A stretch of 64,000 nucleotides of DNA from Synergistaceae bacterium. GTDB taxonomy: Bacteria; Synergistota; Synergistia; Synergistales; Aminobacteriaceae. Where the stretch lies: positions 1-64,000 of the forward strand of contig JAFSKV010000018.1 of NCBI GenBank assembly GCA_017448795.1, read 5' to 3'. The notes under the pieces were generated by a model. It saw nothing but the letters and a program-made list of their open reading frames with translations, did no database searches and had not been told where the DNA came from. This document shows, piece after piece, positions 1 to 64,000 of the stretch. The position numbers and the translations under genes are program-made. Numbering within the stretch: position 1 is the stretch's first letter; every line of letters starts with the position of its first letter.

Positions 1-1365
<1,365 letters not shown>

Positions 1366-1372
1366 CGTATTC

Positions 1373-2563
1373 TCACAAGCTGTATAGACGCATTGCCTGC
1401 CTTAATGCCATTCTGATAAATACGTTATTCCTTTGTGCTTTAAGTTTCTCGCACACTCTATCATGATTCAGGTATTCGCTGATCTTCTGGCCTTTCTCTT
1501 CAGGGTGTTTTCCTGGACCGTCTATCACCGCTACCTGGAATACCCTGCTGTCCCCTTCAAGGCGGAAAACAGTATCAGGATAAATTTTCCCGTTCACGAA
1601 TGAAGCGACAGAAGGCGTGATTGTTTTTGACGCGCGGTTGAAGCATTCTCTCACTTTGTTGCCTACGAGGAATATTATTTTTGCCCCGCATTTCTTCAGC
1701 AGTGGAACTATAAACTTGTCGCGGTAAAAATTCATTGCATCGTCAGAAGCTCCGTATTCTCCCTGCGAGCCGAACGGGATAATCTCCGTGCTGAGTACGG
1801 ATCTCATCAGCCTGCGTGTATGTTCTATGCGGTGTACGGGCTTCTCAGCGTCAACGAATCCCAGCAGGCTGTTCATGATTCTCCGCAATGCCTGCCAGTA
1901 TTGGACTCCGCCTTTATTCCCATCTCCGATAACCCATGCGTCAGGATAACCACTTGAGGGATTCACATAAGTAGTCTGAAATCTGTCCCGCAGAAATTCA
2001 TATATGCGTTCGACTCCTGCAACATGATTGTGTTCGTTCTTTCCTGCAACATTGATGTCGTATACCTCATTTCCTGACTCATCAAGTCCTCCCATCGTGA
2101 AGAAGCCCTCGTAAGAATGCCAGCGCGGGAAAAAGCACCTGTACGTAACACCCGGGTTGCTGCTGAGGAACAACACGGGAGCTTGGAGAATATCACCGTG
2201 CCAAGGGCTGCCAATCTGGAATCCCTCGCGGTAAAATTTGGGATAAGAGCCGCCGCATATGTTAGGGGCGTTAAGCTGGTAATCTACAAAGTCCCAGCAG
2301 CTTTCGATAAGAGGCGTATCACCTGTACTGAGTCCCCAGTTGTTTATGCAGTGGGCTATGAATGAGTTTTTTTCTGCGGAAGCGTATGCAGTGTTTGTGC
2401 CTCTGGTGTTCCTTACGCCTGAAGTGAACGGACAGGGATTTACCTTGCGTATTGCTTCCCTGAGAATCACGGATAATTTCCCGCCGTCAGAGCAGATAAT
2501 TTCCCGGAAGAGCTTCTGCAAGTCATCTCCCAAGCCTGACCAGCTTGTCGGTACATATGGCAT
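1373..2563 (-). CDS. Unrecognised protein, possibly uracil-DNA-glycosylase-like
   Basis: A 396-residue soluble protein with no signal peptide or membrane segment. I do not recognise the family with confidence. A central LFLSSNPG segment, a later IIFLVGNKVRECF strand-helix and a near-C-terminal GPGKHP resemble the layout of the uracil-DNA glycosylase superfamily (an xNPG motif early, a histidine motif late), but the match is weak and is inference. The ATG at 2563 is chosen because AAAGGA lies a short distance upstream; the frame stays open further 5', but that part only mirrors pfkA on the other strand. It is divergent from pfkA, with about 90 bases between the starts. Confidence 0.8.
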   Translation of the reverse strand: MPYVPTSWSGLGDDLQKLFREIICSDGGKLSVILREAIRKVNPCPFTSGVRNTRGTNTAYASAEKNSFIAHCINNWGLSTGDTPLIESCWDFVDYQLNAPNICGGSYPKFYREGFQIGSPWHGDILQAPVLFLSSNPGVTYRCFFPRWHSYEGFFTMGGLDESGNEVYDINVAGKNEHNHVAGVERIYEFLRDRFQTTYVNPSSGYPDAWVIGDGNKGGVQYWQALRRIMNSLLGFVDAEKPVHRIEHTRRLMRSVLSTEIIPFGSQGEYGASDDAMNFYRDKFIVPLLKKCGAKIIFLVGNKVRECFNRASKTITPSVASFVNGKIYPDTVFRLEGDSRVFQVAVIDGPGKHPEEKGQKISEYLNHDRVCEKLKAQRNNVFIRMALRQAMRLYSL

Positions 2564-2589
2564 GTTGTTTGTCCTTTCATGGGGAAAAA

Positions 2590-2625
2590 TTGGCGTTGCG
2601 GTGATATTATATCTCAATCCCACGA
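2590..2625. promoter_or_regulatory. Candidate divergent -10 region (pfkA and the gene at 1373-2563)
   Basis: The 91-base gap between the two divergent starts contains the near-palindrome ATATTATAT at about 2604-2612. It supplies a TATTAT-like -10 box on the plus strand and TATAAT on the minus strand. No well-spaced -35 is seen on either strand, so the assignment is weak. Confidence 0.3.
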
Positions 2626-2654
2626 AATCATACGCAAAGGAGACATTCACCCAC

Positions 2655-3644
2655 ATGGACAAGAAGATAAAGCGAATAGGAGTCCTCACCTCAGGCGGAG
2701 ACGCTCCAGGAATGAACGCGGCCGTCCGGTCAGTCGCGAAGTCAGCGATACATTTCGGCATGGAGTGCGTAGGAATCCGCAGGGGCTGGCAGGGTCTCAT
2801 CAACAGCGACTTCGTCATCCTCAACAATGACGCTGTCAGGCACATCATAGGGCGCGGAGGCACGATACTTTACACGGCCAGAAGCGAGGAGTTCATGACC
2901 GAGAAGGGGCGAGAGAAGGCCGTCGGGACGTGCAAGGTACTCGGACTCGACGGAATAATCGCAATCGGAGGCGACGGGACATTCAGGGGCGCGCTTGAGC
3001 TCTCGCGGCTCGGAGTCCCGGTGATGGGGATCCCGGCGACAATCGACAACGACATAGGCTGCTCCAACTACACAATCGGCTTCGACACGGCCTGCAACAC
3101 CGCCATTGACTGCATCGACAAACTGCGCGACACAATGCAGAGTCATGAACGCTGCTCGGTCGTCGAGGTCATGGGACGGCACGCTGGATTCCTCGCCCTC
3201 TATGTCGGAATCGCTGTCGGTGCTACGTGCGTGTTAATCCCTGAGCATGAGGTCAACTTTGAGGAAGACGTTGTGCAGAGAATCCAGAATGCTAGGCTCT
3301 CAGGCATCACGAACTTCACTGTTGTTGTCGCAGAAGGAGCAGGAAGCGCAATCGAGTATGGCAAGAAAATACACGAGGCACTGGGGCTTGACCCGCGTGT
3401 TACCGTTCTCGGACACATCCAGCGCGGGGGAGCTCCCACAGGAAGAGACCGCGAGACTGCCACGAGGATGGGCTACTATGCTGTGAGGGCGTTCGCTGAA
3501 GGAAGGTCAGGAAGCGTTATCTGCACACAGAACGGAAGCATCACTGAAATTCCAATCGAGGAAGCACTCGCCATGAAGAAGAATCTGCCGATGATACGTT
3601 ACGAGATACTTGAGGCAATCTCAGCACCTAGTATGCCGAAGTGA
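2655..3644 (+). CDS. pfkA: ATP-dependent 6-phosphofructokinase
   Basis: Phosphorylates fructose 6-phosphate to fructose 1,6-bisphosphate in glycolysis. At 329 residues it has the usual bacterial PfkA length. The motifs are in order: SGGDAPGMNAAVR at the N-terminus, GGDGTF at about 105-110, PATIDND with catalytic Asp131, MGRHAG, and LGHIQRGG. The glycine after GGD and the PATIDND rather than KTIDND sequence fit ATP rather than pyrophosphate as donor. ATG at 2655 is preceded by AAGGAG; the longer open frame upstream runs into the divergent gene and is not used. A strong terminator follows the gene. Confidence 0.97.
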   Translation: MDKKIKRIGVLTSGGDAPGMNAAVRSVAKSAIHFGMECVGIRRGWQGLINSDFVILNNDAVRHIIGRGGTILYTARSEEFMTEKGREKAVGTCKVLGLDGIIAIGGDGTFRGALELSRLGVPVMGIPATIDNDIGCSNYTIGFDTACNTAIDCIDKLRDTMQSHERCSVVEVMGRHAGFLALYVGIAVGATCVLIPEHEVNFEEDVVQRIQNARLSGITNFTVVVAEGAGSAIEYGKKIHEALGLDPRVTVLGHIQRGGAPTGRDRETATRMGYYAVRAFAEGRSGSVICTQNGSITEIPIEEALAMKKNLPMIRYEILEAISAPSMPK

Positions 3645-3657
3645 GATATGAGACATG

Positions 3658-3689
3658 GCCGGGAGTCGCGTGAGATTCCCGGCTTTTTG
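3658..3689 (+). terminator. Rho-independent terminator after pfkA
   Basis: GCCGGGAGTC pairs with GATTCCCGGC (10 bp, one G-U) around a six-base loop, followed by TTTTTG. It lies 13 bases after the pfkA stop and just before the ogt ribosome-binding site. Confidence 0.85.
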
Positions 3690-3703
3690 TTACGGAGGAC
3701 ATA

Positions 3704-4219
3704 ATGACTTACCTTAAGGATTATGACTCGCCCATGTGCAGGATGCTGCTTGCGTGTGATGACGAAGGGCTGTCGGGACTCTGGCTTTACGGAGGGCGGG
3801 AATTTCCACGTGATATTGAGGGCTTGAGGACGGACTCGCACCCGATTCTTGACGAGGCTCAACGCTGGCTTGATGTCTACTTTTCGGGAAAAGCTCCTGA
3901 CTTTACCCCGCCCCTTCACGTCTCAGGCACGGAATTTCAGCGCAAGGTCTGGGATATTCTCCTCACGATTCCTTACGGCCACACTTGCACTTACGGCGAG
4001 GTTGCCCGGAAGGTCTCATCATCACCCCGCGCGGTTGGTGGGGTAGCGGTCAGCAAAAACAGAGTCAGCATCATCATCCCCTGCCATCGTGTAATCGGCC
4101 ATGACGGGAGTCTCAAGGGCTACGTCGGCGGCATCGAGCGCAAGAAATGGCTGCTGCGTCATGAGGGGGTCAGACCATATCAGCCGGGACAATGTACCTG
4201 TCGTACTCTTCAGCCGTGA
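3704..4219 (+). CDS. ogt: Methylated-DNA--protein-cysteine methyltransferase
   Basis: Suicide repair protein that moves the O6-methyl group of guanine to its own cysteine. The active-site motif PCHRVIG is present, with the preceding winged-helix segment (FQRKVWDILLTIPYGHTCTYGEVA) that binds DNA. It has 171 residues, typical for Ogt. GGAGG precedes the ATG at 3704. The last 50 bases overlap the 3' end of convergent fumC, so about the last 16 residues lie opposite fumC codons. The terminal CTCRTLQP is past the conserved domain and may be dispensable. Confidence 0.93.
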   Translation: MTYLKDYDSPMCRMLLACDDEGLSGLWLYGGREFPRDIEGLRTDSHPILDEAQRWLDVYFSGKAPDFTPPLHVSGTEFQRKVWDILLTIPYGHTCTYGEVARKVSSSPRAVGGVAVSKNRVSIIIPCHRVIGHDGSLKGYVGGIERKKWLLRHEGVRPYQPGQCTCRTLQP

Positions 4220-5534
4220 GAATGCCGAGTGAGACTGCCGACTCCTTCAGGGTTATGCTGTTCTTGTGGGCGTTCTCGGCGATTTTGGCGGCGTTGTCGT
4301 AACCTGTGTGAGGGTTGAGGGCGGTAACAAGCATCAGCGACTTGTTCAGGTACTCGTTCATCCTCTCAGTGTTTGGGCGGACACCTTCGAGGCATTTCCG
4401 CGTGAAGAATGAGAAAGTCCCCGCCAGAATATTCACAGACTGCAAGAAGTTGTACGCAATCACCGGCATGAACACGTTAAGCTCAAAGTTGCCCTGACTT
4501 GCCGCGAAACCTATAGCCGCGTCGTTGCCCATGACCTGAACGGCCGCCATAGTGAGAGCCTCGCACTGAGTCGGGTTGACCTTGCCCGGCATGATGGAGC
4601 TGCCCGGCTCATTCTCAGGGATGAATATCTCACCGAGTCCGCATCTCGGCCCGGACGCAAGCCATCGTATATCGTTCGCAATCTTCATCATGTCTGCCGC
4701 AAGTGCCTTCAATGCCCCGTGAGTGAGCGAGGCTGCCGCCATTGACGTTAGGGCGTGGAACTTGTTGCTGCTCGTGGTGAAGGGAAGTCCGGTTAATGCC
4801 GCGATTTCGTGGGCTGATTCTTCCGCGAAGCCTTCGGGGGCGTTAAGGCCTGTTCCTACTGCCGTTCCTCCCAACGCAAGAGGGTAAAGCGCGTTTATTG
4901 CCTGCGAGATATTTTCCCGTCCTCGTACCAGCATTTCCTGCCAGGCTGAGACTTCCTGCCCGAAAGTTATCGGCACAGCGTCTTGAAGGTGAGTCCTTCC
5001 TGTCTTGATGACGGCCATGTTGTCGTTCTTGATGCGTTCGAGGACTGAGATGCCAGCGTCAAGCGCGGGGAAAAGCCGCCCGGTAATCTCCATCACCGCC
5101 GAGATATGCATAGCTGTCGGGAATGTGTCATTCGAGCTTTGCGACATGTTGACGTGATCGTTAGGGTGCAATAACTTTTCGCCTGCTAACTCGTTGCCCC
5201 TGTTGGCGATTACCTCGTTTACGTTCATGTTTGTCTGGGTGCCTGAGCCTGTCTGCCACACCACGAGCGGAAAATGAGCGTCCAATTTCCCCGCCAAAAT
5301 CTCATCACACACCTGAATGATTATGTCCCTGCGTTTCCCGGTGAGACGGCCTGCTTTTGCGTTTGCGATTGCTGAGGCTTTCTTGACGATTGCGAGGGCG
5401 TGAATTATCGGCATGGGCATATGCTCGGTGTCCTGCGGGAAATTCTCGGAGCTTCTCTGTGTCTGCGCTCCCCAATACGCATAGGCAGGGACTCTCATCT
5501 CGCCCATTGAGTCGCGTTCTGTCCTGTAATCCAT
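4170..5534 (-). CDS. fumC: Class II fumarate hydratase
   Basis: Interconverts fumarate and malate. This iron-independent, homotetrameric class II enzyme carries the family signature GSSIMPGKVNPTQ near residue 315, plus the active-site loops TGSGTQTNMNVNEV and TGRTHLQDAVP. It has 454 residues, close to the usual 460. The ATG at 5534 is chosen because AAAGGGG precedes it and MDYRTERDSMGEM is a standard FumC N-terminus; an ATG 34 codons further up lacks a ribosome-binding site. The aspartase/argininosuccinate lyase superfamily also contains aspartate ammonia-lyase, but the sequence fits FumC better. Confidence 0.95.
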   Translation of the reverse strand: MDYRTERDSMGEMRVPAYAYWGAQTQRSSENFPQDTEHMPMPIIHALAIVKKASAIANAKAGRLTGKRRDIIIQVCDEILAGKLDAHFPLVVWQTGSGTQTNMNVNEVIANRGNELAGEKLLHPNDHVNMSQSSNDTFPTAMHISAVMEITGRLFPALDAGISVLERIKNDNMAVIKTGRTHLQDAVPITFGQEVSAWQEMLVRGRENISQAINALYPLALGGTAVGTGLNAPEGFAEESAHEIAALTGLPFTTSSNKFHALTSMAAASLTHGALKALAADMMKIANDIRWLASGPRCGLGEIFIPENEPGSSIMPGKVNPTQCEALTMAAVQVMGNDAAIGFAASQGNFELNVFMPVIAYNFLQSVNILAGTFSFFTRKCLEGVRPNTERMNEYLNKSLMLVTALNPHTGYDNAAKIAENAHKNSITLKESAVSLGILTAEEYDRYIVPADMV

Positions 5535-5633
5535 GTATGTTAACCCCTTTACCTGTTTTCGTGGAATTATACAGGAGCTTGCGTGTGAGCGGTCATAGTT
5601 TCTTCTTGTTGAACATAGTGCAGCAGAAGGCGG

Positions 5634-5672
5634 CAAAAAAATTATCCCCTCGGTTTTCCGGCCGGGGGGATT
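5634..5672 (-). terminator. Rho-independent terminator after pepP
   Basis: On the minus strand ATCCCC-CCGG pairs with CCGAGGGGAT and is followed by a T-rich tract (TAATTTTTTT). It lies 15 bases after the pepP stop. A short T run on the other side means it could also work weakly on the plus strand. Confidence 0.8.
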
Positions 5673-5687
5673 TTCGTATTCCTTTGC

Positions 5688-6791
5688 TCATACAACAGTA
5701 ATGCTCTGGTTGTCGTTCACCGTCAGGCAATCGCAGCCCTCCTCAGTAACAAGATAATCATCCTCAATCCTCAGTCCTCCCCAGCCCTCGATATATATTC
5801 CAGGCTCAACAGTAACAACATCGCCCGCCTGCAATACATCCTTAGACGTTCGCGACAATCTAGGACTCTCGTGAACCTCAAGCCCCAATCCATGCCCCAA
5901 GCCGTGAACGAACTTGTCCCCGTATCCCGCATCAGCAATAACCTTCCGGGCTGCAGCGTCAACATCAGCCCCCCTGACTCCCGGACGTATAGCCCTCACT
6001 GCCTCATGATGAGCGCGGAGCAATACCCCGTTGATTTCCTGCGCCTTGCTGCTCACATGTCCCAGCGCAAAATTCCGGGTGATGTCGCTCATGTATCCCC
6101 CGACCATAGCACCATAATCAACCGTTACAGTCTCACCGTCAGCAAAAACCTTCCCCGTTGCAGGAGCGTGGCACATGGCCGAGCGTTCACCCGAAGCAAC
6201 GATGAAGTCATCATGCGCCCAGCCCTTCTCAGCTCCGAGACGTTTTATTTCCCCCGTCAGCAAAATCTCAAACTCTGTCTCACTCATCCCGGCATGAGCC
6301 AGCTTCAAGACATTCCCCAGAGCCTCGCGCCCAATCCTCCCGGCCTTGCGGATTAATTCGGCCTCGTGAGCGTCCTTAGTCCTCCGCAAAGTCGGAATCA
6401 TCTCTGACACGTCGAGCCATTCGCATTTTACGGGAGCAAAATATTTCGTGAACGTAGCGTGTGAGATTTTCCCGGCCTCAAAGCCAGCGCGGGAATATCC
6501 CCCGTCAGCAACAGCCCGCGCTATATATTCCGGCATGGCAAGTTCTGACTGTATGATGACGGTGAAGGGAGTCTGTGATTTCGACTGTGTCAAATAGCGT
6601 CCGTCTGTGATGAGGGTTGATGTGTCAGGTGTGATGATGAGTCCCGCAGAGCTTCCCCGGAAGCCGGAAATGTAATGACAAGACTCAGAGTTTGCCCGCT
6701 CGTCAACAATCAGCGTGAAGACATCAAGCCCTTTGTCCGCCATCAATGCCCGGAGCTTCTCTACTCTTGCCGCGATAATCTCACTGTTCAT
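5688..6791 (-). CDS. pepP: M24 family aminopeptidase (Xaa-Pro type)
   Basis: Cytoplasmic dinuclear-metal peptidase of the M24 'pita-bread' fold that removes N-terminal residues next to proline. The five metal ligands are all visible in the C-terminal half: Asp in VTVDYGA, Asp in MSDITRNF, His in HGLGHGLG, Glu in VEPGIY and Glu in GLRIEDDY. The N-terminal creatinase-like domain is also present, giving 367 residues, which is normal for this subgroup. The start overlaps the upstream gene by 11 bases, which suggests coupled translation. Substrate preference cannot be set from sequence; it may be a general Xaa-Pro dipeptidase. Confidence 0.92.
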   Translation of the reverse strand: MNSEIIAARVEKLRALMADKGLDVFTLIVDERANSESCHYISGFRGSSAGLIITPDTSTLITDGRYLTQSKSQTPFTVIIQSELAMPEYIARAVADGGYSRAGFEAGKISHATFTKYFAPVKCEWLDVSEMIPTLRRTKDAHEAELIRKAGRIGREALGNVLKLAHAGMSETEFEILLTGEIKRLGAEKGWAHDDFIVASGERSAMCHAPATGKVFADGETVTVDYGAMVGGYMSDITRNFALGHVSSKAQEINGVLLRAHHEAVRAIRPGVRGADVDAAARKVIADAGYGDKFVHGLGHGLGLEVHESPRLSRTSKDVLQAGDVVTVEPGIYIEGWGGLRIEDDYLVTEEGCDCLTVNDNQSITVV

Positions 6792-7746
6792 CGTCTGCCT
6801 CCTTCATGTGCCTGCTGAATGTCTCGCGTATGTTCATGACCGATGACATGATCCAGTCGAATTGTTCCGGCCATGATGATTTGTCCGTGAGGGGAGCGGG
6901 GGATTTCTTTGCGCGGATTCTGCTGCCCTTCCTGCCGGGGAGTTCAAGCCAGTCGAAATTCATCCCGGCTTCTGACTCTATGTCGTCTTTGCGTGCTAAG
7001 AGTCGTGAAAATAATTCCCTGTCATCCGCGATATTGAGTCCTGCTTCTATGTCGTCGCGTGTTTTGGCTATGATGATGCTGACACCGGGTCGCCCTGTTC
7101 CGAACACAACGCCGTAATTTGATGAGGTCTGCCAGCGTCTGTAGCTTGCGGCAAATCTGGGGTTGCTTCCTCCGTCGAAAGCGTAATCCTGAAACGCGTT
7201 CCAGTAGTCGAAGCGAAGTTTCTCGATGCTTGAAGCGTCTTCTGAGATTTTGCGGACTTCTTTTGCCCAGTTATTGGGGCGGGAAATGACCTCGAATTTT
7301 ACGGCGGGTTCTGATGAGCCTATGCGGAACAGCTTGACCTCGCACAAGAATATTCCCGTGCTGTTTCCTGTGCGTGAATTGAGCCATTCAACGGCGGCCT
7401 TGTGTTCCTCGTTTGCGTGTCTCACTATCCAGATGATGATGTCGGCATTTTTCCCGGCGGCGAGCGTTATGACCCGTCCGAGTCCTGAGTCTTCTGTCTG
7501 TGAAAAGCTGCTGATGATTATTGCGCGTCGGTTTGTTCCTGACTCTGAGGCCAAGATGTCGACGCGGAATTTTCCGACGGGGGAATGTGTTTCTTCTGCT
7601 GAGATTTCTAGGCCTGCTGACTGTGAAAGGATGTGCATGTTTTCTTCTTTTGCCAGCCAGTCTGTGAAGTCTTTTGCCTCATCGTGCCATATTGTGCTCA
7701 GGTCTGTGATTTCCTCAAGCCTGCTCAGGCGGGGTATTGCTGTCAT
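6781..7746 (-). CDS. DUF4268-type nuclease-like protein, probably inactive
   Basis: A 321-residue soluble protein. The N-terminal part matches the PD-(D/E)XK-like half of DUF4268 proteins (GKFRVDILA around residues 59-65, then LAAGKNADIIIWIVRH near 95-110), and the C-terminal part (FDYWNAFQDYAFDGG onward) fits the DUF4268 domain. Where relatives, as I recall them, carry IENQ after the strand, this protein has IISS at about 77-80, so the expected acidic catalytic residue is absent although Asp63 is kept. The ATG at 7746 has AGGAG 12 bases upstream, a rather long spacing. It sits directly downstream of mrr and a frameshifted small gene in the same operon. Function unknown; restriction-like by context. 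Confidence 0.8.
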   Translation of the reverse strand: MTAIPRLSRLEEITDLSTIWHDEAKDFTDWLAKEENMHILSQSAGLEISAEETHSPVGKFRVDILASESGTNRRAIIISSFSQTEDSGLGRVITLAAGKNADIIIWIVRHANEEHKAAVEWLNSRTGNSTGIFLCEVKLFRIGSSEPAVKFEVISRPNNWAKEVRKISEDASSIEKLRFDYWNAFQDYAFDGGSNPRFAASYRRWQTSSNYGVVFGTGRPGVSIIIAKTRDDIEAGLNIADDRELFSRLLARKDDIESEAGMNFDWLELPGRKGSRIRAKKSPAPLTDKSSWPEQFDWIMSSVMNIRETFSRHMKEADDEQ

Positions 7747-7947
7747 TTTCTTTCTTTGCTCCTTTGCTTGATGTGAAGCCGAATATTTCGGGGGATGATT
7801 TGCCCTTCTTTGTCTCACCGTTTGGTGCTGTGTATGTCTTTGTTATCTCCGTGAGCGTCAAGGTTATAGTCCTGCCCTTGTTCTTGTCGCGGAGTGTGCA
7901 GAGTACGAGATATTTCGGGCCTGTGTACCTTCATCAGATTTTCTCAC
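7715..7947 (-). pseudogene. Small hypothetical protein gene with an apparent frameshift
   Basis: A GTG at 7947 lies 7 bases after a perfect AGGAGG, just past the mrr stop. That frame gives only about 23 codons. Shifting by one base after roughly six codons (near 7929) opens a good frame to the TGA at 7715, reading GPKYLVLCTLRDKNKG, then TITLTLTEITKTYTAPNG and a charged tail. The second frame has no ATG or GTG of its own, and TGA codons lie just upstream of it. Together they would encode about 77 residues overlapping the next gene by 32 bases. I do not recognise the product. The shift may be a real lesion or a sequencing error. Confidence 0.6.
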
Positions 7948-7965
7948 TGCAAATCCTCCTGCCTT

Positions 7966-8862
7966 CTACAGTTCTTCCGCGAAAAAATCGCCGTCTACCC
8001 TCTTGATCTCGTAGACATGTTCAACCGACACCCCTACATTGTGCTTTATCATGAGCCGCGTTAATGCCTGCCCGTCAATCAGCACAACCTTAACGCTGGA
8101 AAGATTCTCCGCGTACTCAACAGCCCCTGACGAGAATTTAGCCGTCGTGATGAACAGCCCCTTCTGCGCCTGCTGGCCATGCAATGCCCCAACGAATGTC
8201 TGAATCTCAGGCCTGCCTACCGTCTGTTCCGGCTGCCATTTTTTCGCCTGTATGTAAATGTTGCTGAAGCCTAGCTGATCCTCCTTTATGATACCGTCTA
8301 TGCCCTCATCGTTCGAGAGCCGCGTTACTCTTCCTGCGTTGTCGATACCGCTTCCGTAGCCCATACTGAGCAAGAGTCTCACAACAAGCCTCTCAAACCC
8401 GGCTGGTGTGAGCTTCATCACTTTCTTCATAAGCTGCCCCGCAAGCTCTGAGGTTATTTGCTGGTATGCTGAGTCAAGGATTTCCGACGGGGATTCTTCT
8501 GTATCTGTAACAGTTTCAGGAGACAATGAACGGAAATCTTGAAACGTGTCATATTTCGCAAGGTATTCAAGATCTATCCTTGCACCAGATGCGAGAGCTA
8601 TTTTGCCTTCTGTTGTGATGCGGTATTTCCCTCTTTGGGGAGTCTCCACAAGCCCGGCTTTTTGCAGGTACGTTTTCGCCCAGTTCACGCGGTTGTAGAA
8701 TGTGGTCTGTCTTCCGCTCGGCACTAATTCGGCGATGTCAGCCTCGTTGAGATTCATTCTGGCCGCTATTGTATCTTTCACTTCCTGTGCTGAATGCAAT
8801 TCCCCGTCCCTCAATGCCTCAAGCAGCACCCCGAAAAACTCAAAGAATTTCGGCACGCTCAT
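7966..8862 (-). CDS. mrr: Mrr-type restriction endonuclease
   Basis: Modification-dependent (type IV) DNA endonuclease homologue of 298 residues. An N-terminal winged-helix domain (about 1-95, LLEALRDGELHSAQEVKD onward) is followed by a variable linker and the Mrr catalytic domain. There FERLVVRLLLSMGYG, Asp189 in EGIDGII and Gln205-Ala-Lys207 in YIQAKKW form the PD-(D/E)XK-like site with the Q-x-K variant usual for Mrr. It starts 6 bases after rlmD stops, so it is cotranscribed with lptA-lptB-rlmD. In E. coli Mrr acts on methylated DNA; the target here is unknown. Confidence 0.92.
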   Translation of the reverse strand: MSVPKFFEFFGVLLEALRDGELHSAQEVKDTIAARMNLNEADIAELVPSGRQTTFYNRVNWAKTYLQKAGLVETPQRGKYRITTEGKIALASGARIDLEYLAKYDTFQDFRSLSPETVTDTEESPSEILDSAYQQITSELAGQLMKKVMKLTPAGFERLVVRLLLSMGYGSGIDNAGRVTRLSNDEGIDGIIKEDQLGFSNIYIQAKKWQPEQTVGRPEIQTFVGALHGQQAQKGLFITTAKFSSGAVEYAENLSSVKVVLIDGQALTRLMIKHNVGVSVEHVYEIKRVDGDFFAEEL

Positions 8863-8868
8863 TCCGTC

Positions 8869-10248
8869 TCACCTCACCATCACCGCCGCAGTCTCAACAT
8901 GAGCCGTCTGCGGAAACATGTCGAACGCCCTCACACTCTCCAGCCTCCAGCCCTTCCCCGCAAGAACCCGGCAATCCCTCGCCAATGTCGCCGGGTTGCA
9001 CGACACATACACAGCCCTCTTCACCCCGAAATCACACACTGCCTCAATCACCGCCCTGCCGCATCCATCACGCGGAGGATCAAGAACAACAGCATCATAT
9101 GAGCCGCGAAGATCCCCTATTACGTCCTCAGAACGCCCGCACAATGCCCGGACATTCCCGAAATTATTTGCCGCCAAGTTACGCCCGGCCATCTTCACAG
9201 CCCCCCGCCATTCCTCAACGCTCGTTACAGTCTCAGATTTCCCAGCAAGCCAGCACGTCAAAGACCCGACTCCGCTGTAGAGCTCCAAAACATTCCGCGC
9301 ACCTTCCGCCTTCATGGCCGCGTAAGAAAACAGCCGTTCAGCCTGCCCCGTGTTGACCTGGAAGAAAGAAGCCGTGTCGAACATCAGCCGGTATTCCCCC
9401 AGAGTCTCCGAGATTGTCCCTGACCCTGTGAGAGTCTCCGTGTACGGGCCGAGAATGACGTTGCCGGGCTTGGAATTGTGGTTGACGGTGAGAGTGTATG
9501 CACAAGTGCCTCCGCTACGCGTGTCAGGCCGTGCAAGATTGCCCAATGACGCAAGAGCCTTCACGCTTTTTGCTGACAGCTTGCCGTTGATGACGAATGA
9601 CAGGAGGGACTCGCCCGTGTTTATGCCTGTGCGTGCGATGATGTGGCGGAGCTTGCCCGTGTGATTGGACTCGTTGTAGCCGTCAAAGGGGTAATGATTC
9701 TGACTCAGTCCGTCAAGAAGCCGGGTGTAAATGTCGTTGAGGCGTTTTGCGTTTACTGGGCATGACCTGATGAGTTCAAGGCGGTGAGTCCCTGCACGGT
9801 AGAAGCCTGTAACAATCCTTCCGGCTATGTCCTGAACGGGGAAGGCAGCCTTGTTCCTGTACCCCCAAGATTCCGGCGACGGCTCGCACGTCAGGCCGGC
9901 AAAAATTTCCGGGTCAAAGCCTCCGATTCTTGTCATTGCGTCCCGGACTAACCCGGCCTTAAGCTGTAACTGTGTGTCATACCCGGCGTGCTGTAACTGG
10001 CAGCCCCCGCATTTCCCGTAATACCTGCATCTCGGCTTTACGCGGCCCGGTGAAGCCTCGTCGACCGTAACAGTGTCAGCAACCGCAAAATCCTTCTTCC
10101 GTGCTACAATCCTCGCCCTGACCTTCTCGCCCGGCAATGCCCCGTGAACAAACACGACCCCCGACTCTGTCCGTGAGATTCCCGCTCCCTCGCTGCTGAG
10201 GCCTGAGACTGTCAGAGTCAGTATGTCGGTGTTACGCCTGCTGTTCAT
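8869..10248 (-). CDS. rlmD: 23S rRNA (uracil-5-)-methyltransferase, RlmD/RumA type
   Basis: SAM-dependent m5U methyltransferase of the TrmA/RumA family, 459 residues. An N-terminal TRAM domain (about 8-65) precedes an iron-sulfur motif, Cys74-x5-Cys80-x2-Cys83 (CRYYGKCGGCQ), with a fourth cysteine expected at SCPVNAKR. The Rossmann part has LELYSGVGSLTC for SAM, LDPPRDGCG, and the catalytic cysteine in VSCNPATLARD. ATG at 10248 follows GAGGGAG and overlaps the lptB end by 17 bases. Whether it methylates U1939, U747 or both (RlmCD) cannot be told from sequence. Confidence 0.93.
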   Translation of the reverse strand: MNSRRNTDILTLTVSGLSSEGAGISRTESGVVFVHGALPGEKVRARIVARKKDFAVADTVTVDEASPGRVKPRCRYYGKCGGCQLQHAGYDTQLQLKAGLVRDAMTRIGGFDPEIFAGLTCEPSPESWGYRNKAAFPVQDIAGRIVTGFYRAGTHRLELIRSCPVNAKRLNDIYTRLLDGLSQNHYPFDGYNESNHTGKLRHIIARTGINTGESLLSFVINGKLSAKSVKALASLGNLARPDTRSGGTCAYTLTVNHNSKPGNVILGPYTETLTGSGTISETLGEYRLMFDTASFFQVNTGQAERLFSYAAMKAEGARNVLELYSGVGSLTCWLAGKSETVTSVEEWRGAVKMAGRNLAANNFGNVRALCGRSEDVIGDLRGSYDAVVLDPPRDGCGRAVIEAVCDFGVKRAVYVSCNPATLARDCRVLAGKGWRLESVRAFDMFPQTAHVETAAVMVR

Positions 10249-10990
10249 GATGGTGTACTCCCTCCCACTCGAAATGCTCACCAAGATAGAATTTCCGGGC
10301 AAGCTCATTGTCGGCGACTTCTTCAGGCGAACCAGACAAAAAGATTTTCCCGTCATGTATAAGATATGTCCTGTCCGTGATTGAAAGAGTCTCGCGCACA
10401 TTGTGATCTGTGATGAGGATGCCGTAACCTTGCGCCTTCAGTTCGTGAACCATGCTCTGAATGTCAGCAACAGCTATCGGATCTATCCCGCTGAAAGGCT
10501 CATCAAGAAGGATGAATTTCGGCTTGAGCGTCAATGCCCGCGCAATCTCAACACGTCTCCTTTCACCGCCCGACAAAGCATAGCCCTTAGTGTCAGCAAT
10601 GTGGGTAATCTTGAACTGTTCGAGAAGTGAGTCTGTGAGTTCCTTTGCTTTCCTGCGCCGGCCTGTTTCCTCCCAAACAAGGTCGAGATTCTCGCGGACG
10701 GTCAAATTCCTGAACACTGAGGCCTCCTGCGGAAGGTAACCGATGCCCTTTCTTGCGCGCTCATAGACAGGAAGAGCTGTGATTTCCTCGCCGTCAATCA
10801 TGACAAACCCGGAATCAGGCCGTATCAGTCCGACAATCATATAGAAGGATGTAGTTTTCCCCGCGCCGTTGGGACCAAGCAATCCCACGACTTCCCCCGC
10901 GTCAACGTTGATGCTGACTCCCCCGACAACTAGCCGCCCGCCGTAGCTCTTGCGCAGATCTTTTGCTGTGAGTCCGTTAAGCCCGCTCAT
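10232..10990 (-). CDS. lptB: LPS export ABC transporter ATP-binding protein
   Basis: Cytoplasmic ATPase that drives LptFG to pull lipopolysaccharide from the inner membrane. It has Walker A GPNGAGKTT, the Q-loop YLPQEASVFRNLTV typical of LptB, the signature LSGGERRRVEIARAL, Walker B FILLDEPFSGIDP, and the H-loop in LITDHNVRETL. It has 252 residues; LptB is usually about 240. It overlaps lptA by 4 bases (ATGA) and rlmD by 17. The charged C-terminal tail ending HHHEQQA is unremarkable. lptF and lptG are not in the window. Confidence 0.95.
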   Translation of the reverse strand: MSGLNGLTAKDLRKSYGGRLVVGGVSINVDAGEVVGLLGPNGAGKTTSFYMIVGLIRPDSGFVMIDGEEITALPVYERARKGIGYLPQEASVFRNLTVRENLDLVWEETGRRRKAKELTDSLLEQFKITHIADTKGYALSGGERRRVEIARALTLKPKFILLDEPFSGIDPIAVADIQSMVHELKAQGYGILITDHNVRETLSITDRTYLIHDGKIFLSGSPEEVADNELARKFYLGEHFEWEGVHHHEQQA

Positions 10991-11955
10991 TTCTTGCGTG
11001 TCTTCCTTGCCGCTGGTGATGTGGTTTTCTTCTTTGGCTGGGATTTCTTGGCCTGGGACTTTGGCTCATCCTTCGGGGTTGGCTGAGGGGCAGCTTTCTG
11101 GGGCTTGCGTTCGCGGCTTATGTCTATTGTGATTTCCGCACGGTCTGCGCTGACAGTTCCGCCCTGGGTCTTCCTTGTCAGTCCTCCTAGAGCTTCTACC
11201 CTGTTTTGTTCCGGGAAGTAAACGACAGAGTCAGACCTTAGAGTCCTTCCGCCCTGGACCGCTACGACATGGCCGCTTACTACAACGCTTCCGCGCGCGA
11301 GGGAGTAAAGGGCGTTGTCTCCTTTGAGGCTTACGGGGTCTCCCTGTGATTTCGGCCTGCCCTTGAGCCATACATTCTTCTTCGCCGTGAGTTCGTGAAG
11401 GTCTCCTGCCCTGAGCAATCCTTCAACAGACGCTGCCCCGAAACTGAGTCCCCTTGAAGTGTCCTCAAGATTGCGTGCGTTGGTGATCCAGAATTTCGTC
11501 TGCGTGTCATTCCCTGAAGGCCGGTCAATCCCTCCTGCTCCTGTGAGCGTGAGTCCGTCCGCGTCAAAATTCATTGTCCCCATGCTTCCCTTGACCCCGC
11601 CTGTGAAGCGGCAGCTCGGTATGTCCTGAAACGAGAGCGAGACTTTCCCGGCTCTCAGGCTGACCTTCTCGCCGTACCATTTCCCTGAAGCCGTGATGCC
11701 TTGGGTGAAGTTTATGATTCTCGTGTCAACATTGCCTGAACCTTCCGGGGCTGTTAGCCTGAGTTCTCCTGCTGTGATTACTACGTTGCCCTCAGCGAGG
11801 AAGTCCCCTGTCTCAGCGTCAAAGCGCATCCTGTTTGCTGACAGCGTGGCCTGGTCGGGCATTGCCTGGCTGTCTAGGGCATAACATGGCCGGGCAGGAG
11901 GAAATATATACATGCATGAGGCGATAACCAGACATGCGAAAATTTTCCGGGTCAT
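10987..11955 (-). CDS. lptA: LptA/OstA-like periplasmic LPS-export protein
   Basis: An N-terminal signal peptide (MTRKIFACLVIASCMYIF, cleaved near CYA-LDS) is followed by OstA-type beta-jellyroll repeats (about 30-120 and 205-285, for example LSANRMRFDAETGDFLAEGNVVI... and ALYSLARGSVVVSGHVVAVQGG). The gene order lptA-lptB with an ATGA overlap supports the assignment as the periplasmic bridge for LPS. At 322 residues it is much longer than E. coli LptA (185), with two OstA-like halves and a C-terminal Lys/Pro-rich tail of about 40 residues. AGGAG lies 14 bases before the chosen ATG, a long spacing, so the start is not certain. Confidence 0.85.
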   Translation of the reverse strand: MTRKIFACLVIASCMYIFPPARPCYALDSQAMPDQATLSANRMRFDAETGDFLAEGNVVITAGELRLTAPEGSGNVDTRIINFTQGITASGKWYGEKVSLRAGKVSLSFQDIPSCRFTGGVKGSMGTMNFDADGLTLTGAGGIDRPSGNDTQTKFWITNARNLEDTSRGLSFGAASVEGLLRAGDLHELTAKKNVWLKGRPKSQGDPVSLKGDNALYSLARGSVVVSGHVVAVQGGRTLRSDSVVYFPEQNRVEALGGLTRKTQGGTVSADRAEITIDISRERKPQKAAPQPTPKDEPKSQAKKSQPKKKTTSPAARKTRKK

Positions 11956-12065
11956 AAGAGATAGTGTGTCTCCTTCCGTTGGGATGTGGGATAAATATAT
12001 CACAGGCTACAATGAGCTGTATAATCCTGCCTGATTCCAGAAAAAATTTGCGGAGAGTGATATTC

Positions 12066-13892
12066 ATGGGAACGTCAGTTTATCCTTTCTCGAAAGACAG
12101 CGGCCTTGAGGAAGTCATGAGAGCCATAAGCTCAGGAGATATACAGCTGCCAGAGTTCCAGCGAAATTGGACGTGGGACGACTACAGGATACGCGGCATA
12201 ATCGCAAGCATCACACAGGGCTACCCGATCGGAGCAATAACACAGCTCGAATACGGCAACAGGAACGTCCGCTTCAAATACCGCCCCATTGAGGGAGCAG
12301 AAGAGTCAGCAGTAAGAGAACCTAAGTACCTTATCCTTGACGGACAGCAGAGGCTCACGGCGATATACCGCTCGGCCTTCTCTCACGCCCCAACCGCCAC
12401 AAAGAACGACAAAGGCGCACCCGTAAAACGCTTCTACTACCTAGACATAGCCAAGTGCCTTGACGAGAACGCAGAGAGGATTGACGCGGTTGTCTCAGTC
12501 CCGGAAGACAGGAAGACTCACCCTTATCCCGGCCATGAAGCCGCGCTTGACCTGTCATCGCCTGAACTTGAGTACGGGCGCGGAATGTTCCCCATGTCCC
12601 TTATGTTCGACAATTACGGAACTCAGGACTGGGCGGACGGCTACAAGGATTTTCACGGCAACAGCAGAGAAGCCCGCGAGACATGGAAGCGTTTTGCCGG
12701 CGAAATTCTGAGGACTGTTACGGGCTACAGGCTGCCTATGATAACGCTGACCAAAGACACGCCGCGCGAGGCAGTCTGCAAAATTTTCGAGAACGTGAAC
12801 ACGGGCGGGGTTGTGCTTACGGTATTTGAGCTTGTTACTGCGTCTTTTGCGGCTGATGATTTCGATCTTCGCGCCGACTGGGAGGAATGCAGGAAGATTC
12901 TCCGCGGCGAGGGCGAGGCTTTCACTACAGATTTACTTGACGGCATAGACTCTACTGCTTTTCTTTCGGCCGTAACTCTGTACGCTACATACACTGACTC
13001 AGGGCGTGATACTTCATGCAAGAAGCGTGATGTTCTTTCACTGAGGCTTGAGGATTACAGGCGGGGAAGAGACGCGGTGCTTGACGGTTTCAGAATGGCG
13101 CGCAACTTTCTCATGAACCAGTGCATTTTTTCGCGGAAATGCCTTCCTTACACGATACAGATCACACCCCTTGCTGTCATATGCGCTGTGATAGGACGGG
13201 GAGAGTTCCACAAGCCTCAAGCCTCTGAAATTTTGTCCCGCTGGTACTGGTGCGGAGTACTCGGCGAAATGTATGGGGGCGCGACTGACACGAGGCTCGC
13301 GAATGATGTCGAGGATGTCATCGCGGCAATACGCGGCGCGGACGGGAGCATCAGGACTGTAAGCGGGGCTTTCTTTTCGTCAGCAAGACTGCTCTCTTTG
13401 CAGTCCCGGACGAGCGCGGCCTATAACGGGATAATGGCTCTCATGTACAAGGCAGGCTGCCGGGATTTCATGAAGTGGACGGCCATGAGCATAGAGAATA
13501 TTGACGAGACGGCAGACATTCACCACATTTTCCCAAAGGCTTACTGTGAGCGCATGAAGCTGCCCCGCGAAAAATGGAACTCTGTCGTCAACAAGATACC
13601 CCTGCTTGCTGCCACCAACAGGGCAATAGGCGGTGATGCTCCGAGCGTTTACAGCAAAAAGATCATGGCTGAGTCTAAACTTGACGCTGAAGGACTGCGT
13701 GAAAGGCTTGAAGCTGACCTGATAGACTTTGAGGCGTTCATGAGGGATGATTTCGGCGGGTATTTTGCTGAGAGGGCGCGGAGGATTCTGGGGCTTATAG
13801 AGTCGGCAATGGGAAGAAGGATAGCAGACAGAGGGTCAGAGGAAACTATAAAGCTCTTCGGCGAGAGCCTAGCGGAATGGGCGGGGCTGTAA
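12066..13892 (+). CDS. DUF262/DUF1524 protein, GmrSD-like restriction system
   Basis: A single-chain 608-residue protein. The N-terminal DUF262 (ParB/GmrS-like NTP-binding) domain shows LPEFQRNWTWDD at about 30-41 and LILDGQQRLTAIY near 86-98. The C-terminal DUF1524 (His-Me finger nuclease, GmrD-like) domain shows DIHHIFPKAYC followed by NSVVNKIPLLAATNRAIGG. This architecture is that of type IV restriction enzymes acting on modified (for example glucosylated) phage DNA. GGAGAG precedes the ATG at 12066. It stands alone, divergent from lptA, with restriction-type mrr and DUF4268 genes at the far end of the lptA operon. Target is inference. Confidence 0.88.
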   Translation: MGTSVYPFSKDSGLEEVMRAISSGDIQLPEFQRNWTWDDYRIRGIIASITQGYPIGAITQLEYGNRNVRFKYRPIEGAEESAVREPKYLILDGQQRLTAIYRSAFSHAPTATKNDKGAPVKRFYYLDIAKCLDENAERIDAVVSVPEDRKTHPYPGHEAALDLSSPELEYGRGMFPMSLMFDNYGTQDWADGYKDFHGNSREARETWKRFAGEILRTVTGYRLPMITLTKDTPREAVCKIFENVNTGGVVLTVFELVTASFAADDFDLRADWEECRKILRGEGEAFTTDLLDGIDSTAFLSAVTLYATYTDSGRDTSCKKRDVLSLRLEDYRRGRDAVLDGFRMARNFLMNQCIFSRKCLPYTIQITPLAVICAVIGRGEFHKPQASEILSRWYWCGVLGEMYGGATDTRLANDVEDVIAAIRGADGSIRTVSGAFFSSARLLSLQSRTSAAYNGIMALMYKAGCRDFMKWTAMSIENIDETADIHHIFPKAYCERMKLPREKWNSVVNKIPLLAATNRAIGGDAPSVYSKKIMAESKLDAEGLRERLEADLIDFEAFMRDDFGGYFAERARRILGLIESAMGRRIADRGSEETIKLFGESLAEWAGL

Positions 13893-13931
13893 AGGCTGAG
13901 GTTTTGAGGGTATGATTTTCGCGATGACAGG

Positions 13932-13966
13932 AAAAACCGGGCAAGGTGATTCCCTCCCTGCCCGGC
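13932..13966 (-). terminator. Rho-independent terminator after the chromate transporter genes
   Basis: On the minus strand CCGGGCAGG pairs with CCTTGCCCGG (one bulge) and is followed by TTTTTCC. It lies 13 bases beyond the stop of the chrA gene at 13980 and faces the end of the DUF262 gene. Confidence 0.75.
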
Positions 13967-13979
13967 AGAAATTCAGGGC

Positions 13980-14543
13980 CTAAAACTCGAACACTATCCC
14001 AACAGCCGCGGAGAAAGCGATCCAGATTACAGGGTGAAGTTTCCTTGTGAAGGCTATCGTGTGCGTGAAGACAAGAAGAAGCCCGGCAAGAATAACCGCC
14101 TTGACGTTCACATTTCCGCCGGAGAAATCCCCGAAGAAGAACACTACCCGCGCAAGTATCAGCCCTGCCGCCGTAATCATGGCCGAGCTAGCAGGCCTCA
14201 AGCCGTAGAACGCCCCAACAACATACCTGTTTTCATGAAACGCATTCAGGAACGCCGCCACAAGCAATATAACTATGATGCTGGGAGTGATAAGCCCCGC
14301 TGTTGATATGACCGCGCCGGGAAGCCCCGCCGTGATGTAGCCGGAATATGTTGCCATGTTCACGCCTATTGCTCCGGGTGTAGACTCGCTTACTGCTATC
14401 ATGTCCGCGAGTTGCTCGTGAGTGAACCAGCCCGTTCTGTCTGATATGCTGTAGAGGAAAGGAAGCGTTGCCATTCCTCCGCCGACAGCGAATAGCCCGG
14501 TCTGGAAGAACTCCCAGAATAGTTTTGCGTACAGCATCATCAT
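13980..14543 (-). CDS. chrA: Chromate transporter, single-domain subunit
   Basis: A 187-residue membrane protein of the CHR family with the hallmark FFQTGLFAVGGGMATLPFL near the N-terminus and about six hydrophobic segments. Short CHR proteins work as pairs; the partner is directly upstream. The ATG at 14543 overlaps the partner's TGA (ATGA), pointing to coupled translation; a GTG three codons further up is also possible. The family expels chromate in some bacteria, but in anaerobes the natural substrate is often unknown (sulfate is a known competitor), so the function is only family-level. Confidence 0.88.
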   Translation of the reverse strand: MMMLYAKLFWEFFQTGLFAVGGGMATLPFLYSISDRTGWFTHEQLADMIAVSESTPGAIGVNMATYSGYITAGLPGAVISTAGLITPSIIVILLVAAFLNAFHENRYVVGAFYGLRPASSAMITAAGLILARVVFFFGDFSGGNVNVKAVILAGLLLVFTHTIAFTRKLHPVIWIAFSAAVGIVFEF

Positions 14544-15073
14544 TTCACCCACACTTTCAGGATTACCCCGGCAAGCCCGGCCATGACCACGAACAAGACA
14601 GGCGACAGGTTCAGGAACACAGACCCCGCCAGTACCAGCAGATATATTCCCATAGTCCGGCGGTCAATGATGGCCTTGCTGAAGAGCTTTATCACAGCGT
14701 TGAAGATTAACACGCACACACAGACACGGACTCCCGCGAAGGCATGTTTGACCCATTCAAGCGAGGAATAAGCCTGAATCACTCCTGCAAGAAGCACGAT
14801 TATCATCAATGACGGGAAAACCACGCCCAATGTTGCGACAACACCGCCCAGATTCCCGGCAGTCTTCCGCCCTATGAATGTCGCCACGTTTACGGCTATC
14901 ACTCCCGGAGTACACTGGCCTATCGCGTAATAGTCAGCAAGCTCCTCATCCGTCCCCCATTTTTTGTTCTCTACAATCTCGCGCTGAAGTATAGGGAGCA
15001 TTGCATAGCCTCCCCCGAATGTTACAGCCCCCATTTTTGCGAACGTGATAAACAAGTCTAATAGTATCTTCAC
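14540..15073 (-). CDS. chrA: Chromate transporter, single-domain subunit
   Basis: Second half-size CHR protein (177 residues). FAKMGAVTFGGGYAMLPIL is the conserved N-terminal motif and AIGQCTPGVIAVNVATFIG matches the family's inner repeat motif; the paralogue has SESTPGAIGVNMATYSG in the same place. About six membrane segments. The start is GTG at 15073 with AGGAGG 11 bases upstream; that ribosome-binding site overlaps the stop of the serine hydrolase gene, so the three genes form one transcript. Together the two halves form a full transporter. Confidence 0.88.
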   Translation of the reverse strand: MKILLDLFITFAKMGAVTFGGGYAMLPILQREIVENKKWGTDEELADYYAIGQCTPGVIAVNVATFIGRKTAGNLGGVVATLGVVFPSLMIIVLLAGVIQAYSSLEWVKHAFAGVRVCVCVLIFNAVIKLFSKAIIDRRTMGIYLLVLAGSVFLNLSPVLFVVMAGLAGVILKVWVK

Positions 15074-15088
15074 TAGTCGTTATGCCTC

Positions 15089-16591
15089 CTAATTTGTGGG
15101 ATGCCGTGTATTATACAGAATTTCGCGCTTGCTGTCGGCGTTCTTTCTTGAAGGATGATTCTTCCCTGCCCCTTGTGGAATCTTCCTGAGACTCTCGGCG
15201 TAAAGTCTCCCGGAAATTTCCGCGAGTTCCTCCGATATATCCCCCGAAGTGTCAAGCCCTGTGTACAGAATCTCAGGCACAAAACCAAGCTCTGAAGCCG
15301 TGTACCAGCTGCCGGCAAAAGTCTTGTTCTTTCTCAGAGGCATTAAAGCAGGAGTGTTCAGCTTGTTCGTGAAGTATGCTATGACGAGATTCCGAGAAGG
15401 GTCAATCATGACGAGAGTCCCTGTGAAGCCTTGATGCCCGAAAGTTTCAGGCGATGACTTAGTCCCGAAATAATAAGTGCGCTTACTGCCCCTGCGCCAC
15501 CAGCCTATACCCCATATTCCGGCCTCGTCCTGCGGTGAAGTGAACATGTCAATCACATCACGCGTGAAATATTCCCGGCCTCCGTATTCCCCCGTCAGCA
15601 TGAGAGAGAGAAGCCTTGCCGTGTCCTCAGCGTTTGCGAAAAGCCCGGCGTGTCCAGAAATCCCGGCCATAGAGTGATAAGCCTTCTCATCATGAACTTC
15701 ACCGACAATCAAACTGTCCCTCAAGCCCGGAAATTTCACCCTCACACCGCGCGTTGCTGTGTTGCCGTCAATCTCAGATGCGGCGATTTCGTCAACGGAA
15801 AATCCATGCTCAAGAGGGCAGTACGTCATGTGAGTCAGTCCCAGAGGCCGCCAGAAATTCACGGCAAGATACTCGTCCAGCCTCATCCCGGAAATTTTCT
15901 CGATGACAAAGCACATCAGCATGTAGTCTATATCCGAGTACACAATCTTTGTGCGGGGCTTATACTGCAGCGGCGTGCGCAATATTGCCCGGAATGTTTC
16001 TGCGCGTGTCTGCGGGCTTGGGGTGATTCCTGTGTACAATGGGTTGTTTGCGCGTGGGTTGTGTGTGAATGTTGAGAGGTCATAATTCTTGTCGTGGTAG
16101 TGAATTTCCGGGGGGTAGCCTGCACGGTGGCACATGACATCGCGGACTGTTACGGCAGATTTCCACAGGCGCATTGTTTTCTTGCTGACCGGGCTGTAGG
16201 GCGCGCTTATAGTCTCAGTGAGATAAATGCTCCCCAGTATGTCCGAGATTTTCGCGTCAGCGTCAAGCCTTCCTTCTGATGCGAGCTTCTGTACAGCGTA
16301 ATTCACCGTCAACACTTTGCTGACTGATGCTAGGTCATAGAGTGTCTCGCGTGTTACGGAGGGGCTGTGAGGGTTGCTCGTGTCGGTTTTTCCCCAAGCG
16401 TTGGAATAGATGAGGCGGCCGTTGCGGATTATGGCGAGCTGTGCTCCGGGGAAGCCGCTGGCAACGTCTGACGATATTATGTCGGAGATTAGGGCGAGGG
16501 CTTCGGGGCGGATTCCGGCGTATTTGGAGTAGGCTTCTGATGGGGTGAGGATAAACAGCGAGATTAGGGCGAGGGTTAATGCATTTCGCAA
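15089..16591 (-). CDS. Secreted serine hydrolase, class C beta-lactamase/PBP4B family
   Basis: A 500-residue exported protein with a signal peptide (MRNALTLALISLFILTPSEA) and the serine beta-lactamase-like fold. SxxK is SVSK in LYDLASVSKVL, the second motif is YSD (YSDIDYML) and the third is probably HQGFTG. This pattern suits penicillin-binding protein 4B/YfeW-like D-alanyl carboxypeptidases or esterases rather than true beta-lactamases. Start is TTG at 16591, 8 bases after AAGGAG, which places the signal peptide exactly at the N-terminus. Likely periplasmic cell-wall or ester hydrolase; substrate unknown. Confidence 0.85.
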   Translation of the reverse strand: MRNALTLALISLFILTPSEAYSKYAGIRPEALALISDIISSDVASGFPGAQLAIIRNGRLIYSNAWGKTDTSNPHSPSVTRETLYDLASVSKVLTVNYAVQKLASEGRLDADAKISDILGSIYLTETISAPYSPVSKKTMRLWKSAVTVRDVMCHRAGYPPEIHYHDKNYDLSTFTHNPRANNPLYTGITPSPQTRAETFRAILRTPLQYKPRTKIVYSDIDYMLMCFVIEKISGMRLDEYLAVNFWRPLGLTHMTYCPLEHGFSVDEIAASEIDGNTATRGVRVKFPGLRDSLIVGEVHDEKAYHSMAGISGHAGLFANAEDTARLLSLMLTGEYGGREYFTRDVIDMFTSPQDEAGIWGIGWWRRGSKRTYYFGTKSSPETFGHQGFTGTLVMIDPSRNLVIAYFTNKLNTPALMPLRKNKTFAGSWYTASELGFVPEILYTGLDTSGDISEELAEISGRLYAESLRKIPQGAGKNHPSRKNADSKREILYNTRHPTN

Positions 16592-16638
16592 GATTAGGAC
16601 TCCTTATGGTGATTGTTGCGCGCAGGATATCAGCTCTG

Positions 16639-18240
16639 TTATTGCCCCGTCAAGCCTGATTTTCCCTCCAGCAATATTCTTGCGTGTTCCTGAGCCTCCG
16701 ACATATCCGGCGAACCTGAAAGCATCCTTGCAATCTCCCTGACTCTCTCTTCACCCGTGATATTCCTCATGGCCGACTCACCGTCAATCCTCTGTATCAG
16801 TATGTGAGAGTCCCCCAGTGCCGCAATTGATGCCTCATGAGTAACAAGAATCACCTGACACTTCCGGGATAACTTCTTGAGCTGGAGTCCCGACAACACC
16901 GCCGCCCTTCCTCCAAGTCCCGCCTCTACCTCGTCGAATATTATCGTAGGCGGCAGCCACTCATCAGGCAATGACAGCTGCAATGCAAGAAGCAGCCGGC
17001 TCAGTTCTCCGCCTGAAGCTATCTTCTCCACGCGCCCGGAACGGCTTCCGTCCGTCAAAATAAATTCAGCATCATCCGCACCATCACGCCTCAATTTCTG
17101 GAGACCAGTGAAGTTTATGCTGAAGGTTATTCCCGACATGGCCAGCTCTGACAGGACAGCATTCACGCGCCCGGCTAGGATTTCCCCAGCCTCATGACGC
17201 GCCCGGCGTATCTCCATAGCAAGAGCATTAGCCCGCCTCTTCTCCTCAAGTGAACGCGCAGACAGCTCCTCAAGCTCCGTGTAACTCTTCTCCAGCCACT
17301 CAAGGCTAGCGTATATCTCATCACAATACGAGGCAAGATCGCCCTCATTCTGTATCTCACACAGACGCTTAAGCCTCCGCAAAGCTCCAAGCCTCGCCTC
17401 AGTCTCATCATGAAGGGAAATATCATCCTCTTCACTGCCCAGATTCCCGGCCGCTGTCTTCACCGCAGAATACATGACATCAACAGCCCGCCTCACATCA
17501 TCAGACTCATCATTGCCCATGAAGTCATAGAGAGACTCAAAGCATGACTCAGCGTTTCCTATGAGTCCGTTCTCAGACAAGCCCCCCGTCAATGTGTCAA
17601 GGCTCTCACGCGCGCGGGTTCTCACGGAAATTCTGTGTGTTATGTCTGACAGTTCTTTTTCTAGCCTCACCTCAAGCCCCGGTTCAGGCCTGGCGGTCTT
17701 CATGAGGCTGAATATCTCGCGTGCGTTGGCGTATTTGCGTTCGATTTCTGCGCGGCGTTTCTTCACGGCACGAAGTTCACGTGTGCTTGCGCTGGCCTTG
17801 TCGAAAATCTCACGGAATGAAGGGATTGATGATGTCCTCGTTTCTGACGGAAGACAGGCATCTATCATCGCTAACTGCCGGGATGGCTCTAACAGTTCCA
17901 TCTGCGCAAACTGGCTCTGTATCCTCACAAGCCCGTTCACCCTTTCAGCGCACTCACTGAGACCCACATTTTCACCGTCAATCTTCGCCCTGCTTCTGCC
18001 CGTGCTGAGTATCCCCCGTGTTATCGTCATGCCGTCAAAATATGCTTCGACATTCCCGGAGGACTCGCCCGCGCGTATGTACTTCACTCCTCCCCTGCTT
18101 CCCGTCAGAAGTTCCAGTGAACGCACAACGCTTGACTTCCCCGCGCCGGACTCGCCGGTTATGACGTTGAGGCCCGGTGTGAATGAGAGTTCTGCCTCAT
18201 GTATGCCGCCTATGTTGCGGATGATTACGCGCTCAATCAA
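16639..18240 (-). CDS. recN: DNA repair protein RecN
   Basis: SMC-like ATPase that acts early in double-strand break repair. Walker A GESGAGKSS is in the N-terminal MIERVIIRNIGGIHEAELSFTPG context, long coiled-coil arms lie between about 150 and 360, and the C-terminal ATPase part has LSRLLLALQLSL, IIFDEVEAGLGG and VILVTHEASIAALGD. It has 533 residues, slightly shorter than the usual 550. It overlaps nadK by 4 bases (ATGA); the nadK-recN pair is a common bacterial arrangement. Confidence 0.95.
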   Translation of the reverse strand: MIERVIIRNIGGIHEAELSFTPGLNVITGESGAGKSSVVRSLELLTGSRGGVKYIRAGESSGNVEAYFDGMTITRGILSTGRSRAKIDGENVGLSECAERVNGLVRIQSQFAQMELLEPSRQLAMIDACLPSETRTSSIPSFREIFDKASASTRELRAVKKRRAEIERKYANAREIFSLMKTARPEPGLEVRLEKELSDITHRISVRTRARESLDTLTGGLSENGLIGNAESCFESLYDFMGNDESDDVRRAVDVMYSAVKTAAGNLGSEEDDISLHDETEARLGALRRLKRLCEIQNEGDLASYCDEIYASLEWLEKSYTELEELSARSLEEKRRANALAMEIRRARHEAGEILAGRVNAVLSELAMSGITFSINFTGLQKLRRDGADDAEFILTDGSRSGRVEKIASGGELSRLLLALQLSLPDEWLPPTIIFDEVEAGLGGRAAVLSGLQLKKLSRKCQVILVTHEASIAALGDSHILIQRIDGESAMRNITGEERVREIARMLSGSPDMSEAQEHARILLEGKSGLTGQ

Positions 18241-19097
18241 CGGAACGCCTGCCCCCAGCCGAGTTTTTCGCGGACAATGTCGAGGAAGCTGCGCCCGGGA
18301 AGATTCACAGTCCTAATCATCTTCGAGTGAGAAAGCCGGATGTCTATCCTGTCTCCCGGAAGAACCTCGTACGCTAGCTGCCCGTCCTGTGTCAGCATAA
18401 TATCCCGTGATGCTCCTTTGGGGATAAGCGATATGCAGTCGTCTTCCGAGGCAATCAGCGGCCTTGAATACAGCGTGTGAGCGCATAGGGGTGCAAGTAT
18501 CATCGCGTTCATCTGAGGGGGGATAACAGGGCCTCCTGCTGACAGGGCGTATGCTGTTGAGCCTGTTGCGCTTGAGACTATTGCACCGTCTGCCGGCATC
18601 TCGCAGAAAAATTTGTGGTTGAACAGTATTTCTATGTGAAGAAGGCGGGCTATTGCGTTCGTCGTCAGCACTACATCATTGAGGGCATATATCTTGTGGA
18701 GAAGGGAGTCGTCATGATACAGGCTGCACTTCAGGACTCTCCGTTCCAGCACGCTGAAATTGTCGTCCAGAATATTGCGCAGGTCATGCTCGAAATCGTC
18801 GGGTCTGCTTGAGGCCAAGAAGCCAAGATGACCCATGTTTATGCCGTGAAGGATTATGTCCGTCCCCATGATGTAACGCGCAGCGCGTAAGAATGTCCCG
18901 TCCCCGCCGATCACTATTGCGAGCTTTACTGTCTTAAGCCAAGTATCATCGCCGAGGCCTGCTGTTGTGAGCGCGCTGGCTTCATGGTGAGGCAGAAGGA
19001 AGGGGCATCCGTTTTCCTGCCCCCACTGCAAGAGTTTCCCGGCCATGCTTACGGCTTCGGGCTTGCGAAGGTTCACTATCATTCCCAGTTCTTTCAC
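18237..19097 (-). CDS. nadK: NAD kinase
   Basis: Phosphorylates NAD+ to NADP+. Family motifs are IVIGGDGTFLRAAR, MGHLGFLA and the long TGSTAYALSAGGPVI active-site segment. It has 286 residues, standard length. The start is GTG at 19097, with AAGGAG 9 bases upstream. It is the first gene of a nadK-recN pair. Confidence 0.95.
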   Translation of the reverse strand: MKELGMIVNLRKPEAVSMAGKLLQWGQENGCPFLLPHHEASALTTAGLGDDTWLKTVKLAIVIGGDGTFLRAARYIMGTDIILHGINMGHLGFLASSRPDDFEHDLRNILDDNFSVLERRVLKCSLYHDDSLLHKIYALNDVVLTTNAIARLLHIEILFNHKFFCEMPADGAIVSSATGSTAYALSAGGPVIPPQMNAMILAPLCAHTLYSRPLIASEDDCISLIPKGASRDIMLTQDGQLAYEVLPGDRIDIRLSHSKMIRTVNLPGRSFLDIVREKLGWGQAFR

Positions 19098-19139
19098 GGC
19101 GCAATTCTCCTTTGGATGAGTGATAATTATATCGCAAAC

Positions 19140-19661
19140 TCACCCCGCAAATTCCCGGTACAACATGCTTGCCTGTATCCCTGTGTTGTTCTGGTACTTC
19201 CCTGATGTGTAGCGTTCGTAAGGCTCGCTTATAGTGTGATAATAGATCTGCGCTATCCGGACATGGGGATATATCCTCACAGGCTGTACACAGAACAATT
19301 CAAGCGTCCAGTAGCCGGCAAAACCAACATCACCGAATCCCGCCGTAACATGTATGCATATCCCAAGCCTGCCTACTGATGACCTGCCCTCAAGCATCGG
19401 GATATAGCCCTCTGTCTTCGTGTATTCTTCCGTCCGGCCAAGATAAAGCCTCCCAGGTTCAAGCACGAAACCTTCAGGCGGGATTGAGATTTTTGCTGAC
19501 GGGTTGTCGTGCCTCATGTCCAGAATCTCACACGTGTACACAAGAAGTTCATCATGAAGAGACAGGTTGTAGCTGTTGGGATTCAGGCGCGACTCATAGA
19601 AAGGCTCTATCACAATTTCGCGGCCTATGTGATTCTTTATCTCAAGTCCTGAAAGTATCAA
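19140..19661 (-). CDS. dcd: dCTP deaminase
   Basis: Converts dCTP to dUTP (or to dUMP in bifunctional members) for thymidylate synthesis. The conserved blocks are SRLNPNSYNLSLHDELLVY, EGRSSVGRLG and AGFGDVGFAGYWTLEL with the catalytic glutamate. The start is read as TTG at 19661, because LILSGLEIKNHIG aligns with the normal Dcd N-terminus (MILSDxEI) and AAGGGGG sits 9 bases upstream; this gives 173 residues. The longer open frame upstream has no such support. The bifunctional deaminase-diphosphatase form cannot be excluded. Confidence 0.93.
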   Translation of the reverse strand: MILSGLEIKNHIGREIVIEPFYESRLNPNSYNLSLHDELLVYTCEILDMRHDNPSAKISIPPEGFVLEPGRLYLGRTEEYTKTEGYIPMLEGRSSVGRLGICIHVTAGFGDVGFAGYWTLELFCVQPVRIYPHVRIAQIYYHTISEPYERYTSGKYQNNTGIQASMLYREFAG

Positions 19662-19717
19662 CGTGAAATGCCCCCTTGCATGCGGGTAATTATAGCCTGA
19701 GTTGCTGTATATACCGC

Positions 19718-19726
19718 TGATATAAT
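19718..19726 (+). promoter_or_regulatory. Extended -10 promoter for yhaM operon
   Basis: TGATATAAT is a perfect extended -10 (TGn plus TATAAT) 38 bases before the yhaM-like start. No good -35 is seen at 16-18 bases. A TATAAT on the opposite strand (19689-19694) could serve dcd. Confidence 0.5.
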
Positions 19727-19763
19727 ATTGCGAAATCTCAAACATGAAAGGCTGCTCCTCACC

Positions 19764-20780
19764 ATGAAAAATTTTCTCAGCGTCAGGGAAGTAAAGCAGC
19801 TCCCAAAAAATTCCGAGTTCACAATCATGGGAGTCGTATCCAAATTCACGCGCAGGAAAGACCGCAACGACAATCCGTTTTGGGAGATGACAGTAAGCGA
19901 CTCTTCAGGCGATATTGACGGCAAGATCTGGCAGGCTTCCTCGTGGAGGAACACGCAGGGAGGCGACAATTTCCCCATTGACCCGGACAACTGCGGACTA
20001 AAGTTCGAAGGTTCTTCTGTGAAAGTCGAAGGCATAATAGCGGAGTTCAGGGATCAAGTTCAGTACAACTTCAACGGAATCTGCTACCTTGATCAGACCG
20101 ATTACCCTCCGAGAATGTTCGCACGTCATTCCCCCGTGAAGTCAGAAATCCTTGAAGACATGTTCATTTCCCTCATTGCTGAAATCTCAAACAAGAAGCT
20201 CCGTGATTTCGTCGAGGCTGTATTCTTCCGTTATGGCCTATGGGAAAAATTCCGTGTGTGGCCGGCAGCTGTTACCCTTCACCACGCTTACACAGGAGGA
20301 CTGCTAGAACATTCCGTGTCTGTCGCAATAGGCGCGCGGGACATGGCTAGGCATTACGCAGACTTCAAGATTCCCGTAAGCACGGACCTTGTGATAGCAG
20401 GGGCATTGCTTCACGACATAGGCAAGCTGGAAGCCTACACCGTCAACCCGACACCGCAGGTAACCCCCCAAGGCTGCGCAATCGAACACATCACACTTGG
20501 CTACAGCATGTTCATGAAGTGCGCTGAGGCAGAAAATCTCGACAAGGACATAGCAACAGCACTCGGCCATATCCTCATCAGCCATCACGGGAAACTTGAA
20601 TACGGCTCGCCCGTCATCCCAATAACACCCGAAGCCTTCATAGTGAACGCCGCAGATGATGCAGACTTCAAGCTGTCCTACTGGAAATCACAGATTGATG
20701 CTCTCAACAGTGATACAGATTTCACGGACTACCTTCCGGCGATTGACCGCAGACTCTGGCGGGGCATCAGGCTGTCATGA
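19764..20780 (+). CDS. yhaM: OB-fold/HD-domain 3'-5' exoribonuclease, YhaM family
   Basis: A 338-residue cytoplasmic protein. The N-terminal OB-type nucleic-acid-binding domain (about 1-110, TIMGVVSKFTRRKDRNDNPFW...) is followed by an HD phosphohydrolase domain with HHAYTGGLLEHS, LLHDIGKLEAY and a later SHHGKLEYG. This two-domain order is that of YhaM, a 3'-5' exonuclease on RNA and DNA in Firmicutes. ATG at 19764 lacks a strong Shine-Dalgarno (AAAGG is 13 or more bases upstream). It heads a run of overlapping genes that leads into ftsEX. Confidence 0.88.
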   Translation: MKNFLSVREVKQLPKNSEFTIMGVVSKFTRRKDRNDNPFWEMTVSDSSGDIDGKIWQASSWRNTQGGDNFPIDPDNCGLKFEGSSVKVEGIIAEFRDQVQYNFNGICYLDQTDYPPRMFARHSPVKSEILEDMFISLIAEISNKKLRDFVEAVFFRYGLWEKFRVWPAAVTLHHAYTGGLLEHSVSVAIGARDMARHYADFKIPVSTDLVIAGALLHDIGKLEAYTVNPTPQVTPQGCAIEHITLGYSMFMKCAEAENLDKDIATALGHILISHHGKLEYGSPVIPITPEAFIVNAADDADFKLSYWKSQIDALNSDTDFTDYLPAIDRRLWRGIRLS

Positions 20781-21688
20781 CCACAACCATAACCATCACT
20801 CAGGACGATGACGGCAGGAGGCTTGACAGGACGCTACGCACTGCCTTCAAGTCCGTGACGCTCGGCGAAATCATGAAGGCCATACGAAAGGGAGCAGTAC
20901 GCATAAACGGGACTCGCGTCAGGGACGGAGGGACTCACCTTTCAGCGGGTGATGAGCTTGCTGTTCCTTGGGTGAAAGGCGGGAAGGTCATCCCGAAATT
21001 CACAGGCTGGGGGAAAATCTCAGTCATCTTCCGGGGGGATAACGTGCTGATCCTGAACAAGCCCGCCGGGATTCTCGTCCAGCCGGACGAACCGGGAGGA
21101 GACAGCGTTATTTCCCGCGTATGGGGGGTGTTAGGCACTAGGACTCCCGCCGCTGTCCACCGTCTTGACCGCAACACTACAGGGATATTGGCCGTTGCTC
21201 TTCACGGGGACTCACTGCGTGCGCTGGAAGAGCTGTTCAAGACCAGGAGAGTCAGCAAAATATATCTTGCCGCTGTAACAGGGAGACTGCCGGAAGAAAT
21301 TACCGTTGACGCGCCGCTTCTGAAAGATTCCGTGAACAACATGGTGAAAGTTTCTGCTGACGGTATGAGAGCAGTAACAAGAATCACATGCCTTGACTCG
21401 GACGGTGAATATTCTCTGGCAAGGATTGAGCTTCTCACGGGCAGGACTCATCAGGCAAGAGTCCACACTGCTCACATAGGCCATCCCATCATAGGAGACA
21501 GGAAATACGGCAGCTTCTCCGCAAACAAGCTCATGAAGTCCGTAACACGCCCGCTGCTTCACGCTTATGAGCTGGCTTTCCCGGAGAATGTCGGCGAATC
21601 ATTGTCAGAGATAGCCGGGAAAAGTTTTACTGCTGACCTGCCCGGCGACATGAAAGAATTTATCGGCAAAAGGGGGCTGAAATTATGA
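20777..21688 (+). CDS. RluC/RluD-family pseudouridine synthase
   Basis: Isomerises uridine to pseudouridine in rRNA. An N-terminal S4 RNA-binding domain (about 15-75, EIMKAIRKGAVRINGTRV) precedes the catalytic domain with HRLDRNTTGIL (catalytic aspartate) and ELLTGRTHQARVHTAHIGHPIIGD. It has 303 residues, normal for the family. It overlaps yhaM by ATGA and the next gene by ATGA. The exact target (RluC or RluD positions in 23S rRNA) cannot be assigned. Confidence 0.92.
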   Translation: MTTTITITQDDDGRRLDRTLRTAFKSVTLGEIMKAIRKGAVRINGTRVRDGGTHLSAGDELAVPWVKGGKVIPKFTGWGKISVIFRGDNVLILNKPAGILVQPDEPGGDSVISRVWGVLGTRTPAAVHRLDRNTTGILAVALHGDSLRALEELFKTRRVSKIYLAAVTGRLPEEITVDAPLLKDSVNNMVKVSADGMRAVTRITCLDSDGEYSLARIELLTGRTHQARVHTAHIGHPIIGDRKYGSFSANKLMKSVTRPLLHAYELAFPENVGESLSEIAGKSFTADLPGDMKEFIGKRGLKL

Positions 21689-22803
21689 GGACAAGAAATC
21701 TTCTGCTCAGGGTAATAACCGCGCTGTTAATCTCGCAGGCATTCTATTACGCAGCCGACTCGCTGGCCGTCAGGAAGTGGAACAGCTCCGAGTCCCTTAT
21801 AGTCCGCGTAATAAGCGCAGGCCCGGAAACAGTCATTCCTTCAGAAGGCGAAGACAGCTACGAGATGTTAGAGCGGGACACAGTGCTTCAGGTTCTTTCA
21901 GGGAATGAGGCGGACAAACAGCTTAACGTCAAAACAGTCCGGCTTTCAGGGAGCGGCCTAGATGTCGTGCCGGGGAACCGCTACCTTCTTGTGTGGGATA
22001 TTTTCGCTGACGGCAAGGTGCAGTACTCAATTGCTGATGCTTTCCGCGTGCCTTCTGTCGCAGGGATTGTGATGCTTGTCTGCGCGATGCTGATGGCTCT
22101 CACGGGATGGCGGGGCTTCTTCGCGCTGCTGGGGCTTGGCGCGTCAGTGTGCGTGCTTGTCTTCACCATGATTCCTCTGACGGTCAGGGGCTGGGACACT
22201 GTATGGCTTGCTGTCGCCTCTGTCCTGATTATCGCGACTGTAACAGTGCTGTGTGTTGTGAAACATGCAAGGTACAGGATAGTTGCGCTTATGGGGAGTC
22301 TCGGCGGTGTCATGGGGGGCTTCCTTTGCGGGGCTGTCATGGTGTACATGTGGGAATTGTCCGGGCTTGCCGGTGAAGGCTCGGCTCTTCTTGCGGCAAC
22401 CCTCCCTTTCCTGAACATGCGGGGGATACTGCTTGCCTCCGTCCTGATAGGGTCGATAGGGGCTGTTCTTGACGTAGCAATATCAATCACCGCTTCAATG
22501 TCTGAGTTTGTCGACTATGATGAGGACATACCGCTTGACCGTCTTCTTCTCGCCGGTCTCAACGTAGGGACTGAAGTGCTTGGCAGCATGATTAACACTC
22601 TCATTCTTGCCTACATGGGAAGCAGTCTGCCTATGGCTGTTCTGATATGCAGTGCGGGCGTAGAGTTTTCCGGGATACTCAATGACCCATACATAGCGCA
22701 GGAGATAGTTCAGTCTCTTGCCGGGACATTGGGGCTTCTCTTCACGATTCCTGCTTCGGCGTTCGCTTTCGTCATGGCCGAGTCTGTAAGGAGGGGGCAA
22801 TGA
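21685..22803 (+). CDS. YibE/F family membrane protein
   Basis: A 372-residue inner-membrane protein. An N-terminal hydrophobic segment is followed by a periplasmic domain (about 30-115, with a LEVL-like DTVLQVLSGNEADKQL segment) and then about eight membrane helices rich in Gly and Ala (GIVMLVCAMLMALTGWRG onward), the layout of the YibE/F family. The function of this family is not known. It is in a tightly overlapping operon (ATGA on both sides) between a pseudouridine synthase and a Ppx/GppA phosphatase. Confidence 0.82.
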   Translation: MRTRNLLLRVITALLISQAFYYAADSLAVRKWNSSESLIVRVISAGPETVIPSEGEDSYEMLERDTVLQVLSGNEADKQLNVKTVRLSGSGLDVVPGNRYLLVWDIFADGKVQYSIADAFRVPSVAGIVMLVCAMLMALTGWRGFFALLGLGASVCVLVFTMIPLTVRGWDTVWLAVASVLIIATVTVLCVVKHARYRIVALMGSLGGVMGGFLCGAVMVYMWELSGLAGEGSALLAATLPFLNMRGILLASVLIGSIGAVLDVAISITASMSEFVDYDEDIPLDRLLLAGLNVGTEVLGSMINTLILAYMGSSLPMAVLICSAGVEFSGILNDPYIAQEIVQSLAGTLGLLFTIPASAFAFVMAESVRRGQ

Positions 22804-23714
22804 TACGGTCAGTAATAGACATCGGAAGCAACTCCATAAAGATGCGCGCTGCCCGGCTTGACTCAGGGCGCGTGAATGTCATACGTGATGAGACGGAAGT
22901 AGTAAGGCTTGGGCGCGGAATGTCAGCAACAGGACTCCTATCTGATGAAAGTATGAAGCTGGCCTGTGATACTGTCTCAAAAATGGCTGGGAAAGCCCGT
23001 CGTCTCGGAGCTGAGATTTTCATTGCCGGGACAATGGCACTCAGGACAGCCGGGAACTCTCAGGATTTCGTGAAGATGGTGAAGGACTCATGCGGCCTTG
23101 ACGTTCACATTCTCACGGGTGAGGACGAAGCCCGGTATTCATGGAGGGGAGCTGTTGACGGTTTCAGGCTTGAAGGTGATGCTGTCATGTTCGACACGGG
23201 CGGGGGAAGCACTGAGTTTGTCGCAGGAGAAGGGCGGGAAATGAGACGGGCTGTCAGCGTTCCTGTAGGGGCGGTGAACCTGAGCGAGCGTTTTTTCCAG
23301 GCAGGCGGCGGGACTGTCAGTAAGTCAGAATGCGACGAGGCATTGAGATACGTAACAGGACTCTTCACGGAGCATAACATAGGGAGCTTCTGCCCTCCCG
23401 GAAAATTTGACGTTATCGCAGTAGGAGGAGGAGTAGTAGCTATGTCAGGTGTGAAGAACGCCTGCGAAAACTTTGTGCCTTCACGCCTTCACGGAAGCGT
23501 CCTGACTCTGAATGACGCGGCAAGACAGATACGGCTGTATTCATCCCTGACACTATCAGAACGCGAGAATGTTATAGGCCTGCCTAAGTCGAGGGCTGAT
23601 GTGATACTCGGCAGCGCGTGTATAGTTTTCGCCGCCCTTGAGACTCTTTCAGCCTCTTCCTGTATGGTGAGCATAAACGGATTGCGGCACGGGCTGTTAC
23701 TGGGTGATATATAA
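22800..23714 (+). CDS. ppx: Ppx/GppA phosphatase family protein
   Basis: ASKHA-fold phosphatase for polyphosphate or guanosine pentaphosphate. The phosphate-1 motif is IDIGSNSIKMRAA and the phosphate-2 motif is MFDTGGGSTEFV; the GGGVVAMSG segment of the second subdomain is also present. It has 304 residues, so it is the short form that lacks the C-terminal HD-like domain of E. coli Ppx. Short forms may act as polyphosphatase or pppGpp phosphatase. Overlaps its neighbours. Confidence 0.9.
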   Translation: MIRSVIDIGSNSIKMRAARLDSGRVNVIRDETEVVRLGRGMSATGLLSDESMKLACDTVSKMAGKARRLGAEIFIAGTMALRTAGNSQDFVKMVKDSCGLDVHILTGEDEARYSWRGAVDGFRLEGDAVMFDTGGGSTEFVAGEGREMRRAVSVPVGAVNLSERFFQAGGGTVSKSECDEALRYVTGLFTEHNIGSFCPPGKFDVIAVGGGVVAMSGVKNACENFVPSRLHGSVLTLNDAARQIRLYSSLTLSERENVIGLPKSRADVILGSACIVFAALETLSASSCMVSINGLRHGLLLGDI

Positions 23715-23754
23715 TGTACTGACAATATCCCGACTCCGAAGAGGTGAACATAAG

Positions 23755-24657
23755 TTGCTGCTCGAACTGATGTCCAACGGAACACTGGCCGAGCTTCCGC
23801 CTGAAAATATGCCTGAAGGAATTTCCCCGCCCGGCGATTCCTCCGTGATGCTTCTCCTGCCTCATAACAAATATCTTCTGGGACAGCACGGAAGTGAATG
23901 GGTTTACGCAGGAGGAAGCCCGGAAACTCTTCCGCAGAATGTTTTTCTCTACGACAGCCAGAGCCTGTCTCTCCTCAATGACAACGCAGAACCCACAATC
24001 CTGAACGCAGGGACAGTGAACACCCTGCGCCGCGAACTCCTAGCAATGTCCGAGCCTCCCGGCAATCACACGGGAGCTGTCCTTATGCTGCGTACATTCA
24101 TGGGTAAGCATCCTGTATTCCTGTCTGAGAACGCGGAATATCTTGACGAGAAAATTTTTGCCGCTTCTGTCAGGAACAATCCCACGCTCATCAAAGCATA
24201 CTGGACGCTGCGTTTTGCCATGAACAGGGGAGAGCTTGAGGCGGTAACAAGAATCAAAGCATGGCTGAAGGCAGACCCTGATGTTTTCGCGAGATCCGGC
24301 CATGAAACGAGGCTTTGGTTCTCGATACTTGAGATGCCTGACGCTGAAGCAGTCTCAGAATTAGAATCGCTTTCGTTCTCAGTGCTTGAGCTTAAACGCA
24401 TGGCCGCGCAGAACGCTTCGCCCGTTGTCGTCTATAACCCTGTGTCAGGCTGGCTTGTCCTCGCGCGTTTCGGAAGGAAAAGGGACACAATGTTTTTCCT
24501 GTGGGCATACTTCAGCCATGACTTGTGGAACGAACTCCGCGAACGCAAAAAGTTATCCGTCAATGACATAATACTTTCCTCATGGGGCGAGCATGACACA
24601 AGGCAGGCCATGACGGAGCGGGCAAAGTACAAAGGAGCTGACGACATAGCAGAATGA
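23755..24657 (+). CDS. Unknown protein upstream of ftsE
   Basis: A 300-residue soluble protein that I do not recognise. It has no signal peptide and no membrane segment. The N-terminal 100 residues look beta-rich (MLLLPHNKYLLGQHGSEWVYAGG); the rest is mainly helical (NAEYLDEKIFAASVRNNPTL, then TRIKAWLKADPDVF). The start is placed at TTG 23755 because GAGGTG lies 8 bases upstream; a GTG at 23704 in the same frame is inside ppx. It overlaps ftsE by ATGA, so it is translated together with the division genes. A cell-envelope or division role is only contextual. Confidence 0.75.
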   Translation: MLLELMSNGTLAELPPENMPEGISPPGDSSVMLLLPHNKYLLGQHGSEWVYAGGSPETLPQNVFLYDSQSLSLLNDNAEPTILNAGTVNTLRRELLAMSEPPGNHTGAVLMLRTFMGKHPVFLSENAEYLDEKIFAASVRNNPTLIKAYWTLRFAMNRGELEAVTRIKAWLKADPDVFARSGHETRLWFSILEMPDAEAVSELESLSFSVLELKRMAAQNASPVVVYNPVSGWLVLARFGRKRDTMFFLWAYFSHDLWNELRERKKLSVNDIILSSWGEHDTRQAMTERAKYKGADDIAE

Positions 24658-25337
24658 ATATCCAGTTTTCGGGAGTAAGCAAAGTTTTTGAGCCTGATAT
24701 AGCCGCCCTCGTTGATATAAGCCTGAGAGTTGAGCAGGGCGAATTTGTCTACGTAATCGGGCAGACAGGCTCCGGGAAATCCACGCTTCTCCGTCTCATA
24801 ACACGCGAGCTTCTTCCGTCGAGGGGGGTTGTTGCTGTTGGAGGCTATGACCTCATGCGGATGCGAAAGGCAGACATACCATATTACCGCCGGGACGTTG
24901 GGCTCGTCGCCCAGGACTTCAAGCTGATACCTACCCTCACAGTCTACGAGAATATAGCGTTTGTCATGGAAGCCATGTCAGTCCCCAAAAGACTCGTCTC
25001 AGAGCGCGCGAAAGATGTCATCAACCAAGTTGGATTGTGGCGGAGAAGGTCAATGAGGCCCGCTCAGCTTTCAGGCGGAGAACAGCAGAGGGTTGCAATA
25101 GCCCGCGCCCTTGCGAACTCGCCTTCACTCTTTATTGCCGATGAGCCTACGGGAAATCTTGACTTCCACACAGCGGCAGAAATCATGAAGATACTTTTTG
25201 CGATAAACGCGGCTGGTGTTACTGTGGTCATGTCGACGCACAATCAGGGAATCGTAAACGCGTCAAGGCAGAGGGTTATAGAGCTTGACAGCGGCCGCCT
25301 TGTCCGCGACGAGAAAGGAGGCCTGTATTCAGAATGA
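24654..25337 (+). CDS. ftsE: Cell division ATP-binding protein FtsE
   Basis: Cytoplasmic ATPase of the FtsEX complex, which regulates peptidoglycan hydrolases at the septum. It has Walker [13 protein letters not shown], signature [15 protein letters not shown], Walker [13 protein letters not shown] and the H-loop [11 protein letters not shown]. It has 227 residues, typical. ATGA overlaps on both sides. The usual context, ftsE-ftsX-M23 hydrolase-ctpA, is complete here. Confidence 0.96.
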
Positions 25338-26230
25338 CGACGCTGCGTTACGTTCTCCGCGACACATGGAGGCTCATAGTTCATCACTGGGTGCTTGGTC
25401 TTCTCACTCTCATAACAGCGGGGGTAATGCTCTGGATTCTCGGAGTAACAACCCTCTTGTCCCTCAACCTTGAGAACCTTCTTTCACGCCTTGAGTCAGA
25501 GCTTGCTGTTCAGGCATATCTTGTGAAGGACAACACCCTAGACGTTGAGGCAATAGCCCGGAAGATTCAGAGCCTCGAATACGTCTACAGCATAAAGACA
25601 TTTTCGCCTGCTGACTCTCTTGCCAAGCTCCAGCAGAAGATGGGCAGTCAGTCTCGCGCCCTTGAGATGCTCGGAGACAACCCCATACCTTGGAATTTCG
25701 AGATACACGTGAACAGCGCGCAGGATGTAGAGCCACTTGTTGACGCGTTAAAGGCAATGCCGGAAGTTGATGATGTCGTTTACGCCGGGCTTGTGGTCAA
25801 GAGAATATCAGCCCTTTCACGGATCTCATCGCGTGCTGCCCTTGTCATGTTCATTCTTGCCGTCATAATCACCGCGCTTGTTGTCTACAACACGATACAC
25901 ATATCGCTTTATTCACGCCGCGAGGAAATCGGAATCATGTACCTTGTAGGGGCAACGAGGGCGTATATTGCGACTCCTTTTGTGCTTGAAGGGACTCTTC
26001 TTGCCATGTTCGGGGCAGTCATAGCGGGGGCGGGGATAATAGGCGCGTATTTTCCAGGCATTGAGCTTATCCGGGAGAACCTGCCGCTGCTGACGAACAT
26101 AATTATCACGGACAGGGCGGTAATCTGGAGATTCTGCGGGCTTCTTGCCGGGTTTGGGGCGACTCTGGGATGGGTTTGCAGTTATCTTGTTGTGGCAAGA
26201 TTCATCAACTCAATAACGAGGCCGGAATGA
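25334..26230 (+). CDS. ftsX: Cell division protein FtsX
   Basis: Inner-membrane partner of FtsE, 298 residues. One N-terminal membrane segment (LIVHHWVLGLLTLITAGVML) is followed by a periplasmic domain of about 100 residues (LSRLESELAVQAYLVKDN...), then three C-terminal helices typical of FtsX/MacB-type permeases. The periplasmic loop normally contacts an EnvC-like coiled-coil activator; two such genes follow directly. ATGA overlaps on both sides. Confidence 0.95.
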   Translation: MTTLRYVLRDTWRLIVHHWVLGLLTLITAGVMLWILGVTTLLSLNLENLLSRLESELAVQAYLVKDNTLDVEAIARKIQSLEYVYSIKTFSPADSLAKLQQKMGSQSRALEMLGDNPIPWNFEIHVNSAQDVEPLVDALKAMPEVDDVVYAGLVVKRISALSRISSRAALVMFILAVIITALVVYNTIHISLYSRREEIGIMYLVGATRAYIATPFVLEGTLLAMFGAVIAGAGIIGAYFPGIELIRENLPLLTNIIITDRAVIWRFCGLLAGFGATLGWVCSYLVVARFINSITRPE

Positions 26231-27396
26231 GCAGGAAAATTTCAGCACTTGTAATCCTTGCGGCTCTGCTGTTGTCGTCGGCCGCCGCGAAGAAAGCTGC
26301 CCCCAAGCCGAAAGGAAGCATAGACGCTCAGATAGCGGCGGAGGAAAAGAGGCGTTCGGATCTGGCCAAACAGGTCAAGACATACCGCGACCAGATAAAG
26401 CAGATGGGAGCAAAGGTAGAAGGATTGCTGACGAAGGTAAACACCCTCCAGCAAGATGAGAGCATGGCCAAGCAGGAACTCACGGTACTTGAGCTTCAGA
26501 GCGAGAAAATACAGGAAAATATTGATGTCCTTGACGCTCACATGAGGGAAGAGCAGGTTAGGATAGATGAGCTTTCCGGGAAGATGAGGGAGCGTATTGT
26601 TGACATGTACAAATACGGCGAGACCGGGAGAATGAGGACTCTTTTTGCCTCAAGGAGCGTTTTCGAGGCTGTGGAGAATGCCTACCTGCTCAAGTGCGTG
26701 AATGACCGCGACGAAGATATATTGTCCCAGCTTCAGTCCCGTGTTCAGAACATGGACTTGTCCCGGCGCACAATGGACGACCATCAGGCTCGCCTGCGCG
26801 AGAAGAGCGACGCGGTACAGCTTCAGCGCGACAAGTACCAGCAGAGCATCAAGGACACAAACAGGTTCATTACGTCCCTCCAGCGTCAGAAGGCTCTTGC
26901 GGAGAAGGCAGCAATTGAGGCGGAAGAAGCCCAGAGAGCCGCGGGGGCAATGATAGCGGAACTGCAGAGGAAGCGCGCACGTTCATTCCTTCCTGCGACG
27001 GGAAAAGGCTCAATGTTCGACTGGCCTGTGAGGGGGGTAATATCGAGTCCTTTCGGCAGCAGGACACATCCAATACTTAAGCGCAAAATCCTTCACGCCG
27101 GAATCGATATAGCCGCCTCAAACGGAACTCCTGTAAAAGCGGCCGGGCCCGGCGAGGTCATCTACAACGGATGGCTGAGGGGCTACGGGCGTGTTGTCGT
27201 TATTGACCACGGGCGGGGCTTCTCGACGCTTTACGCGCACCTGTCGGCCAGCCTCGTCAGCGAAGGGCAGGTAGTCAAGGCAGGAAGCACTGTAGCCCGC
27301 GTAGGAAGGACAGGGAATGTTACAGGATACCATCTTCATTTTGAGGTCAGGCAGTACGGGACTCCTGTCAGCCCTATAAAGTATCTCAAGCGTTAA
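26227..27396 (+). CDS. Murein hydrolase / EnvC-like protein with complete M23 site
   Basis: Exported 389-residue protein with a signal peptide (about 1-21), a long coiled-coil (about 30-255) and a C-terminal LytM/M23 domain (about 270-389). All M23 residues are present: His290 and Asp294 (HAGID), His338 (YAHLS), His369 and His371 (HLHFE). It could therefore cleave peptidoglycan peptide cross-links itself, unlike E. coli EnvC, which only activates amidases. ATG at 26227 overlaps the ftsX stop by ATGA. The coiled coil is the expected FtsX-binding part. A degenerate paralogue follows. Confidence 0.92.
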   Translation: MSRKISALVILAALLLSSAAAKKAAPKPKGSIDAQIAAEEKRRSDLAKQVKTYRDQIKQMGAKVEGLLTKVNTLQQDESMAKQELTVLELQSEKIQENIDVLDAHMREEQVRIDELSGKMRERIVDMYKYGETGRMRTLFASRSVFEAVENAYLLKCVNDRDEDILSQLQSRVQNMDLSRRTMDDHQARLREKSDAVQLQRDKYQQSIKDTNRFITSLQRQKALAEKAAIEAEEAQRAAGAMIAELQRKRARSFLPATGKGSMFDWPVRGVISSPFGSRTHPILKRKILHAGIDIAASNGTPVKAAGPGEVIYNGWLRGYGRVVVIDHGRGFSTLYAHLSASLVSEGQVVKAGSTVARVGRTGNVTGYHLHFEVRQYGTPVSPIKYLKR

Positions 27397-27409
27397 AGGA
27401 GTGATGAAT

Positions 27410-28645
27410 GTGAAGAAATTTACCGCCCTTGCATTATTTTTCGCGGCCGTTCTCTCACTCAATGCCGCCAATCTGGACAAGCAGATAAAGTCCCAGCAGT
27501 CCAAGCAAAGCGACATGAAGAAGAAAATCGAGCAGTATAACAAGATAGCCCGGCAGAAGTCAAAAGAGTCCCAGTCGCTGTTAAGCCAGCTCTCACGCCT
27601 GAGGAAGAGCGCGAACGACTCAGAGTCCCGTATGAATGACCTTGAGCGCGAAAACACGAGGCTTCAGGCATCAGTAAGCGAACTCAGCAGGAGCATCACG
27701 AGAGTGAACGAGTCTATGAGCCACATACTTGCAATGCTGAGGGGCAGGCTTGCGGAAATGTACAAGTTTACCCCTGACGAGAACAGCATAAGCGTTATAC
27801 TCAGCTCCGGCGGCCCTCATGAGGCAGTCAACACAGCGTATATGCTGAATATTTTTGCCAGGCAGGATATAGCTATGTTCCGCGAGCTTGACGCAAGAGA
27901 ACACGAGCTTAACGAGGCAAAAGCAAAACTTGAGGCCGACAAATCCAAGATAGCCGCGCAGACAGACGAGCTCAAAAGGAAGCGTGAGGAGTTCGACACA
28001 GCCGTGAAGAAGACTGATACACTCCTCAAGAACGTGCAGAGCGAGCAGAAGAAAGCAGAGGCCGCGGCGAAAGAGCTTGAGCGAGCGCAGAGGGCAGTGG
28101 GCAGCAAGATAACGAGCCTCATGAGCCAGAAGAAGAAAAAAGCCTCCTCAACCGTCAAAATTTCCCCGTCAAAACCAAGCTCAACGCAGGCAGCCGTACC
28201 CGGAGCAAAGGCGGCTGTCCCAGTTCAAGCAAGCTCTTCTGCCCCCAAAGGAGGAGTGAAGTCCCTCTCATGGCCGCTTAACGGAAGGGTAACGATGCAG
28301 TACGGCTCTCGTGTTCATCCGACATTCAAGACAAAGATATTCAACTCAGGAATCGACATCGCCGCATCATCAGGGACTCCAGTGAAAGCCGCAGGACCAG
28401 GTGAAGTTTTGTATCAGGGATGGCTTAGGGGACTCGGCCAAGTTGTTATTATCGACCACGGAGGAGACCTGACGACAGTTTACGCGCACCTGAGCAATAC
28501 TTCCGTGCGTGAGGGGGCTAACGTCAATTCCGGGACAGTGATAGGCCATGTCGGGAACACCGGGACGGACGCGGAATATGGGCTTCATTTCGAGGTCAGG
28601 AAGAACGGTTCAGCTGTCAACCCCATGAGCTATTTGCGGAGATGA
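27410..28645 (+). CDS. envC: EnvC-like protein with degenerate M23 domain
   Basis: A 411-residue exported paralogue of the preceding protein: signal peptide (KKFTALALFFAAVLSLNA), coiled coil (about 20-235), a Ser/Ala/Pro-rich linker, then an M23 domain. The zinc His of HxxxD is Asn312 (NSGID) and the first His of HxH is Gly391 (GLHFE), while Asp316, His360 and His393 remain. The protein should not be a working metallopeptidase and fits an EnvC-type amidase activator. GTG at 27410 is chosen because AAAGGAG is 8 bases upstream; ATG at 27404 is too close to it. Confidence 0.9.
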   Translation: MKKFTALALFFAAVLSLNAANLDKQIKSQQSKQSDMKKKIEQYNKIARQKSKESQSLLSQLSRLRKSANDSESRMNDLERENTRLQASVSELSRSITRVNESMSHILAMLRGRLAEMYKFTPDENSISVILSSGGPHEAVNTAYMLNIFARQDIAMFRELDAREHELNEAKAKLEADKSKIAAQTDELKRKREEFDTAVKKTDTLLKNVQSEQKKAEAAAKELERAQRAVGSKITSLMSQKKKKASSTVKISPSKPSSTQAAVPGAKAAVPVQASSSAPKGGVKSLSWPLNGRVTMQYGSRVHPTFKTKIFNSGIDIAASSGTPVKAAGPGEVLYQGWLRGLGQVVIIDHGGDLTTVYAHLSNTSVREGANVNSGTVIGHVGNTGTDAEYGLHFEVRKNGSAVNPMSYLRR

Positions 28646-28660
28646 TAAATGCTGTATAAT
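28632..28660 (+). promoter_or_regulatory. Candidate promoter for ctpA
   Basis: A perfect TATAAT at 28655-28660 follows a weak ATTTGC at 28632-28637 with a 17-base spacer. It overlaps the end of the preceding gene and would start transcripts near 28667, which favours the downstream ATG at 28703 as the ctpA start. Confidence 0.4.
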
Positions 28661-28702
28661 TCTAGCCATTCACAGAAGGCAGGTGCAAATTCAATACTCA
28701 AC

Positions 28703-29920
28703 ATGTCAAAGCACAAGAGACTATTTACCCTTGCGATAACATCACTGGTGCTTGCGGCATTTCTTTACGGCTACAAAGCACAGTCAGCAGACTATTCCGA
28801 AGACGACTTCAACAGAATATCCCCTTTCAACGTCCGCTCATTGTGGCTATTGCGTCAGGTTCGCTACATAATCGAGAGTTACCAGGTTGACGCGGACAAG
28901 AAGCCTGCCACTGAAGACGATCTGCTTCACGGCGCGGCCCGCGGAATGGTTGAGGCGTGGAAAGACCCCTATACCAGATTCGTATCACCCTCACAGCTCA
29001 AGGATGAGGAAATCGAGCTTGAAGGCAAGTACGGCGGGCTTGGGATGTACATAGGCGAGAGAGATGGGCAGATACTCGTCATAAGCCCCATGGAAGACTC
29101 CCCGGCAGAACGCGCCGGCCTCAAGCCTAAGGATCATATCGTCAAAGTTGATGACACTGTGGTGATAGGCTGGACATCAGACAGGGTAGTCCAGAAGCTC
29201 AGAGGTGAGCCTGACACGAAAGTTACTGTGTGGGTCAGGCGTGAAGGCGAGGATGAGCTTCTCAGCTTCGAGATAACGAGGGAGATAATCAAGCTCCACA
29301 GTGTGCGCTACGAGATGCTTTCTGACGATATAGGCTACCTGAGGCTGACGCAGTTCAAGCACAGCACAAGCGACGAGGCCAAGAATGCCGTACGCGACAT
29401 GATGAGGAAGGGAATGAGGGCGTTAATCCTCGACCTTCGCAACAACGGCGGCGGCCTTCTCGACGCAAGCGTGAAAGTCTCCAGCATGTTCATACGGGAC
29501 GGCCTCATCGTTGAGACAAAGGGGCGCTCCGAGCGCTCGAACGAGAAATATTACGCCAACAAGAGCTACTACCTGACGAACATGCCCGTGATAGTGATGA
29601 TAAACGGCGGGAGCGCGTCAGCATCAGAAATCGTTGCGGGCGCACTGAACGACAGAGGCCGGGCTAAACTCATCGGTGAAAAGAGTTTCGGAAAGGGCAG
29701 CGTACAAACATTGTTCCCATTGACGGACGGAAGCGGAGTGTACGTTACGATTGCGAGATACTACACCCCTTCAGGGAAAGTTATTGACCACGTGGGCTTG
29801 TCGCCTGATATTGAGGTGAAGGGCGAGCCTAACCGGGACAAGTCAAAGGATGCACAGCTACAGCGCGCGGTTGACGAAATCAAGAAGTCCATGCGGTCAG
29901 TCGCGGGCAGAAGATTTTAA
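28703..29920 (+). CDS. ctpA: S41 family carboxy-terminal processing protease
   Basis: Periplasmic serine/lysine protease of 405 residues. The N-terminal signal-anchor (LFTLAITSLVLAAFLYGY) is followed by a PDZ domain (about 95-180, GGLGMYIGERDGQILV...) and the S41 catalytic core with LRNNGGGLLD, the serine motif GGSASASE and the lysine motif GEKSFGKGSVQ. CtpA/Prc enzymes trim or degrade periplasmic proteins, including cell-wall hydrolases, which fits its place after ftsEX and the EnvC-like genes. ATG 28703 is chosen from the promoter position; ATG 28649 with GGAG is an alternative that adds 18 residues. Confidence 0.93.
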   Translation: MSKHKRLFTLAITSLVLAAFLYGYKAQSADYSEDDFNRISPFNVRSLWLLRQVRYIIESYQVDADKKPATEDDLLHGAARGMVEAWKDPYTRFVSPSQLKDEEIELEGKYGGLGMYIGERDGQILVISPMEDSPAERAGLKPKDHIVKVDDTVVIGWTSDRVVQKLRGEPDTKVTVWVRREGEDELLSFEITREIIKLHSVRYEMLSDDIGYLRLTQFKHSTSDEAKNAVRDMMRKGMRALILDLRNNGGGLLDASVKVSSMFIRDGLIVETKGRSERSNEKYYANKSYYLTNMPVIVMINGGSASASEIVAGALNDRGRAKLIGEKSFGKGSVQTLFPLTDGSGVYVTIARYYTPSGKVIDHVGLSPDIEVKGEPNRDKSKDAQLQRAVDEIKKSMRSVAGRRF

Positions 29921-29935
29921 GGAGGAATAAATACT

Positions 29936-31228
29936 TTGAGCGCAAACAGGAATGTAGACCTTCTCGTCGGAGCTCAGTGGGGCGATGAGGGCAAAGGCAA
30001 AGTTGTTGACATGCTTGGGTCTGACGTTGACGTTTTCGTGAGATTCCAGGGCGGGGCGAACGCGGGTCATACCGTTATTGTTGACGGTCAGAAGATAGTG
30101 TTTCACCTTCTTCCTTCGGGGATGCTTTATCCGGGCAAGCTCTGCGTGCTGGGGAACGGACTCGTCATTGACCCGGAGCAGTTCTTGGCAGAGACGGGGG
30201 ACTTGTTCGCAAAGGGTCAGGACAAGGCAAGGCTGGCTGTGAGTCCTCATGCTCATGTTGTCATGCCGTACCACAAGATGCTCGACAAGCTACAAGAAGA
30301 AGCCCGCGGGAAAGGTCGCAAGATCGGCACGACGGGACGCGGAATAGGCCCGTGCTATGTGGACAAGTATTCGCGTTCAGGGCTCAGGGTTGAGGATCTG
30401 GTTGACGCTGACGTTCTGAGGGACAGGCTGACGTACATTCTTGACGAGAAGAACCAGATTTTCACCAAGCTCTACGGACAGAAGCCCCTTGCGTTCGATG
30501 AAGTCTACGAGCCTGCGCGGAAATGGGGCGAGGCTATTGCACCTTATGTTGACGACACAAGGGCACTGCTAAGGCGGGCGGCTGATGAGGGAAGGCACAT
30601 TCTACTTGAGGGAGCTCAGGCGGCACTGCTCGACATAGATCACGGGACGTATCCCTACGTAACCAGCTCGTCAACGTCATCATCCGGCGCGTTCTCAGGG
30701 ACAGGGCTCGCCCCCAATGACCTGACCCGCGTTATCGCTGTCGTGAAGGCCTACACAACCCGCGTGGGTGAAGGCCCGTTCCCAACGGAAGATTTCACCG
30801 AGATGGGCGAGAAACTGAGGGCAAACGGCGGAGAGTTCGGCGCGACAACAGGAAGGCCGAGGCGCTGCGGATGGCTTGACATTCCCGGCCTTCGTTACTC
30901 GATGGAACTCAACGGCGCGAACGTGATAGCCCTCACGAAACTTGACGTGCTTACTGGGATGGGCGGCATCAAAGTCTGCACTGCCTACGAGAAGGAAGGC
31001 TCAAGGCTCACTTCATGGCCGACGGATACACGCACGCTAAGCGAGATTCAGCCAGTGTACGAGACGTTGCCCGGCTGGGACGACGACATCACCGGGTGTA
31101 AGACGTTCGAGGAACTTCCGGCAAACGCCCAGTCCTACGTGAAATACATTGAGGATGCCCTGAATGTCCCTGTAGGACTAATCGGAGTCGGCGCGGACAG
31201 AAACCAGACCATCAACCGGGGAATGTAG
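29936..31228 (+). CDS. purA: Adenylosuccinate synthetase
   Basis: GTP-dependent joining of IMP and aspartate, the first committed step to AMP. The P-loop-like VGAQWGDEGKGK, GGANAGHTV, and the GEGPFPTE and TTGRPRRCGW blocks are all present. It has 430 residues, normal length. The start is TTG at 29936 with GGAGG 10 bases upstream, 15 bases after the ctpA stop. Confidence 0.96.
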   Translation: MSANRNVDLLVGAQWGDEGKGKVVDMLGSDVDVFVRFQGGANAGHTVIVDGQKIVFHLLPSGMLYPGKLCVLGNGLVIDPEQFLAETGDLFAKGQDKARLAVSPHAHVVMPYHKMLDKLQEEARGKGRKIGTTGRGIGPCYVDKYSRSGLRVEDLVDADVLRDRLTYILDEKNQIFTKLYGQKPLAFDEVYEPARKWGEAIAPYVDDTRALLRRAADEGRHILLEGAQAALLDIDHGTYPYVTSSSTSSSGAFSGTGLAPNDLTRVIAVVKAYTTRVGEGPFPTEDFTEMGEKLRANGGEFGATTGRPRRCGWLDIPGLRYSMELNGANVIALTKLDVLTGMGGIKVCTAYEKEGSRLTSWPTDTRTLSEIQPVYETLPGWDDDITGCKTFEELPANAQSYVKYIEDALNVPVGLIGVGADRNQTINRGM

Positions 31229-31234
31229 CATCCT

Positions 31235-31714
31235 GTGTACGTGCCTGAGATAGACTTCCTGACGTTTGAGGATCTGCCCGGCATTCTGAGAATAAACGCG
31301 GCCTCTTCGTGTTCATGGCCGGAAGAAGTCATACGCTCGGATCTGAAGCAGGACTCTGACAGCGAGACGACATATATCGGGGCTTTCGCGACAACGGCGG
31401 AGGCTCCTCTTTTGGGCTATGCAGTGCTGGGCCGGGAAAAAAGATCCGGGCTGCTGATGGCACTTGTTGTTGATGAGGTATACCGCAGGAAAGGCATAGG
31501 CAGGCAGCTTCTTGCCGCAATAAGCGACTGTGCTGTGTACCTGAATTTCCGGCGGATAAAGCTCAAGGTCAGGAAGTCAAATTCCGGCGCAATAGCTCTG
31601 TACACACAGATGTCATTCGTTGGCGAGACAGTCAGGCGCGGCTACTACTCCAACGGCGAGGACGCAATAATCATGAGCGCAAGCCTGCCCCTGAAGCTCA
31701 GTACGCGGCCATGA
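31235..31714 (+). CDS. rimI: GNAT acetyltransferase, RimI-like
   Basis: A 159-residue GNAT protein with the acetyl-CoA loop RRKGIGRQLL and the C-terminal KLKVRKSNSGAIALYTQMSFVGETVRRGYY, which is the RimI pattern (N-terminal alanine acetylation of ribosomal protein S18). tsaB and tsaD, frequent neighbours of rimI, are absent here, so the target is not certain. GTG at 31235 lies 6 bases after the purA stop; a second GTG two codons on is also possible. Overlaps the next gene by ATGA. Confidence 0.85.
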   Translation: MYVPEIDFLTFEDLPGILRINAASSCSWPEEVIRSDLKQDSDSETTYIGAFATTAEAPLLGYAVLGREKRSGLLMALVVDEVYRRKGIGRQLLAAISDCAVYLNFRRIKLKVRKSNSGAIALYTQMSFVGETVRRGYYSNGEDAIIMSASLPLKLSTRP

Positions 31715-31953
31715 GGGTATATATTCCGTTTGATGACGGGTCAAGCGTTTCATTTGACGGCGAGGGGTTCACTATACACAAGAAGCCCAAAGGAATTGCT
31801 GACACAGACAAGCCCGGAAATGATAAACCCTGCAAGGCCGAAGTAGCCTGGAAGACACGCTGGAGTGAGATTGTCCGGGCACTGGAGACGGCTTATAAGC
31901 GTCAGGAGAAAGCCAAGCGCGAACAGTCCGCAAAGAAGATTTACCGGCCATGA
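31711..31953 (+). CDS. Small hypothetical protein
   Basis: An 80-residue protein with a beta-hairpin-like start (MRVYIPFDDGSSVSFDGEG) and a basic helical C-terminus (RALETAYKRQEKAKREQSAK). I do not recognise it. The ATGA overlap with rimI, clean frame and position at the end of the operon support a real gene. Confidence 0.6.
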   Translation: MRVYIPFDDGSSVSFDGEGFTIHKKPKGIADTDKPGNDKPCKAEVAWKTRWSEIVRALETAYKRQEKAKREQSAKKIYRP

Positions 31954-31979
31954 TATGAAGCAGTTCTGTTCTGTGCCGC

Positions 31980-32010
31980 AAAAAAACAGACCCGCAGATT
32001 TCTCCGCAGG
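31980..32010 (-). terminator. Rho-independent terminator after pssA
   Basis: On the minus strand CCTGCGGA pairs with TCTGCGGG (8 bp with two G-U pairs) closed by a GAAA tetraloop and followed by TCTGTTTTTTT. It lies 20 bases after the pssA stop. Confidence 0.8.
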
Positions 32011-32030
32011 CCTGCCCCAAGTCTCAATCA

Positions 32031-32792
32031 CTAATTCTTGTGGTCTAATGCCTCATCCCTCGCTTCAGGCTTCAGCAGCCACATTCCCCAGTCAAACCGC
32101 ACAAGCCCGCTCACTATATACAGCGCAAAAAGAAACATAGGCGCGCCCTTCTTCAGGAACACAAACGACAGCACCATCATCGAGAAAAGAGCAAGGCACT
32201 TCACACCGTCAGCAGTCTTCTTCGTCAGCTTCTTCATGTTAGCGTAGGGTATGCTCGAAATCATCAGGAAGCCCGTAAGTGCCATCACACACGCCATCGC
32301 CCAAGCAGGAAGATTTACCCCGGCAATCACGAACGACGACACGAACAATCCCCCGGCAGGACACGGCAGACCCTGGAAAGGCCCGGGAACATGCACGACG
32401 TTGAAGCGCGCCAGCCTCAGAGCGACGCACAGCGCGAAGAAACACGCAACCACAGCCCCGGCAATGTTCAGCCCCCTCATTGAGACCTGATAAAGCAGAA
32501 TTGACGGAGCAACACCAAAGCTCACCAAGTCCGCAAGACTGTCGAACTCCATCCCGAACTGTGAGCCGCCTCCGAGCATCCTGGCAACCTTCCCGTCAAA
32601 ACCGTCAAAGATCACCGCGAAGAATACAAGCCATGCCGCAGGAACATAACGCCCGTGCAGCACCAGTACCAGCGAGAAAAGCCCGCACAATAAATTTCCG
32701 CTCGTTACCATGTTGGGCAGTATGTGCTTTATCTCCATAGGCTTCTTTCCTTTCCGCCCCATTATCCTCCGTATACGCAGAAAATTCCTCAT
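32031..32792 (-). CDS. pssA: CDP-diacylglycerol--serine O-phosphatidyltransferase
   Basis: Makes phosphatidylserine from CDP-diacylglycerol and serine in the inner membrane. The CDP-alcohol phosphatidyltransferase motif is perfect: DGKVAR, eight residues, Gly, three residues, Asp, three residues, Asp (ending GMEFDSLAD). It has about 253 residues and six or more hydrophobic segments. The ATG at 32792 overlaps the psd stop (TGATG); ATGs 11 and 19 codons further in are possible alternatives. The product is used by Psd, encoded just upstream. Confidence 0.93.
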   Translation of the reverse strand: MRNFLRIRRIMGRKGKKPMEIKHILPNMVTSGNLLCGLFSLVLVLHGRYVPAAWLVFFAVIFDGFDGKVARMLGGGSQFGMEFDSLADLVSFGVAPSILLYQVSMRGLNIAGAVVACFFALCVALRLARFNVVHVPGPFQGLPCPAGGLFVSSFVIAGVNLPAWAMACVMALTGFLMISSIPYANMKKLTKKTADGVKCLALFSMMVLSFVFLKKGAPMFLFALYIVSGLVRFDWGMWLLKPEARDEALDHKN

Positions 32793-33409
32793 CAATGTAT
32801 CACTCCTATCTCTGTTATTCCTGCCTTGACAATGTCGCCCAGCTTCACGCTCACTGCTGACTCACGCGGCATGTAAAGGTCTACCCTTGAGCCAAGTTTT
32901 ATCATACCGTAACGCTGCCCGGCTTCCAGAACATCGCCCCTGCTGAGCCTGCAAACTATTCTTCTCGCCACAAGCCCGGCTATCTGCACCATCATCACAC
33001 GCCCCCATTGCGTCGACAATCCCACATAGCTGCGTTCGTTTATCTCGGAGGCTTTAGGGGCAAAAGCGGCTATCTTTTTTCCGGGAACATAGCTCAGATA
33101 GTCCACGCGCCCGGTGCATGGTGTCCTGTTTACGTGGACGCTGAACAGGTTCATGAATATGCCGACTTTCACGGAAGCCCCGGTGAACTCGTGGGAGCAT
33201 TCGGAAATCTCGACAATTTTTCCGTCAGCAGGCGCGTAAAATTTCCCGTCCTCATATGCCGCCGTCCTCTCAGGATCACGGAAGAACCACAGCACTATTC
33301 CCAGCAGAACGAGCATAACAGCGCAGGGTATCCACGAAAGAAACGCGAACGCCCCCGCGCAAAGTGCCAGGAATGTTATCGCCGGCAGGCCGTCCCTAGC
33401 TATTCTCAT
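32792..33409 (-). CDS. psd: Phosphatidylserine decarboxylase (short form)
   Basis: Converts phosphatidylserine to phosphatidylethanolamine. At 205 residues it is the short bacterial form. It self-cleaves to create a pyruvoyl group at GSR in [13 protein letters not shown]. An N-terminal membrane hairpin ([26 protein letters not shown]) precedes [26 protein letters not shown] and [12 protein letters not shown], both family motifs. The ATG at 33409 overlaps the gyrA end by 14 bases; a longer version starting inside gyrA is less likely. Confidence 0.92.
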
Positions 33410-35948
33410 CTTCCGCAACGCCCTCTGTTTCCACGTCATCAAACGGGATTGCCGCTGTCATGTCATCATCATCTTCAGAGCGTATGACACTGCAGTCTGC
33501 CAGCGTGTCCCCCTCGTCGAACCTGAGAATGATATTCCCGACTGAATGACGCTTCATGATTGTGATTCCGTCAACAGGTATACGAATCATCCTGCCCTTT
33601 GATGAAATCGCGATAACCTCATCAGCATTCTTCACAGAGATACTCGCGGAAAGCCTGCCCGTTTTCTCCGTAAGCTCCATGAGGCATACCCCGCCCGTTC
33701 CCCTGTGATGGGGCATGAATGACGAGAAGTCTACGCGCTTGCCTATACCCTGCTCGCTTATGGCGAGGATTGTGCGGCTGTCGTCAACAACATCACAGCT
33801 CAATACGCGGTCATTTCCCTTGAGGCGTATTCCCATTGAGCCGCGTGCTGTCCTTCGCATCGGGCGGAACTCGTTTTCCGGGACTCTAAGAGCAAGGCCG
33901 TTCCTTGTTACCATGAGCAGATCATTCTTGCCTGTCGTTATACAGACCTGCGCTATCTCGTCCCCTGCGTCAAGTTTCATTACCATCTTGGCGCGGTTGG
34001 TGTACTTCAGCTCCTCGAAAGACATTCTTTTTGCTATGCCCTTCCCAGTGATGAAGAAAGCGTACTTGAACGAGTTCATTCCTTCGCCTGCTATGTTCAC
34101 GATTCTTTCGTTGTCTTTCGCGCTCAGGGGCAGGTAACGGGAGGCCGGCTTTCCCTTCCCGGATTTCGTCTCAGGGACCTCGTAGCCCTTGAGGGTCATA
34201 ATACGGCCTGTGTTGGTGAAGAAATATATATCCCTGTGTGTGTTGGTTACGCAGATAAGCTCTATGCTGTCGTCCTCGTGGATGTTCGCGCCGCGCCTGC
34301 CCTTGCCTCCTCTTGCCTGAAGCCTGTAGTAGTCGATAGGCTGGCGTTTGATCAGGCCGTCCTTTGAGAGGGTTATCACTATGTTTTCTTCCGGGATTAA
34401 ATCCTCGTCAAGAACTTCCTGCGTTTCCTCAACGATTGCCGTTCTTCTGTCATCGCCGAATCTTTCAGCAAGGTCAACAAGCTCCGCCCTGATTACGCCG
34501 TCAAGTGCCTTCCTGTCAGCAAGAATCTCATTGTAGCCGGAAATGTCAGCAAGCAGCCTGTTCTGTTCATCGTCGAGTTTTTCGCGTTCAAGCCCTGTGA
34601 GTCTTTGAAGCCTCATTTCAAGGATGGCCTGTGCCTGAGCCTCTGAGAATCCCAGTACGGATTGAAGGCTTGCTTTTGCCTCTGATGCGCTGTTAGTTGA
34701 ACGGATTGTGCGTATTACCTGCTCGATGTGAGCTAGGGCTTTCTTGAGGCCTTCTATGATGTGTTCGCGGGCCTGGGCGTTCTTGAGGCGGTATTCTGTC
34801 CTGCGTCTGACAACCTCGCGCCTGTAGTTGAGGAAGATGGAAAGCAGCTGTTTGATGCCGAGAATTTCGGGGTGTTTGTTGACGAGCGCAAGATTTATCA
34901 CGCCGAATGTAGTCTGAAGCGACGTGTGCCGGTAAAGCTGCCTCATGATGAGATCCGGGTCAGCGTCGCGAGAAAGCTCGATAACGATTCTCAGGCCGTC
35001 CCTGTCAGACTCGTCGCGCATCTCTGAGACTCCTTCAATTTCTTTTTCCTGCACAGCCTCAACCATAGCTTCAAGCATGATTGTTTTGTTGACGCTGTAG
35101 GGAATCTCTGTGATAACGATGCTCTGTCTTCCGCGTTTTGACTCCTCGACGTGCATTTTGCCTCTCACTGTGATTTTGCCGCGCCCTGTCGTGTAGGCCT
35201 CAATGATCCCGGAGCGTCCTAGAATCTCGCCGCCGGTCGGGAAATCCGGGCCGGGCATGAGCCGGAGTATGTCGGTTAAGTTTGCGTCTTCCGGTTCGAT
35301 CCCGTTGTCTATGAGCCAGCAGAATACATTTGCGACTTCCCGCAGGTTATGGGGGGGCATGTTGGTTGCCATTCCTACAGCTATACCTGTTGAGCCGTTG
35401 ACGAGGAGATTCGGGAAGATGGAAGGCAATGTGAGGGGTTCCTTGAGGGACTCGTCGAAATTCTGCCCCCATTCTACGGTGTCTTCGTCGAGGTTCGCGA
35501 GCATGAGTTCGCCGGGCCTGCTGAGTCTTGCTTCTGTGTAGCGCATGGCCGCGGGGCTGTCTCCGTCGATTGAGCCGAAATTTCCCTGACCGTCAACGAG
35601 GGTGTAACGCAGGTTCCAGTTCTGCGCAAGCCTCACCATTGTGTCATAGATGGCTGAGTCTCCGTGAGGGTGATACTTTCCCATTGTCTCGCCGACGATT
35701 CTTGCGGACTTCTTGTAGGCTGTGCTGTGCTTGAGGCCTAATTCTGACATGGCATAGAGGACTCTCCGCTGTACCGGCTTGAGTCCGTCTCTTGCGTCAG
35801 GGAGGGCTCTTCCTACTATGACGCTCATAGCATAGTTGAGATAGCTTGTCTTTATCTCGCCGACCAAGGGAAGGGGAAGTATCCTTCCGTCGTCCTGAGC
35901 ATGGGAGTCTTCATTCTGGATGCCGGGATTTATGATTTCGTCAGGCAT
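33396..35948 (-). CDS. gyrA: DNA gyrase subunit A
   Basis: Breakage-reunion subunit of the topoisomerase that introduces negative supercoils. The active-site tyrosine is Tyr137 in [11 protein letters not shown]. The quinolone-resistance region reads [11 protein letters not shown], with Ser98 and Asp102 at the positions of E. coli Ser83 and Asp87, so it is of the susceptible type. The C-terminal beta-pinwheel contains a GyrA-box-like [10 protein letters not shown], which separates it from ParC. It has 850 residues and an acidic C-terminal tail. AGGAGG lies about 13 bases upstream of the ATG. gyrB is not in the window. Confidence 0.96.
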
Positions 35949-36007
35949 AAAAGTTTTGTAGCCTCCTGTCTAAATTGTGTTGTGAAAACGAATAATTCTA
36001 GCATAGT

Positions 36008-36035
36008 TTGAGGGGTTAAGGCAGTATGCTATAAT
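36008..36035 (+). promoter_or_regulatory. Promoter for the GT8 gene
   Basis: TTGAGG at 36008-36013 and TATAAT at 36030-36035, spacer 16, with TG one base before the -10 (extended -10). A TATGCTAGAAT on the opposite strand just next to it (-10 at 35995-36000) may serve gyrA. Confidence 0.65.
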
Positions 36036-36071
36036 CCGTACAGAAATCCCCCAAGAAAGAAGCAGTTGACA

Positions 36072-37101
36072 GTGTCAGAAAATTCCGCTAAAAGCACCCA
36101 TCGCCAACCCATGCCCGAATCCCGATGACACAATTCACGTAGCCCTCGCAGTATATTACCCTTCCGGGACGTACTCACAGCACGCCGGGGTCGTAATGAC
36201 TTCGATCTTCGAGAACACACACAGCCCCGTAACCGTCCACATTCTTCATGATGACACGCTCACACAGGACAACAAGCAGAAATTCATTCGGACAGAGGAG
36301 AAGTATTCGCAGTGGCTGGAGCTTCATGATGTTACGGAGTATTTCTCGCAAGTCCCGGATGATGTGAAACGCTCGACAAAACAATTCACGGTAGGGACAC
36401 TGTTCAGGCTTCTTATCACGCGCATAATAAAACTCGACAAGGTCATATATCTTGATACAGACCTCGTTGTGAACGCCGACATAACGGAGCTGTGGAACAT
36501 AGACACAGGACATAATTACATAGCGGGCTACCACGACAAGATGATGTACGAGAGTCTTCAAGAACGAGTCATCGCCAAACTCAACGGAGGAGACAGCAGG
36601 AACGAAATTAATGCAGGGGTAATGCTCATGAACCTTGCCATGATTCGCGCCAAGGGTGATATGTTCGGTGATGCTGTGGAGTGGTTTTCACGCAGGCATC
36701 ACCTAGCGAATGTTGCGGATCAGAGCTTCATCTGCGTTTACTTCGGCGGCTTCGTGAAGATGATAGACGAGAAATTCAATCTCAGGAATCCTCCGGCCTC
36801 AATGGACATTGACAGCTGCATTGTGCATACGTGCGGCATGGCTTCAAAGGCGTGGGAAATGTCAGGCCTTCCAGTGCAGAAATTGTACTGGCATTATTAC
36901 CTGAAAAGCGCATGGGGAGAAAACATCAGCCGTGATGAACTTGTTGACGCTATATCATCCTATGTGAAACAGCCCCAGCCTAAGCCGCCCCTAGTGAAGC
37001 GCGTCATATTGAGAATACTCCGTACAACGCCGGCAGTCATAGCGCGGATACTACTCAAGGATGCATATTACCGTCTCAAGTACCGCCTCACGCACCACTG
37101 A
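36072..37101 (+). CDS. GT8-family glycosyltransferase with apparent 5' frameshift
   Basis: Family 8 glycosyltransferase, as used for LPS outer core or surface glycans. The DxD metal site is in YLDTDLVVNAD and the C-terminal part ends near WGENI. The first in-frame ATG is at 36196, but codons from 36127 already read TIHVALAVYYPSG, then TYSQHAGVVMTSIFENT, which is the essential first beta-strand of the fold. That frame has no ATG, GTG or TTG after its last stop. A GTG at 36072 opens another frame that stops at 36126-36128, exactly where the real frame begins. A one-base shift near 36110-36127 would restore a complete protein of about 342 residues. Its 3' end overlaps folP by 14 bases. Confidence 0.8.
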
Positions 37102-38257
37102 CACCCTCACCCATCCTCAGAGCCTCCATGTTCTCCGCCACATCATGAACACGCAGGAGGCTCACCTTCCCCGCCATCATGGCCGTAACCCCCAGCGTCC
37201 CCGCAAGCCCTCCCGTGAATCTTTTCCGCGAATGCCCAATCATCACAGGCCGCCCGAATCCCGCGAGGCTCTCAATGTTCTTAAGGACGGTGAAATTATC
37301 CCCCGCCGATTTCCCGAAGCCGAGTCCCGGATCTAGTATCACGTTTTCCCGCCTCAACCCCGCGAGTTTCCCGGCAAAATACCTGTCCATGTCCCCCAGA
37401 ATATTCACGTGAGACACACCGCTTCCAACGTCCGACAATCCCCCGTAAATGTGCGACAACACATAGGGAATCCCAAGCTCCGAAACCGTCCCGGCCATGT
37501 CTGAGTCGAAGCCGTAGCCGCTTATGTCGTTGATGATGTCCGCTCCCTCGTCTGCAGAAAGGCGCGCAATACCGGCCTTGTAGGTGTCGACCGAAATCAG
37601 CGCGTCAGGAAATTCACGCCTCAATACCCGCAGCGCAGGCACAAGCCTTCCTGCCTCGTCTGATTCTGAGACTGGGCAAGCTCCCGGCCTCGTAGACTCC
37701 GCACCGACATCAAGAATGTACGCTCCCTCATCAAGAAATCTCCCGGCACGTTCGGCTATTTCCCGTTCGTCTGTTCTGCTTGCCTCGTGGAATGAGTCAG
37801 GCGTAACGTTCAGGATTGCCATTAACCGCGTCTTTCCTCCGAGAATTATTTTGCGGCCATGCGGTGAGGCCAACTCCCATTTCCGCGGCTTTGCGTTCCT
37901 CATGATGCCCGCGATTTTCTCACGCAATGCCGGGATGCCCCATATCTTCATGGCCGTCATCTTCTCCGTGAGGCTGAGTATCTGCTTCTCCGTCCCCATA
38001 ATCAGAATGTCGCTGTAGTCTGTCCTGCCGTCAATCACGTGTTTTGCGACCGCTGCATCACCGCCCCGCGATAACATTTCCTGCTTGATGAAGCCCGCGG
38101 CTCTGTAGTCGACTTTCTCAGCGTAAATGTGAATGATATTCGACTTAGGCGCAAGATATGCCAATGCCCCCGGGTCAGTCCCAATTTTCGCGCAGGCCTT
38201 CATCACGTCATCAACGCCCGAAATCCTCACGGGGTAAACAGAAATATCCTCCTGCAA
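37088..38257 (-). CDS. folP: Dihydropteroate synthase with N-terminal extension
   Basis: Joins p-aminobenzoate to the pterin pyrophosphate in folate synthesis. The core begins about residue 140 with MAILNVTPDSF, then DVGAESTRPGA, SVDTYKAGIA, ILDPGLGFGKSAGDN and GHSRKRF, all family motifs; sulfonamides target this enzyme. The extra N-terminal domain of about 130 residues (VDDVMKACAKIGTDPGALAYL...) is found in DHPS proteins of several anaerobes and is of unknown use. It starts with TTG at 38257, 8 bases after AGGAGG. Other folate genes are not nearby. Confidence 0.93.
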   Translation of the reverse strand: MQEDISVYPVRISGVDDVMKACAKIGTDPGALAYLAPKSNIIHIYAEKVDYRAAGFIKQEMLSRGGDAAVAKHVIDGRTDYSDILIMGTEKQILSLTEKMTAMKIWGIPALREKIAGIMRNAKPRKWELASPHGRKIILGGKTRLMAILNVTPDSFHEASRTDEREIAERAGRFLDEGAYILDVGAESTRPGACPVSESDEAGRLVPALRVLRREFPDALISVDTYKAGIARLSADEGADIINDISGYGFDSDMAGTVSELGIPYVLSHIYGGLSDVGSGVSHVNILGDMDRYFAGKLAGLRRENVILDPGLGFGKSAGDNFTVLKNIESLAGFGRPVMIGHSRKRFTGGLAGTLGVTAMMAGKVSLLRVHDVAENMEALRMGEGVSGA

Positions 38258-38329
38258 TTTACAGCCCTCCTCACAAAATTCATTGGTGATGATTATTCTA
38301 TTACAACGTGAGACTGTTTATTGAGGCCA

Positions 38330-38338
38330 TGATACAAT
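38330..38338 (+). promoter_or_regulatory. Extended -10 for the S9 peptidase gene
   Basis: TGATACAAT (TGn plus TACAAT) lies 34 bases before the ATG in the 115-base gap after folP. No convincing -35 is visible. Confidence 0.45.
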
Positions 38339-38372
38339 CACACACAAATTCCAGTGAAGGGAGCTTTTATCC

Positions 38373-40256
38373 ATGAGAATATTATTCGTCCTGCTGGTGC
38401 TGTTCATAGCAATGCCCGCCGTGTGCGCTTCAGCCGCAATGCCTCCCCTATTGCCTATGGAGGACTTCTTCCGCAACCCGGACAATTCCGCCTTCTCTAT
38501 CTCACCCGACGGAAAATGGCTCGCTTTCGCCCGTCCCTGGCAGCACAGAATGAATGTCTACGTCCGCGAAATCTCAACAGGCACAGAGAAGCGCATAACG
38601 TCAGCAACCGAACGCGACATAGCCGGGTTCTTCTGGAAGGGCAGCGGAAGAATAGTGTTCGCCCAAGATTCAGGCGGGGATGAGAATTTCCACGTCTACA
38701 TCACTGACATCAAGGGAGGAGAGGCAAGAGACCTGACTCCATTCGGGAAGGTGAAGGCGGGAGTCCTTGATGACCTGGAGGACGACCCGCGCCATATGCT
38801 CATCGACATGAACAGGGACAACCCGGAAGTCTTTGACGTTTACCGCTGTGATATTGAGACGGGGGAACTTGAGCTTGTCGGCAAAAATCCTGGCAACATA
38901 ACGGGCTGGATGACTGACCACGACGGGAAATTACGCGTTGCTTTCATGACTGACGGAGTGAATGAGACGTTCCTTTACCGCACGGATGAGTCGCAGGATT
39001 TCCGCCCCCTCGTCACGACGAACTTCAAGGAGACATTCGCCCCTGCCATGTTCGCTTACGACAACAAGATGATGTATGTAGTCTCTAACCTAAGCCGGGA
39101 CAAGGCCGCAATATTCACGTTTGACCCTGAGGAAAACAGGACGCTTGATTTAGTGTTTGAGCATGATGAAGTTGACGTTGGCGGGATAATGCACAGCAAG
39201 AAGCGCAAGATTATCACGGGCGTTAGGTACACGACGGACAGGAGGCACTACAAGTTTTTTGACGCTGACCGCGAGGAATTGCAGAAGACTCTTGATGATT
39301 TCTTCCCGGGACTTGAAGTAGCGGCTGTTGATACTGATGATGACGAGCAGAAGTACATAGTCAGGACTTACAGCGACAGGACACGCGGGACATATTATCT
39401 TTTCGACCGCCGGGACAACTCGATTCTGAAACTTGCCGACTTGTCACCCTGGCTCAAAGCCGACCAGATGGCACCAATGACCCCCATAACCTACACAGCA
39501 AGGGACGGCGCGAAGATTAACGGTTACCTCACGCTTCCTGTTGGTGTTGAGGGTAAGAATCTCCCGCTTGTTGTCATTCCTCACGGAGGACCCAGCGGGC
39601 GCGATGTGTGGGGGTTCGACTCTGAGGCACAATTCCTCGCAAACAGGGGAATCGCTGTCTTGCAGGTGAACTTCAGGGGGTCAACTGGCTACGGAAAATC
39701 ATTCTGGCAGGCCGGCTTCAAGCAGTGGGGAAAGAGGATGCAGGATGATGTTACTGACGGGGTAATGTGGGCGGTGAATGAGGGCATCGCTGACCGTTCA
39801 AGGCTCGCGATTTACGGGGGGAGCTACGGGGGGTACGCGGCTCTTGCCGGTGCGACTTTCACGCCGTATCTTTATGCCTGCGCTGTGAGCTATGTCGGGC
39901 CGTCCAACCTGTTCACGATGCTTGAGAGTATTCCGCCGTACTGGAAGCCGTTTATTGAGATGGAGTACGAGATGATAGGAGACCCTTCCGCCGACAAGGA
40001 ATTACTCCGTGAGGTGTCGCCCGTATTCCACGCCGAGAACATAAGGATACCGCTTTTTGTCGCGCAGGGGGCTAATGACGTCCGCGTGAACAAGGCAGAG
40101 TCAGACCAGATAGTCGAGGCTGTCAGGAAAGCCGGGAAGGATGTCGTCTACATGGTGAAGGACAACGAGGGACACGGCTTCCGCAACGAGGAAAATAGGT
40201 TTGACTTCTACAGGACGCTTGAGGAGTTTTTCAGGAAACACTTAAGCTCAAGGTGA
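38373..40256 (+). CDS. Secreted S9 family prolyl oligopeptidase-like peptidase
   Basis: A 627-residue exported peptidase: signal peptide (MRILFVLLVLFIAMPAVCASA), a beta-propeller (about 30-370) and an alpha/beta-hydrolase domain (about 380-627). The triad is Ser484 in GGSYGGY, Asp569 in GANDVRV and His601 in EGHGF. This fits dipeptidyl or acylaminoacyl peptidases that act on short peptides in the periplasm, in line with an amino-acid-using organism. AGGGAG precedes the ATG. The stop overlaps convergent lysR by 9 bases. Confidence 0.92.
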   Translation: MRILFVLLVLFIAMPAVCASAAMPPLLPMEDFFRNPDNSAFSISPDGKWLAFARPWQHRMNVYVREISTGTEKRITSATERDIAGFFWKGSGRIVFAQDSGGDENFHVYITDIKGGEARDLTPFGKVKAGVLDDLEDDPRHMLIDMNRDNPEVFDVYRCDIETGELELVGKNPGNITGWMTDHDGKLRVAFMTDGVNETFLYRTDESQDFRPLVTTNFKETFAPAMFAYDNKMMYVVSNLSRDKAAIFTFDPEENRTLDLVFEHDEVDVGGIMHSKKRKIITGVRYTTDRRHYKFFDADREELQKTLDDFFPGLEVAAVDTDDDEQKYIVRTYSDRTRGTYYLFDRRDNSILKLADLSPWLKADQMAPMTPITYTARDGAKINGYLTLPVGVEGKNLPLVVIPHGGPSGRDVWGFDSEAQFLANRGIAVLQVNFRGSTGYGKSFWQAGFKQWGKRMQDDVTDGVMWAVNEGIADRSRLAIYGGSYGGYAALAGATFTPYLYACAVSYVGPSNLFTMLESIPPYWKPFIEMEYEMIGDPSADKELLREVSPVFHAENIRIPLFVAQGANDVRVNKAESDQIVEAVRKAGKDVVYMVKDNEGHGFRNEENRFDFYRTLEEFFRKHLSSR

Positions 40257-41189
40257 TACTTCAGGGGGTGGAAAGTCCAAGTGCTTCTTAGCGTCAGCCT
40301 TTGACAGCGAGATAAAATGTTTCATGGCCGAACTTAGCCGGTAATCCTTAGCGTAACCAAGCCCGAAGTGAAACCGCGGACTCCCCGGCAGGTAGAACCA
40401 CGCCACATCGTCATAATTCCTTGCCTGGCTCTGAGGAATGATTATGTCGCAAGCCCCCTCAGCCGTCAGACTCTCAAGGAATGAATTGAAGCTCGACTCA
40501 ACCATAATGTTTGGAGTGAACCCCGCCGCCTGAAATATAGGGTCAACAAGCTCCGTCCTCATTGTGGATTTCTTGAGTGCGAGCGCGAAATTGTCCCCCG
40601 CAAACTTCCTCATGTCAGGAGCAGGACGGGGGATTTTCGTTGCACCTTTCCCGGCAAGATATGGATGATTAGCCGGGATACCGAGAAGAAGATTCTCCGA
40701 GCTGAGGGGAATATAGTTGATGCCCTTCCAGTTTTCGGGATGACCGCCGAGAAGTAACGCCGCGTCAATCTCACCTGCCCCGGCCATGTCGATTAGCTCC
40801 GGGACTAAGAGCTGATAGCACTGAATGTTGATGCCGGGATATTCCTTGTGGAACTCAGGCCATACCCTCGCGAACACCTCGCTTCCATGATCATACGAGA
40901 GTCCCATCTTGAACATTCCCCGCACGTTCCCTGAGATGTCCTGCAATTCTGACTGTGTTTCGTCCCAAGTCCTCAGCATTGAGCGTATACCCTTGAGGCA
41001 GATTTCCCCGGCCTCCGTCGGAATGAGCCTGTGTTTTGCCCGCACGAACAGCTTAATCCCTAACTCGCGCTCAAGTTTCAGTAACTGCTGATTGAGTGCC
41101 GCTGACGTTATGAACAGCTCATCAGCCGCCTTCGACATTGAGCCGTGCCTGCCGATTGCGTCTATGTATTCGATTATCCGGAAGTTCAT
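40248..41189 (-). CDS. LysR-type transcriptional regulator
   Basis: A 313-residue regulator: N-terminal winged helix-turn-helix (about 3-62, MSKAADELFITSAALNQQLLKLERELG) and a C-terminal effector-binding domain. It is divergent from the TRAP/garR/garD operon, so control of that operon by its substrate is likely. ATG at 41189 is preceded by six C bases and the -10 box with no Shine-Dalgarno, which implies a leaderless mRNA. An ATG 34 codons further up lies beyond the promoter and is rejected. Confidence 0.92.
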   Translation of the reverse strand: MNFRIIEYIDAIGRHGSMSKAADELFITSAALNQQLLKLERELGIKLFVRAKHRLIPTEAGEICLKGIRSMLRTWDETQSELQDISGNVRGMFKMGLSYDHGSEVFARVWPEFHKEYPGINIQCYQLLVPELIDMAGAGEIDAALLLGGHPENWKGINYIPLSSENLLLGIPANHPYLAGKGATKIPRPAPDMRKFAGDNFALALKKSTMRTELVDPIFQAAGFTPNIMVESSFNSFLESLTAEGACDIIIPQSQARNYDDVAWFYLPGSPRFHFGLGYAKDYRLSSAMKHFISLSKADAKKHLDFPPPEVSP

Positions 41190-41195
41190 GGGGGG

Positions 41196-41224
41196 ATTAT
41201 ATAGTTTTTCTTTGCGACTTTCAA
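41196..41224 (-). promoter_or_regulatory. lysR promoter giving a leaderless mRNA
   Basis: On the minus strand TTGAAA (41224-41219), a 17-base spacer and a perfect TATAAT (41201-41196) are followed by CCCCCC and the lysR ATG. The expected +1, seven bases after the -10, is the A of the ATG at 41189. Confidence 0.7.
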
Positions 41225-41235
41225 TTATCGCGTGG

Positions 41236-41263
41236 TTTGGCTTTGATTTCTCTCCTGTATAAT
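41236..41263 (+). promoter_or_regulatory. Promoter of the TRAP/garR/garD operon
   Basis: TTTGGC at 41236-41241 and TATAAT at 41258-41263 with a 16-base spacer, 57 bases before the dctQ start. It lies back to back with the lysR promoter, the normal place for LysR control. Confidence 0.6.
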
Positions 41264-41319
41264 ATTTGCATTCCAATTCATTCACATACACATATCCTGT
41301 TGAGGGAGGGAAAATCTAC

Positions 41320-41793
41320 ATGTCGTTTCTCAGGAAGCTGGACAAAAATTTTGAGTTCGTCTGTCTGGCCGGGCTTCTAATCGTGATGACGGTCTTGTCG
41401 TTCGCGAATGTCGTCATGCGCTACTTCTTCAAGGCCCCGATATTCTGGTCGGACGAAATCTGCTGCTACTGCCTCGCGTTGAGCGCGTTCATCTGCCTGC
41501 CCTGCTCGATACGCTACAAGTCAGCAATCAGGGTAGACACGTTCGTAACGCTCCTGCCGAAGTTCCTCCAGAAGCTGCTTGCGGTCGTGTGCGACGTGAT
41601 AATGATCGTGTTCCTTTTCTGGTGCGTGAAGGGCGGAATTGACGTAGCTGGAATCGCCGCCAGAATCAGCCAGAAGAGTCCCGCGCTTCAGATTCCCGTC
41701 GCTTACTTCTACTACTTCATGACGTTCTGCTTCTGCCTCGCAATCTTCAGGAGCATTCAGTCTGTCTACCTGACCTTCAAGGGGGGCGAGTGA
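41320..41793 (+). CDS. dctQ: TRAP transporter small permease (DctQ type)
   Basis: A 157-residue inner-membrane protein with four hydrophobic helices (LAGLLIVMTVLSFANVVMRYFF first) and the FWSDEICCYCLALSAF motif of the family. It is the small membrane subunit of a sodium-driven TRAP transporter. GGGAGGG precedes the ATG at 41320. dctM follows after one base. Confidence 0.93.
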   Translation: MSFLRKLDKNFEFVCLAGLLIVMTVLSFANVVMRYFFKAPIFWSDEICCYCLALSAFICLPCSIRYKSAIRVDTFVTLLPKFLQKLLAVVCDVIMIVFLFWCVKGGIDVAGIAARISQKSPALQIPVAYFYYFMTFCFCLAIFRSIQSVYLTFKGGE

Positions 41794-41794
41794 T

Positions 41795-43090
41795 ATGGGT
41801 ATAGGTCTGTTCTTCGCGATACTTGCGGTGCTGCTGGTGATTGCTCTTCCTGTCGGGGGAGTGTTCGGGCTGATGTCGATGCTCCCCAACCTGATTGGGA
41901 CTCTGAGGTTTGCACCTGCCGACGTTGCGCGGGCGATGTTCTCCGGCATGAACAGCTTCACCCTTCTTGCCGTGCCTCTGTTCATGGTGTCAGGGATGAT
42001 CATGGCCGAGGGCGGACTGTCTCAGAGGCTGTTCGACTTCTTCGCGTACTTCATCGGCAACAAAAGAGCGGGCTTCCCGTGCGCTGTGGTCGTAACCTGC
42101 ATGTTCTACGCGGCAATATCCGGCTCATCACCCGCCACAGTCTCAGCAGTCGGGGCAATGACGATCCCGTTCCTGGTTGACCTGGGTTATGACAAGGTTT
42201 TTGCGACCGCTATTGTTACCGTCGCCGGAGGACTCGGAGTCATAATTCCGCCGTCAATCTCCTACATAGTGTACGCCGCCGCCGCCAACGCCTCACCGTC
42301 AGCCCTCTTCATCGCGGGAATCATTCCGGGCGTGTTAATCGGGGTCGCGCTCATGGTGTACGCGTGGTTCTACTGCAAGGTTCACGGCGAGGACAAGGAG
42401 AAGCTCGAAGCCAACTACAGGAAAATCCGCTCAAAAGGTTTCTGGCCGCTCTTCAAGGAATCGTTCTGGGCTTTGCTGACACCTGTAATCATACTCGGAT
42501 GCGTGTACTCTGGCGTTTGCTCACCGACTGAAGCGGCGGTTATCTCGGTGATTTACGGGCTGTTCGTCTGCATCTTCATCTACAGGACGATAAAGTTCTC
42601 GGAGATTGGACACGTTTTCGTTGAGGGCGCGCGGACTTACGTCAACATTCTCTTCGTCATAGCGGCGGCTACAGCGTTTGCGCGGGCAATGACCCTCCTC
42701 CGTTATCCGCAGACAATCTCGAAGGCCGTCCTCTCGGTAACAAACAACAAGTACATCATCCTCCTGCTGATGAACGCGATAATGCTTGTGTGCGGAATGA
42801 TACTCGACAACATCCCAAACATCATGATACTGACCCCGATATTCCTCCCCATCATGAAGGCTGTCGGCATCAACCCCGTGCATTTCGGCATAGTGATGAC
42901 GGCGAACCTTGCTGTGGGGATGGTAACGCCGCCGATGGGAATCAACCTGTTTGTAGCGTCAGGGATGACCAAGATACCGATGCTGAAGCTCGCGAAGGCG
43001 TGTACCCCGTTCCTGATAGCGTTCATCCTGTGCCTGCTGCTCATAACGTTCATTGAGCCGCTGAGCATGTTCCTTCCGTCAATACTGTAA
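41795..43090 (+). CDS. dctM: TRAP transporter large permease (DctM type)
   Basis: A 431-residue protein with about 12 membrane segments; the channel-forming subunit of the TRAP transporter. Family blocks include ISGSSPATVSAVGAMTIP, GGLGVIIPPSISYIVYA and VGMVTPPMGINLFVASG. The stop of dctQ is one base upstream, and the purine-rich end of dctQ (GGGGGGCGAG) acts as the ribosome-binding site. Confidence 0.95.
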   Translation: MGIGLFFAILAVLLVIALPVGGVFGLMSMLPNLIGTLRFAPADVARAMFSGMNSFTLLAVPLFMVSGMIMAEGGLSQRLFDFFAYFIGNKRAGFPCAVVVTCMFYAAISGSSPATVSAVGAMTIPFLVDLGYDKVFATAIVTVAGGLGVIIPPSISYIVYAAAANASPSALFIAGIIPGVLIGVALMVYAWFYCKVHGEDKEKLEANYRKIRSKGFWPLFKESFWALLTPVIILGCVYSGVCSPTEAAVISVIYGLFVCIFIYRTIKFSEIGHVFVEGARTYVNILFVIAAATAFARAMTLLRYPQTISKAVLSVTNNKYIILLLMNAIMLVCGMILDNIPNIMILTPIFLPIMKAVGINPVHFGIVMTANLAVGMVTPPMGINLFVASGMTKIPMLKLAKACTPFLIAFILCLLLITFIEPLSMFLPSIL

Positions 43091-43095
43091 GTGTC

Positions 43096-43239
43096 ATGCG
43101 GGAAATGAGGGCGGAAACGGTGAAGAGGGTCTGCGCGGTGTGTAAGAATTTGGGTGAAACAATGTCAGCGGAGATTCTCAGGCCGGAACTTCCCTCGTCC
43201 CCCGCAAATTTCGTGAATACAAGGAGAAATGCAGAATGA
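43096..43239 (+). CDS. Possible 47-residue ORF between dctM and dctP
   Basis: ATG at 43096 opens a frame with a Cys-x2-Cys pair (VCAVCKNLGE) that ends in an ATGA overlap with the dctP start. It fills nearly all of the 145-base gap. It lacks a Shine-Dalgarno, so it may be chance; no family is recognised. Confidence 0.25.
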   Translation: MREMRAETVKRVCAVCKNLGETMSAEILRPELPSSPANFVNTRRNAE

Positions 43240-44234
43240 AAAAGTTAGTCGCGCTGTTAATGGTCATGGCCTGCGTAGTGTGCGCCGCGCCGTCGTCCGC
43301 TGAGGATTACGGGACGTATGACTGGGTCGCCGCAATGAGCGTTGCCGACACAACCACGAACTACAAGCTCATGGTGAAGTTCGCCGAGCTGCTCAAGGAG
43401 AAGAGCGGGGGGACAATCAACATCGAGATTTACCCGGGCGCGCAGCTTGGGACGACGACAGAGTTCACCGAGGCAGTAGTGGCAGGCTCAATCAACATCG
43501 GCTCAGGAATGACGACTGACCTTGTGGACTTTGTGCCTGAGATGGGGCTGTTCGACCTCCCCAACCTGTTCAGCAGTATCGAGCAGATGCGCAAGCTACT
43601 CACGAGTGATTACGCGAAGACAACAGTCAACCAGTACTGCGAGGCCGCCGGAGTCCACATGCTGGGATTCTCGGACGCAGGATTCCGCCAGCTCACGAGC
43701 AACAAGAAGACGACATCCATCGCCGACCTTGCCGGGCAGAAAATCCGTGTCATGACCAACAAGTATCACATAGCTTACTGGAACGCGACGGGAGCCTCGG
43801 CAGTGCCGCTCCAGTTCAGCGAATTGTTCATGGCTCTCCAGCAGGGGACGATTGACGGCGAGGAGAACCCCTACATGAACATCGTCGGCAACAACATTCA
43901 GGAAGTCCAGAAGTACATCATCGAGACCAACCATCTCGGCCACATCATCACGTTCTTCATGAACGGCGAGCTCTACAACAGCCTCCCGGAGAACACAAGG
44001 AAGCTCGTTGACGAATGCGCCGCCGAAGCTGTCGAGTATGCCGCCGGAGTCGCAAGCGCGAGCATTGAGCAGGACAAGAAGACATGCCTCGACGCGGGAT
44101 GCCAGATACTTGAGTTTTCCCCCGAAGACCACGCAAAGCTCAGGGAGAAGGCGCAGGTTGTGTACGACATGATCCGCAAGGACGTGGGCGACGAGAAAGT
44201 TGATACTCTCCTTAAGGCTGTCGCGGGGCTTTAA
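43236..44234 (+). CDS. dctP: TRAP transporter solute-binding protein (DctP family)
   Basis: Exported 332-residue binding protein with a signal peptide (KKLVALLMVMACVVCAAPSSA). The DctP fold shows GGTINIEIYPGAQLG, DLAGQKIRVM with the arginine that normally binds the substrate carboxylate, and LQQGTIDGEENPYMNI. It should bind an organic acid; the genes downstream suggest an aldaric or related acid. AAGGAG precedes the ATG. A hairpin after the stop may raise its level over the downstream enzymes. Confidence 0.94.
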   Translation: MKKLVALLMVMACVVCAAPSSAEDYGTYDWVAAMSVADTTTNYKLMVKFAELLKEKSGGTINIEIYPGAQLGTTTEFTEAVVAGSINIGSGMTTDLVDFVPEMGLFDLPNLFSSIEQMRKLLTSDYAKTTVNQYCEAAGVHMLGFSDAGFRQLTSNKKTTSIADLAGQKIRVMTNKYHIAYWNATGASAVPLQFSELFMALQQGTIDGEENPYMNIVGNNIQEVQKYIIETNHLGHIITFFMNGELYNSLPENTRKLVDECAAEAVEYAAGVASASIEQDKKTCLDAGCQILEFSPEDHAKLREKAQVVYDMIRKDVGDEKVDTLLKAVAGL

Positions 44235-44249
44235 GGTCTGTATACAGTG

Positions 44250-44287
44250 CCGCTTCCCGTAACATTTGGGGGGCGGTGTTTCTTTTG
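44250..44287 (+). terminator. Hairpin with T-rich tail after dctP
   Basis: CCGCTTCCC pairs with GGGGGGCGG (9 bp, two G-U pairs) around a nine-base loop, followed by TGTTTCTTTTG. It is likely a partial terminator or an mRNA 3'-protecting hairpin inside the operon, because the next ribosome-binding site follows at once. Confidence 0.55.
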
Positions 44288-44301
44288 TGGAAGGAGGAAT
44301 T

Positions 44302-45441
44302 ATGAGGATGGATTTCCTGATTACCGGCGGTGAAATTCTCGACCCGTCAGCAAAAACAAGAACGCGCGCTGATATTGCCATCGTTGACGGGAAAATAGCG
44401 AAGCCTGAGAGCGGCAGGACATACAGGCAGGTGATAGACGCTTCGGGATGCATCGTAACACCCGGCCTCATCGACTATCACACGCATTACTTCCTGAACG
44501 GCTCGGAGAACGGAGTCAACCCGGACGCAAGCTCATTCTGCTGCGGGATAACGACTGCTGTTGACGGCGGGACATGCGGGGCTGGCGGCTACGAGATCTA
44601 CAGGAGAACGGTAATGTCGCTGTCAGAAGTGAGAATCCTGAACTACCTTCTTGTAGCGTCAGGCGGCCAGAGCAACGACCGTTACCCGGAGAACCTTGAC
44701 CCGGAATTTTTTGACGAGGAAAAGATACTCCGTCTCTTCGCGGAATACCCCGACAACCTAGTCGCCCTCAAAACCAGAATCTCACACAGCATCATCACCC
44801 CTGAGCTTGCACGGGTCTCAATCCCCCGCACGGTCGAAATCGCACAGAAAGCCGGAGTCCCCGTAGTCGTCCACGTAACAGACTGCTCGATTCCTCTGGA
44901 CGAACTCGCTGACATGCTCAGGCCGGGCGATGTCATCTGCCACATCTACCACGGGCGCGGTGAGAATACCTGCCTGGGTGCTGACGGGAGAGTCCTTCCG
45001 GGCTTGTGGCGGGCGCGGGAACGTGGCGTGCTTTTCGACGCGTCAAACGGACGTAGCAACTTCGACATTGAGGTTTGCAGGAAAGCGGTTGAGCAGGGAT
45101 TCGTGCCGGACGTGATTTCGAGCGACAACAACACAAGCAGCTGGTTCTTACAGCCGATGCACACGCTTCCCCGTATACTGAGCAAGTTTGTTGACTTCGG
45201 GATGACGCTTGAGGACGTGATTTCAGCGGCGACCATCAATCCCGCAAAGCTCGTGAAGCGTCCTGAGCTCGGGAGCATGGCCGTGGGGACTCCGGCTGAC
45301 GTTTGCGTGTTCAGGCACAAGCGCAAGGAAGTACCCTACACGGACATCAACGGGCATCACTTCACGGGGACTCAGGTTCTCGTGCCTATGATGACGTTCA
45401 AGGGCGGAAAGTGCATGTACTGCCAAGCGGATTTCTGCTAG
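44302..45441 (+). CDS. Amidohydrolase-superfamily metallohydrolase
   Basis: A 379-residue cytoplasmic enzyme of the amidohydrolase/deacetylase-like metallohydrolase group (dihydroorotase and D-aminoacylase relatives). The binuclear site is visible: His60 and His62 (DYHTHYF), a lysine suited to carboxylation in NLVALKTRIS, His in PVVVHVTD, His in CHIYHG and Asp in VISSDNNTS. AAGGAGG lies close to ATG 44302; ATG 44308 is an alternative. It lies between a TRAP transporter and garR-garD, so it probably hydrolyses an amide, cyclic amide or lactone that feeds the same pathway. Confidence 0.88.
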   Translation: MRMDFLITGGEILDPSAKTRTRADIAIVDGKIAKPESGRTYRQVIDASGCIVTPGLIDYHTHYFLNGSENGVNPDASSFCCGITTAVDGGTCGAGGYEIYRRTVMSLSEVRILNYLLVASGGQSNDRYPENLDPEFFDEEKILRLFAEYPDNLVALKTRISHSIITPELARVSIPRTVEIAQKAGVPVVVHVTDCSIPLDELADMLRPGDVICHIYHGRGENTCLGADGRVLPGLWRARERGVLFDASNGRSNFDIEVCRKAVEQGFVPDVISSDNNTSSWFLQPMHTLPRILSKFVDFGMTLEDVISAATINPAKLVKRPELGSMAVGTPADVCVFRHKRKEVPYTDINGHHFTGTQVLVPMMTFKGGKCMYCQADFC

Positions 45442-45466
45442 GCACAGCAAAGGAGGAAACATCACA

Positions 45467-46363
45467 GTGAAGATAGGATTTATCGGACTCGGAATAATGG
45501 GCAAGCCTATGGCCAAGAATCTCATCAAGGCCGGCCATGAGCTGACGGTGTTCAACAGGAGCAGGGCGGCGGTTGATGACGTTGTGGCGTTATCGCAGGG
45601 GAAGGCAAAAGCGGCGGACAAGGCTTCGGACGTGGCTAAGGGTGCGGAGCTTGTGCTTACGATGCTGCCTAACTCGCCACACGTGAAGAGCGTCATGCTT
45701 GAGGACGGGAAAGTCGCTGACTTCATGGAGAAGGGCGCGGTGTTTGTCGACATGTCCAGCATCAACCCAATCGCAAGCCGTGAAATCGCCGACGCTCTCG
45801 CCAAGAAGGGAATCGAGATGCTAGACGCTCCAGTCTCAGGCGGTGAACCGAAAGCCATTGACGGGACATTGAGCTTCATGGTCGGGGGAAAGCCGGAAGT
45901 CTTCGAGAAATGCAAGCCGGTGCTTGAGGCTATGGGGTCAAGCGTTGTGCTTTGCGGTGATGTCGGAGCGGGCAACGTAACCAAGCTGTGCAACCAGTCC
46001 ATCGTGGCAATCAACATCGCGGCCTTGAGCGAGGCATTGATGCTCGGCAAGAAGGCAGGGGTCGACCCGGAGAAAATCTTCCAGGCCATCAAGGGCGGGC
46101 TCGCAGGCTCAACGGTCATGAACGCGAAAGCTCCCATGATCATGGACAGGAATTTCAAGCCCGGCTTCAGGATTGACCTTCACATCAAGGACCTCACCAA
46201 CGTGATGGACGCGGCTAAATCAGTCGACAGCCCCATACCCTTGACGGTTCAGGTGTTCGAGATGATGAAGATACTTCATGCTGACGGTTGCGGACAGAAT
46301 GACCACAGCGCAATCGCCAAGGTGTACGAGAAGATGGCCAACACGGAGATTGTACGCGGGTAA
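45467..46363 (+). CDS. garR: 2-hydroxy-3-oxopropionate (tartronate semialdehyde) reductase
   Basis: NAD(P)-dependent beta-hydroxyacid dehydrogenase, 298 residues. The Rossmann motif GFIGLGIMGKPMAKNL, the substrate motif DAPVSGGEPKAIDGTLSFMVGG and the catalytic-lysine segment NVTKLCNQSIVAINIAAL are present. In aldarate catabolism it reduces tartronate semialdehyde to glycerate; its neighbour garD supports this. The start is GTG at 45467 after AAAGGAGG. Other beta-hydroxyacid substrates (for example hydroxyisobutyrate) are possible. Confidence 0.9.
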   Translation: MKIGFIGLGIMGKPMAKNLIKAGHELTVFNRSRAAVDDVVALSQGKAKAADKASDVAKGAELVLTMLPNSPHVKSVMLEDGKVADFMEKGAVFVDMSSINPIASREIADALAKKGIEMLDAPVSGGEPKAIDGTLSFMVGGKPEVFEKCKPVLEAMGSSVVLCGDVGAGNVTKLCNQSIVAINIAALSEALMLGKKAGVDPEKIFQAIKGGLAGSTVMNAKAPMIMDRNFKPGFRIDLHIKDLTNVMDAAKSVDSPIPLTVQVFEMMKILHADGCGQNDHSAIAKVYEKMANTEIVRG

Positions 46364-46411
46364 CTGGTAGAATACAGTCATCCACAAAAAATTTCAGAGG
46401 AGGGGAAAACT

Positions 46412-47923
46412 TTGCGTGATTACGTGAAACTCACTGAGCGCGACAATGTGGCAGTAGTTACGCACGACGCGGCTAAAGGCACTGAGATTATGCCCGGCCT
46501 AGTCTTGCTTGACGACATTCCGCAGGCGCACAAGTTCGCACTAGTCGACATTCCCAAAGACGGCGAAATCATACGTTACGGCGTTGTTCTGGGCTACGCA
46601 CTTGACCCGATAAAGCGCGGCGCATGGATCAACGAACACATGTTACGGCTTCCAGTCTCGCCTTCTGTCGACAACATGCCATGGGGTACGAACATCCGCA
46701 AGGACTTGCCTGTTGCCCCCCGCAAAACCTTCATGGGCTACAGGAGCGCGGACGGATTTTACGCGGGAACCCGGAACATTCTCGGCATCCAGACGACGGT
46801 GCAGTGCGTTCAAGGTGTGCTGAATGTGGCTGTCGAGAGGATAAAACGCGAGATTCTGCCCAAGTACCCGAATGTTGATGACGTTGTGGCGGTCAACCAT
46901 GCTTACGGGTGCGGGGTGGCAATCAACGCTCCGTTCGCCAAATTCCCGATTCGTGCATTGCGCAACATTGCGAGGCATCCCAATTTCGGCGGGCAGCTCA
47001 TGGTCGTATCACTCGGCTGTGAGAAGCTGACGGTTGACATGCTTGTTGACCCTGAGAACAACACGCCCGACAACGTGATTGTGCTTCAGGACTGCAAGGG
47101 CTATGACGCTATGATGAACGCGATTCTGGGCATGGCCGAGAAGAAACTTCAGGTTCTCGACAAGAGAAGGCGCGAGGAATTGCCGCTGTCAGAACTGCTC
47201 GTGGGTATGCAGTGCGGTGGAAGCGACGCGTTTTCGGGAGTGTCAGCGAATCCCAGTGCGGGCTATGCGGCGGATATGCTCGTCCAGGCGGGTGCTACCG
47301 TTATGTTTAGCGAAGTTACGGAAGTCCGGGACGGCGTTCACTTCATCGCGGAACGTTGTGTGAGTGAGGAAGTCAGGAACAAGCTGGCGGACGAAATGCG
47401 CTGGTATGACGCGTATCTTGATGCCGGCCATGTGGACAGGAGCGCGAACCCAGCGCCGGGCAACAAGAAGGGCGGTCTCAGCAACATAGTCGAGAAAGCA
47501 ATGGGCTCAATCGCGAAATCAGGAACGAGTCCGATTGTCGAGGTCTTGTCGCCTGCGGAGCGTCCCACGAAGCACGGAATGATTTACGCGGCCACCCCTG
47601 CCAGTGATATGGTGTGCGGGCCGTGCCAGCTTGCGAGCGGTATCGGGCTTCAGGTGTTCATGACCGGGCGCGGGACTCCTTACGGCCTTGCGGCGGTGCC
47701 TGTCATCAAGGTATGTTCCCGCAACGAGATGAAGGCGCAGTGGGAGGACGTAATCGACATCAGCGCGGGAGCTGTTGTTACCGGCGAGAAGACGATCCAG
47801 GAGGTCGGGACTGAGCTGTTCAACTTCATCCTTGACGTTGCCAGTGGGACGAAGAAGCCCTACACGGAGCAGTACGGCCTGCACAACTTCCTGTGCATCT
47901 TCAACCCCGCCCCCATAACGTAG
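46412..47923 (+). CDS. garD: Galactarate dehydratase-like enzyme (GarD/UxaA superfamily)
   Basis: A 503-residue dehydratase: an N-terminal SAF domain (about 1-90) and the galactarate/altronate dehydratase core (about 100-500, SADGFYAGTRNILGIQTTVQC, VNHAYGCGVA, LVGMQCGGSDAFSGVSANPS). GarD turns galactarate into 5-dehydro-4-deoxyglucarate; UxaA relatives act on altronate. The full-length single chain and the garR neighbour favour an aldarate substrate. The start is TTG at 46412, with GAGGAGGGG upstream. The matching aldolase (garL) is not in the operon. Confidence 0.9.
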   Translation: MRDYVKLTERDNVAVVTHDAAKGTEIMPGLVLLDDIPQAHKFALVDIPKDGEIIRYGVVLGYALDPIKRGAWINEHMLRLPVSPSVDNMPWGTNIRKDLPVAPRKTFMGYRSADGFYAGTRNILGIQTTVQCVQGVLNVAVERIKREILPKYPNVDDVVAVNHAYGCGVAINAPFAKFPIRALRNIARHPNFGGQLMVVSLGCEKLTVDMLVDPENNTPDNVIVLQDCKGYDAMMNAILGMAEKKLQVLDKRRREELPLSELLVGMQCGGSDAFSGVSANPSAGYAADMLVQAGATVMFSEVTEVRDGVHFIAERCVSEEVRNKLADEMRWYDAYLDAGHVDRSANPAPGNKKGGLSNIVEKAMGSIAKSGTSPIVEVLSPAERPTKHGMIYAATPASDMVCGPCQLASGIGLQVFMTGRGTPYGLAAVPVIKVCSRNEMKAQWEDVIDISAGAVVTGEKTIQEVGTELFNFILDVASGTKKPYTEQYGLHNFLCIFNPAPIT

Positions 47924-47936
47924 GGCGTGAATGTGT

Positions 47937-47961
47937 CCCCCTTGCTGTGATGGTGAGGGGG
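47937..47961 (+). terminator. Hairpin after garD
   Basis: CCCCCTTGC pairs with GTGAGGGGG around a seven-base loop. The following CAAATCTTC is only a weak T tract, so termination may be partial. It closes the TRAP-garD operon. Confidence 0.5.
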
Positions 47962-47987
47962 CAAATCTTCAGCTGGAGGATTGATTG

Positions 47988-48905
47988 ATGTTACTGAACA
48001 GCCGTTATGTGCTTCTCAAGTTCATGAAGAACGTTTACGCGGACAGTTTTCTTGACGGCAATATCTACATGAACACGCTTCATTATTTCTGGAACGAGTA
48101 CAAGATGCTTGCTCCCCTCGCAATGAAGAAAGCCTGCATGAAAGCTCACACAAGCTCTGCCCCTGAAGAAATCCTTATCCCAATAGAAAGCGAAATGCCA
48201 GAGTGTCAGGAAGATATTTTAGAGGGGGCAATTGGTGAAGCCAGCATTAAAGATGAGGGCTTGAAGAAGCACCTGCTTTCTGACATGATTATAAGGTCAT
48301 CAGGCTACCAGTACTGCAATGTGGCGTGTTTCATGAAGCTGAAATATGAGGTCAAAGGCAACCACATACATTATGACCCCCCTTATATGGACGGATTCGG
48401 CGGCTCTGTAGTAATCATTGACGATGAGCGCGAACTGCTCAGAAGGATTGACTCATCCGTCAAGAAGCTCGGCTATAAATATCTCTGCGGTGAAGTGGAG
48501 TACAAGAACCCCAAACTTGACGGCAAACTCAGCGAAATATCAGAGCGGCATCACTTGTTGCTTCAGTCAGACGAAGAAGTAGAAATCATGAGCCTCCGTC
48601 CCGGTGAAATGCGCGACTGTTTCACGAAAGCAAAGAAGTATGCTCACCAGCAGGAATGGAGAATTGCGCTTTACCGCGGTGTCCAAGATACACGTGCATA
48701 CATGCTCAAGGCAGGCAGCTTGAGAGGCATTGCGCATTGTGTGAGAGCTGATGAGCTTGTGGATGAGCTGGACAACATGTTCTTGAAGGGGAGAATCGCT
48801 CCGGGGCTTGCGGGTTATCACGGGAACGTAAGCAGGCAGGAGATGAGAGAGCTTTTTCATGAGCTGGGAGGCCATAAAGCCAAGTTTTTCATGATAGCGG
48901 GATAA
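47988..48905 (+). CDS. Unknown protein, DUF2971-like features
   Basis: A 305-residue soluble protein. I do not recognise it with confidence. The order of features, an N-terminal FLDGNIYMNTLHYFW block, a central beta-rich part and a late KYAHQQEWRIALYRG block, resembles scattered bacterial proteins near DUF2971 that are often found in accessory or defence islands. ATG at 47988 has GGAGG 8 bases upstream; the TTG one codon earlier is not needed. It has no operon partner and is bounded by hairpins on both sides. Confidence 0.75.
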   Translation: MLLNSRYVLLKFMKNVYADSFLDGNIYMNTLHYFWNEYKMLAPLAMKKACMKAHTSSAPEEILIPIESEMPECQEDILEGAIGEASIKDEGLKKHLLSDMIIRSSGYQYCNVACFMKLKYEVKGNHIHYDPPYMDGFGGSVVIIDDERELLRRIDSSVKKLGYKYLCGEVEYKNPKLDGKLSEISERHHLLLQSDEEVEIMSLRPGEMRDCFTKAKKYAHQQEWRIALYRGVQDTRAYMLKAGSLRGIAHCVRADELVDELDNMFLKGRIAPGLAGYHGNVSRQEMRELFHELGGHKAKFFMIAG

Positions 48906-48911
48906 AATTTG

Positions 48912-48937
48912 TCCCCTCCCATATTCCAGAGAGGGGA
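48912..48937. terminator. Bidirectional hairpin between convergent genes
   Basis: TCCCCTC pairs with GAGGGGA around a 12-base loop. T-rich flanks are weak on the plus strand and better on the minus strand (CAAATTTT), where it would end the amidase gene. Confidence 0.5.
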
Positions 48938-48977
48938 TATTCCGTTCACGTGTGAGACTCTAACGCTGACTTGCCGA

Positions 48978-50171
48978 CTAATCCAGCTTGAAGTCGTAAT
49001 GCTTCGTGTAATCCTCCTGAATGTTCAGCCTTAGTGTCCTGTTCGCGAAATCGTAGACCGCTGTGTGCCACGTCTGCCAGAAATTATTGGGCTGAATGCT
49101 CCTGTCGTGCAGCTTGTAGGTGTCAATGCTGTACTGGATGACTGACTTGAAATCCATCGGTGCGTTCGCGATTGTCAGATTCCCTCCAGTGAACTCCGTG
49201 TACCAGAACGGATTTGTGTCAGCTTCATACGACTGTGTATACTTCACGCGCTCCATCAGGTGAGACATTCCTTCAGCGGATTTCCCGCCCTCCGCGTAAT
49301 GCTCCTTCAGGATTGCGTAACGCTCAACTCCGCAGGCACTAGGTGTGAGAATCGGGAAGCCCTCGTAGACTTTTCCCGCAACTGTCTGGCCTGTCTGAGC
49401 TATATGCTTTGCGTAAGGAGTGTTCGGCGCGTAGTTGACGTAGAAGTTAGTCATGATGTTGTCCGTGTCGTTTCTTGCGACAAGCTCGCCGTCAATGCAC
49501 TCAATGATGTACGTCTCCTTCTCGTCAGACAGCATCCAGTGAAGCCCCCATGAGCCGTAACCGCCGTAGATGTCCATGTCCTTGAGCAACTCCACGCCAT
49601 GAGCGGCAGATTTTGCGTGATCGAGAACGTAGCGGACTACTGAGACAGCATGAATGCGGGGCTTGCCGTAATTTGTCGAGAGCAGAGTCGCGAAGTCCAA
49701 GTCAACGGCAGGGGCAACGTTGCAGTTCATGGCCACACCGTTTTCGTTGATGCCGTCAAATGTCAGGTTGGGCATTGCGAGCAGCTCAGCTTCCGAAACT
49801 TTGTCGACCTGACCGGATTTCAGCGTGAGAATTGCGGCCATCCCTATGCTTGCGTAACGTCTGCCAGCGGGGCTTCCGTCATCTTTTGCGGCTACCTTGA
49901 TGACAAATTCCGGGACATCGGCGTAATCAAGATCCAGATTTCGGCCGTAGAAGTTCCCGTTGCGGACAGCAGAACACGCGAAGCCAGTCTTGACCTGTTC
50001 GCCCGTCGTGAGGTCTGGAACGTAGTCGGTGTACTCCATGTAGTACAGGTAATCGGCCAGCTTTTTGGGGGCTGTGAAGGGGGATGCCTGCGCCGAAACT
50101 GCCAGCATGAGGACAAGAAGCAGCGCGGACATAACAACATGAGCGCGGGATTTTGGTTTGTGCCACGTCAT
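48978..50171 (-). CDS. Secreted linear amide C-N hydrolase (choloylglycine hydrolase family)
   Basis: A 397-residue exported Ntn-hydrolase. A signal peptide (about 1-29) and a short propeptide precede Cys66 in KTGFACSAV, the expected N-terminal nucleophile, followed by the family motif YGRNLDLDY and later ITENGV-like INENGVAMN and NYAPNTPYAK. Relatives include penicillin V acylase and bile salt hydrolase. The periplasmic location argues against the classic cytoplasmic bile salt hydrolase, and the substrate is unknown. AGGAGG lies 13 bases before the ATG. Confidence 0.88.
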   Translation of the reverse strand: MTWHKPKSRAHVVMSALLLVLMLAVSAQASPFTAPKKLADYLYYMEYTDYVPDLTTGEQVKTGFACSAVRNGNFYGRNLDLDYADVPEFVIKVAAKDDGSPAGRRYASIGMAAILTLKSGQVDKVSEAELLAMPNLTFDGINENGVAMNCNVAPAVDLDFATLLSTNYGKPRIHAVSVVRYVLDHAKSAAHGVELLKDMDIYGGYGSWGLHWMLSDEKETYIIECIDGELVARNDTDNIMTNFYVNYAPNTPYAKHIAQTGQTVAGKVYEGFPILTPSACGVERYAILKEHYAEGGKSAEGMSHLMERVKYTQSYEADTNPFWYTEFTGGNLTIANAPMDFKSVIQYSIDTYKLHDRSIQPNNFWQTWHTAVYDFANRTLRLNIQEDYTKHYDFKLD

Positions 50172-50207
50172 AGTAACAATAATTCCTCCTATGTTAGGAT
50201 TTCCTAC

Positions 50208-50236
50208 ACTTTAATTCTGTTCCACAGGAAAATCAA
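50208..50236 (-). promoter_or_regulatory. Candidate promoter of the secreted amidase gene
   Basis: On the minus strand TTGATT (50236-50231), a 17-base spacer and TAAAGT (50213-50208), 37 bases before the ATG. Confidence 0.45.
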
Positions 50237-50263
50237 GCGGGTTAAGTTGACAAGCCGGAACAC

Positions 50264-50680
50264 TCACCGCCTGCGGGACTCTAGCCAGTCCTCCAGGATT
50301 ATCACCGCCGCTACTTTGTCGACACTCTTCCTGCGCTTCCTGCGTGACGTGTCAGCCTCAATCATCGCCCTCTGCGCTATCACCGTCGTGAACCTCTCAT
50401 CCCACATCACTAACTCGATGCCCGGATAATCCGCCCTCAGTCCGTCAACGATTGCTGAGACTCTCCCGGCCGCCTCGCTTGGTTTGCCGTCAGTCCTCAG
50501 AGGGAGTCCCACGACTACAACAGCAGGGTCATACTTCCTGACAGCCTCGCCGAAATCCTCCCGCCAAGTCCCAGCGTTCCAGACACCCAAGCCCTGAGCG
50601 ACAATCCGGGACGGATCAGACACAGCAGCACCAATCCTCACCGTCCCAATGTCAAGAGCAATAACCCGGCCGCTAGCCAT
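50264..50680 (-). CDS. ruvX: Holliday junction resolvase-like protein RuvX/YqgF
   Basis: RNase H-fold protein, 138 residues, linked to pre-16S rRNA processing and possibly to junction resolution. Motifs: IALDIGTVRIGAAVSD, VVVGLPLRTDGKPS and MWDERFTTVIAQ with the conserved acidic residues. It overlaps alaS by 8 bases; alaS-ruvX is a common pair. Confidence 0.94.
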   Translation of the reverse strand: MASGRVIALDIGTVRIGAAVSDPSRIVAQGLGVWNAGTWREDFGEAVRKYDPAVVVVGLPLRTDGKPSEAAGRVSAIVDGLRADYPGIELVMWDERFTTVIAQRAMIEADTSRRKRRKSVDKVAAVIILEDWLESRRR

Positions 50681-53312
50681 TAACCTGCGACTTCACGAGC
50701 TCACGAATCCGGGTCAGAGCCTCAGAAAGTTTCGCGCCATTCTTCCCGCCGCCTTGAGCGAGATTCTTGCGTCCCCCTCCTTTTCCGCCGAGAATAGCGC
50801 AGGCTTCCTTCACCAGAGTCCCGGCATTCACTCCCATGTTCACAGCTTTGTCATCGGCCATGACTGCGAGCTGGCACGACTCATCCTCACTGCTGACCGA
50901 CGCAAGCACAACGATATTCGCTTCAGGTCTCGCCCTTGCCTTGTCGCCAATATCACGGAGCATGTTGGCCGGAATGTCAGGGAATCTCCCTACCTGCAGC
51001 AACACACCGTTCACATCCTCACGCTCAAGGAAGCTCTCTGAGTTGTCGAGAAGCTCGCGCAACTTCGCCGCCTGAATCTGGGACTTCATGGCCTTCAAGT
51101 CGTCAACAAGAGCCTTAGCCCTGTCAGCAAGTCCGTCCTCATCCGTCGACAGCAGGGCGGTCATCGAGTTACGGAGCGCAAAGAGCTTCTGCATGATGGC
51201 AAGCACATTCATTCCTGTTGTCGCTAGGATTCTTCTTGTGCCTGACCCTATGCTTTCCTCGCGGAGAATCTTGAAGCTCCCGATGTCCCCTGTCCGTGAG
51301 ACGTGAAGCCCCCCGCAAAGCTCCATCGAGAATCCCGGAACGTCAACAACCCTCACAATGTCGCCGTATTTCTCATCAAAGAGCGCTTTTGCCCCAAGCG
51401 ACTGGGCTTCGTCCTTCGTGTGCTCGGTGATGTCGACGGGGATGTTGGCGAGGATTTGAGTGTTGACGATGCGCTCGGCCTCGGCAATCTCACTGTCTGT
51501 CACCGCTGAGTGATGGGTGAAGTCGAACCTGAGAATGTCGGGCGTAACGAGTGAGCCTGCCTGCCTGACATGACGGCCCAATACCCGCCCCAGTGCCTCG
51601 TGAAGCAAGTGTGTAGCCGTGTGGTTGCGGCGGATTGCGGAGCGTCTCTCATCGTCAGCAAAAGACATCACTTCATCCCCGACGCTGACAGTCCCGGGGG
51701 TCTCAAGCCTGACTGTGTGGACTGTGATTTTGCCGTGGGGTACTGTGTTGAAGACGGTCAATGTGAGGCCGTTGACCTTCATCGTGCCTGTGTCGCCGAC
51801 TTCCCCGCCCCTCTCAGCGTAGAACGGAGTCGTGTCGAGGACAACCTCAAATTCGCCCGCGCCTGTTACGGAGTCAACTCTGCCTTCTGGTGTGATGAGT
51901 GCTACTATCTTTCCGCTGTCTGCTGACTTGGTGTAGCCAGTGAAGGTAGTTGCGCCTGTCTCGTTCTCGATCTCAAGGTAGACATCCCCGGTGAGCGCGC
52001 TCTTCTTCTGCTTGCTTGAGGCTCTTGCGCGTTCTCTCTGTGCGTTCATGGCCGAAGTGAAGCCCGCCTCATCCAACGTGAAGCCGAGTTCCCCCGCCAT
52101 TTCCCGCGTGAGCTCAGGGGGGAAACCGTAAGTGTCATACAGCGTGAAGATGACATCTCCGGGAATTTCGGTGATGCCCTGCGATTTCAGGCGGGCTGTC
52201 TCGCTGTCGAAAAGCTCCGTGCCCTGTCGCAGCGTCTTGCCGAATTTCTCCTCCTCAAGCGAGATTATCTGCTCGATTACGGGACGCTGTGTAATGAGTT
52301 CGCGGTAAGGGTCGCCCATAATCTCAATCAGGATGGGCATGTACTCATTCAGGAACAGCCCCTCAAAGCCTAAGAGCCGTCCGAATCTCACAGCCCTTCT
52401 CAGGAGTCGGCGCAACACATAGCCCGGCCCGTCGTTCGAGGGAAGCACCCCGTCAGCAAGCATGAAGGCAACGCTCCTCACGTGGTCGGCAATGACTCTG
52501 ACGGCCATGTCATCACGCGGATTATTCCCGTAAGTTATCCCGGCTTTCTTGCAGGTGTGAGCGATTAACGGCGTGAAAAGGTCGGTCTCGTAGTCGGTAT
52601 CAACACCCTGAACAACGCTCGCGAGCCTCTCAAGCCCCATGCCTGTATCAATGTTCTTGTGAGGCAGCAGGGGAAGGCTTCCGTCTTTCTGGCGGTCGAA
52701 CTGTGTGAACACGAGATTCCATATCTCCATGTACCTGTCGCAGTCGCACCCAACCCCGCATGTAGGCTTTCCGCATGAATACTTCTCGCCGCGGTCATAG
52801 TAGATTTCACTGCACGGCCCGCAAGGCCCGGTATCTCCCATGAACCAATAATTGTCGTCCTGCCCGAAACGGTAAATCTTGCTCTCAGGGAGGAATTTCC
52901 GCCACGCATTGAAGGCTTCTTCATCATCAAGATAGATTGTCGCGTAGAGCCTCTCAGGTTCAAGCCCGACCCTCTCAGTGAGGAACTCCCACGCCCAAGA
53001 AATAGCCTCGTTCTTGAAGTAGCTTCCCCACGTGAAATTTCCCAGCATCTCGAAGAACGTGTGATGCCTCGCAGTCCTGCCGACGTTCTCGATGTCGTTT
53101 GTCCTCACACATTTCTGGCTGGTTACGACGCGGGGGTATTCGGGGGACTTTATGCCCAAGTAATACGGCTTGAGGGGAACCATCCCGGCAATCGTGAAGA
53201 GCAATGACGGGTCTTCAGGGACAAGGGAAAAACTTTGCAGGTGCTTCGAGCCTTTTTCCTCCCAGAACTTGATGAACATTTCGCGGAGTTCTGACGCTTT
53301 ACGGTACTGCAT
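50673..53312 (-). CDS. alaS: Alanine--tRNA ligase
   Basis: Charges tRNA-Ala; full length at 879 residues. The class II catalytic core (FWEEKGSKHLQSFSLVPEDPSLLFT...) is followed by the helical tRNA domain, the editing domain with zinc-binding HTATHLLH and CGGLHV (HxxxH and CxxxH), and a C-terminal coiled-coil/DHHA1 domain (GKGGGRKNLAQGG). It starts 3 bases after the slipin gene ends. Confidence 0.97.
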   Translation of the reverse strand: MQYRKASELREMFIKFWEEKGSKHLQSFSLVPEDPSLLFTIAGMVPLKPYYLGIKSPEYPRVVTSQKCVRTNDIENVGRTARHHTFFEMLGNFTWGSYFKNEAISWAWEFLTERVGLEPERLYATIYLDDEEAFNAWRKFLPESKIYRFGQDDNYWFMGDTGPCGPCSEIYYDRGEKYSCGKPTCGVGCDCDRYMEIWNLVFTQFDRQKDGSLPLLPHKNIDTGMGLERLASVVQGVDTDYETDLFTPLIAHTCKKAGITYGNNPRDDMAVRVIADHVRSVAFMLADGVLPSNDGPGYVLRRLLRRAVRFGRLLGFEGLFLNEYMPILIEIMGDPYRELITQRPVIEQIISLEEEKFGKTLRQGTELFDSETARLKSQGITEIPGDVIFTLYDTYGFPPELTREMAGELGFTLDEAGFTSAMNAQRERARASSKQKKSALTGDVYLEIENETGATTFTGYTKSADSGKIVALITPEGRVDSVTGAGEFEVVLDTTPFYAERGGEVGDTGTMKVNGLTLTVFNTVPHGKITVHTVRLETPGTVSVGDEVMSFADDERRSAIRRNHTATHLLHEALGRVLGRHVRQAGSLVTPDILRFDFTHHSAVTDSEIAEAERIVNTQILANIPVDITEHTKDEAQSLGAKALFDEKYGDIVRVVDVPGFSMELCGGLHVSRTGDIGSFKILREESIGSGTRRILATTGMNVLAIMQKLFALRNSMTALLSTDEDGLADRAKALVDDLKAMKSQIQAAKLRELLDNSESFLEREDVNGVLLQVGRFPDIPANMLRDIGDKARARPEANIVVLASVSSEDESCQLAVMADDKAVNMGVNAGTLVKEACAILGGKGGGRKNLAQGGGKNGAKLSEALTRIRELVKSQVNG

Positions 53313-53315
53313 GGA

Positions 53316-54113
53316 TTAGGCCTCCTTGTGAGTCAGCTTGTCGATGAACGGCTGAATCAGGTCAACAGGAATCGGGAAGAATGTTGTTGTGTTGCGCTCG
53401 CCGGAAATCTCCCGGATTGTCTGAAGGTAACGGAGCTGAAGTGTTACGGGTGATGACTCCATCTTGTGGGCAGCCTCTGAGAGTTTTTCCGCCGCCTGCA
53501 ATTCTCCTTCCGCCGCAATGATTTTCGCACGGCGTTCACGTTCTGCTTCTGCCTGACGCGCCATAGCCCGCTTCATTCCTTCGGGCAGCTCAAGCTCCTT
53601 CACCTCGACAGCGCTCACCTTGATTCCCCACGGGTCTGTGCGCTCATCGATGATGTTCTGCAGCTCCTGGTTGATCTTCTCGCGTGAGGACAATACTTCG
53701 TCAAGCTCAACAGCTCCCACAACCGAGCGGAGAGTCGTCTGTGCTAACTGGCTCGTGGCTACAATGTAATTCTCAACCTCGACAACACTTTTCGCCGGGT
53801 CAAGTACGCGGAAATACACGACGGCGTTCACCTTGATTGCGACGTTGTCCTTCGTGATTACTTCCTGAACTGGGACATCAAGCGTGAGTATTCTCAGGTC
53901 AACCGTAACAGAGCGGTCAATGAACGGGACAATGAAGACGATTCCGGGTCCGCGACTCCCTACAAGCCTTCCCAGCCTGAACAGGACTATGCGCCTGTAC
54001 TCAGGGATGACCTTGACGGCTGACGAAACCACAAGCAGGAGGATGAATCCTGCCACCATGATGCTGCCCAAGCTGGAAAAAATTGTGCCTATGTCTCTTG
54101 CGTCGATTACCAT
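53316..54113 (-). CDS. Slipin/stomatin family membrane protein
   Basis: A 265-residue SPFH protein: one N-terminal membrane segment ([19 protein letters not shown]), the SPFH domain (about 35-185, [28 protein letters not shown]) and a helical C-terminal part ([21 protein letters not shown]). Such proteins organise membrane microdomains and usually sit beside an NfeD-type protease; no nfeD gene is seen here. It lies in the dnaJ-acpS-slipin-alaS-ruvX run. Confidence 0.92.
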
Positions 54114-54118
54114 TGTGA

Positions 54119-54484
54119 TTATTCTCCTTCCTTGTCGATTACCACCATTGCGACGGCGTAATCTTTCTCGTGTGATATTGATACGAAAATTTTTGCTGAC
54201 TGAAGCGCGAGCCCGCCCGTGAGCCTGATGCTTGGGACACCGTCCGTGTGTACCAGTGAGAACTCCCGCCCGAACATGACGGTGTAGACTGACTTCCCCG
54301 ACGCTTTGCAGAAGGCCTCCCTTGCCGCAAACGCACCCGCATAGCTCTCGTAACGCCTTTCACCCTTTGACTCGCAGTACGAGATTTCTTCCGGGCTGAA
54401 TATCTCATCCCTGAAATGCCGGGACCGCAAAGCCTTCCTCATCCTGTCTACGCTGCACAAGTCAACGCCTATTCCTGAAACCAT
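54119..54484 (-). CDS. acpS: Holo-[acyl-carrier-protein] synthase
   Basis: Transfers the 4'-phosphopantetheine arm from CoA to acyl carrier protein. Its 121 residues carry [21 protein letters not shown] and [14 protein letters not shown], with the metal-binding Asp and Glu. The start overlaps the dnaJ end by 16 bases. Confidence 0.93.
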
Positions 54485-55608
54485 CGCTTGAACTTGCCCA
54501 GAATCCCGGAGTCCTCATCACTCACCGGAGCCTTCATCTCGTCAGCAAGAGACCTGATGATTTCGCGCTGTTTGTCGGTGAGCTTCTTGGGTATCTCAAT
54601 GTAGACGTGAACATAGAAATCCCCGGCGGCCTTCGAGTTGAGGCGGGGCATTCCCTTACCTTTGAGCTTGAGGACTTGGCCGTGCTGAGTTCCTGCCGGG
54701 ACTGTCAGGGTCTCTTCATGGCCGTCAAGGGTCTTGATTTTCGCCTCAGTGCCTAAGACAGCCTGCGGGTAAGTGAGGATGAGCGTTGTGTGCAAGTCCG
54801 CGCCGTCCCTCTCGAAATCCGGGTGAACCTCAACGTCGATAATCAGGTACAAATCACCGGGTGGGCCTCCGTTCACGCCAGCCTCGCCAGCTTCCGGAAC
54901 CCGCATCCTCATGTTGCTTGCGACTCCAGCCGGGATTTTGACCTCGATTGTGTGCTTCCTGCGGATGCGGCCTGTACCCTTGCACTCACTGCACTTCTCG
55001 CGGATGATTTTCCCCGTTCCATGACAATCAGGGCATGTGCTGACGCTCTCGAATATCCCGAACATTGTCTGCTGTCTCTGTCTCACGCTGCCCTGGCCGT
55101 TGCAGTGCGGGCATGTCTCAGGCTTAGTCCCCGGTTTTGCTCCTGTCCCGTTGCAGTCCTGGCATGTCTCGTACTTCATCACGTCAATATCACGCATAAC
55201 TCCCTTCATGGCCTCAAGGAGCGTAACGTGAACAACCTGCTCGATGTCGTCGCCCTGTCTCGGTGAGCTTGCTGACTGCCTGCGTGATGAGCCGAATCCC
55301 CCGAAGCCTCCGCCGAATGCCTGCGCGAAAATGTCCCCGAACAAGTCCCCCAAGTCCTGCCCGCCCATTCCCCCGAAAGGATTTCCTGTGTTTGCGTCGG
55401 CCGTGCCGAACTGGTCATATCTTGCGCGTTTCTCCGGGTCATTGAGGACGGAATAAGCCGCGTTGATTTTCTTGAACTTCTCTTCCGCTTCCTTGTCGCC
55501 GGGATGGGAGTCCGGGTGATACTGATGTACTAGCTTCCTGTAAGCCTTCTTGATATCCGCCTGTGAAGCGTCTCTTGGGACTTCAAGAATCGCGTATAAA
55601 TCCTCCAA
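54469..55608 (-). CDS. dnaJ: Chaperone protein DnaJ
   Basis: Hsp40 co-chaperone of DnaK. The J-domain (about 1-68) has YHPDSHPG; a Gly/Phe-rich stretch follows (FGGMGGQDLGDLFG...); four zinc repeats are intact (CQDCNGTG, CPHCNGQG, CPDCHGTG, CSECKGTG); the C-terminal substrate domain is complete. It has 379 residues, class A. The start is TTG at 55608, with GGGAGG about 11 bases upstream, matching the DnaJ N-terminus. dnaK and grpE are not here. Confidence 0.96.
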   Translation of the reverse strand: MEDLYAILEVPRDASQADIKKAYRKLVHQYHPDSHPGDKEAEEKFKKINAAYSVLNDPEKRARYDQFGTADANTGNPFGGMGGQDLGDLFGDIFAQAFGGGFGGFGSSRRQSASSPRQGDDIEQVVHVTLLEAMKGVMRDIDVMKYETCQDCNGTGAKPGTKPETCPHCNGQGSVRQRQQTMFGIFESVSTCPDCHGTGKIIREKCSECKGTGRIRRKHTIEVKIPAGVASNMRMRVPEAGEAGVNGGPPGDLYLIIDVEVHPDFERDGADLHTTLILTYPQAVLGTEAKIKTLDGHEETLTVPAGTQHGQVLKLKGKGMPRLNSKAAGDFYVHVYIEIPKKLTDKQREIIRSLADEMKAPVSDEDSGILGKFKRWFQE

Positions 55609-55624
55609 ACGTTGCTTGCCTCCC

Positions 55625-55656
55625 TAAAGAAATACCCCCCGCATTCACACGAGGGG
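55625..55656 (-). terminator. Terminator after the coiled-coil gene
   Basis: On the minus strand CCCCTCG pairs with CGGGGGG (one T-G) around an eight-base loop, followed by TATTTCTTT. It lies 21 bases past the coiled-coil gene and just before dnaJ. Confidence 0.65.
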
Positions 55657-55676
55657 CATAACAGTTATCCGTGTGC

Positions 55677-56975
55677 CTAGCGTGAAGTTGTCGTGCGTCT
55701 TCTCTGCTGTGTGTTTGTACTGCGCGCCGGGGCTTCAAGCCTGCGTTTCAGCTCCTGGGCGGGACGGTAATCGGGATTGATCTCAAGAGCCTTGTTCGCC
55801 CATTCAAGAGCCTCGTCACGCCTCCCGCGCAGTCTCTCAGCGGCAAGCCCGGCCCAGTAAGCGGCAAGATAATTCGCTGACGGCTCGGCCTCAAACGCTT
55901 TTGTGTACTCCTCCAGTGCCTGGGTCACCCTGTTTGAGCTGTAGCGTGAGTAAGCCTCCCTCTGCATGGCGATAAGCTCGCGGCGTTTCTCCGCTGGAAT
56001 CTTGTAGGTGAGGATCATCGCGGCTTCTGTCGAGCTGTTAGGGTCAAACGCCGGAAGCTCCTTGATGAGTGTCTCAAGCTCTGCAAGCTCCGCGGACTTC
56101 CTTGTTGCCTCAGCTTCGCGGTTCATGAGGGCTGTATCGCGCTCTCCAAGCGAGGCCGTCGCTTCCGTGAGCTTCTTGTTGTTGGCCTCAAGCTCTGACT
56201 CCCTTGCGGTGAGGTCTGCTTCTTTCCTGGCAAGCTCGGCTTCATGAGTGCTGACTTTCTCGGTTGACTCGGCAAGTTTCTTCTCTGCGTCGCTGACGGC
56301 TGATTCACGTGCGGCCACAGCTTCCTCACGTGCCTTTAGCGCGGCATCCTTTGACTGGAGCTCTGTCTCCCAAGCTGTGAGCCTGTTTCCTGTTGCCTCG
56401 CGTTCTGTGAGGGCCGCTTCACGCTTAACCAGGTCTGCCTCCCGCGCTGTGAGATTGTCCGCGGCTTCCTTCGCTGAGATTTTGGCGTTGAGCTCGGCTT
56501 CTCTGGCGGCAAGGTCAGCTTCACGCTTGGCAAGGTCTGCTTCCCTTCCGGCGAGTGCTGAGGATGCCTCTGTGAATCTCTGGCTTTCCTCGGCGAACTT
56601 CATCTCACGGCGGGCAAGTTCTGCCTCACGCGCTTTTAGGTCAAGCTCGCGCTTTGTCATCTGGTTTTCGCGGCCGAGAAGGGACGTGCTTATCCCGGAG
56701 ATTTTGCGGGACTCGGCGTTGATGCTTCTTGCTTTTGCGGCGGAATCTTTTTCCTGCTGGATGAGCTTCGCCTCCCGCCCGGCCAGCTCTTCAGCAAGCG
56801 CGTCAAGCTCGGCGGCTTTCTGGTTAAGGGCGTTCTCCCGCAGGGTCATCTCATCGGGCTGTTCATCCTGTGATACCGGCAGGGTGTCTGCGGAAACCGC
56901 TTCTGTTTCGTCAGCAAAAGCACAAGGAACAAGGCACATCACCAGCAAGATGACTAGTGCTGTCTTCCTGAACAT
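55677..56975 (-). CDS. Secreted coiled-coil protein with C-terminal TPR
   Basis: A 432-residue exported protein: signal peptide (MFRKTALVILLVMCLVPCAFA), then about 250 residues of near-continuous coiled coil built from a repeated seven-residue theme (variants of AxREAEL, such as AGREADLAKREADLAAREAEL), and a C-terminal helical repeat part resembling TPRs (YSRYSSNRVTQALEEYTKAF, then RRDEALEWANKALEINPDYR). I do not recognise a named family. Likely a periplasmic scaffold. TAAGGAGG precedes the ATG. Confidence 0.8.
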   Translation of the reverse strand: MFRKTALVILLVMCLVPCAFADETEAVSADTLPVSQDEQPDEMTLRENALNQKAAELDALAEELAGREAKLIQQEKDSAAKARSINAESRKISGISTSLLGRENQMTKRELDLKAREAELARREMKFAEESQRFTEASSALAGREADLAKREADLAAREAELNAKISAKEAADNLTAREADLVKREAALTEREATGNRLTAWETELQSKDAALKAREEAVAARESAVSDAEKKLAESTEKVSTHEAELARKEADLTARESELEANNKKLTEATASLGERDTALMNREAEATRKSAELAELETLIKELPAFDPNSSTEAAMILTYKIPAEKRRELIAMQREAYSRYSSNRVTQALEEYTKAFEAEPSANYLAAYWAGLAAERLRGRRDEALEWANKALEINPDYRPAQELKRRLEAPARSTNTQQRRRTTTSR

Positions 56976-57015
56976 GATAGTATCCTCCTTAATGCGTGGA
57001 ATTTTTCTGACCGTA

Positions 57016-57044
57016 ATTCTACAGTAACCGCAACTTTTTCACAA
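57016..57044 (-). promoter_or_regulatory. Promoter of the coiled-coil gene
   Basis: On the minus strand TTGTGA (57044-57039), a 17-base spacer and TAGAAT (57021-57016), 40 bases before the ATG. Confidence 0.55.
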
Positions 57045-57064
57045 ACAGCCCCGATTTTTCCGTG

Positions 57065-57070
57065 TATAAT
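57065..57070 (+). promoter_or_regulatory. -10 box for the DapA-family gene
   Basis: Perfect TATAAT 50 bases before the ATG, followed by a purine-rich ribosome-binding site (GAGAGGGG). No clear -35 at the usual distance, so an activator may be needed. Confidence 0.4.
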
Positions 57071-57120
57071 AAACATCACCGCGAAAAAAATATCACACAC
57101 AGAGAGGGGACATTATCCAC

Positions 57121-58011
57121 ATGTTCAAGCCAAAGGGTATAGTCATACCTGTAGTAACACCGTTTGATGACAGCGGCAAGTTCATGGAAGACGAGTACAA
57201 GAAGCTGCTCCAGTACTTCATCGACAACGGGATTCACGGGGTATTTCCTTTCGGGACATCGGGTGAGTTCTACGCGTTCGACAACGGATTTTACCGCCGC
57301 GTTCTGGAGGTAACCTGCGAATATGCGCGCGGCAAGATGGACATTTACGCGGGGGCCAACCACATAACGCCCAAGGGAGCGATAGAGCTGGCAAAAATCG
57401 CCGAGGAGTGCAAGGTTGACGCATTGAGTGTATTAACGCCGATGTTTGTAAGCCAGACACAGGCTGAGCTTGAGATCTACTACAGGAAGATTGCTGACGC
57501 TACTAGCCTTCCAATCGTCATCTACAACAACAAGCCCAAGACCAATGTTGGTGTTGCGCCTGAGACGATTCAGAAGCTGGCGAAAATCCCGAACATCATA
57601 GCCGTGAAGGACTCAACTGGGGACATGACCAACAGCGAGGAGTACATCCGCCTGACGAGGGACAACCCGGACTTTGATGTGCTGATGGGACGGGACACGC
57701 TGATTTACGCGGCGTTGTGGTACGGAGCTGCGGGGGCTATCACGTCGTGCGGGAACATTGCGCCGAGGATTGCTGTTGACATCTACGAGAACTTCAAGGC
57801 GGGGAAATGGGACGCGGCACTTGAGGCACAGTTCAAGCTGAGTGAGCTTCGTATAGCGACGAACATGGGGAGCTTCCCGGTGGTAATCAAGGAGGCACTG
57901 AACATGATAGGCTACAACGTGGGGAAATGCGCCGAGCCTATCCAGCCGTTGACGGCCGAACAGCACGCGAAACTTGAGGTTGTGCTGAAGAACATCGGCC
58001 TCCTGAAGTAG
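57121..58011 (+). CDS. DapA-superfamily aldolase/dehydratase, substrate unclear
   Basis: A 296-residue (beta/alpha)8 class I lyase. The Schiff-base lysine is Lys163 in IIAVKDSTGD and the proton-relay tyrosine is Tyr135 in VIYNNKP. The pyruvate-binding loop is GTSGEF instead of the GTTGES of true DapA, and the arginine that DapA uses for the second carboxylate is Lys140 (NNKPKTN). It is therefore more likely a sugar-acid aldolase or dehydratase than dihydrodipicolinate synthase. It stands alone with its own promoter region. A link to the garD pathway is possible but unproven. Confidence 0.85.
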   Translation: MFKPKGIVIPVVTPFDDSGKFMEDEYKKLLQYFIDNGIHGVFPFGTSGEFYAFDNGFYRRVLEVTCEYARGKMDIYAGANHITPKGAIELAKIAEECKVDALSVLTPMFVSQTQAELEIYYRKIADATSLPIVIYNNKPKTNVGVAPETIQKLAKIPNIIAVKDSTGDMTNSEEYIRLTRDNPDFDVLMGRDTLIYAALWYGAAGAITSCGNIAPRIAVDIYENFKAGKWDAALEAQFKLSELRIATNMGSFPVVIKEALNMIGYNVGKCAEPIQPLTAEQHAKLEVVLKNIGLLK

Positions 58012-58027
58012 GACACGACACACAAAA

Positions 58028-58062
58028 GCCCTCCTCCATCATGCGGGGAGGGTCTCACTTTT
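58028..58062 (+). terminator. Possible terminator after the DapA-family gene
   Basis: CCCTCC pairs with GGAGGG around a 12-base loop, followed by TCTCACTTTTC. The T tract is imperfect. It touches the 3' end of the endonuclease relic on the other strand. Confidence 0.5.
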
Positions 58063-58332
58063 CTGGACTCGGAAAGCCTGTGTATGTCCCGAAGCCGAGA
58101 AGGTACAGCGACATTGCGAACGATATACCCCTGCTGTCTGCTATACGCCTGATTTCGTCCGCTACTGTGTCATTCGGTACTGCTATGATATCCTCATCAC
58201 TCACAACCTGCTCCACAACATCAGGAAGTACCATGCACATCCTGTAGAAAGCATCAGCCTCGCCCGTTACAGCATTGTCTTGCGCACATGCTCCCTGAAG
58301 TCATGCTCAGAGATGAAATCAAGCGTCCACAT
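58055..58332 (-). pseudogene. Internally deleted Eco47II-type restriction endonuclease
   Basis: An ATG at 58332, overlapping the methyltransferase stop by 14 bases, opens a 21-codon frame MWTLDFISEHDFREHVRKT that ends at 58267. In the next frame the sequence goes on at once as VTGEADAFYRMCMVLPDVV and, near the stop at 58055, MSLYLLGFGTYTGF. The first piece resembles the N-terminus and the second the C-terminus of Eco47II-family type II endonucleases (about 240 residues). About 150 residues, including the catalytic centre, are missing and the join is out of frame. The family match is from memory of its terminal motifs and needs a profile search. Confidence 0.65.
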
Positions 58333-59332
58333 ATAATTTCTCCAGTCCCTTCCGTATTTCCATCGCAATGTCAAAGGCAAGGTTCACCGGGACAGCATTC
58401 CCCACCTGCCTGTACTGGCTCGCAACGCTCCCGGAAAACTGCCATTCGTCCGGGAAAGACTGTATGCGGGCGTTCTCCCTGACGCTGAACGGTCGTATCT
58501 CCAGCGGGTGGCATCGCTCGGTCTGCTTCTGAGTCGGTGAAGTCAGCACTGAGAGCGACGGCTCGTCCATGCTCATGCGGCGCAATATTCCGGCGCGTCC
58601 TCCTCCCAGGTTCCAGCAGCCCTTCATGTACTCACGTGCGGTTTTCTCCGGGAGATTCCGCCAGTTGCCGCCGGGGGGGATGAGACGGAACAGTTCCTTC
58701 TTGCGTTCAGAGTATCTTGCACAGGGGCTTTCCGGGACATTCTGGAGGACATCACGGAGTACCGGCCTGTATTCGCGTGGCTTGGGGAAATCTACAGTGA
58801 GTGTGAGACCTTTGCGCGTTCCTATTGTGATGAGACGCTCGCGCTTCTGTGCGTTGCCGTAATCCCACGCGTTGAGGATTTCCCGTTGCACCTTGTACCC
58901 GCATTCCCCGAAAACGTCCAGCATTGTCCTGTACGTCCTGCCCTTGTCATGAGAGAGGAGTCCGCGGACGTTCTCGAACAGGAAAACTTTAGGCTGCAAT
59001 TTCCGCAGAAACACAGCATAGTGGTAGAACAGAGTCCCCCTTGCGTCCTCAAAGCCGAGCTTCTTCCCCGCGTACGAGAATGCCTGACACGGCGCGCCCC
59101 CCGAAAGCAAGTCCAGCGCACCCGGCTCAATCCCGAAATGCTCAGGCAGATTCAGGCATGATACCTCGGCTATGTCAGCTTGGATGACGTTCCAGCCCGG
59201 ACGGTTGACCCTGAGAGTTGCCGCAGCATCCCTGTCAATCTCAACGAGTGCAAGAGGCTCAAAGCCTGCGCGTTCAAGACCAAGAGTAAGCCCGCCAGCC
59301 CCCGCGAAAAGTTCTATTGATGTGAGATTCAT
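58319..59332 (-). CDS. dcm: DNA (cytosine-5-)-methyltransferase
   Basis: C5-methyltransferase of 337 residues with all main motifs: FAGAGGLTLGLE (I), the catalytic Cys82 in GGAPCQAFSYAG (IV), ENVRGL (VI), NAQKRERLITIG (VIII) and RQVGNAVPVNLA (X). The target recognition domain lies around 190-280. A type II partner endonuclease is present only as a relic directly downstream, so this is now an orphan. If the relic is truly Eco47II/Sau96I-like, the site may be GGNCC or GGWCC; that is inference. Confidence 0.94.
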   Translation of the reverse strand: MNLTSIELFAGAGGLTLGLERAGFEPLALVEIDRDAAATLRVNRPGWNVIQADIAEVSCLNLPEHFGIEPGALDLLSGGAPCQAFSYAGKKLGFEDARGTLFYHYAVFLRKLQPKVFLFENVRGLLSHDKGRTYRTMLDVFGECGYKVQREILNAWDYGNAQKRERLITIGTRKGLTLTVDFPKPREYRPVLRDVLQNVPESPCARYSERKKELFRLIPPGGNWRNLPEKTAREYMKGCWNLGGGRAGILRRMSMDEPSLSVLTSPTQKQTERCHPLEIRPFSVRENARIQSFPDEWQFSGSVASQYRQVGNAVPVNLAFDIAMEIRKGLEKLYVDA

Positions 59333-59357
59333 GATGTCATAATTCTACCAGAGCGCA

Positions 59358-59389
59358 CAAAAAATCCCCCCGGCACAAACCGAGGGGAC
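59358..59389 (-). terminator. Rho-independent terminator after livF
   Basis: On the minus strand TCCCCTCGG pairs with CCGGGGGGA around a six-base loop, followed by TTTTTTG. It lies between livF and the dcm start. Confidence 0.85.
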
Positions 59390-59403
59390 TCACTCACCGC
59401 CTG

Positions 59404-60114
59404 CTACCCGCCCAGGTACGCCTTCCTGACCTCCTCAGACGCTAACAGCTCCTGCCCTGTCCCGGCCGTTGTAATCTTCCCGGTCTCCATGACGTACCCC
59501 CGGCTCGCAATACTCAGAGCCATCTGCGCGTTCTGCTCAACAAGAAGTATCGTCGCCCCTGTCCTGTGCAAGTCCGCGATGATCTCGAATATCTGCTCGA
59601 CAAGAATCGGTGCAAGACCCATCGACGGCTCATCAAGCATGAGGAGCTTCGGCCTGCTCATCAACGCCCGCCCCATCGCAAGCATCTGCTGCTCACCCCC
59701 TGAGAGCGTCCCAGCTGTCTGGTTCATTCTCTCCTTCAGTCGCGGGAAAAGCGAGTACACCTTCTCCATGTCCCCCGAAATGTCGTCGTTCTGCGTGAAC
59801 GCTCCCATCTCCAGATTCTCCTGCACCGTCATCTGCGCGAAGACTCTCCGTCCTTCCGGCACCTGCGCAAGACCGCGCTCAACTATCTTGTGTGGCGGGA
59901 CTTTCGCCATAGACTCGCCCAAGAATGACACGCTTCCTGTCGACGGGTGAAGAAGCCCGGATATCGTGTTGAGGGTTGTCGACTTGCCCGCGCCGTTCGC
60001 TCCGATTAACGTTACTATTTCGCCCTCGTAAACCTCGAACGAGATTCCCTTTATCGCGTGGATGCTCCCGTAGTAGACGTTGATGTTCTCTACCTTCAAG
60101 ACTGGCTCAGACAT
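59404..60114 (-). CDS. livF: Branched-chain amino acid ABC transporter ATPase LivF
   Basis: ATPase of a Liv-type importer, 236 residues. Walker A GANGAGKSTTL, the Q-loop/VPEGRRVFAQMTV segment typical of LivF, signature LSGGEQQMLAMGRAL, Walker B LLMLDEPSMGLAP. Last gene of livK-H-M-G-F; 2 bases after livG. Substrate may be branched-chain or other hydrophobic amino acids. Confidence 0.95.
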   Translation of the reverse strand: MSEPVLKVENINVYYGSIHAIKGISFEVYEGEIVTLIGANGAGKSTTLNTISGLLHPSTGSVSFLGESMAKVPPHKIVERGLAQVPEGRRVFAQMTVQENLEMGAFTQNDDISGDMEKVYSLFPRLKERMNQTAGTLSGGEQQMLAMGRALMSRPKLLMLDEPSMGLAPILVEQIFEIIADLHRTGATILLVEQNAQMALSIASRGYVMETGKITTAGTGQELLASEEVRKAYLGG

Positions 60115-60116
60115 GG

Positions 60117-60956
60117 TTACGCCTCCTTCTTCCTGCCTAAATACGCCTCAATGACAGCCGGGTTGCTCTGGATTTCGTCGGGTGTACCCTTCGCGATTAT
60201 GTGGCCGAAATTCAGCACACAAATTCCCTCGCAGATGTTCATCACAAGGCTCATGTCATGCTCAATGAGGATGATTGCTATCTGGAACATCTCGTGTACC
60301 TTCCTGATGTTGTCCATCAAGTCAGCAGTCTCAGACGGATTCATCCCCGCGGCAGGCTCATCAAGCAGTAACAGTGAAGGATTAGTCGCCAACGCCCGGA
60401 CAATCTCAAGCCTTCTCTGCGCACCGTAAGGCAATGACCCCGCAGGAACGTCCGCAACTCCCTGCATGTCGAAAATAGATAACAGCTTCAACGCCCGCCT
60501 ATGTGCCGCGACTTCCTCACGCCTGTAGTTCGGCAGACGCAAAATCGCGCTGGCCATGTTGTAGCGCATCTCGTTGTTCATGGCCGTCTTCACGTTGTCG
60601 ATTACGCTCATGTTGCGGAACAGCCTGATGTTCTGGAACGTCCGGGCAATTCCGGCCTTGTTGACCTGCATCGTGTTCATGCCGTGTGTGTCCTGGCCGT
60701 TGAGGAGGATTGTCCCGGTCGTGGGCTGGTAAACTTTCGTCAGCAGGTTGAAGACTGTAGTCTTGCCCGCCCCGTTTGGTCCGATTAGTCCGACAATCTC
60801 AGTCCGTCCCACAGTCAGGTTGAAATCCTCGACGGCCTTAATGCCTCCGAGAGTGATACCGAGTTTCACGCACTCAAGCACCGGTGCTCTTTCCGCGTCC
60901 CTCTCAGGAAGGATTGTTGTTGACGGGACTGGCACATATTTTGTTTTTTCCCTCAT
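60117..60956 (-). CDS. livG: Branched-chain amino acid ABC transporter ATPase LivG
   Basis: ATPase partner of LivF, 279 residues. Walker A GPNGAGKTTVF, GIARTFQNIRLF (the usual LivG Q-loop), Walker B LLLLDEPAAGMNP and H-loop LIEHDMSLV. It has an extra N-terminal stretch of about 25 residues before the ABC domain. The ATGA overlap with livM supports the start. The signature region is the divergent SLPYGAQRRLEIVRAL that is normal for LivG. Confidence 0.95.
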   Translation of the reverse strand: MREKTKYVPVPSTTILPERDAERAPVLECVKLGITLGGIKAVEDFNLTVGRTEIVGLIGPNGAGKTTVFNLLTKVYQPTTGTILLNGQDTHGMNTMQVNKAGIARTFQNIRLFRNMSVIDNVKTAMNNEMRYNMASAILRLPNYRREEVAAHRRALKLLSIFDMQGVADVPAGSLPYGAQRRLEIVRALATNPSLLLLDEPAAGMNPSETADLMDNIRKVHEMFQIAIILIEHDMSLVMNICEGICVLNFGHIIAKGTPDEIQSNPAVIEAYLGRKKEA

Positions 60957-62017
60957 GAGTTAGCCTCCTCCTTTCTGCGGAACGGGTTGAAGCGTGATAT
61001 GAAGTCCTTGATTTCCGCGTTGTTCGTGGCGAGCATCATCACAATCAGGACAATGGCATAAAGCAGCATCCTGTACTCCGAGAAGCCGCGCAGTTTTTCA
61101 GGCAATATCGTTAGGACAGCCGCCGCGATAATCCCGCCTAACATGTTCCCCTGCCCTCCCAGCACCACGAAGACCAGTATCAATATTGACGTGTTGAAGT
61201 CGAACTTGTTTGCTACGATTGTCGAGTAGTTCATCGCGAACAACGCCCCCGCCGCCCCGGCCAATGCCGCCGACGTAACGAACGCCATCATCTTGTACTT
61301 TGTTATGTCGAGTCCGATGCTCTCAGCCGCTATCCTGTCATCACGTATGGCCATGAACGCCCGCCCTGAACGTGAGTTGACGAGGTTGAAGACTATCATC
61401 AGCGATATGAACAGCAATATTGCGCCCGCCGGGAATGTCGCGATTTTCTGGATGCCGCTGATTCCCATTGGCCCGCGGATTATGAGCTTGCCGCCGGGTA
61501 AGAGCCTCGTTGTGTCAGCTAACATGCTGAAGTGAAGACCGCCTGAATCGACTCCCAAGTAAAAATTGTTGAGTATGCTCTTGATGATTTCGCCGAAAGC
61601 CAGCGTAACAATCGCCAGATAGTCCCCCTTCAGCCTCAAGACAGGAATCCCGATGATGAACCCTGCCGCCGCCGCAAAAATTGCCGCAACAATCATCGCA
61701 ACAGCCAGCCTCACGGGAGCGAACGGGATAATCCCCTGCAAGAGTACAGCCGCCGCCACGCCTGAGAATGCCCCGACAGACATAAAGCCCGCATGACCCA
61801 GCGACAACTCACCGAGAATCCCGACAACGAGATTCAGCGATACGGCCATGACCATATAGGCGCAAATCGGCACGAGCATTCCGCGCATTGACGAGCTGAG
61901 AAACTTTGTCGAACTCATCACCTGGCATATAACATACGCGACAATCACGACCGCATACGTGAGATAGATTCTTCTTGCCTCGACGCGCTTCAAGTTTATG
62001 AGTCTTCGCATTGTCAT
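60953..62017 (-). CDS. livM: Branched-chain amino acid ABC transporter permease LivM
   Basis: A 354-residue inner-membrane permease with 8 to 10 hydrophobic helices and the family block LVVGILGELSLGHAGFMSVGAF, plus the coupling segment RDDRIAAESIGLDITKYKMMAFV. It starts 2 bases before the livH stop region and overlaps livG by ATGA. Confidence 0.95.
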   Translation of the reverse strand: MTMRRLINLKRVEARRIYLTYAVVIVAYVICQVMSSTKFLSSSMRGMLVPICAYMVMAVSLNLVVGILGELSLGHAGFMSVGAFSGVAAAVLLQGIIPFAPVRLAVAMIVAAIFAAAAGFIIGIPVLRLKGDYLAIVTLAFGEIIKSILNNFYLGVDSGGLHFSMLADTTRLLPGGKLIIRGPMGISGIQKIATFPAGAILLFISLMIVFNLVNSRSGRAFMAIRDDRIAAESIGLDITKYKMMAFVTSAALAGAAGALFAMNYSTIVANKFDFNTSILILVFVVLGGQGNMLGGIIAAAVLTILPEKLRGFSEYRMLLYAIVLIVMMLATNNAEIKDFISRFNPFRRKEEANS

Positions 62018-62019
62018 GA

Positions 62020-62901
62020 TTACACCTTCTCCTGCGTCATTTTTCCGAGCAATCCCGCCGGCTTCACCAGCAGAACCACAATCAGCACCCCGAACACGAC
62101 CGCGTCCGAGAGCTGGCTCGAAATGTAGGCCTTCGCGAAAATCTCAATCACTCCCAGCATGAGTCCGCCCAAGAACGCCCCCGGTATCGACCCGATTCCC
62201 CCGAACACAGCCGCAGTGAATGCCTTGATGCCTGGCAATGCTCCCGTTGTCGGCATGAGAGTCGGGTACGCAGAACACAGCAGCGCCCCCGCAACCGCCG
62301 CCAATCCTGAACCAATCGCGAACGTGAGCGAGATTGTAGCGTTGACGTTGATACCCATGAGCTGGGCTGCCCCTTTGTCCTCAGAACACGCGCGCATTGC
62401 CTTGCCCATTTTGGTTTTGCCGACAAAGAGAGTCAGTGCCGCCATTATCACGAGACACACGCCGATTGTGAGAGCTGTAATGTGTGAGACCGATAACTCA
62501 CCGTCAAAGAGCTTGAACGAGCCGCGCCCAATGATTGACGGGAAGACTTTAGGGTTTGACGACCAGAGGAGGAGGGCTGTGTTCTGGAGGAAGTAGCTCA
62601 TGCCTATAGCCGTAATGAGAACTGCTAGGGATGGTGCCTGACGCAGGGGCTTGTAGGCCAGACGCTCGACGATGATACCGAGCATGGTACACACAGCCAT
62701 AGCTATTATCACGCCGAGAAACGGGGGAAGCTCATACCGCACTACCATGTAGAAGCAGACATAAGCCCCGACCATAATCACATCACCGTGAGCGAAGTTG
62801 AGCATCTTTGCGATCCCGTAGACCATCGTGTAGCCGAGGGCGATTATCGCGTAGATGCTTCCGAGACTTATTCCGCTTATAAAGAAATTCAGGAATGTCA
62901 T
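62020..62901 (-). CDS. livH: Branched-chain amino acid ABC transporter permease LivH
   Basis: A 293-residue inner-membrane permease. Typical LivH motifs: GSIYAIIALGYTMVYGIAKMLNFAHGD near the N-terminus and GIKAFTAAVFGGIGSIPGAFLGG in the C-terminal half. AAGGAGG lies 13 bases upstream of the ATG. It is separated from livK by 242 bases that hold a hairpin and a small ORF. Confidence 0.95.
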   Translation of the reverse strand: MTFLNFFISGISLGSIYAIIALGYTMVYGIAKMLNFAHGDVIMVGAYVCFYMVVRYELPPFLGVIIAMAVCTMLGIIVERLAYKPLRQAPSLAVLITAIGMSYFLQNTALLLWSSNPKVFPSIIGRGSFKLFDGELSVSHITALTIGVCLVIMAALTLFVGKTKMGKAMRACSEDKGAAQLMGINVNATISLTFAIGSGLAAVAGALLCSAYPTLMPTTGALPGIKAFTAAVFGGIGSIPGAFLGGLMLGVIEIFAKAYISSQLSDAVVFGVLIVVLLVKPAGLLGKMTQEKV

Positions 62902-62919
62902 AAGAGAATTGTTGCCTCC

Positions 62920-62979
62920 TTATTCGTGTGAGATTACTGCATTGTGAGTCGTGAGAAGAATACCTGCCCCCTTAGTCAT
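62920..62979 (-). CDS. Possible 19-codon ORF upstream of livH
   Basis: ATG at 62979 follows AAGGAGGCAAA, a perfect Shine-Dalgarno at short spacing. It encodes MTKGAGILLTTHNAVISHE and stops with a TAA that touches the livH Shine-Dalgarno. The two ribosome-binding regions are near copies (CG-x-ATAAGGAGGCAA). It may be a leader or coupling peptide, or a relic of a duplicated start region; the I, L, L, V, I content is suggestive only. Confidence 0.4.
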   Translation of the reverse strand: MTKGAGILLTTHNAVISHE

Positions 62980-62995
62980 TTTGCCTCCTTATACG

Positions 62996-63041
62996 AAAAG
63001 AGCAGCCGGAAATTTTTTGTGGCCGACATTCCCGACTGCCC
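62996..63041 (-). terminator. Attenuator-like terminator between livK and livH
   Basis: On the minus strand GGGCAGTCGGGAA pairs with TTTCCGGCTGCTC (13 bp with three G-U pairs) around a 16-base loop, followed by TTTTCG. It would end part of the transcripts after livK and so keep the binding protein more abundant than the permease and ATPases. Confidence 0.65.
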
Positions 63042-63065
63042 GTGAAATTCAAGTGTTCAGTGTAG

Positions 63066-63110
63066 AGTGAGTAGCGTGTGGTTTCTGCTTCCCGCTAAAC
63101 ACTACTCACT
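63066..63110. repeat. Inverted repeat downstream of livK
   Basis: AGTGAGTAG (63066-63074) is the exact reverse complement of CTACTCACT (63102-63110), with a 27-base loop. The right arm lies in the heptamer repeat array. Confidence 0.5.
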
Positions 63111-63148
63111 ACCCACTACCCACTACCCACTAACCACTAACCACTAGT
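63100..63148. repeat. Seven tandem copies of a heptanucleotide (CACTACC type)
   Basis: Unit by unit the array reads CACTACT, three CACTACC, two CACTAAC and CACTAGT. The last unit contains the livK stop codon (TAG on the minus strand). It is a short microsatellite-like array, unlike anything else in the window. Confidence 0.9.
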
Positions 63149-64000
63149 CCAGACCGACATACGCGCCGTCTTTGATGACCATGCCCTTGGGGTCTTTGCT
63201 GACTTCACCGTTCTTTGCCCACCTGACATTTTCGCCTGTTACTCCGTTGAATGTCATCGTTGTGAACTGCTCAATCATCTTCTGGCAGAGTGTCTCAGCG
63301 TCCATATCGGGGGTCGCTTTTGCCTGAGTGAGTGCCTGATAGTACGCGTAAACGCAATCATAGCCATCCGCCGCAAACTGGTTCGGAATCTCGCCGTACT
63401 TCTCCTGATACTTCTTGACGAAATTCTGAGTCCTCTCGTCCTTTGCGTCAGCGTTGAACGGTGTTAGCAACATTACGCCTTCAGCAAGCGATTTGTCGAA
63501 GCCCTCCATCGTCAAAATACCGTCCATTCCGTCAACCCCAAACCACTTGGGAGCATAACCCATCGCCTGAGCCTGAGCGAGGATGAGGCTTGCGGGCTGG
63601 TAGTACATCGGGAGGAATACGAGTTCCGCGCCCTTCTCCTTCGCGTCTGTGAGCTGGACGGAAAAATCTGTGTCGTTGCCGTCCGCAAAAGCTGTCTCGC
63701 TCACGATTTCGAGGCCGAACGAGGGGGCTTTCTCGACGAACGTATCACGGATGCCCTTCGAGTAGACATCATCATTCTTCCAGATAACGGCGACTTTCTT
63801 GGCAAAACCTTTCTCGCCGATATACTGAGCTGACGCGCTGCCCTGGTTGGGGTCAACAAAGCACATCTGGAACACGTTATCCTTGCCTTCTGTTACTGCT
63901 GCTGATGATGCTGACGGTGTGAGGGCAAAAATCCTGTCCGCGAAATTCTCGGCTGCTGTTGCCTCAGCGGGCTTTGACGTTACCGAGCCTAAAGAGACCT
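63144..64000 (-). CDS. livK: Branched-chain amino acid ABC transporter substrate-binding protein (5' end outside window)
   Basis: C-terminal three quarters of a type I periplasmic binding protein of the LivJ/K family. The frame is open to the window edge, starting within SLGSVTSKPA. Family segments include YIGEKGFAKKVAVIWKNDDVYSKG, FLPMYYQPASLILAQAQAMGY and KKYQEKYGEIPNQFAADGYDCVYAY. It is the first gene of livK-H-M-G-F. The stop lies inside the heptamer array. Confidence 0.93.
   Translation of the reverse strand, partial: VSLGSVTSKPAEATAAENFADRIFALTPSASSAAVTEGKDNVFQMCFVDPNQGSASAQYIGEKGFAKKVAVIWKNDDVYSKGIRDTFVEKAPSFGLEIVSETAFADGNDTDFSVQLTDAKEKGAELVFLPMYYQPASLILAQAQAMGYAPKWFGVDGMDGILTMEGFDKSLAEGVMLLTPFNADAKDERTQNFVKKYQEKYGEIPNQFAADGYDCVYAYYQALTQAKATPDMDAETLCQKMIEQFTTMTFNGVTGENVRWAKNGEVSKDPKGMVIKDGAYVGLD

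Follow-up and report, generated by a model that had tools for sequence, protein, structure and literature searches.

Eco47II, a type II restriction endonuclease, has GGNCC as its target. That restriction-modification (RM) systems decay into orphan methyltransferases is usually deduced by comparing distant relatives. Orphans located beside degraded endonuclease genes have been widely reported (Seshasayee et al., as cited in PMC6471742), and solitary methyltransferases can reduce the harm done by RM systems of the same target (PMC3874152). Among related enzymes, EcoO109I cuts RGGNCCY and its relative AvaII cuts GGWCC (PMC7337904). Here, we analyzed a contig of a metagenome-assembled genome (MAG) of Synergistaceae; the whole stretch of 64,000 nucleotides is referred to as the window. 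Eco47II-family RM operons, in which PF09553 and TIGR00675 proteins are paired, resemble the window in gene order, in overlapping or abutting genes and in both protein families. In these operons the endonuclease is whole, including at the same locus of a congeneric Synergistaceae MAG from goat reticulum (G011, one of 43 genomes of the genus compared), whereas in the window the endonuclease gene is broken and no enzyme can be made from it. We conclude, with a probability of about 0.93, that an Eco47II (GGNCC-type) type II RM operon lost its endonuclease through one internal 517-bp deletion, known from one genome of the species, and that the methyltransferase was kept.

The retained gene (58319-59332, minus strand) codes for an intact, orphaned C5-cytosine DNA methyltransferase of 337 amino acids, as judged by profile matches, motifs and alignment with G011. 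In profile searches, its product matched PF00145 (E 1.1e-81) and TIGR00675 (E 1.3e-73, above the family cut-off) over the full length and with the catalytic motifs. The closest solved structures were M.HaeIII (1dct, E 4.5e-44), which was the best match, and M.HhaI; motifs I, IV (PCQ), VI (ENV), VIII, IX and X could be aligned with those of M.HaeIII. The window and G011 methyltransferases are 94% identical, and the target-recognition part is invariant across five members of the genus. The orphan enzyme probably still methylates GGNCC sites.

Directly after this gene, the original prediction had described a 21-codon frame overlapping the methyltransferase and then about 70 codons out of frame, and both are present. 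The first (58267-58332, minus strand) consists of 21 codons, MWTLDFISEHDFREHVRKTML, and then TAA. Its start at 58332 lies inside the methyltransferase end, giving a 14-nt overlap that also occurs in G011, and 20 of its 21 residues are those of G011 endonuclease residues 1-21. The second (58055-58270, minus strand) comprises 71 codons and a stop (V194-K264); it is out of frame with the first, contains no internal stop or indel, differs from the G011 protein by 3 of 71 amino acids and also has a PF09553 match. Identity to G011 DNA was 92% before the junction and 94% beyond it (blastn and MAFFT), the two parts being separated by a single net gap of 517 bp, and the endonuclease gene is 278 nt long in the window vs 795 nt in G011. 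The junction was located at 58270-58273 (minus strand), where the blastn pieces met with a 4-base overlap. Since 517 bases correspond to 172 codons plus one base, the reading frame changes here. The loss is thus about 172 codons; the deletion itself had been foreseen, but its size had been put at roughly 150 residues. As at most ~4 bp are common to the junction ends, the event looks like illegitimate recombination.

As proposed, and as the alignment supports, a single Eco47II-family endonuclease gene accounts for both fragments, which are its two ends. Its intact G011 homolog, at the same locus and in the same operon, matches PF09553 with E 3.5e-88 and bears out the predicted family name. Chance can be excluded, on sequence grounds, as a source of the two-frame pattern, the end-to-end alignment with the G011 DNA being the decisive evidence. 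Searching PF09553 with the two separate fragments, as had been suggested, gave no match, the fragments being too short for a Pfam scan, but scanning the whole window genome (G000) with the profile gave a single match at 58270-58199 (profile positions 179-202 of 202, E 0.007), which covers only 24 positions and is under the curated cut-off. This relic was the only PF09553 match in the 98% complete assembly, and no second copy of the cognate endonuclease was found there.

In G011, the same operon lies between livF and dapA and contains an intact RE_Eco47II endonuclease of 264 amino acids. D98, E121 and K123 of this protein are invariant in 29 aligned endonuclease relatives. Its AlphaFold model (mean pLDDT 83) shows the strand order of PD-(D/E)XK nucleases, with E121-x-K123 at a strand end as in these enzymes, and the three residues are likely the catalytic ones of the predicted PD-(D/E)XK core. 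A search of solved structures with the sequence profile of the endonuclease gave nothing meaningful, and a fold search was required; the best match of the model was EcoO109I (E 7e-5, TM about 0.46-0.48). The sites of EcoO109I and AvaII fit the GGNCC target of Eco47II, and the fold match is consistent with GGNCC as the target of the operon. In the window, residues 22 to ~193 have been deleted, including D98, E121 and K123, and an active endonuclease is therefore not possible. In terms of mechanism, a single 517-bp deletion left the first 21 and the last 71 endonuclease codons, shifted the frame and took the whole predicted catalytic core. The original prediction that cutting was lost and methylation kept agrees with the missing core and the intact methyltransferase frame, with activity of the latter presumed.

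It could be argued that the assembler skipped 517 bp, for example in a mixture of strains, and that the genome really carries an intact endonuclease. The source genome is indeed fragmented into 86 contigs, with 1.65% estimated contamination. However, the junction is interior to the 64-kb contig and its flanks are collinear, the repeats at the junction (~4 bp at most) are too short to mislead an assembler, the relic carries its own substitutions beside the junction, and no further PF09553 piece occurs anywhere in the assembly. An artefact is thus very unlikely. We also considered that the pieces might be functional small genes reused after the deletion, such as a 61-aa protein starting from an in-frame ATG at 58240, given that the 3' frame is open over 71 codons with few amino-acid changes. 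This is hardly credible: every residue aligns with the ends of the intact endonuclease, a recent deletion accounts for the scarcity of changes, and separate small genes were seen at this locus in none of the relatives. Of the two outcomes named beforehand as refuting the deletion reading, neither this one nor the lack of any family match was borne out.

The age of the deletion, as a loss from an intact operon, could be estimated from the relic itself. Its 71 codons differ from G011 by 7 synonymous and 3 non-synonymous changes (dS 0.16, dN 0.019). Had constraint on it been absent throughout the window branch, at least ~13 non-synonymous changes would be expected there (164.5 sites x half of dS 0.16), and the Poisson chance of three or fewer is ~0.001. 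By these counts, the deletion postdates the split of the window and G011 lineages, and it probably falls in the later half of the time since that split. The observation bears on a further possibility, that the orphan methyltransferase has been domesticated and is under selection, either in gene regulation or in shielding the cell from other bacteria's GGNCC systems; both kinds of role had been raised in the original prediction. Among gut and rumen Bacillota, intact Eco47II-type operons are common, and the low dN/dS of the methyltransferase between the window and G011 (0.11; dS 0.275, dN 0.031) would fit such a role. However, because the deletion is young, most of this divergence predates it, so the ratio reflects the operon period and says little about the orphan period. 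On the window branch, codon positions 1 and 2 gave a weak hint of faster change with one outgroup (15 vs 4 changes), which was absent at position 3 (15 vs 22), and a relative-rate test for relaxed selection on the methyltransferase was not significant for amino acids. Domestication appears rather unlikely.

Avoidance of GGNCC sites, an approach taken from PMC4687349, was tried as a test of dating and specificity and was rejected. The observed/expected ratio was 0.22-0.41 in all six genus genomes sampled, and GGNCC was equally rare in the window genome and in congeners lacking the system, four of the six having no endonuclease match. GGNCC, GGWCC, CCWGG, GATC and GTNAC were all strongly under-represented in these six genomes, with or without this RM system. 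Since system-free genomes avoid GGNCC, and other palindromes are avoided too, the signal does not discriminate.

The operon lies in a variable locus bordered by livF (59404-60114, minus strand) on the left and a dapA-like gene (57121-58011, plus strand) on the right, whose positions are conserved in the six relatives examined. A hairpin read from the sequence (58028-58053, unstranded; one copy here) is common to the convergent ends of the operon and dapA. The cargo of the gap (58012-59403 in the window) varies among relatives in which the two border genes are close together: a fused protein of 1117-1129 amino acids with HSDR_N, N6 methylase and two specificity domains, resembling a type I RM system, in G002, G025 and G041, a DUF4417 gene in G040 and an ankyrin-repeat protein in G015. 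The gap is thus a turnover site in the genus. In G011, a 496-codon remnant from the 3' end of the fused type I-like gene (L148:3288-4830) comes right after the Eco47II operon. The dapA hairpin stands on both sides of this remnant as identical 33-bp copies, and displacement of one RM system by another seems to have taken place here. The window shows no trace of the fused gene; either it lost the remnant or G011 regained it. Identity to G011 (window 50680-64000) was ~91% on the livF side vs 85% on the dapA side, with 77-88% elsewhere; the step across the locus is possibly a recombination boundary. As a sign of recent exchange of the locus, flank identity was suggestive only and was set aside.

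Loss of the endonuclease is the exception in this family. The best 80 relatives of the methyltransferase were taken from a collection of 84,980 species. In 75 of these, the gene immediately downstream codes for a full-length endonuclease, and the other five comprise one truncated endonuclease (L060), one cut by a contig end (L078) and three loci without it (L047, L073 and L090). The endonuclease family was detected in 6 of 188 genomes of the phylum, all from the genus of the window; it is intact in G011, G024 and G042, which like the 75 wider relatives retain the complete system, and damaged in the window, G033 and G031, in each case differently. In G033, a single MAG, the endonuclease is frameshifted within a stretch of eight A (L007:2535-2700) and the methyltransferase is intact; decay, a sequencing error or a reversible slip (phase variation) could each explain the shift. 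In G031, also a single MAG, the endonuclease has an internal deletion that keeps the frame and lies between two similar stretches coding for RDKA, and the methyltransferase has a TGA at codon 121 (L006:1501-2600), possibly representing a later stage of decay. In a tree of 83 methyltransferases, at least three label changes were needed for the genus, and the nearest neighbors were from Bacillota, so several horizontal acquisitions are likely.

In the probable order of decay, which is also the one to be expected, the cutter went first and the methylase stayed, because loss of the methylase first would expose the cell's own chromosome to the endonuclease. The orphan may now drift towards loss, or may passively protect the cell from invading GGNCC systems. 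A broader idea is a cycle of recurrent uptake of GGNCC-type RM operons from Bacillota by the genus and recurrent loss of the cutter alone, driven by the shielding that the leftover methyltransferase gives cells against the same systems in their neighbors. We regard this cycle as unlikely; if true, what is seen at the locus would be a recent step in it. Independent of this, one genus displays the parent state, the precise deletion and stages that are later or parallel (G033 and G031), so that it could be traced in which order the parts are lost and what becomes of the methyltransferase. It should also be noted for annotation that a GGNCC methyltransferase in the window genome does not imply GGNCC restriction.

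Thus, the window contains a clear and young example of the well-known decay of RM systems, in a rumen-associated genus. The orphans of Seshasayee et al., so far as described in the citing paper, are of the same kind, with an intact methyltransferase and a recognizable endonuclease relic; compared with that description, the window case shows precisely what was deleted and from which intact parent state. EcoO109I has the closest solved fold to the G011 endonuclease, but sequence identity is only 11-12% and its recognition site (RGGNCCY) is longer than GGNCC. The DCM4/Eco47II system of Metamycoplasma hominis (GGNCC, predicted) has the same pairing of a methyltransferase with an Eco47II homolog (PMC10305163). 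Unlike the window operon, however, that system is complete, and methylation was assigned to it cautiously (PMC10305163).
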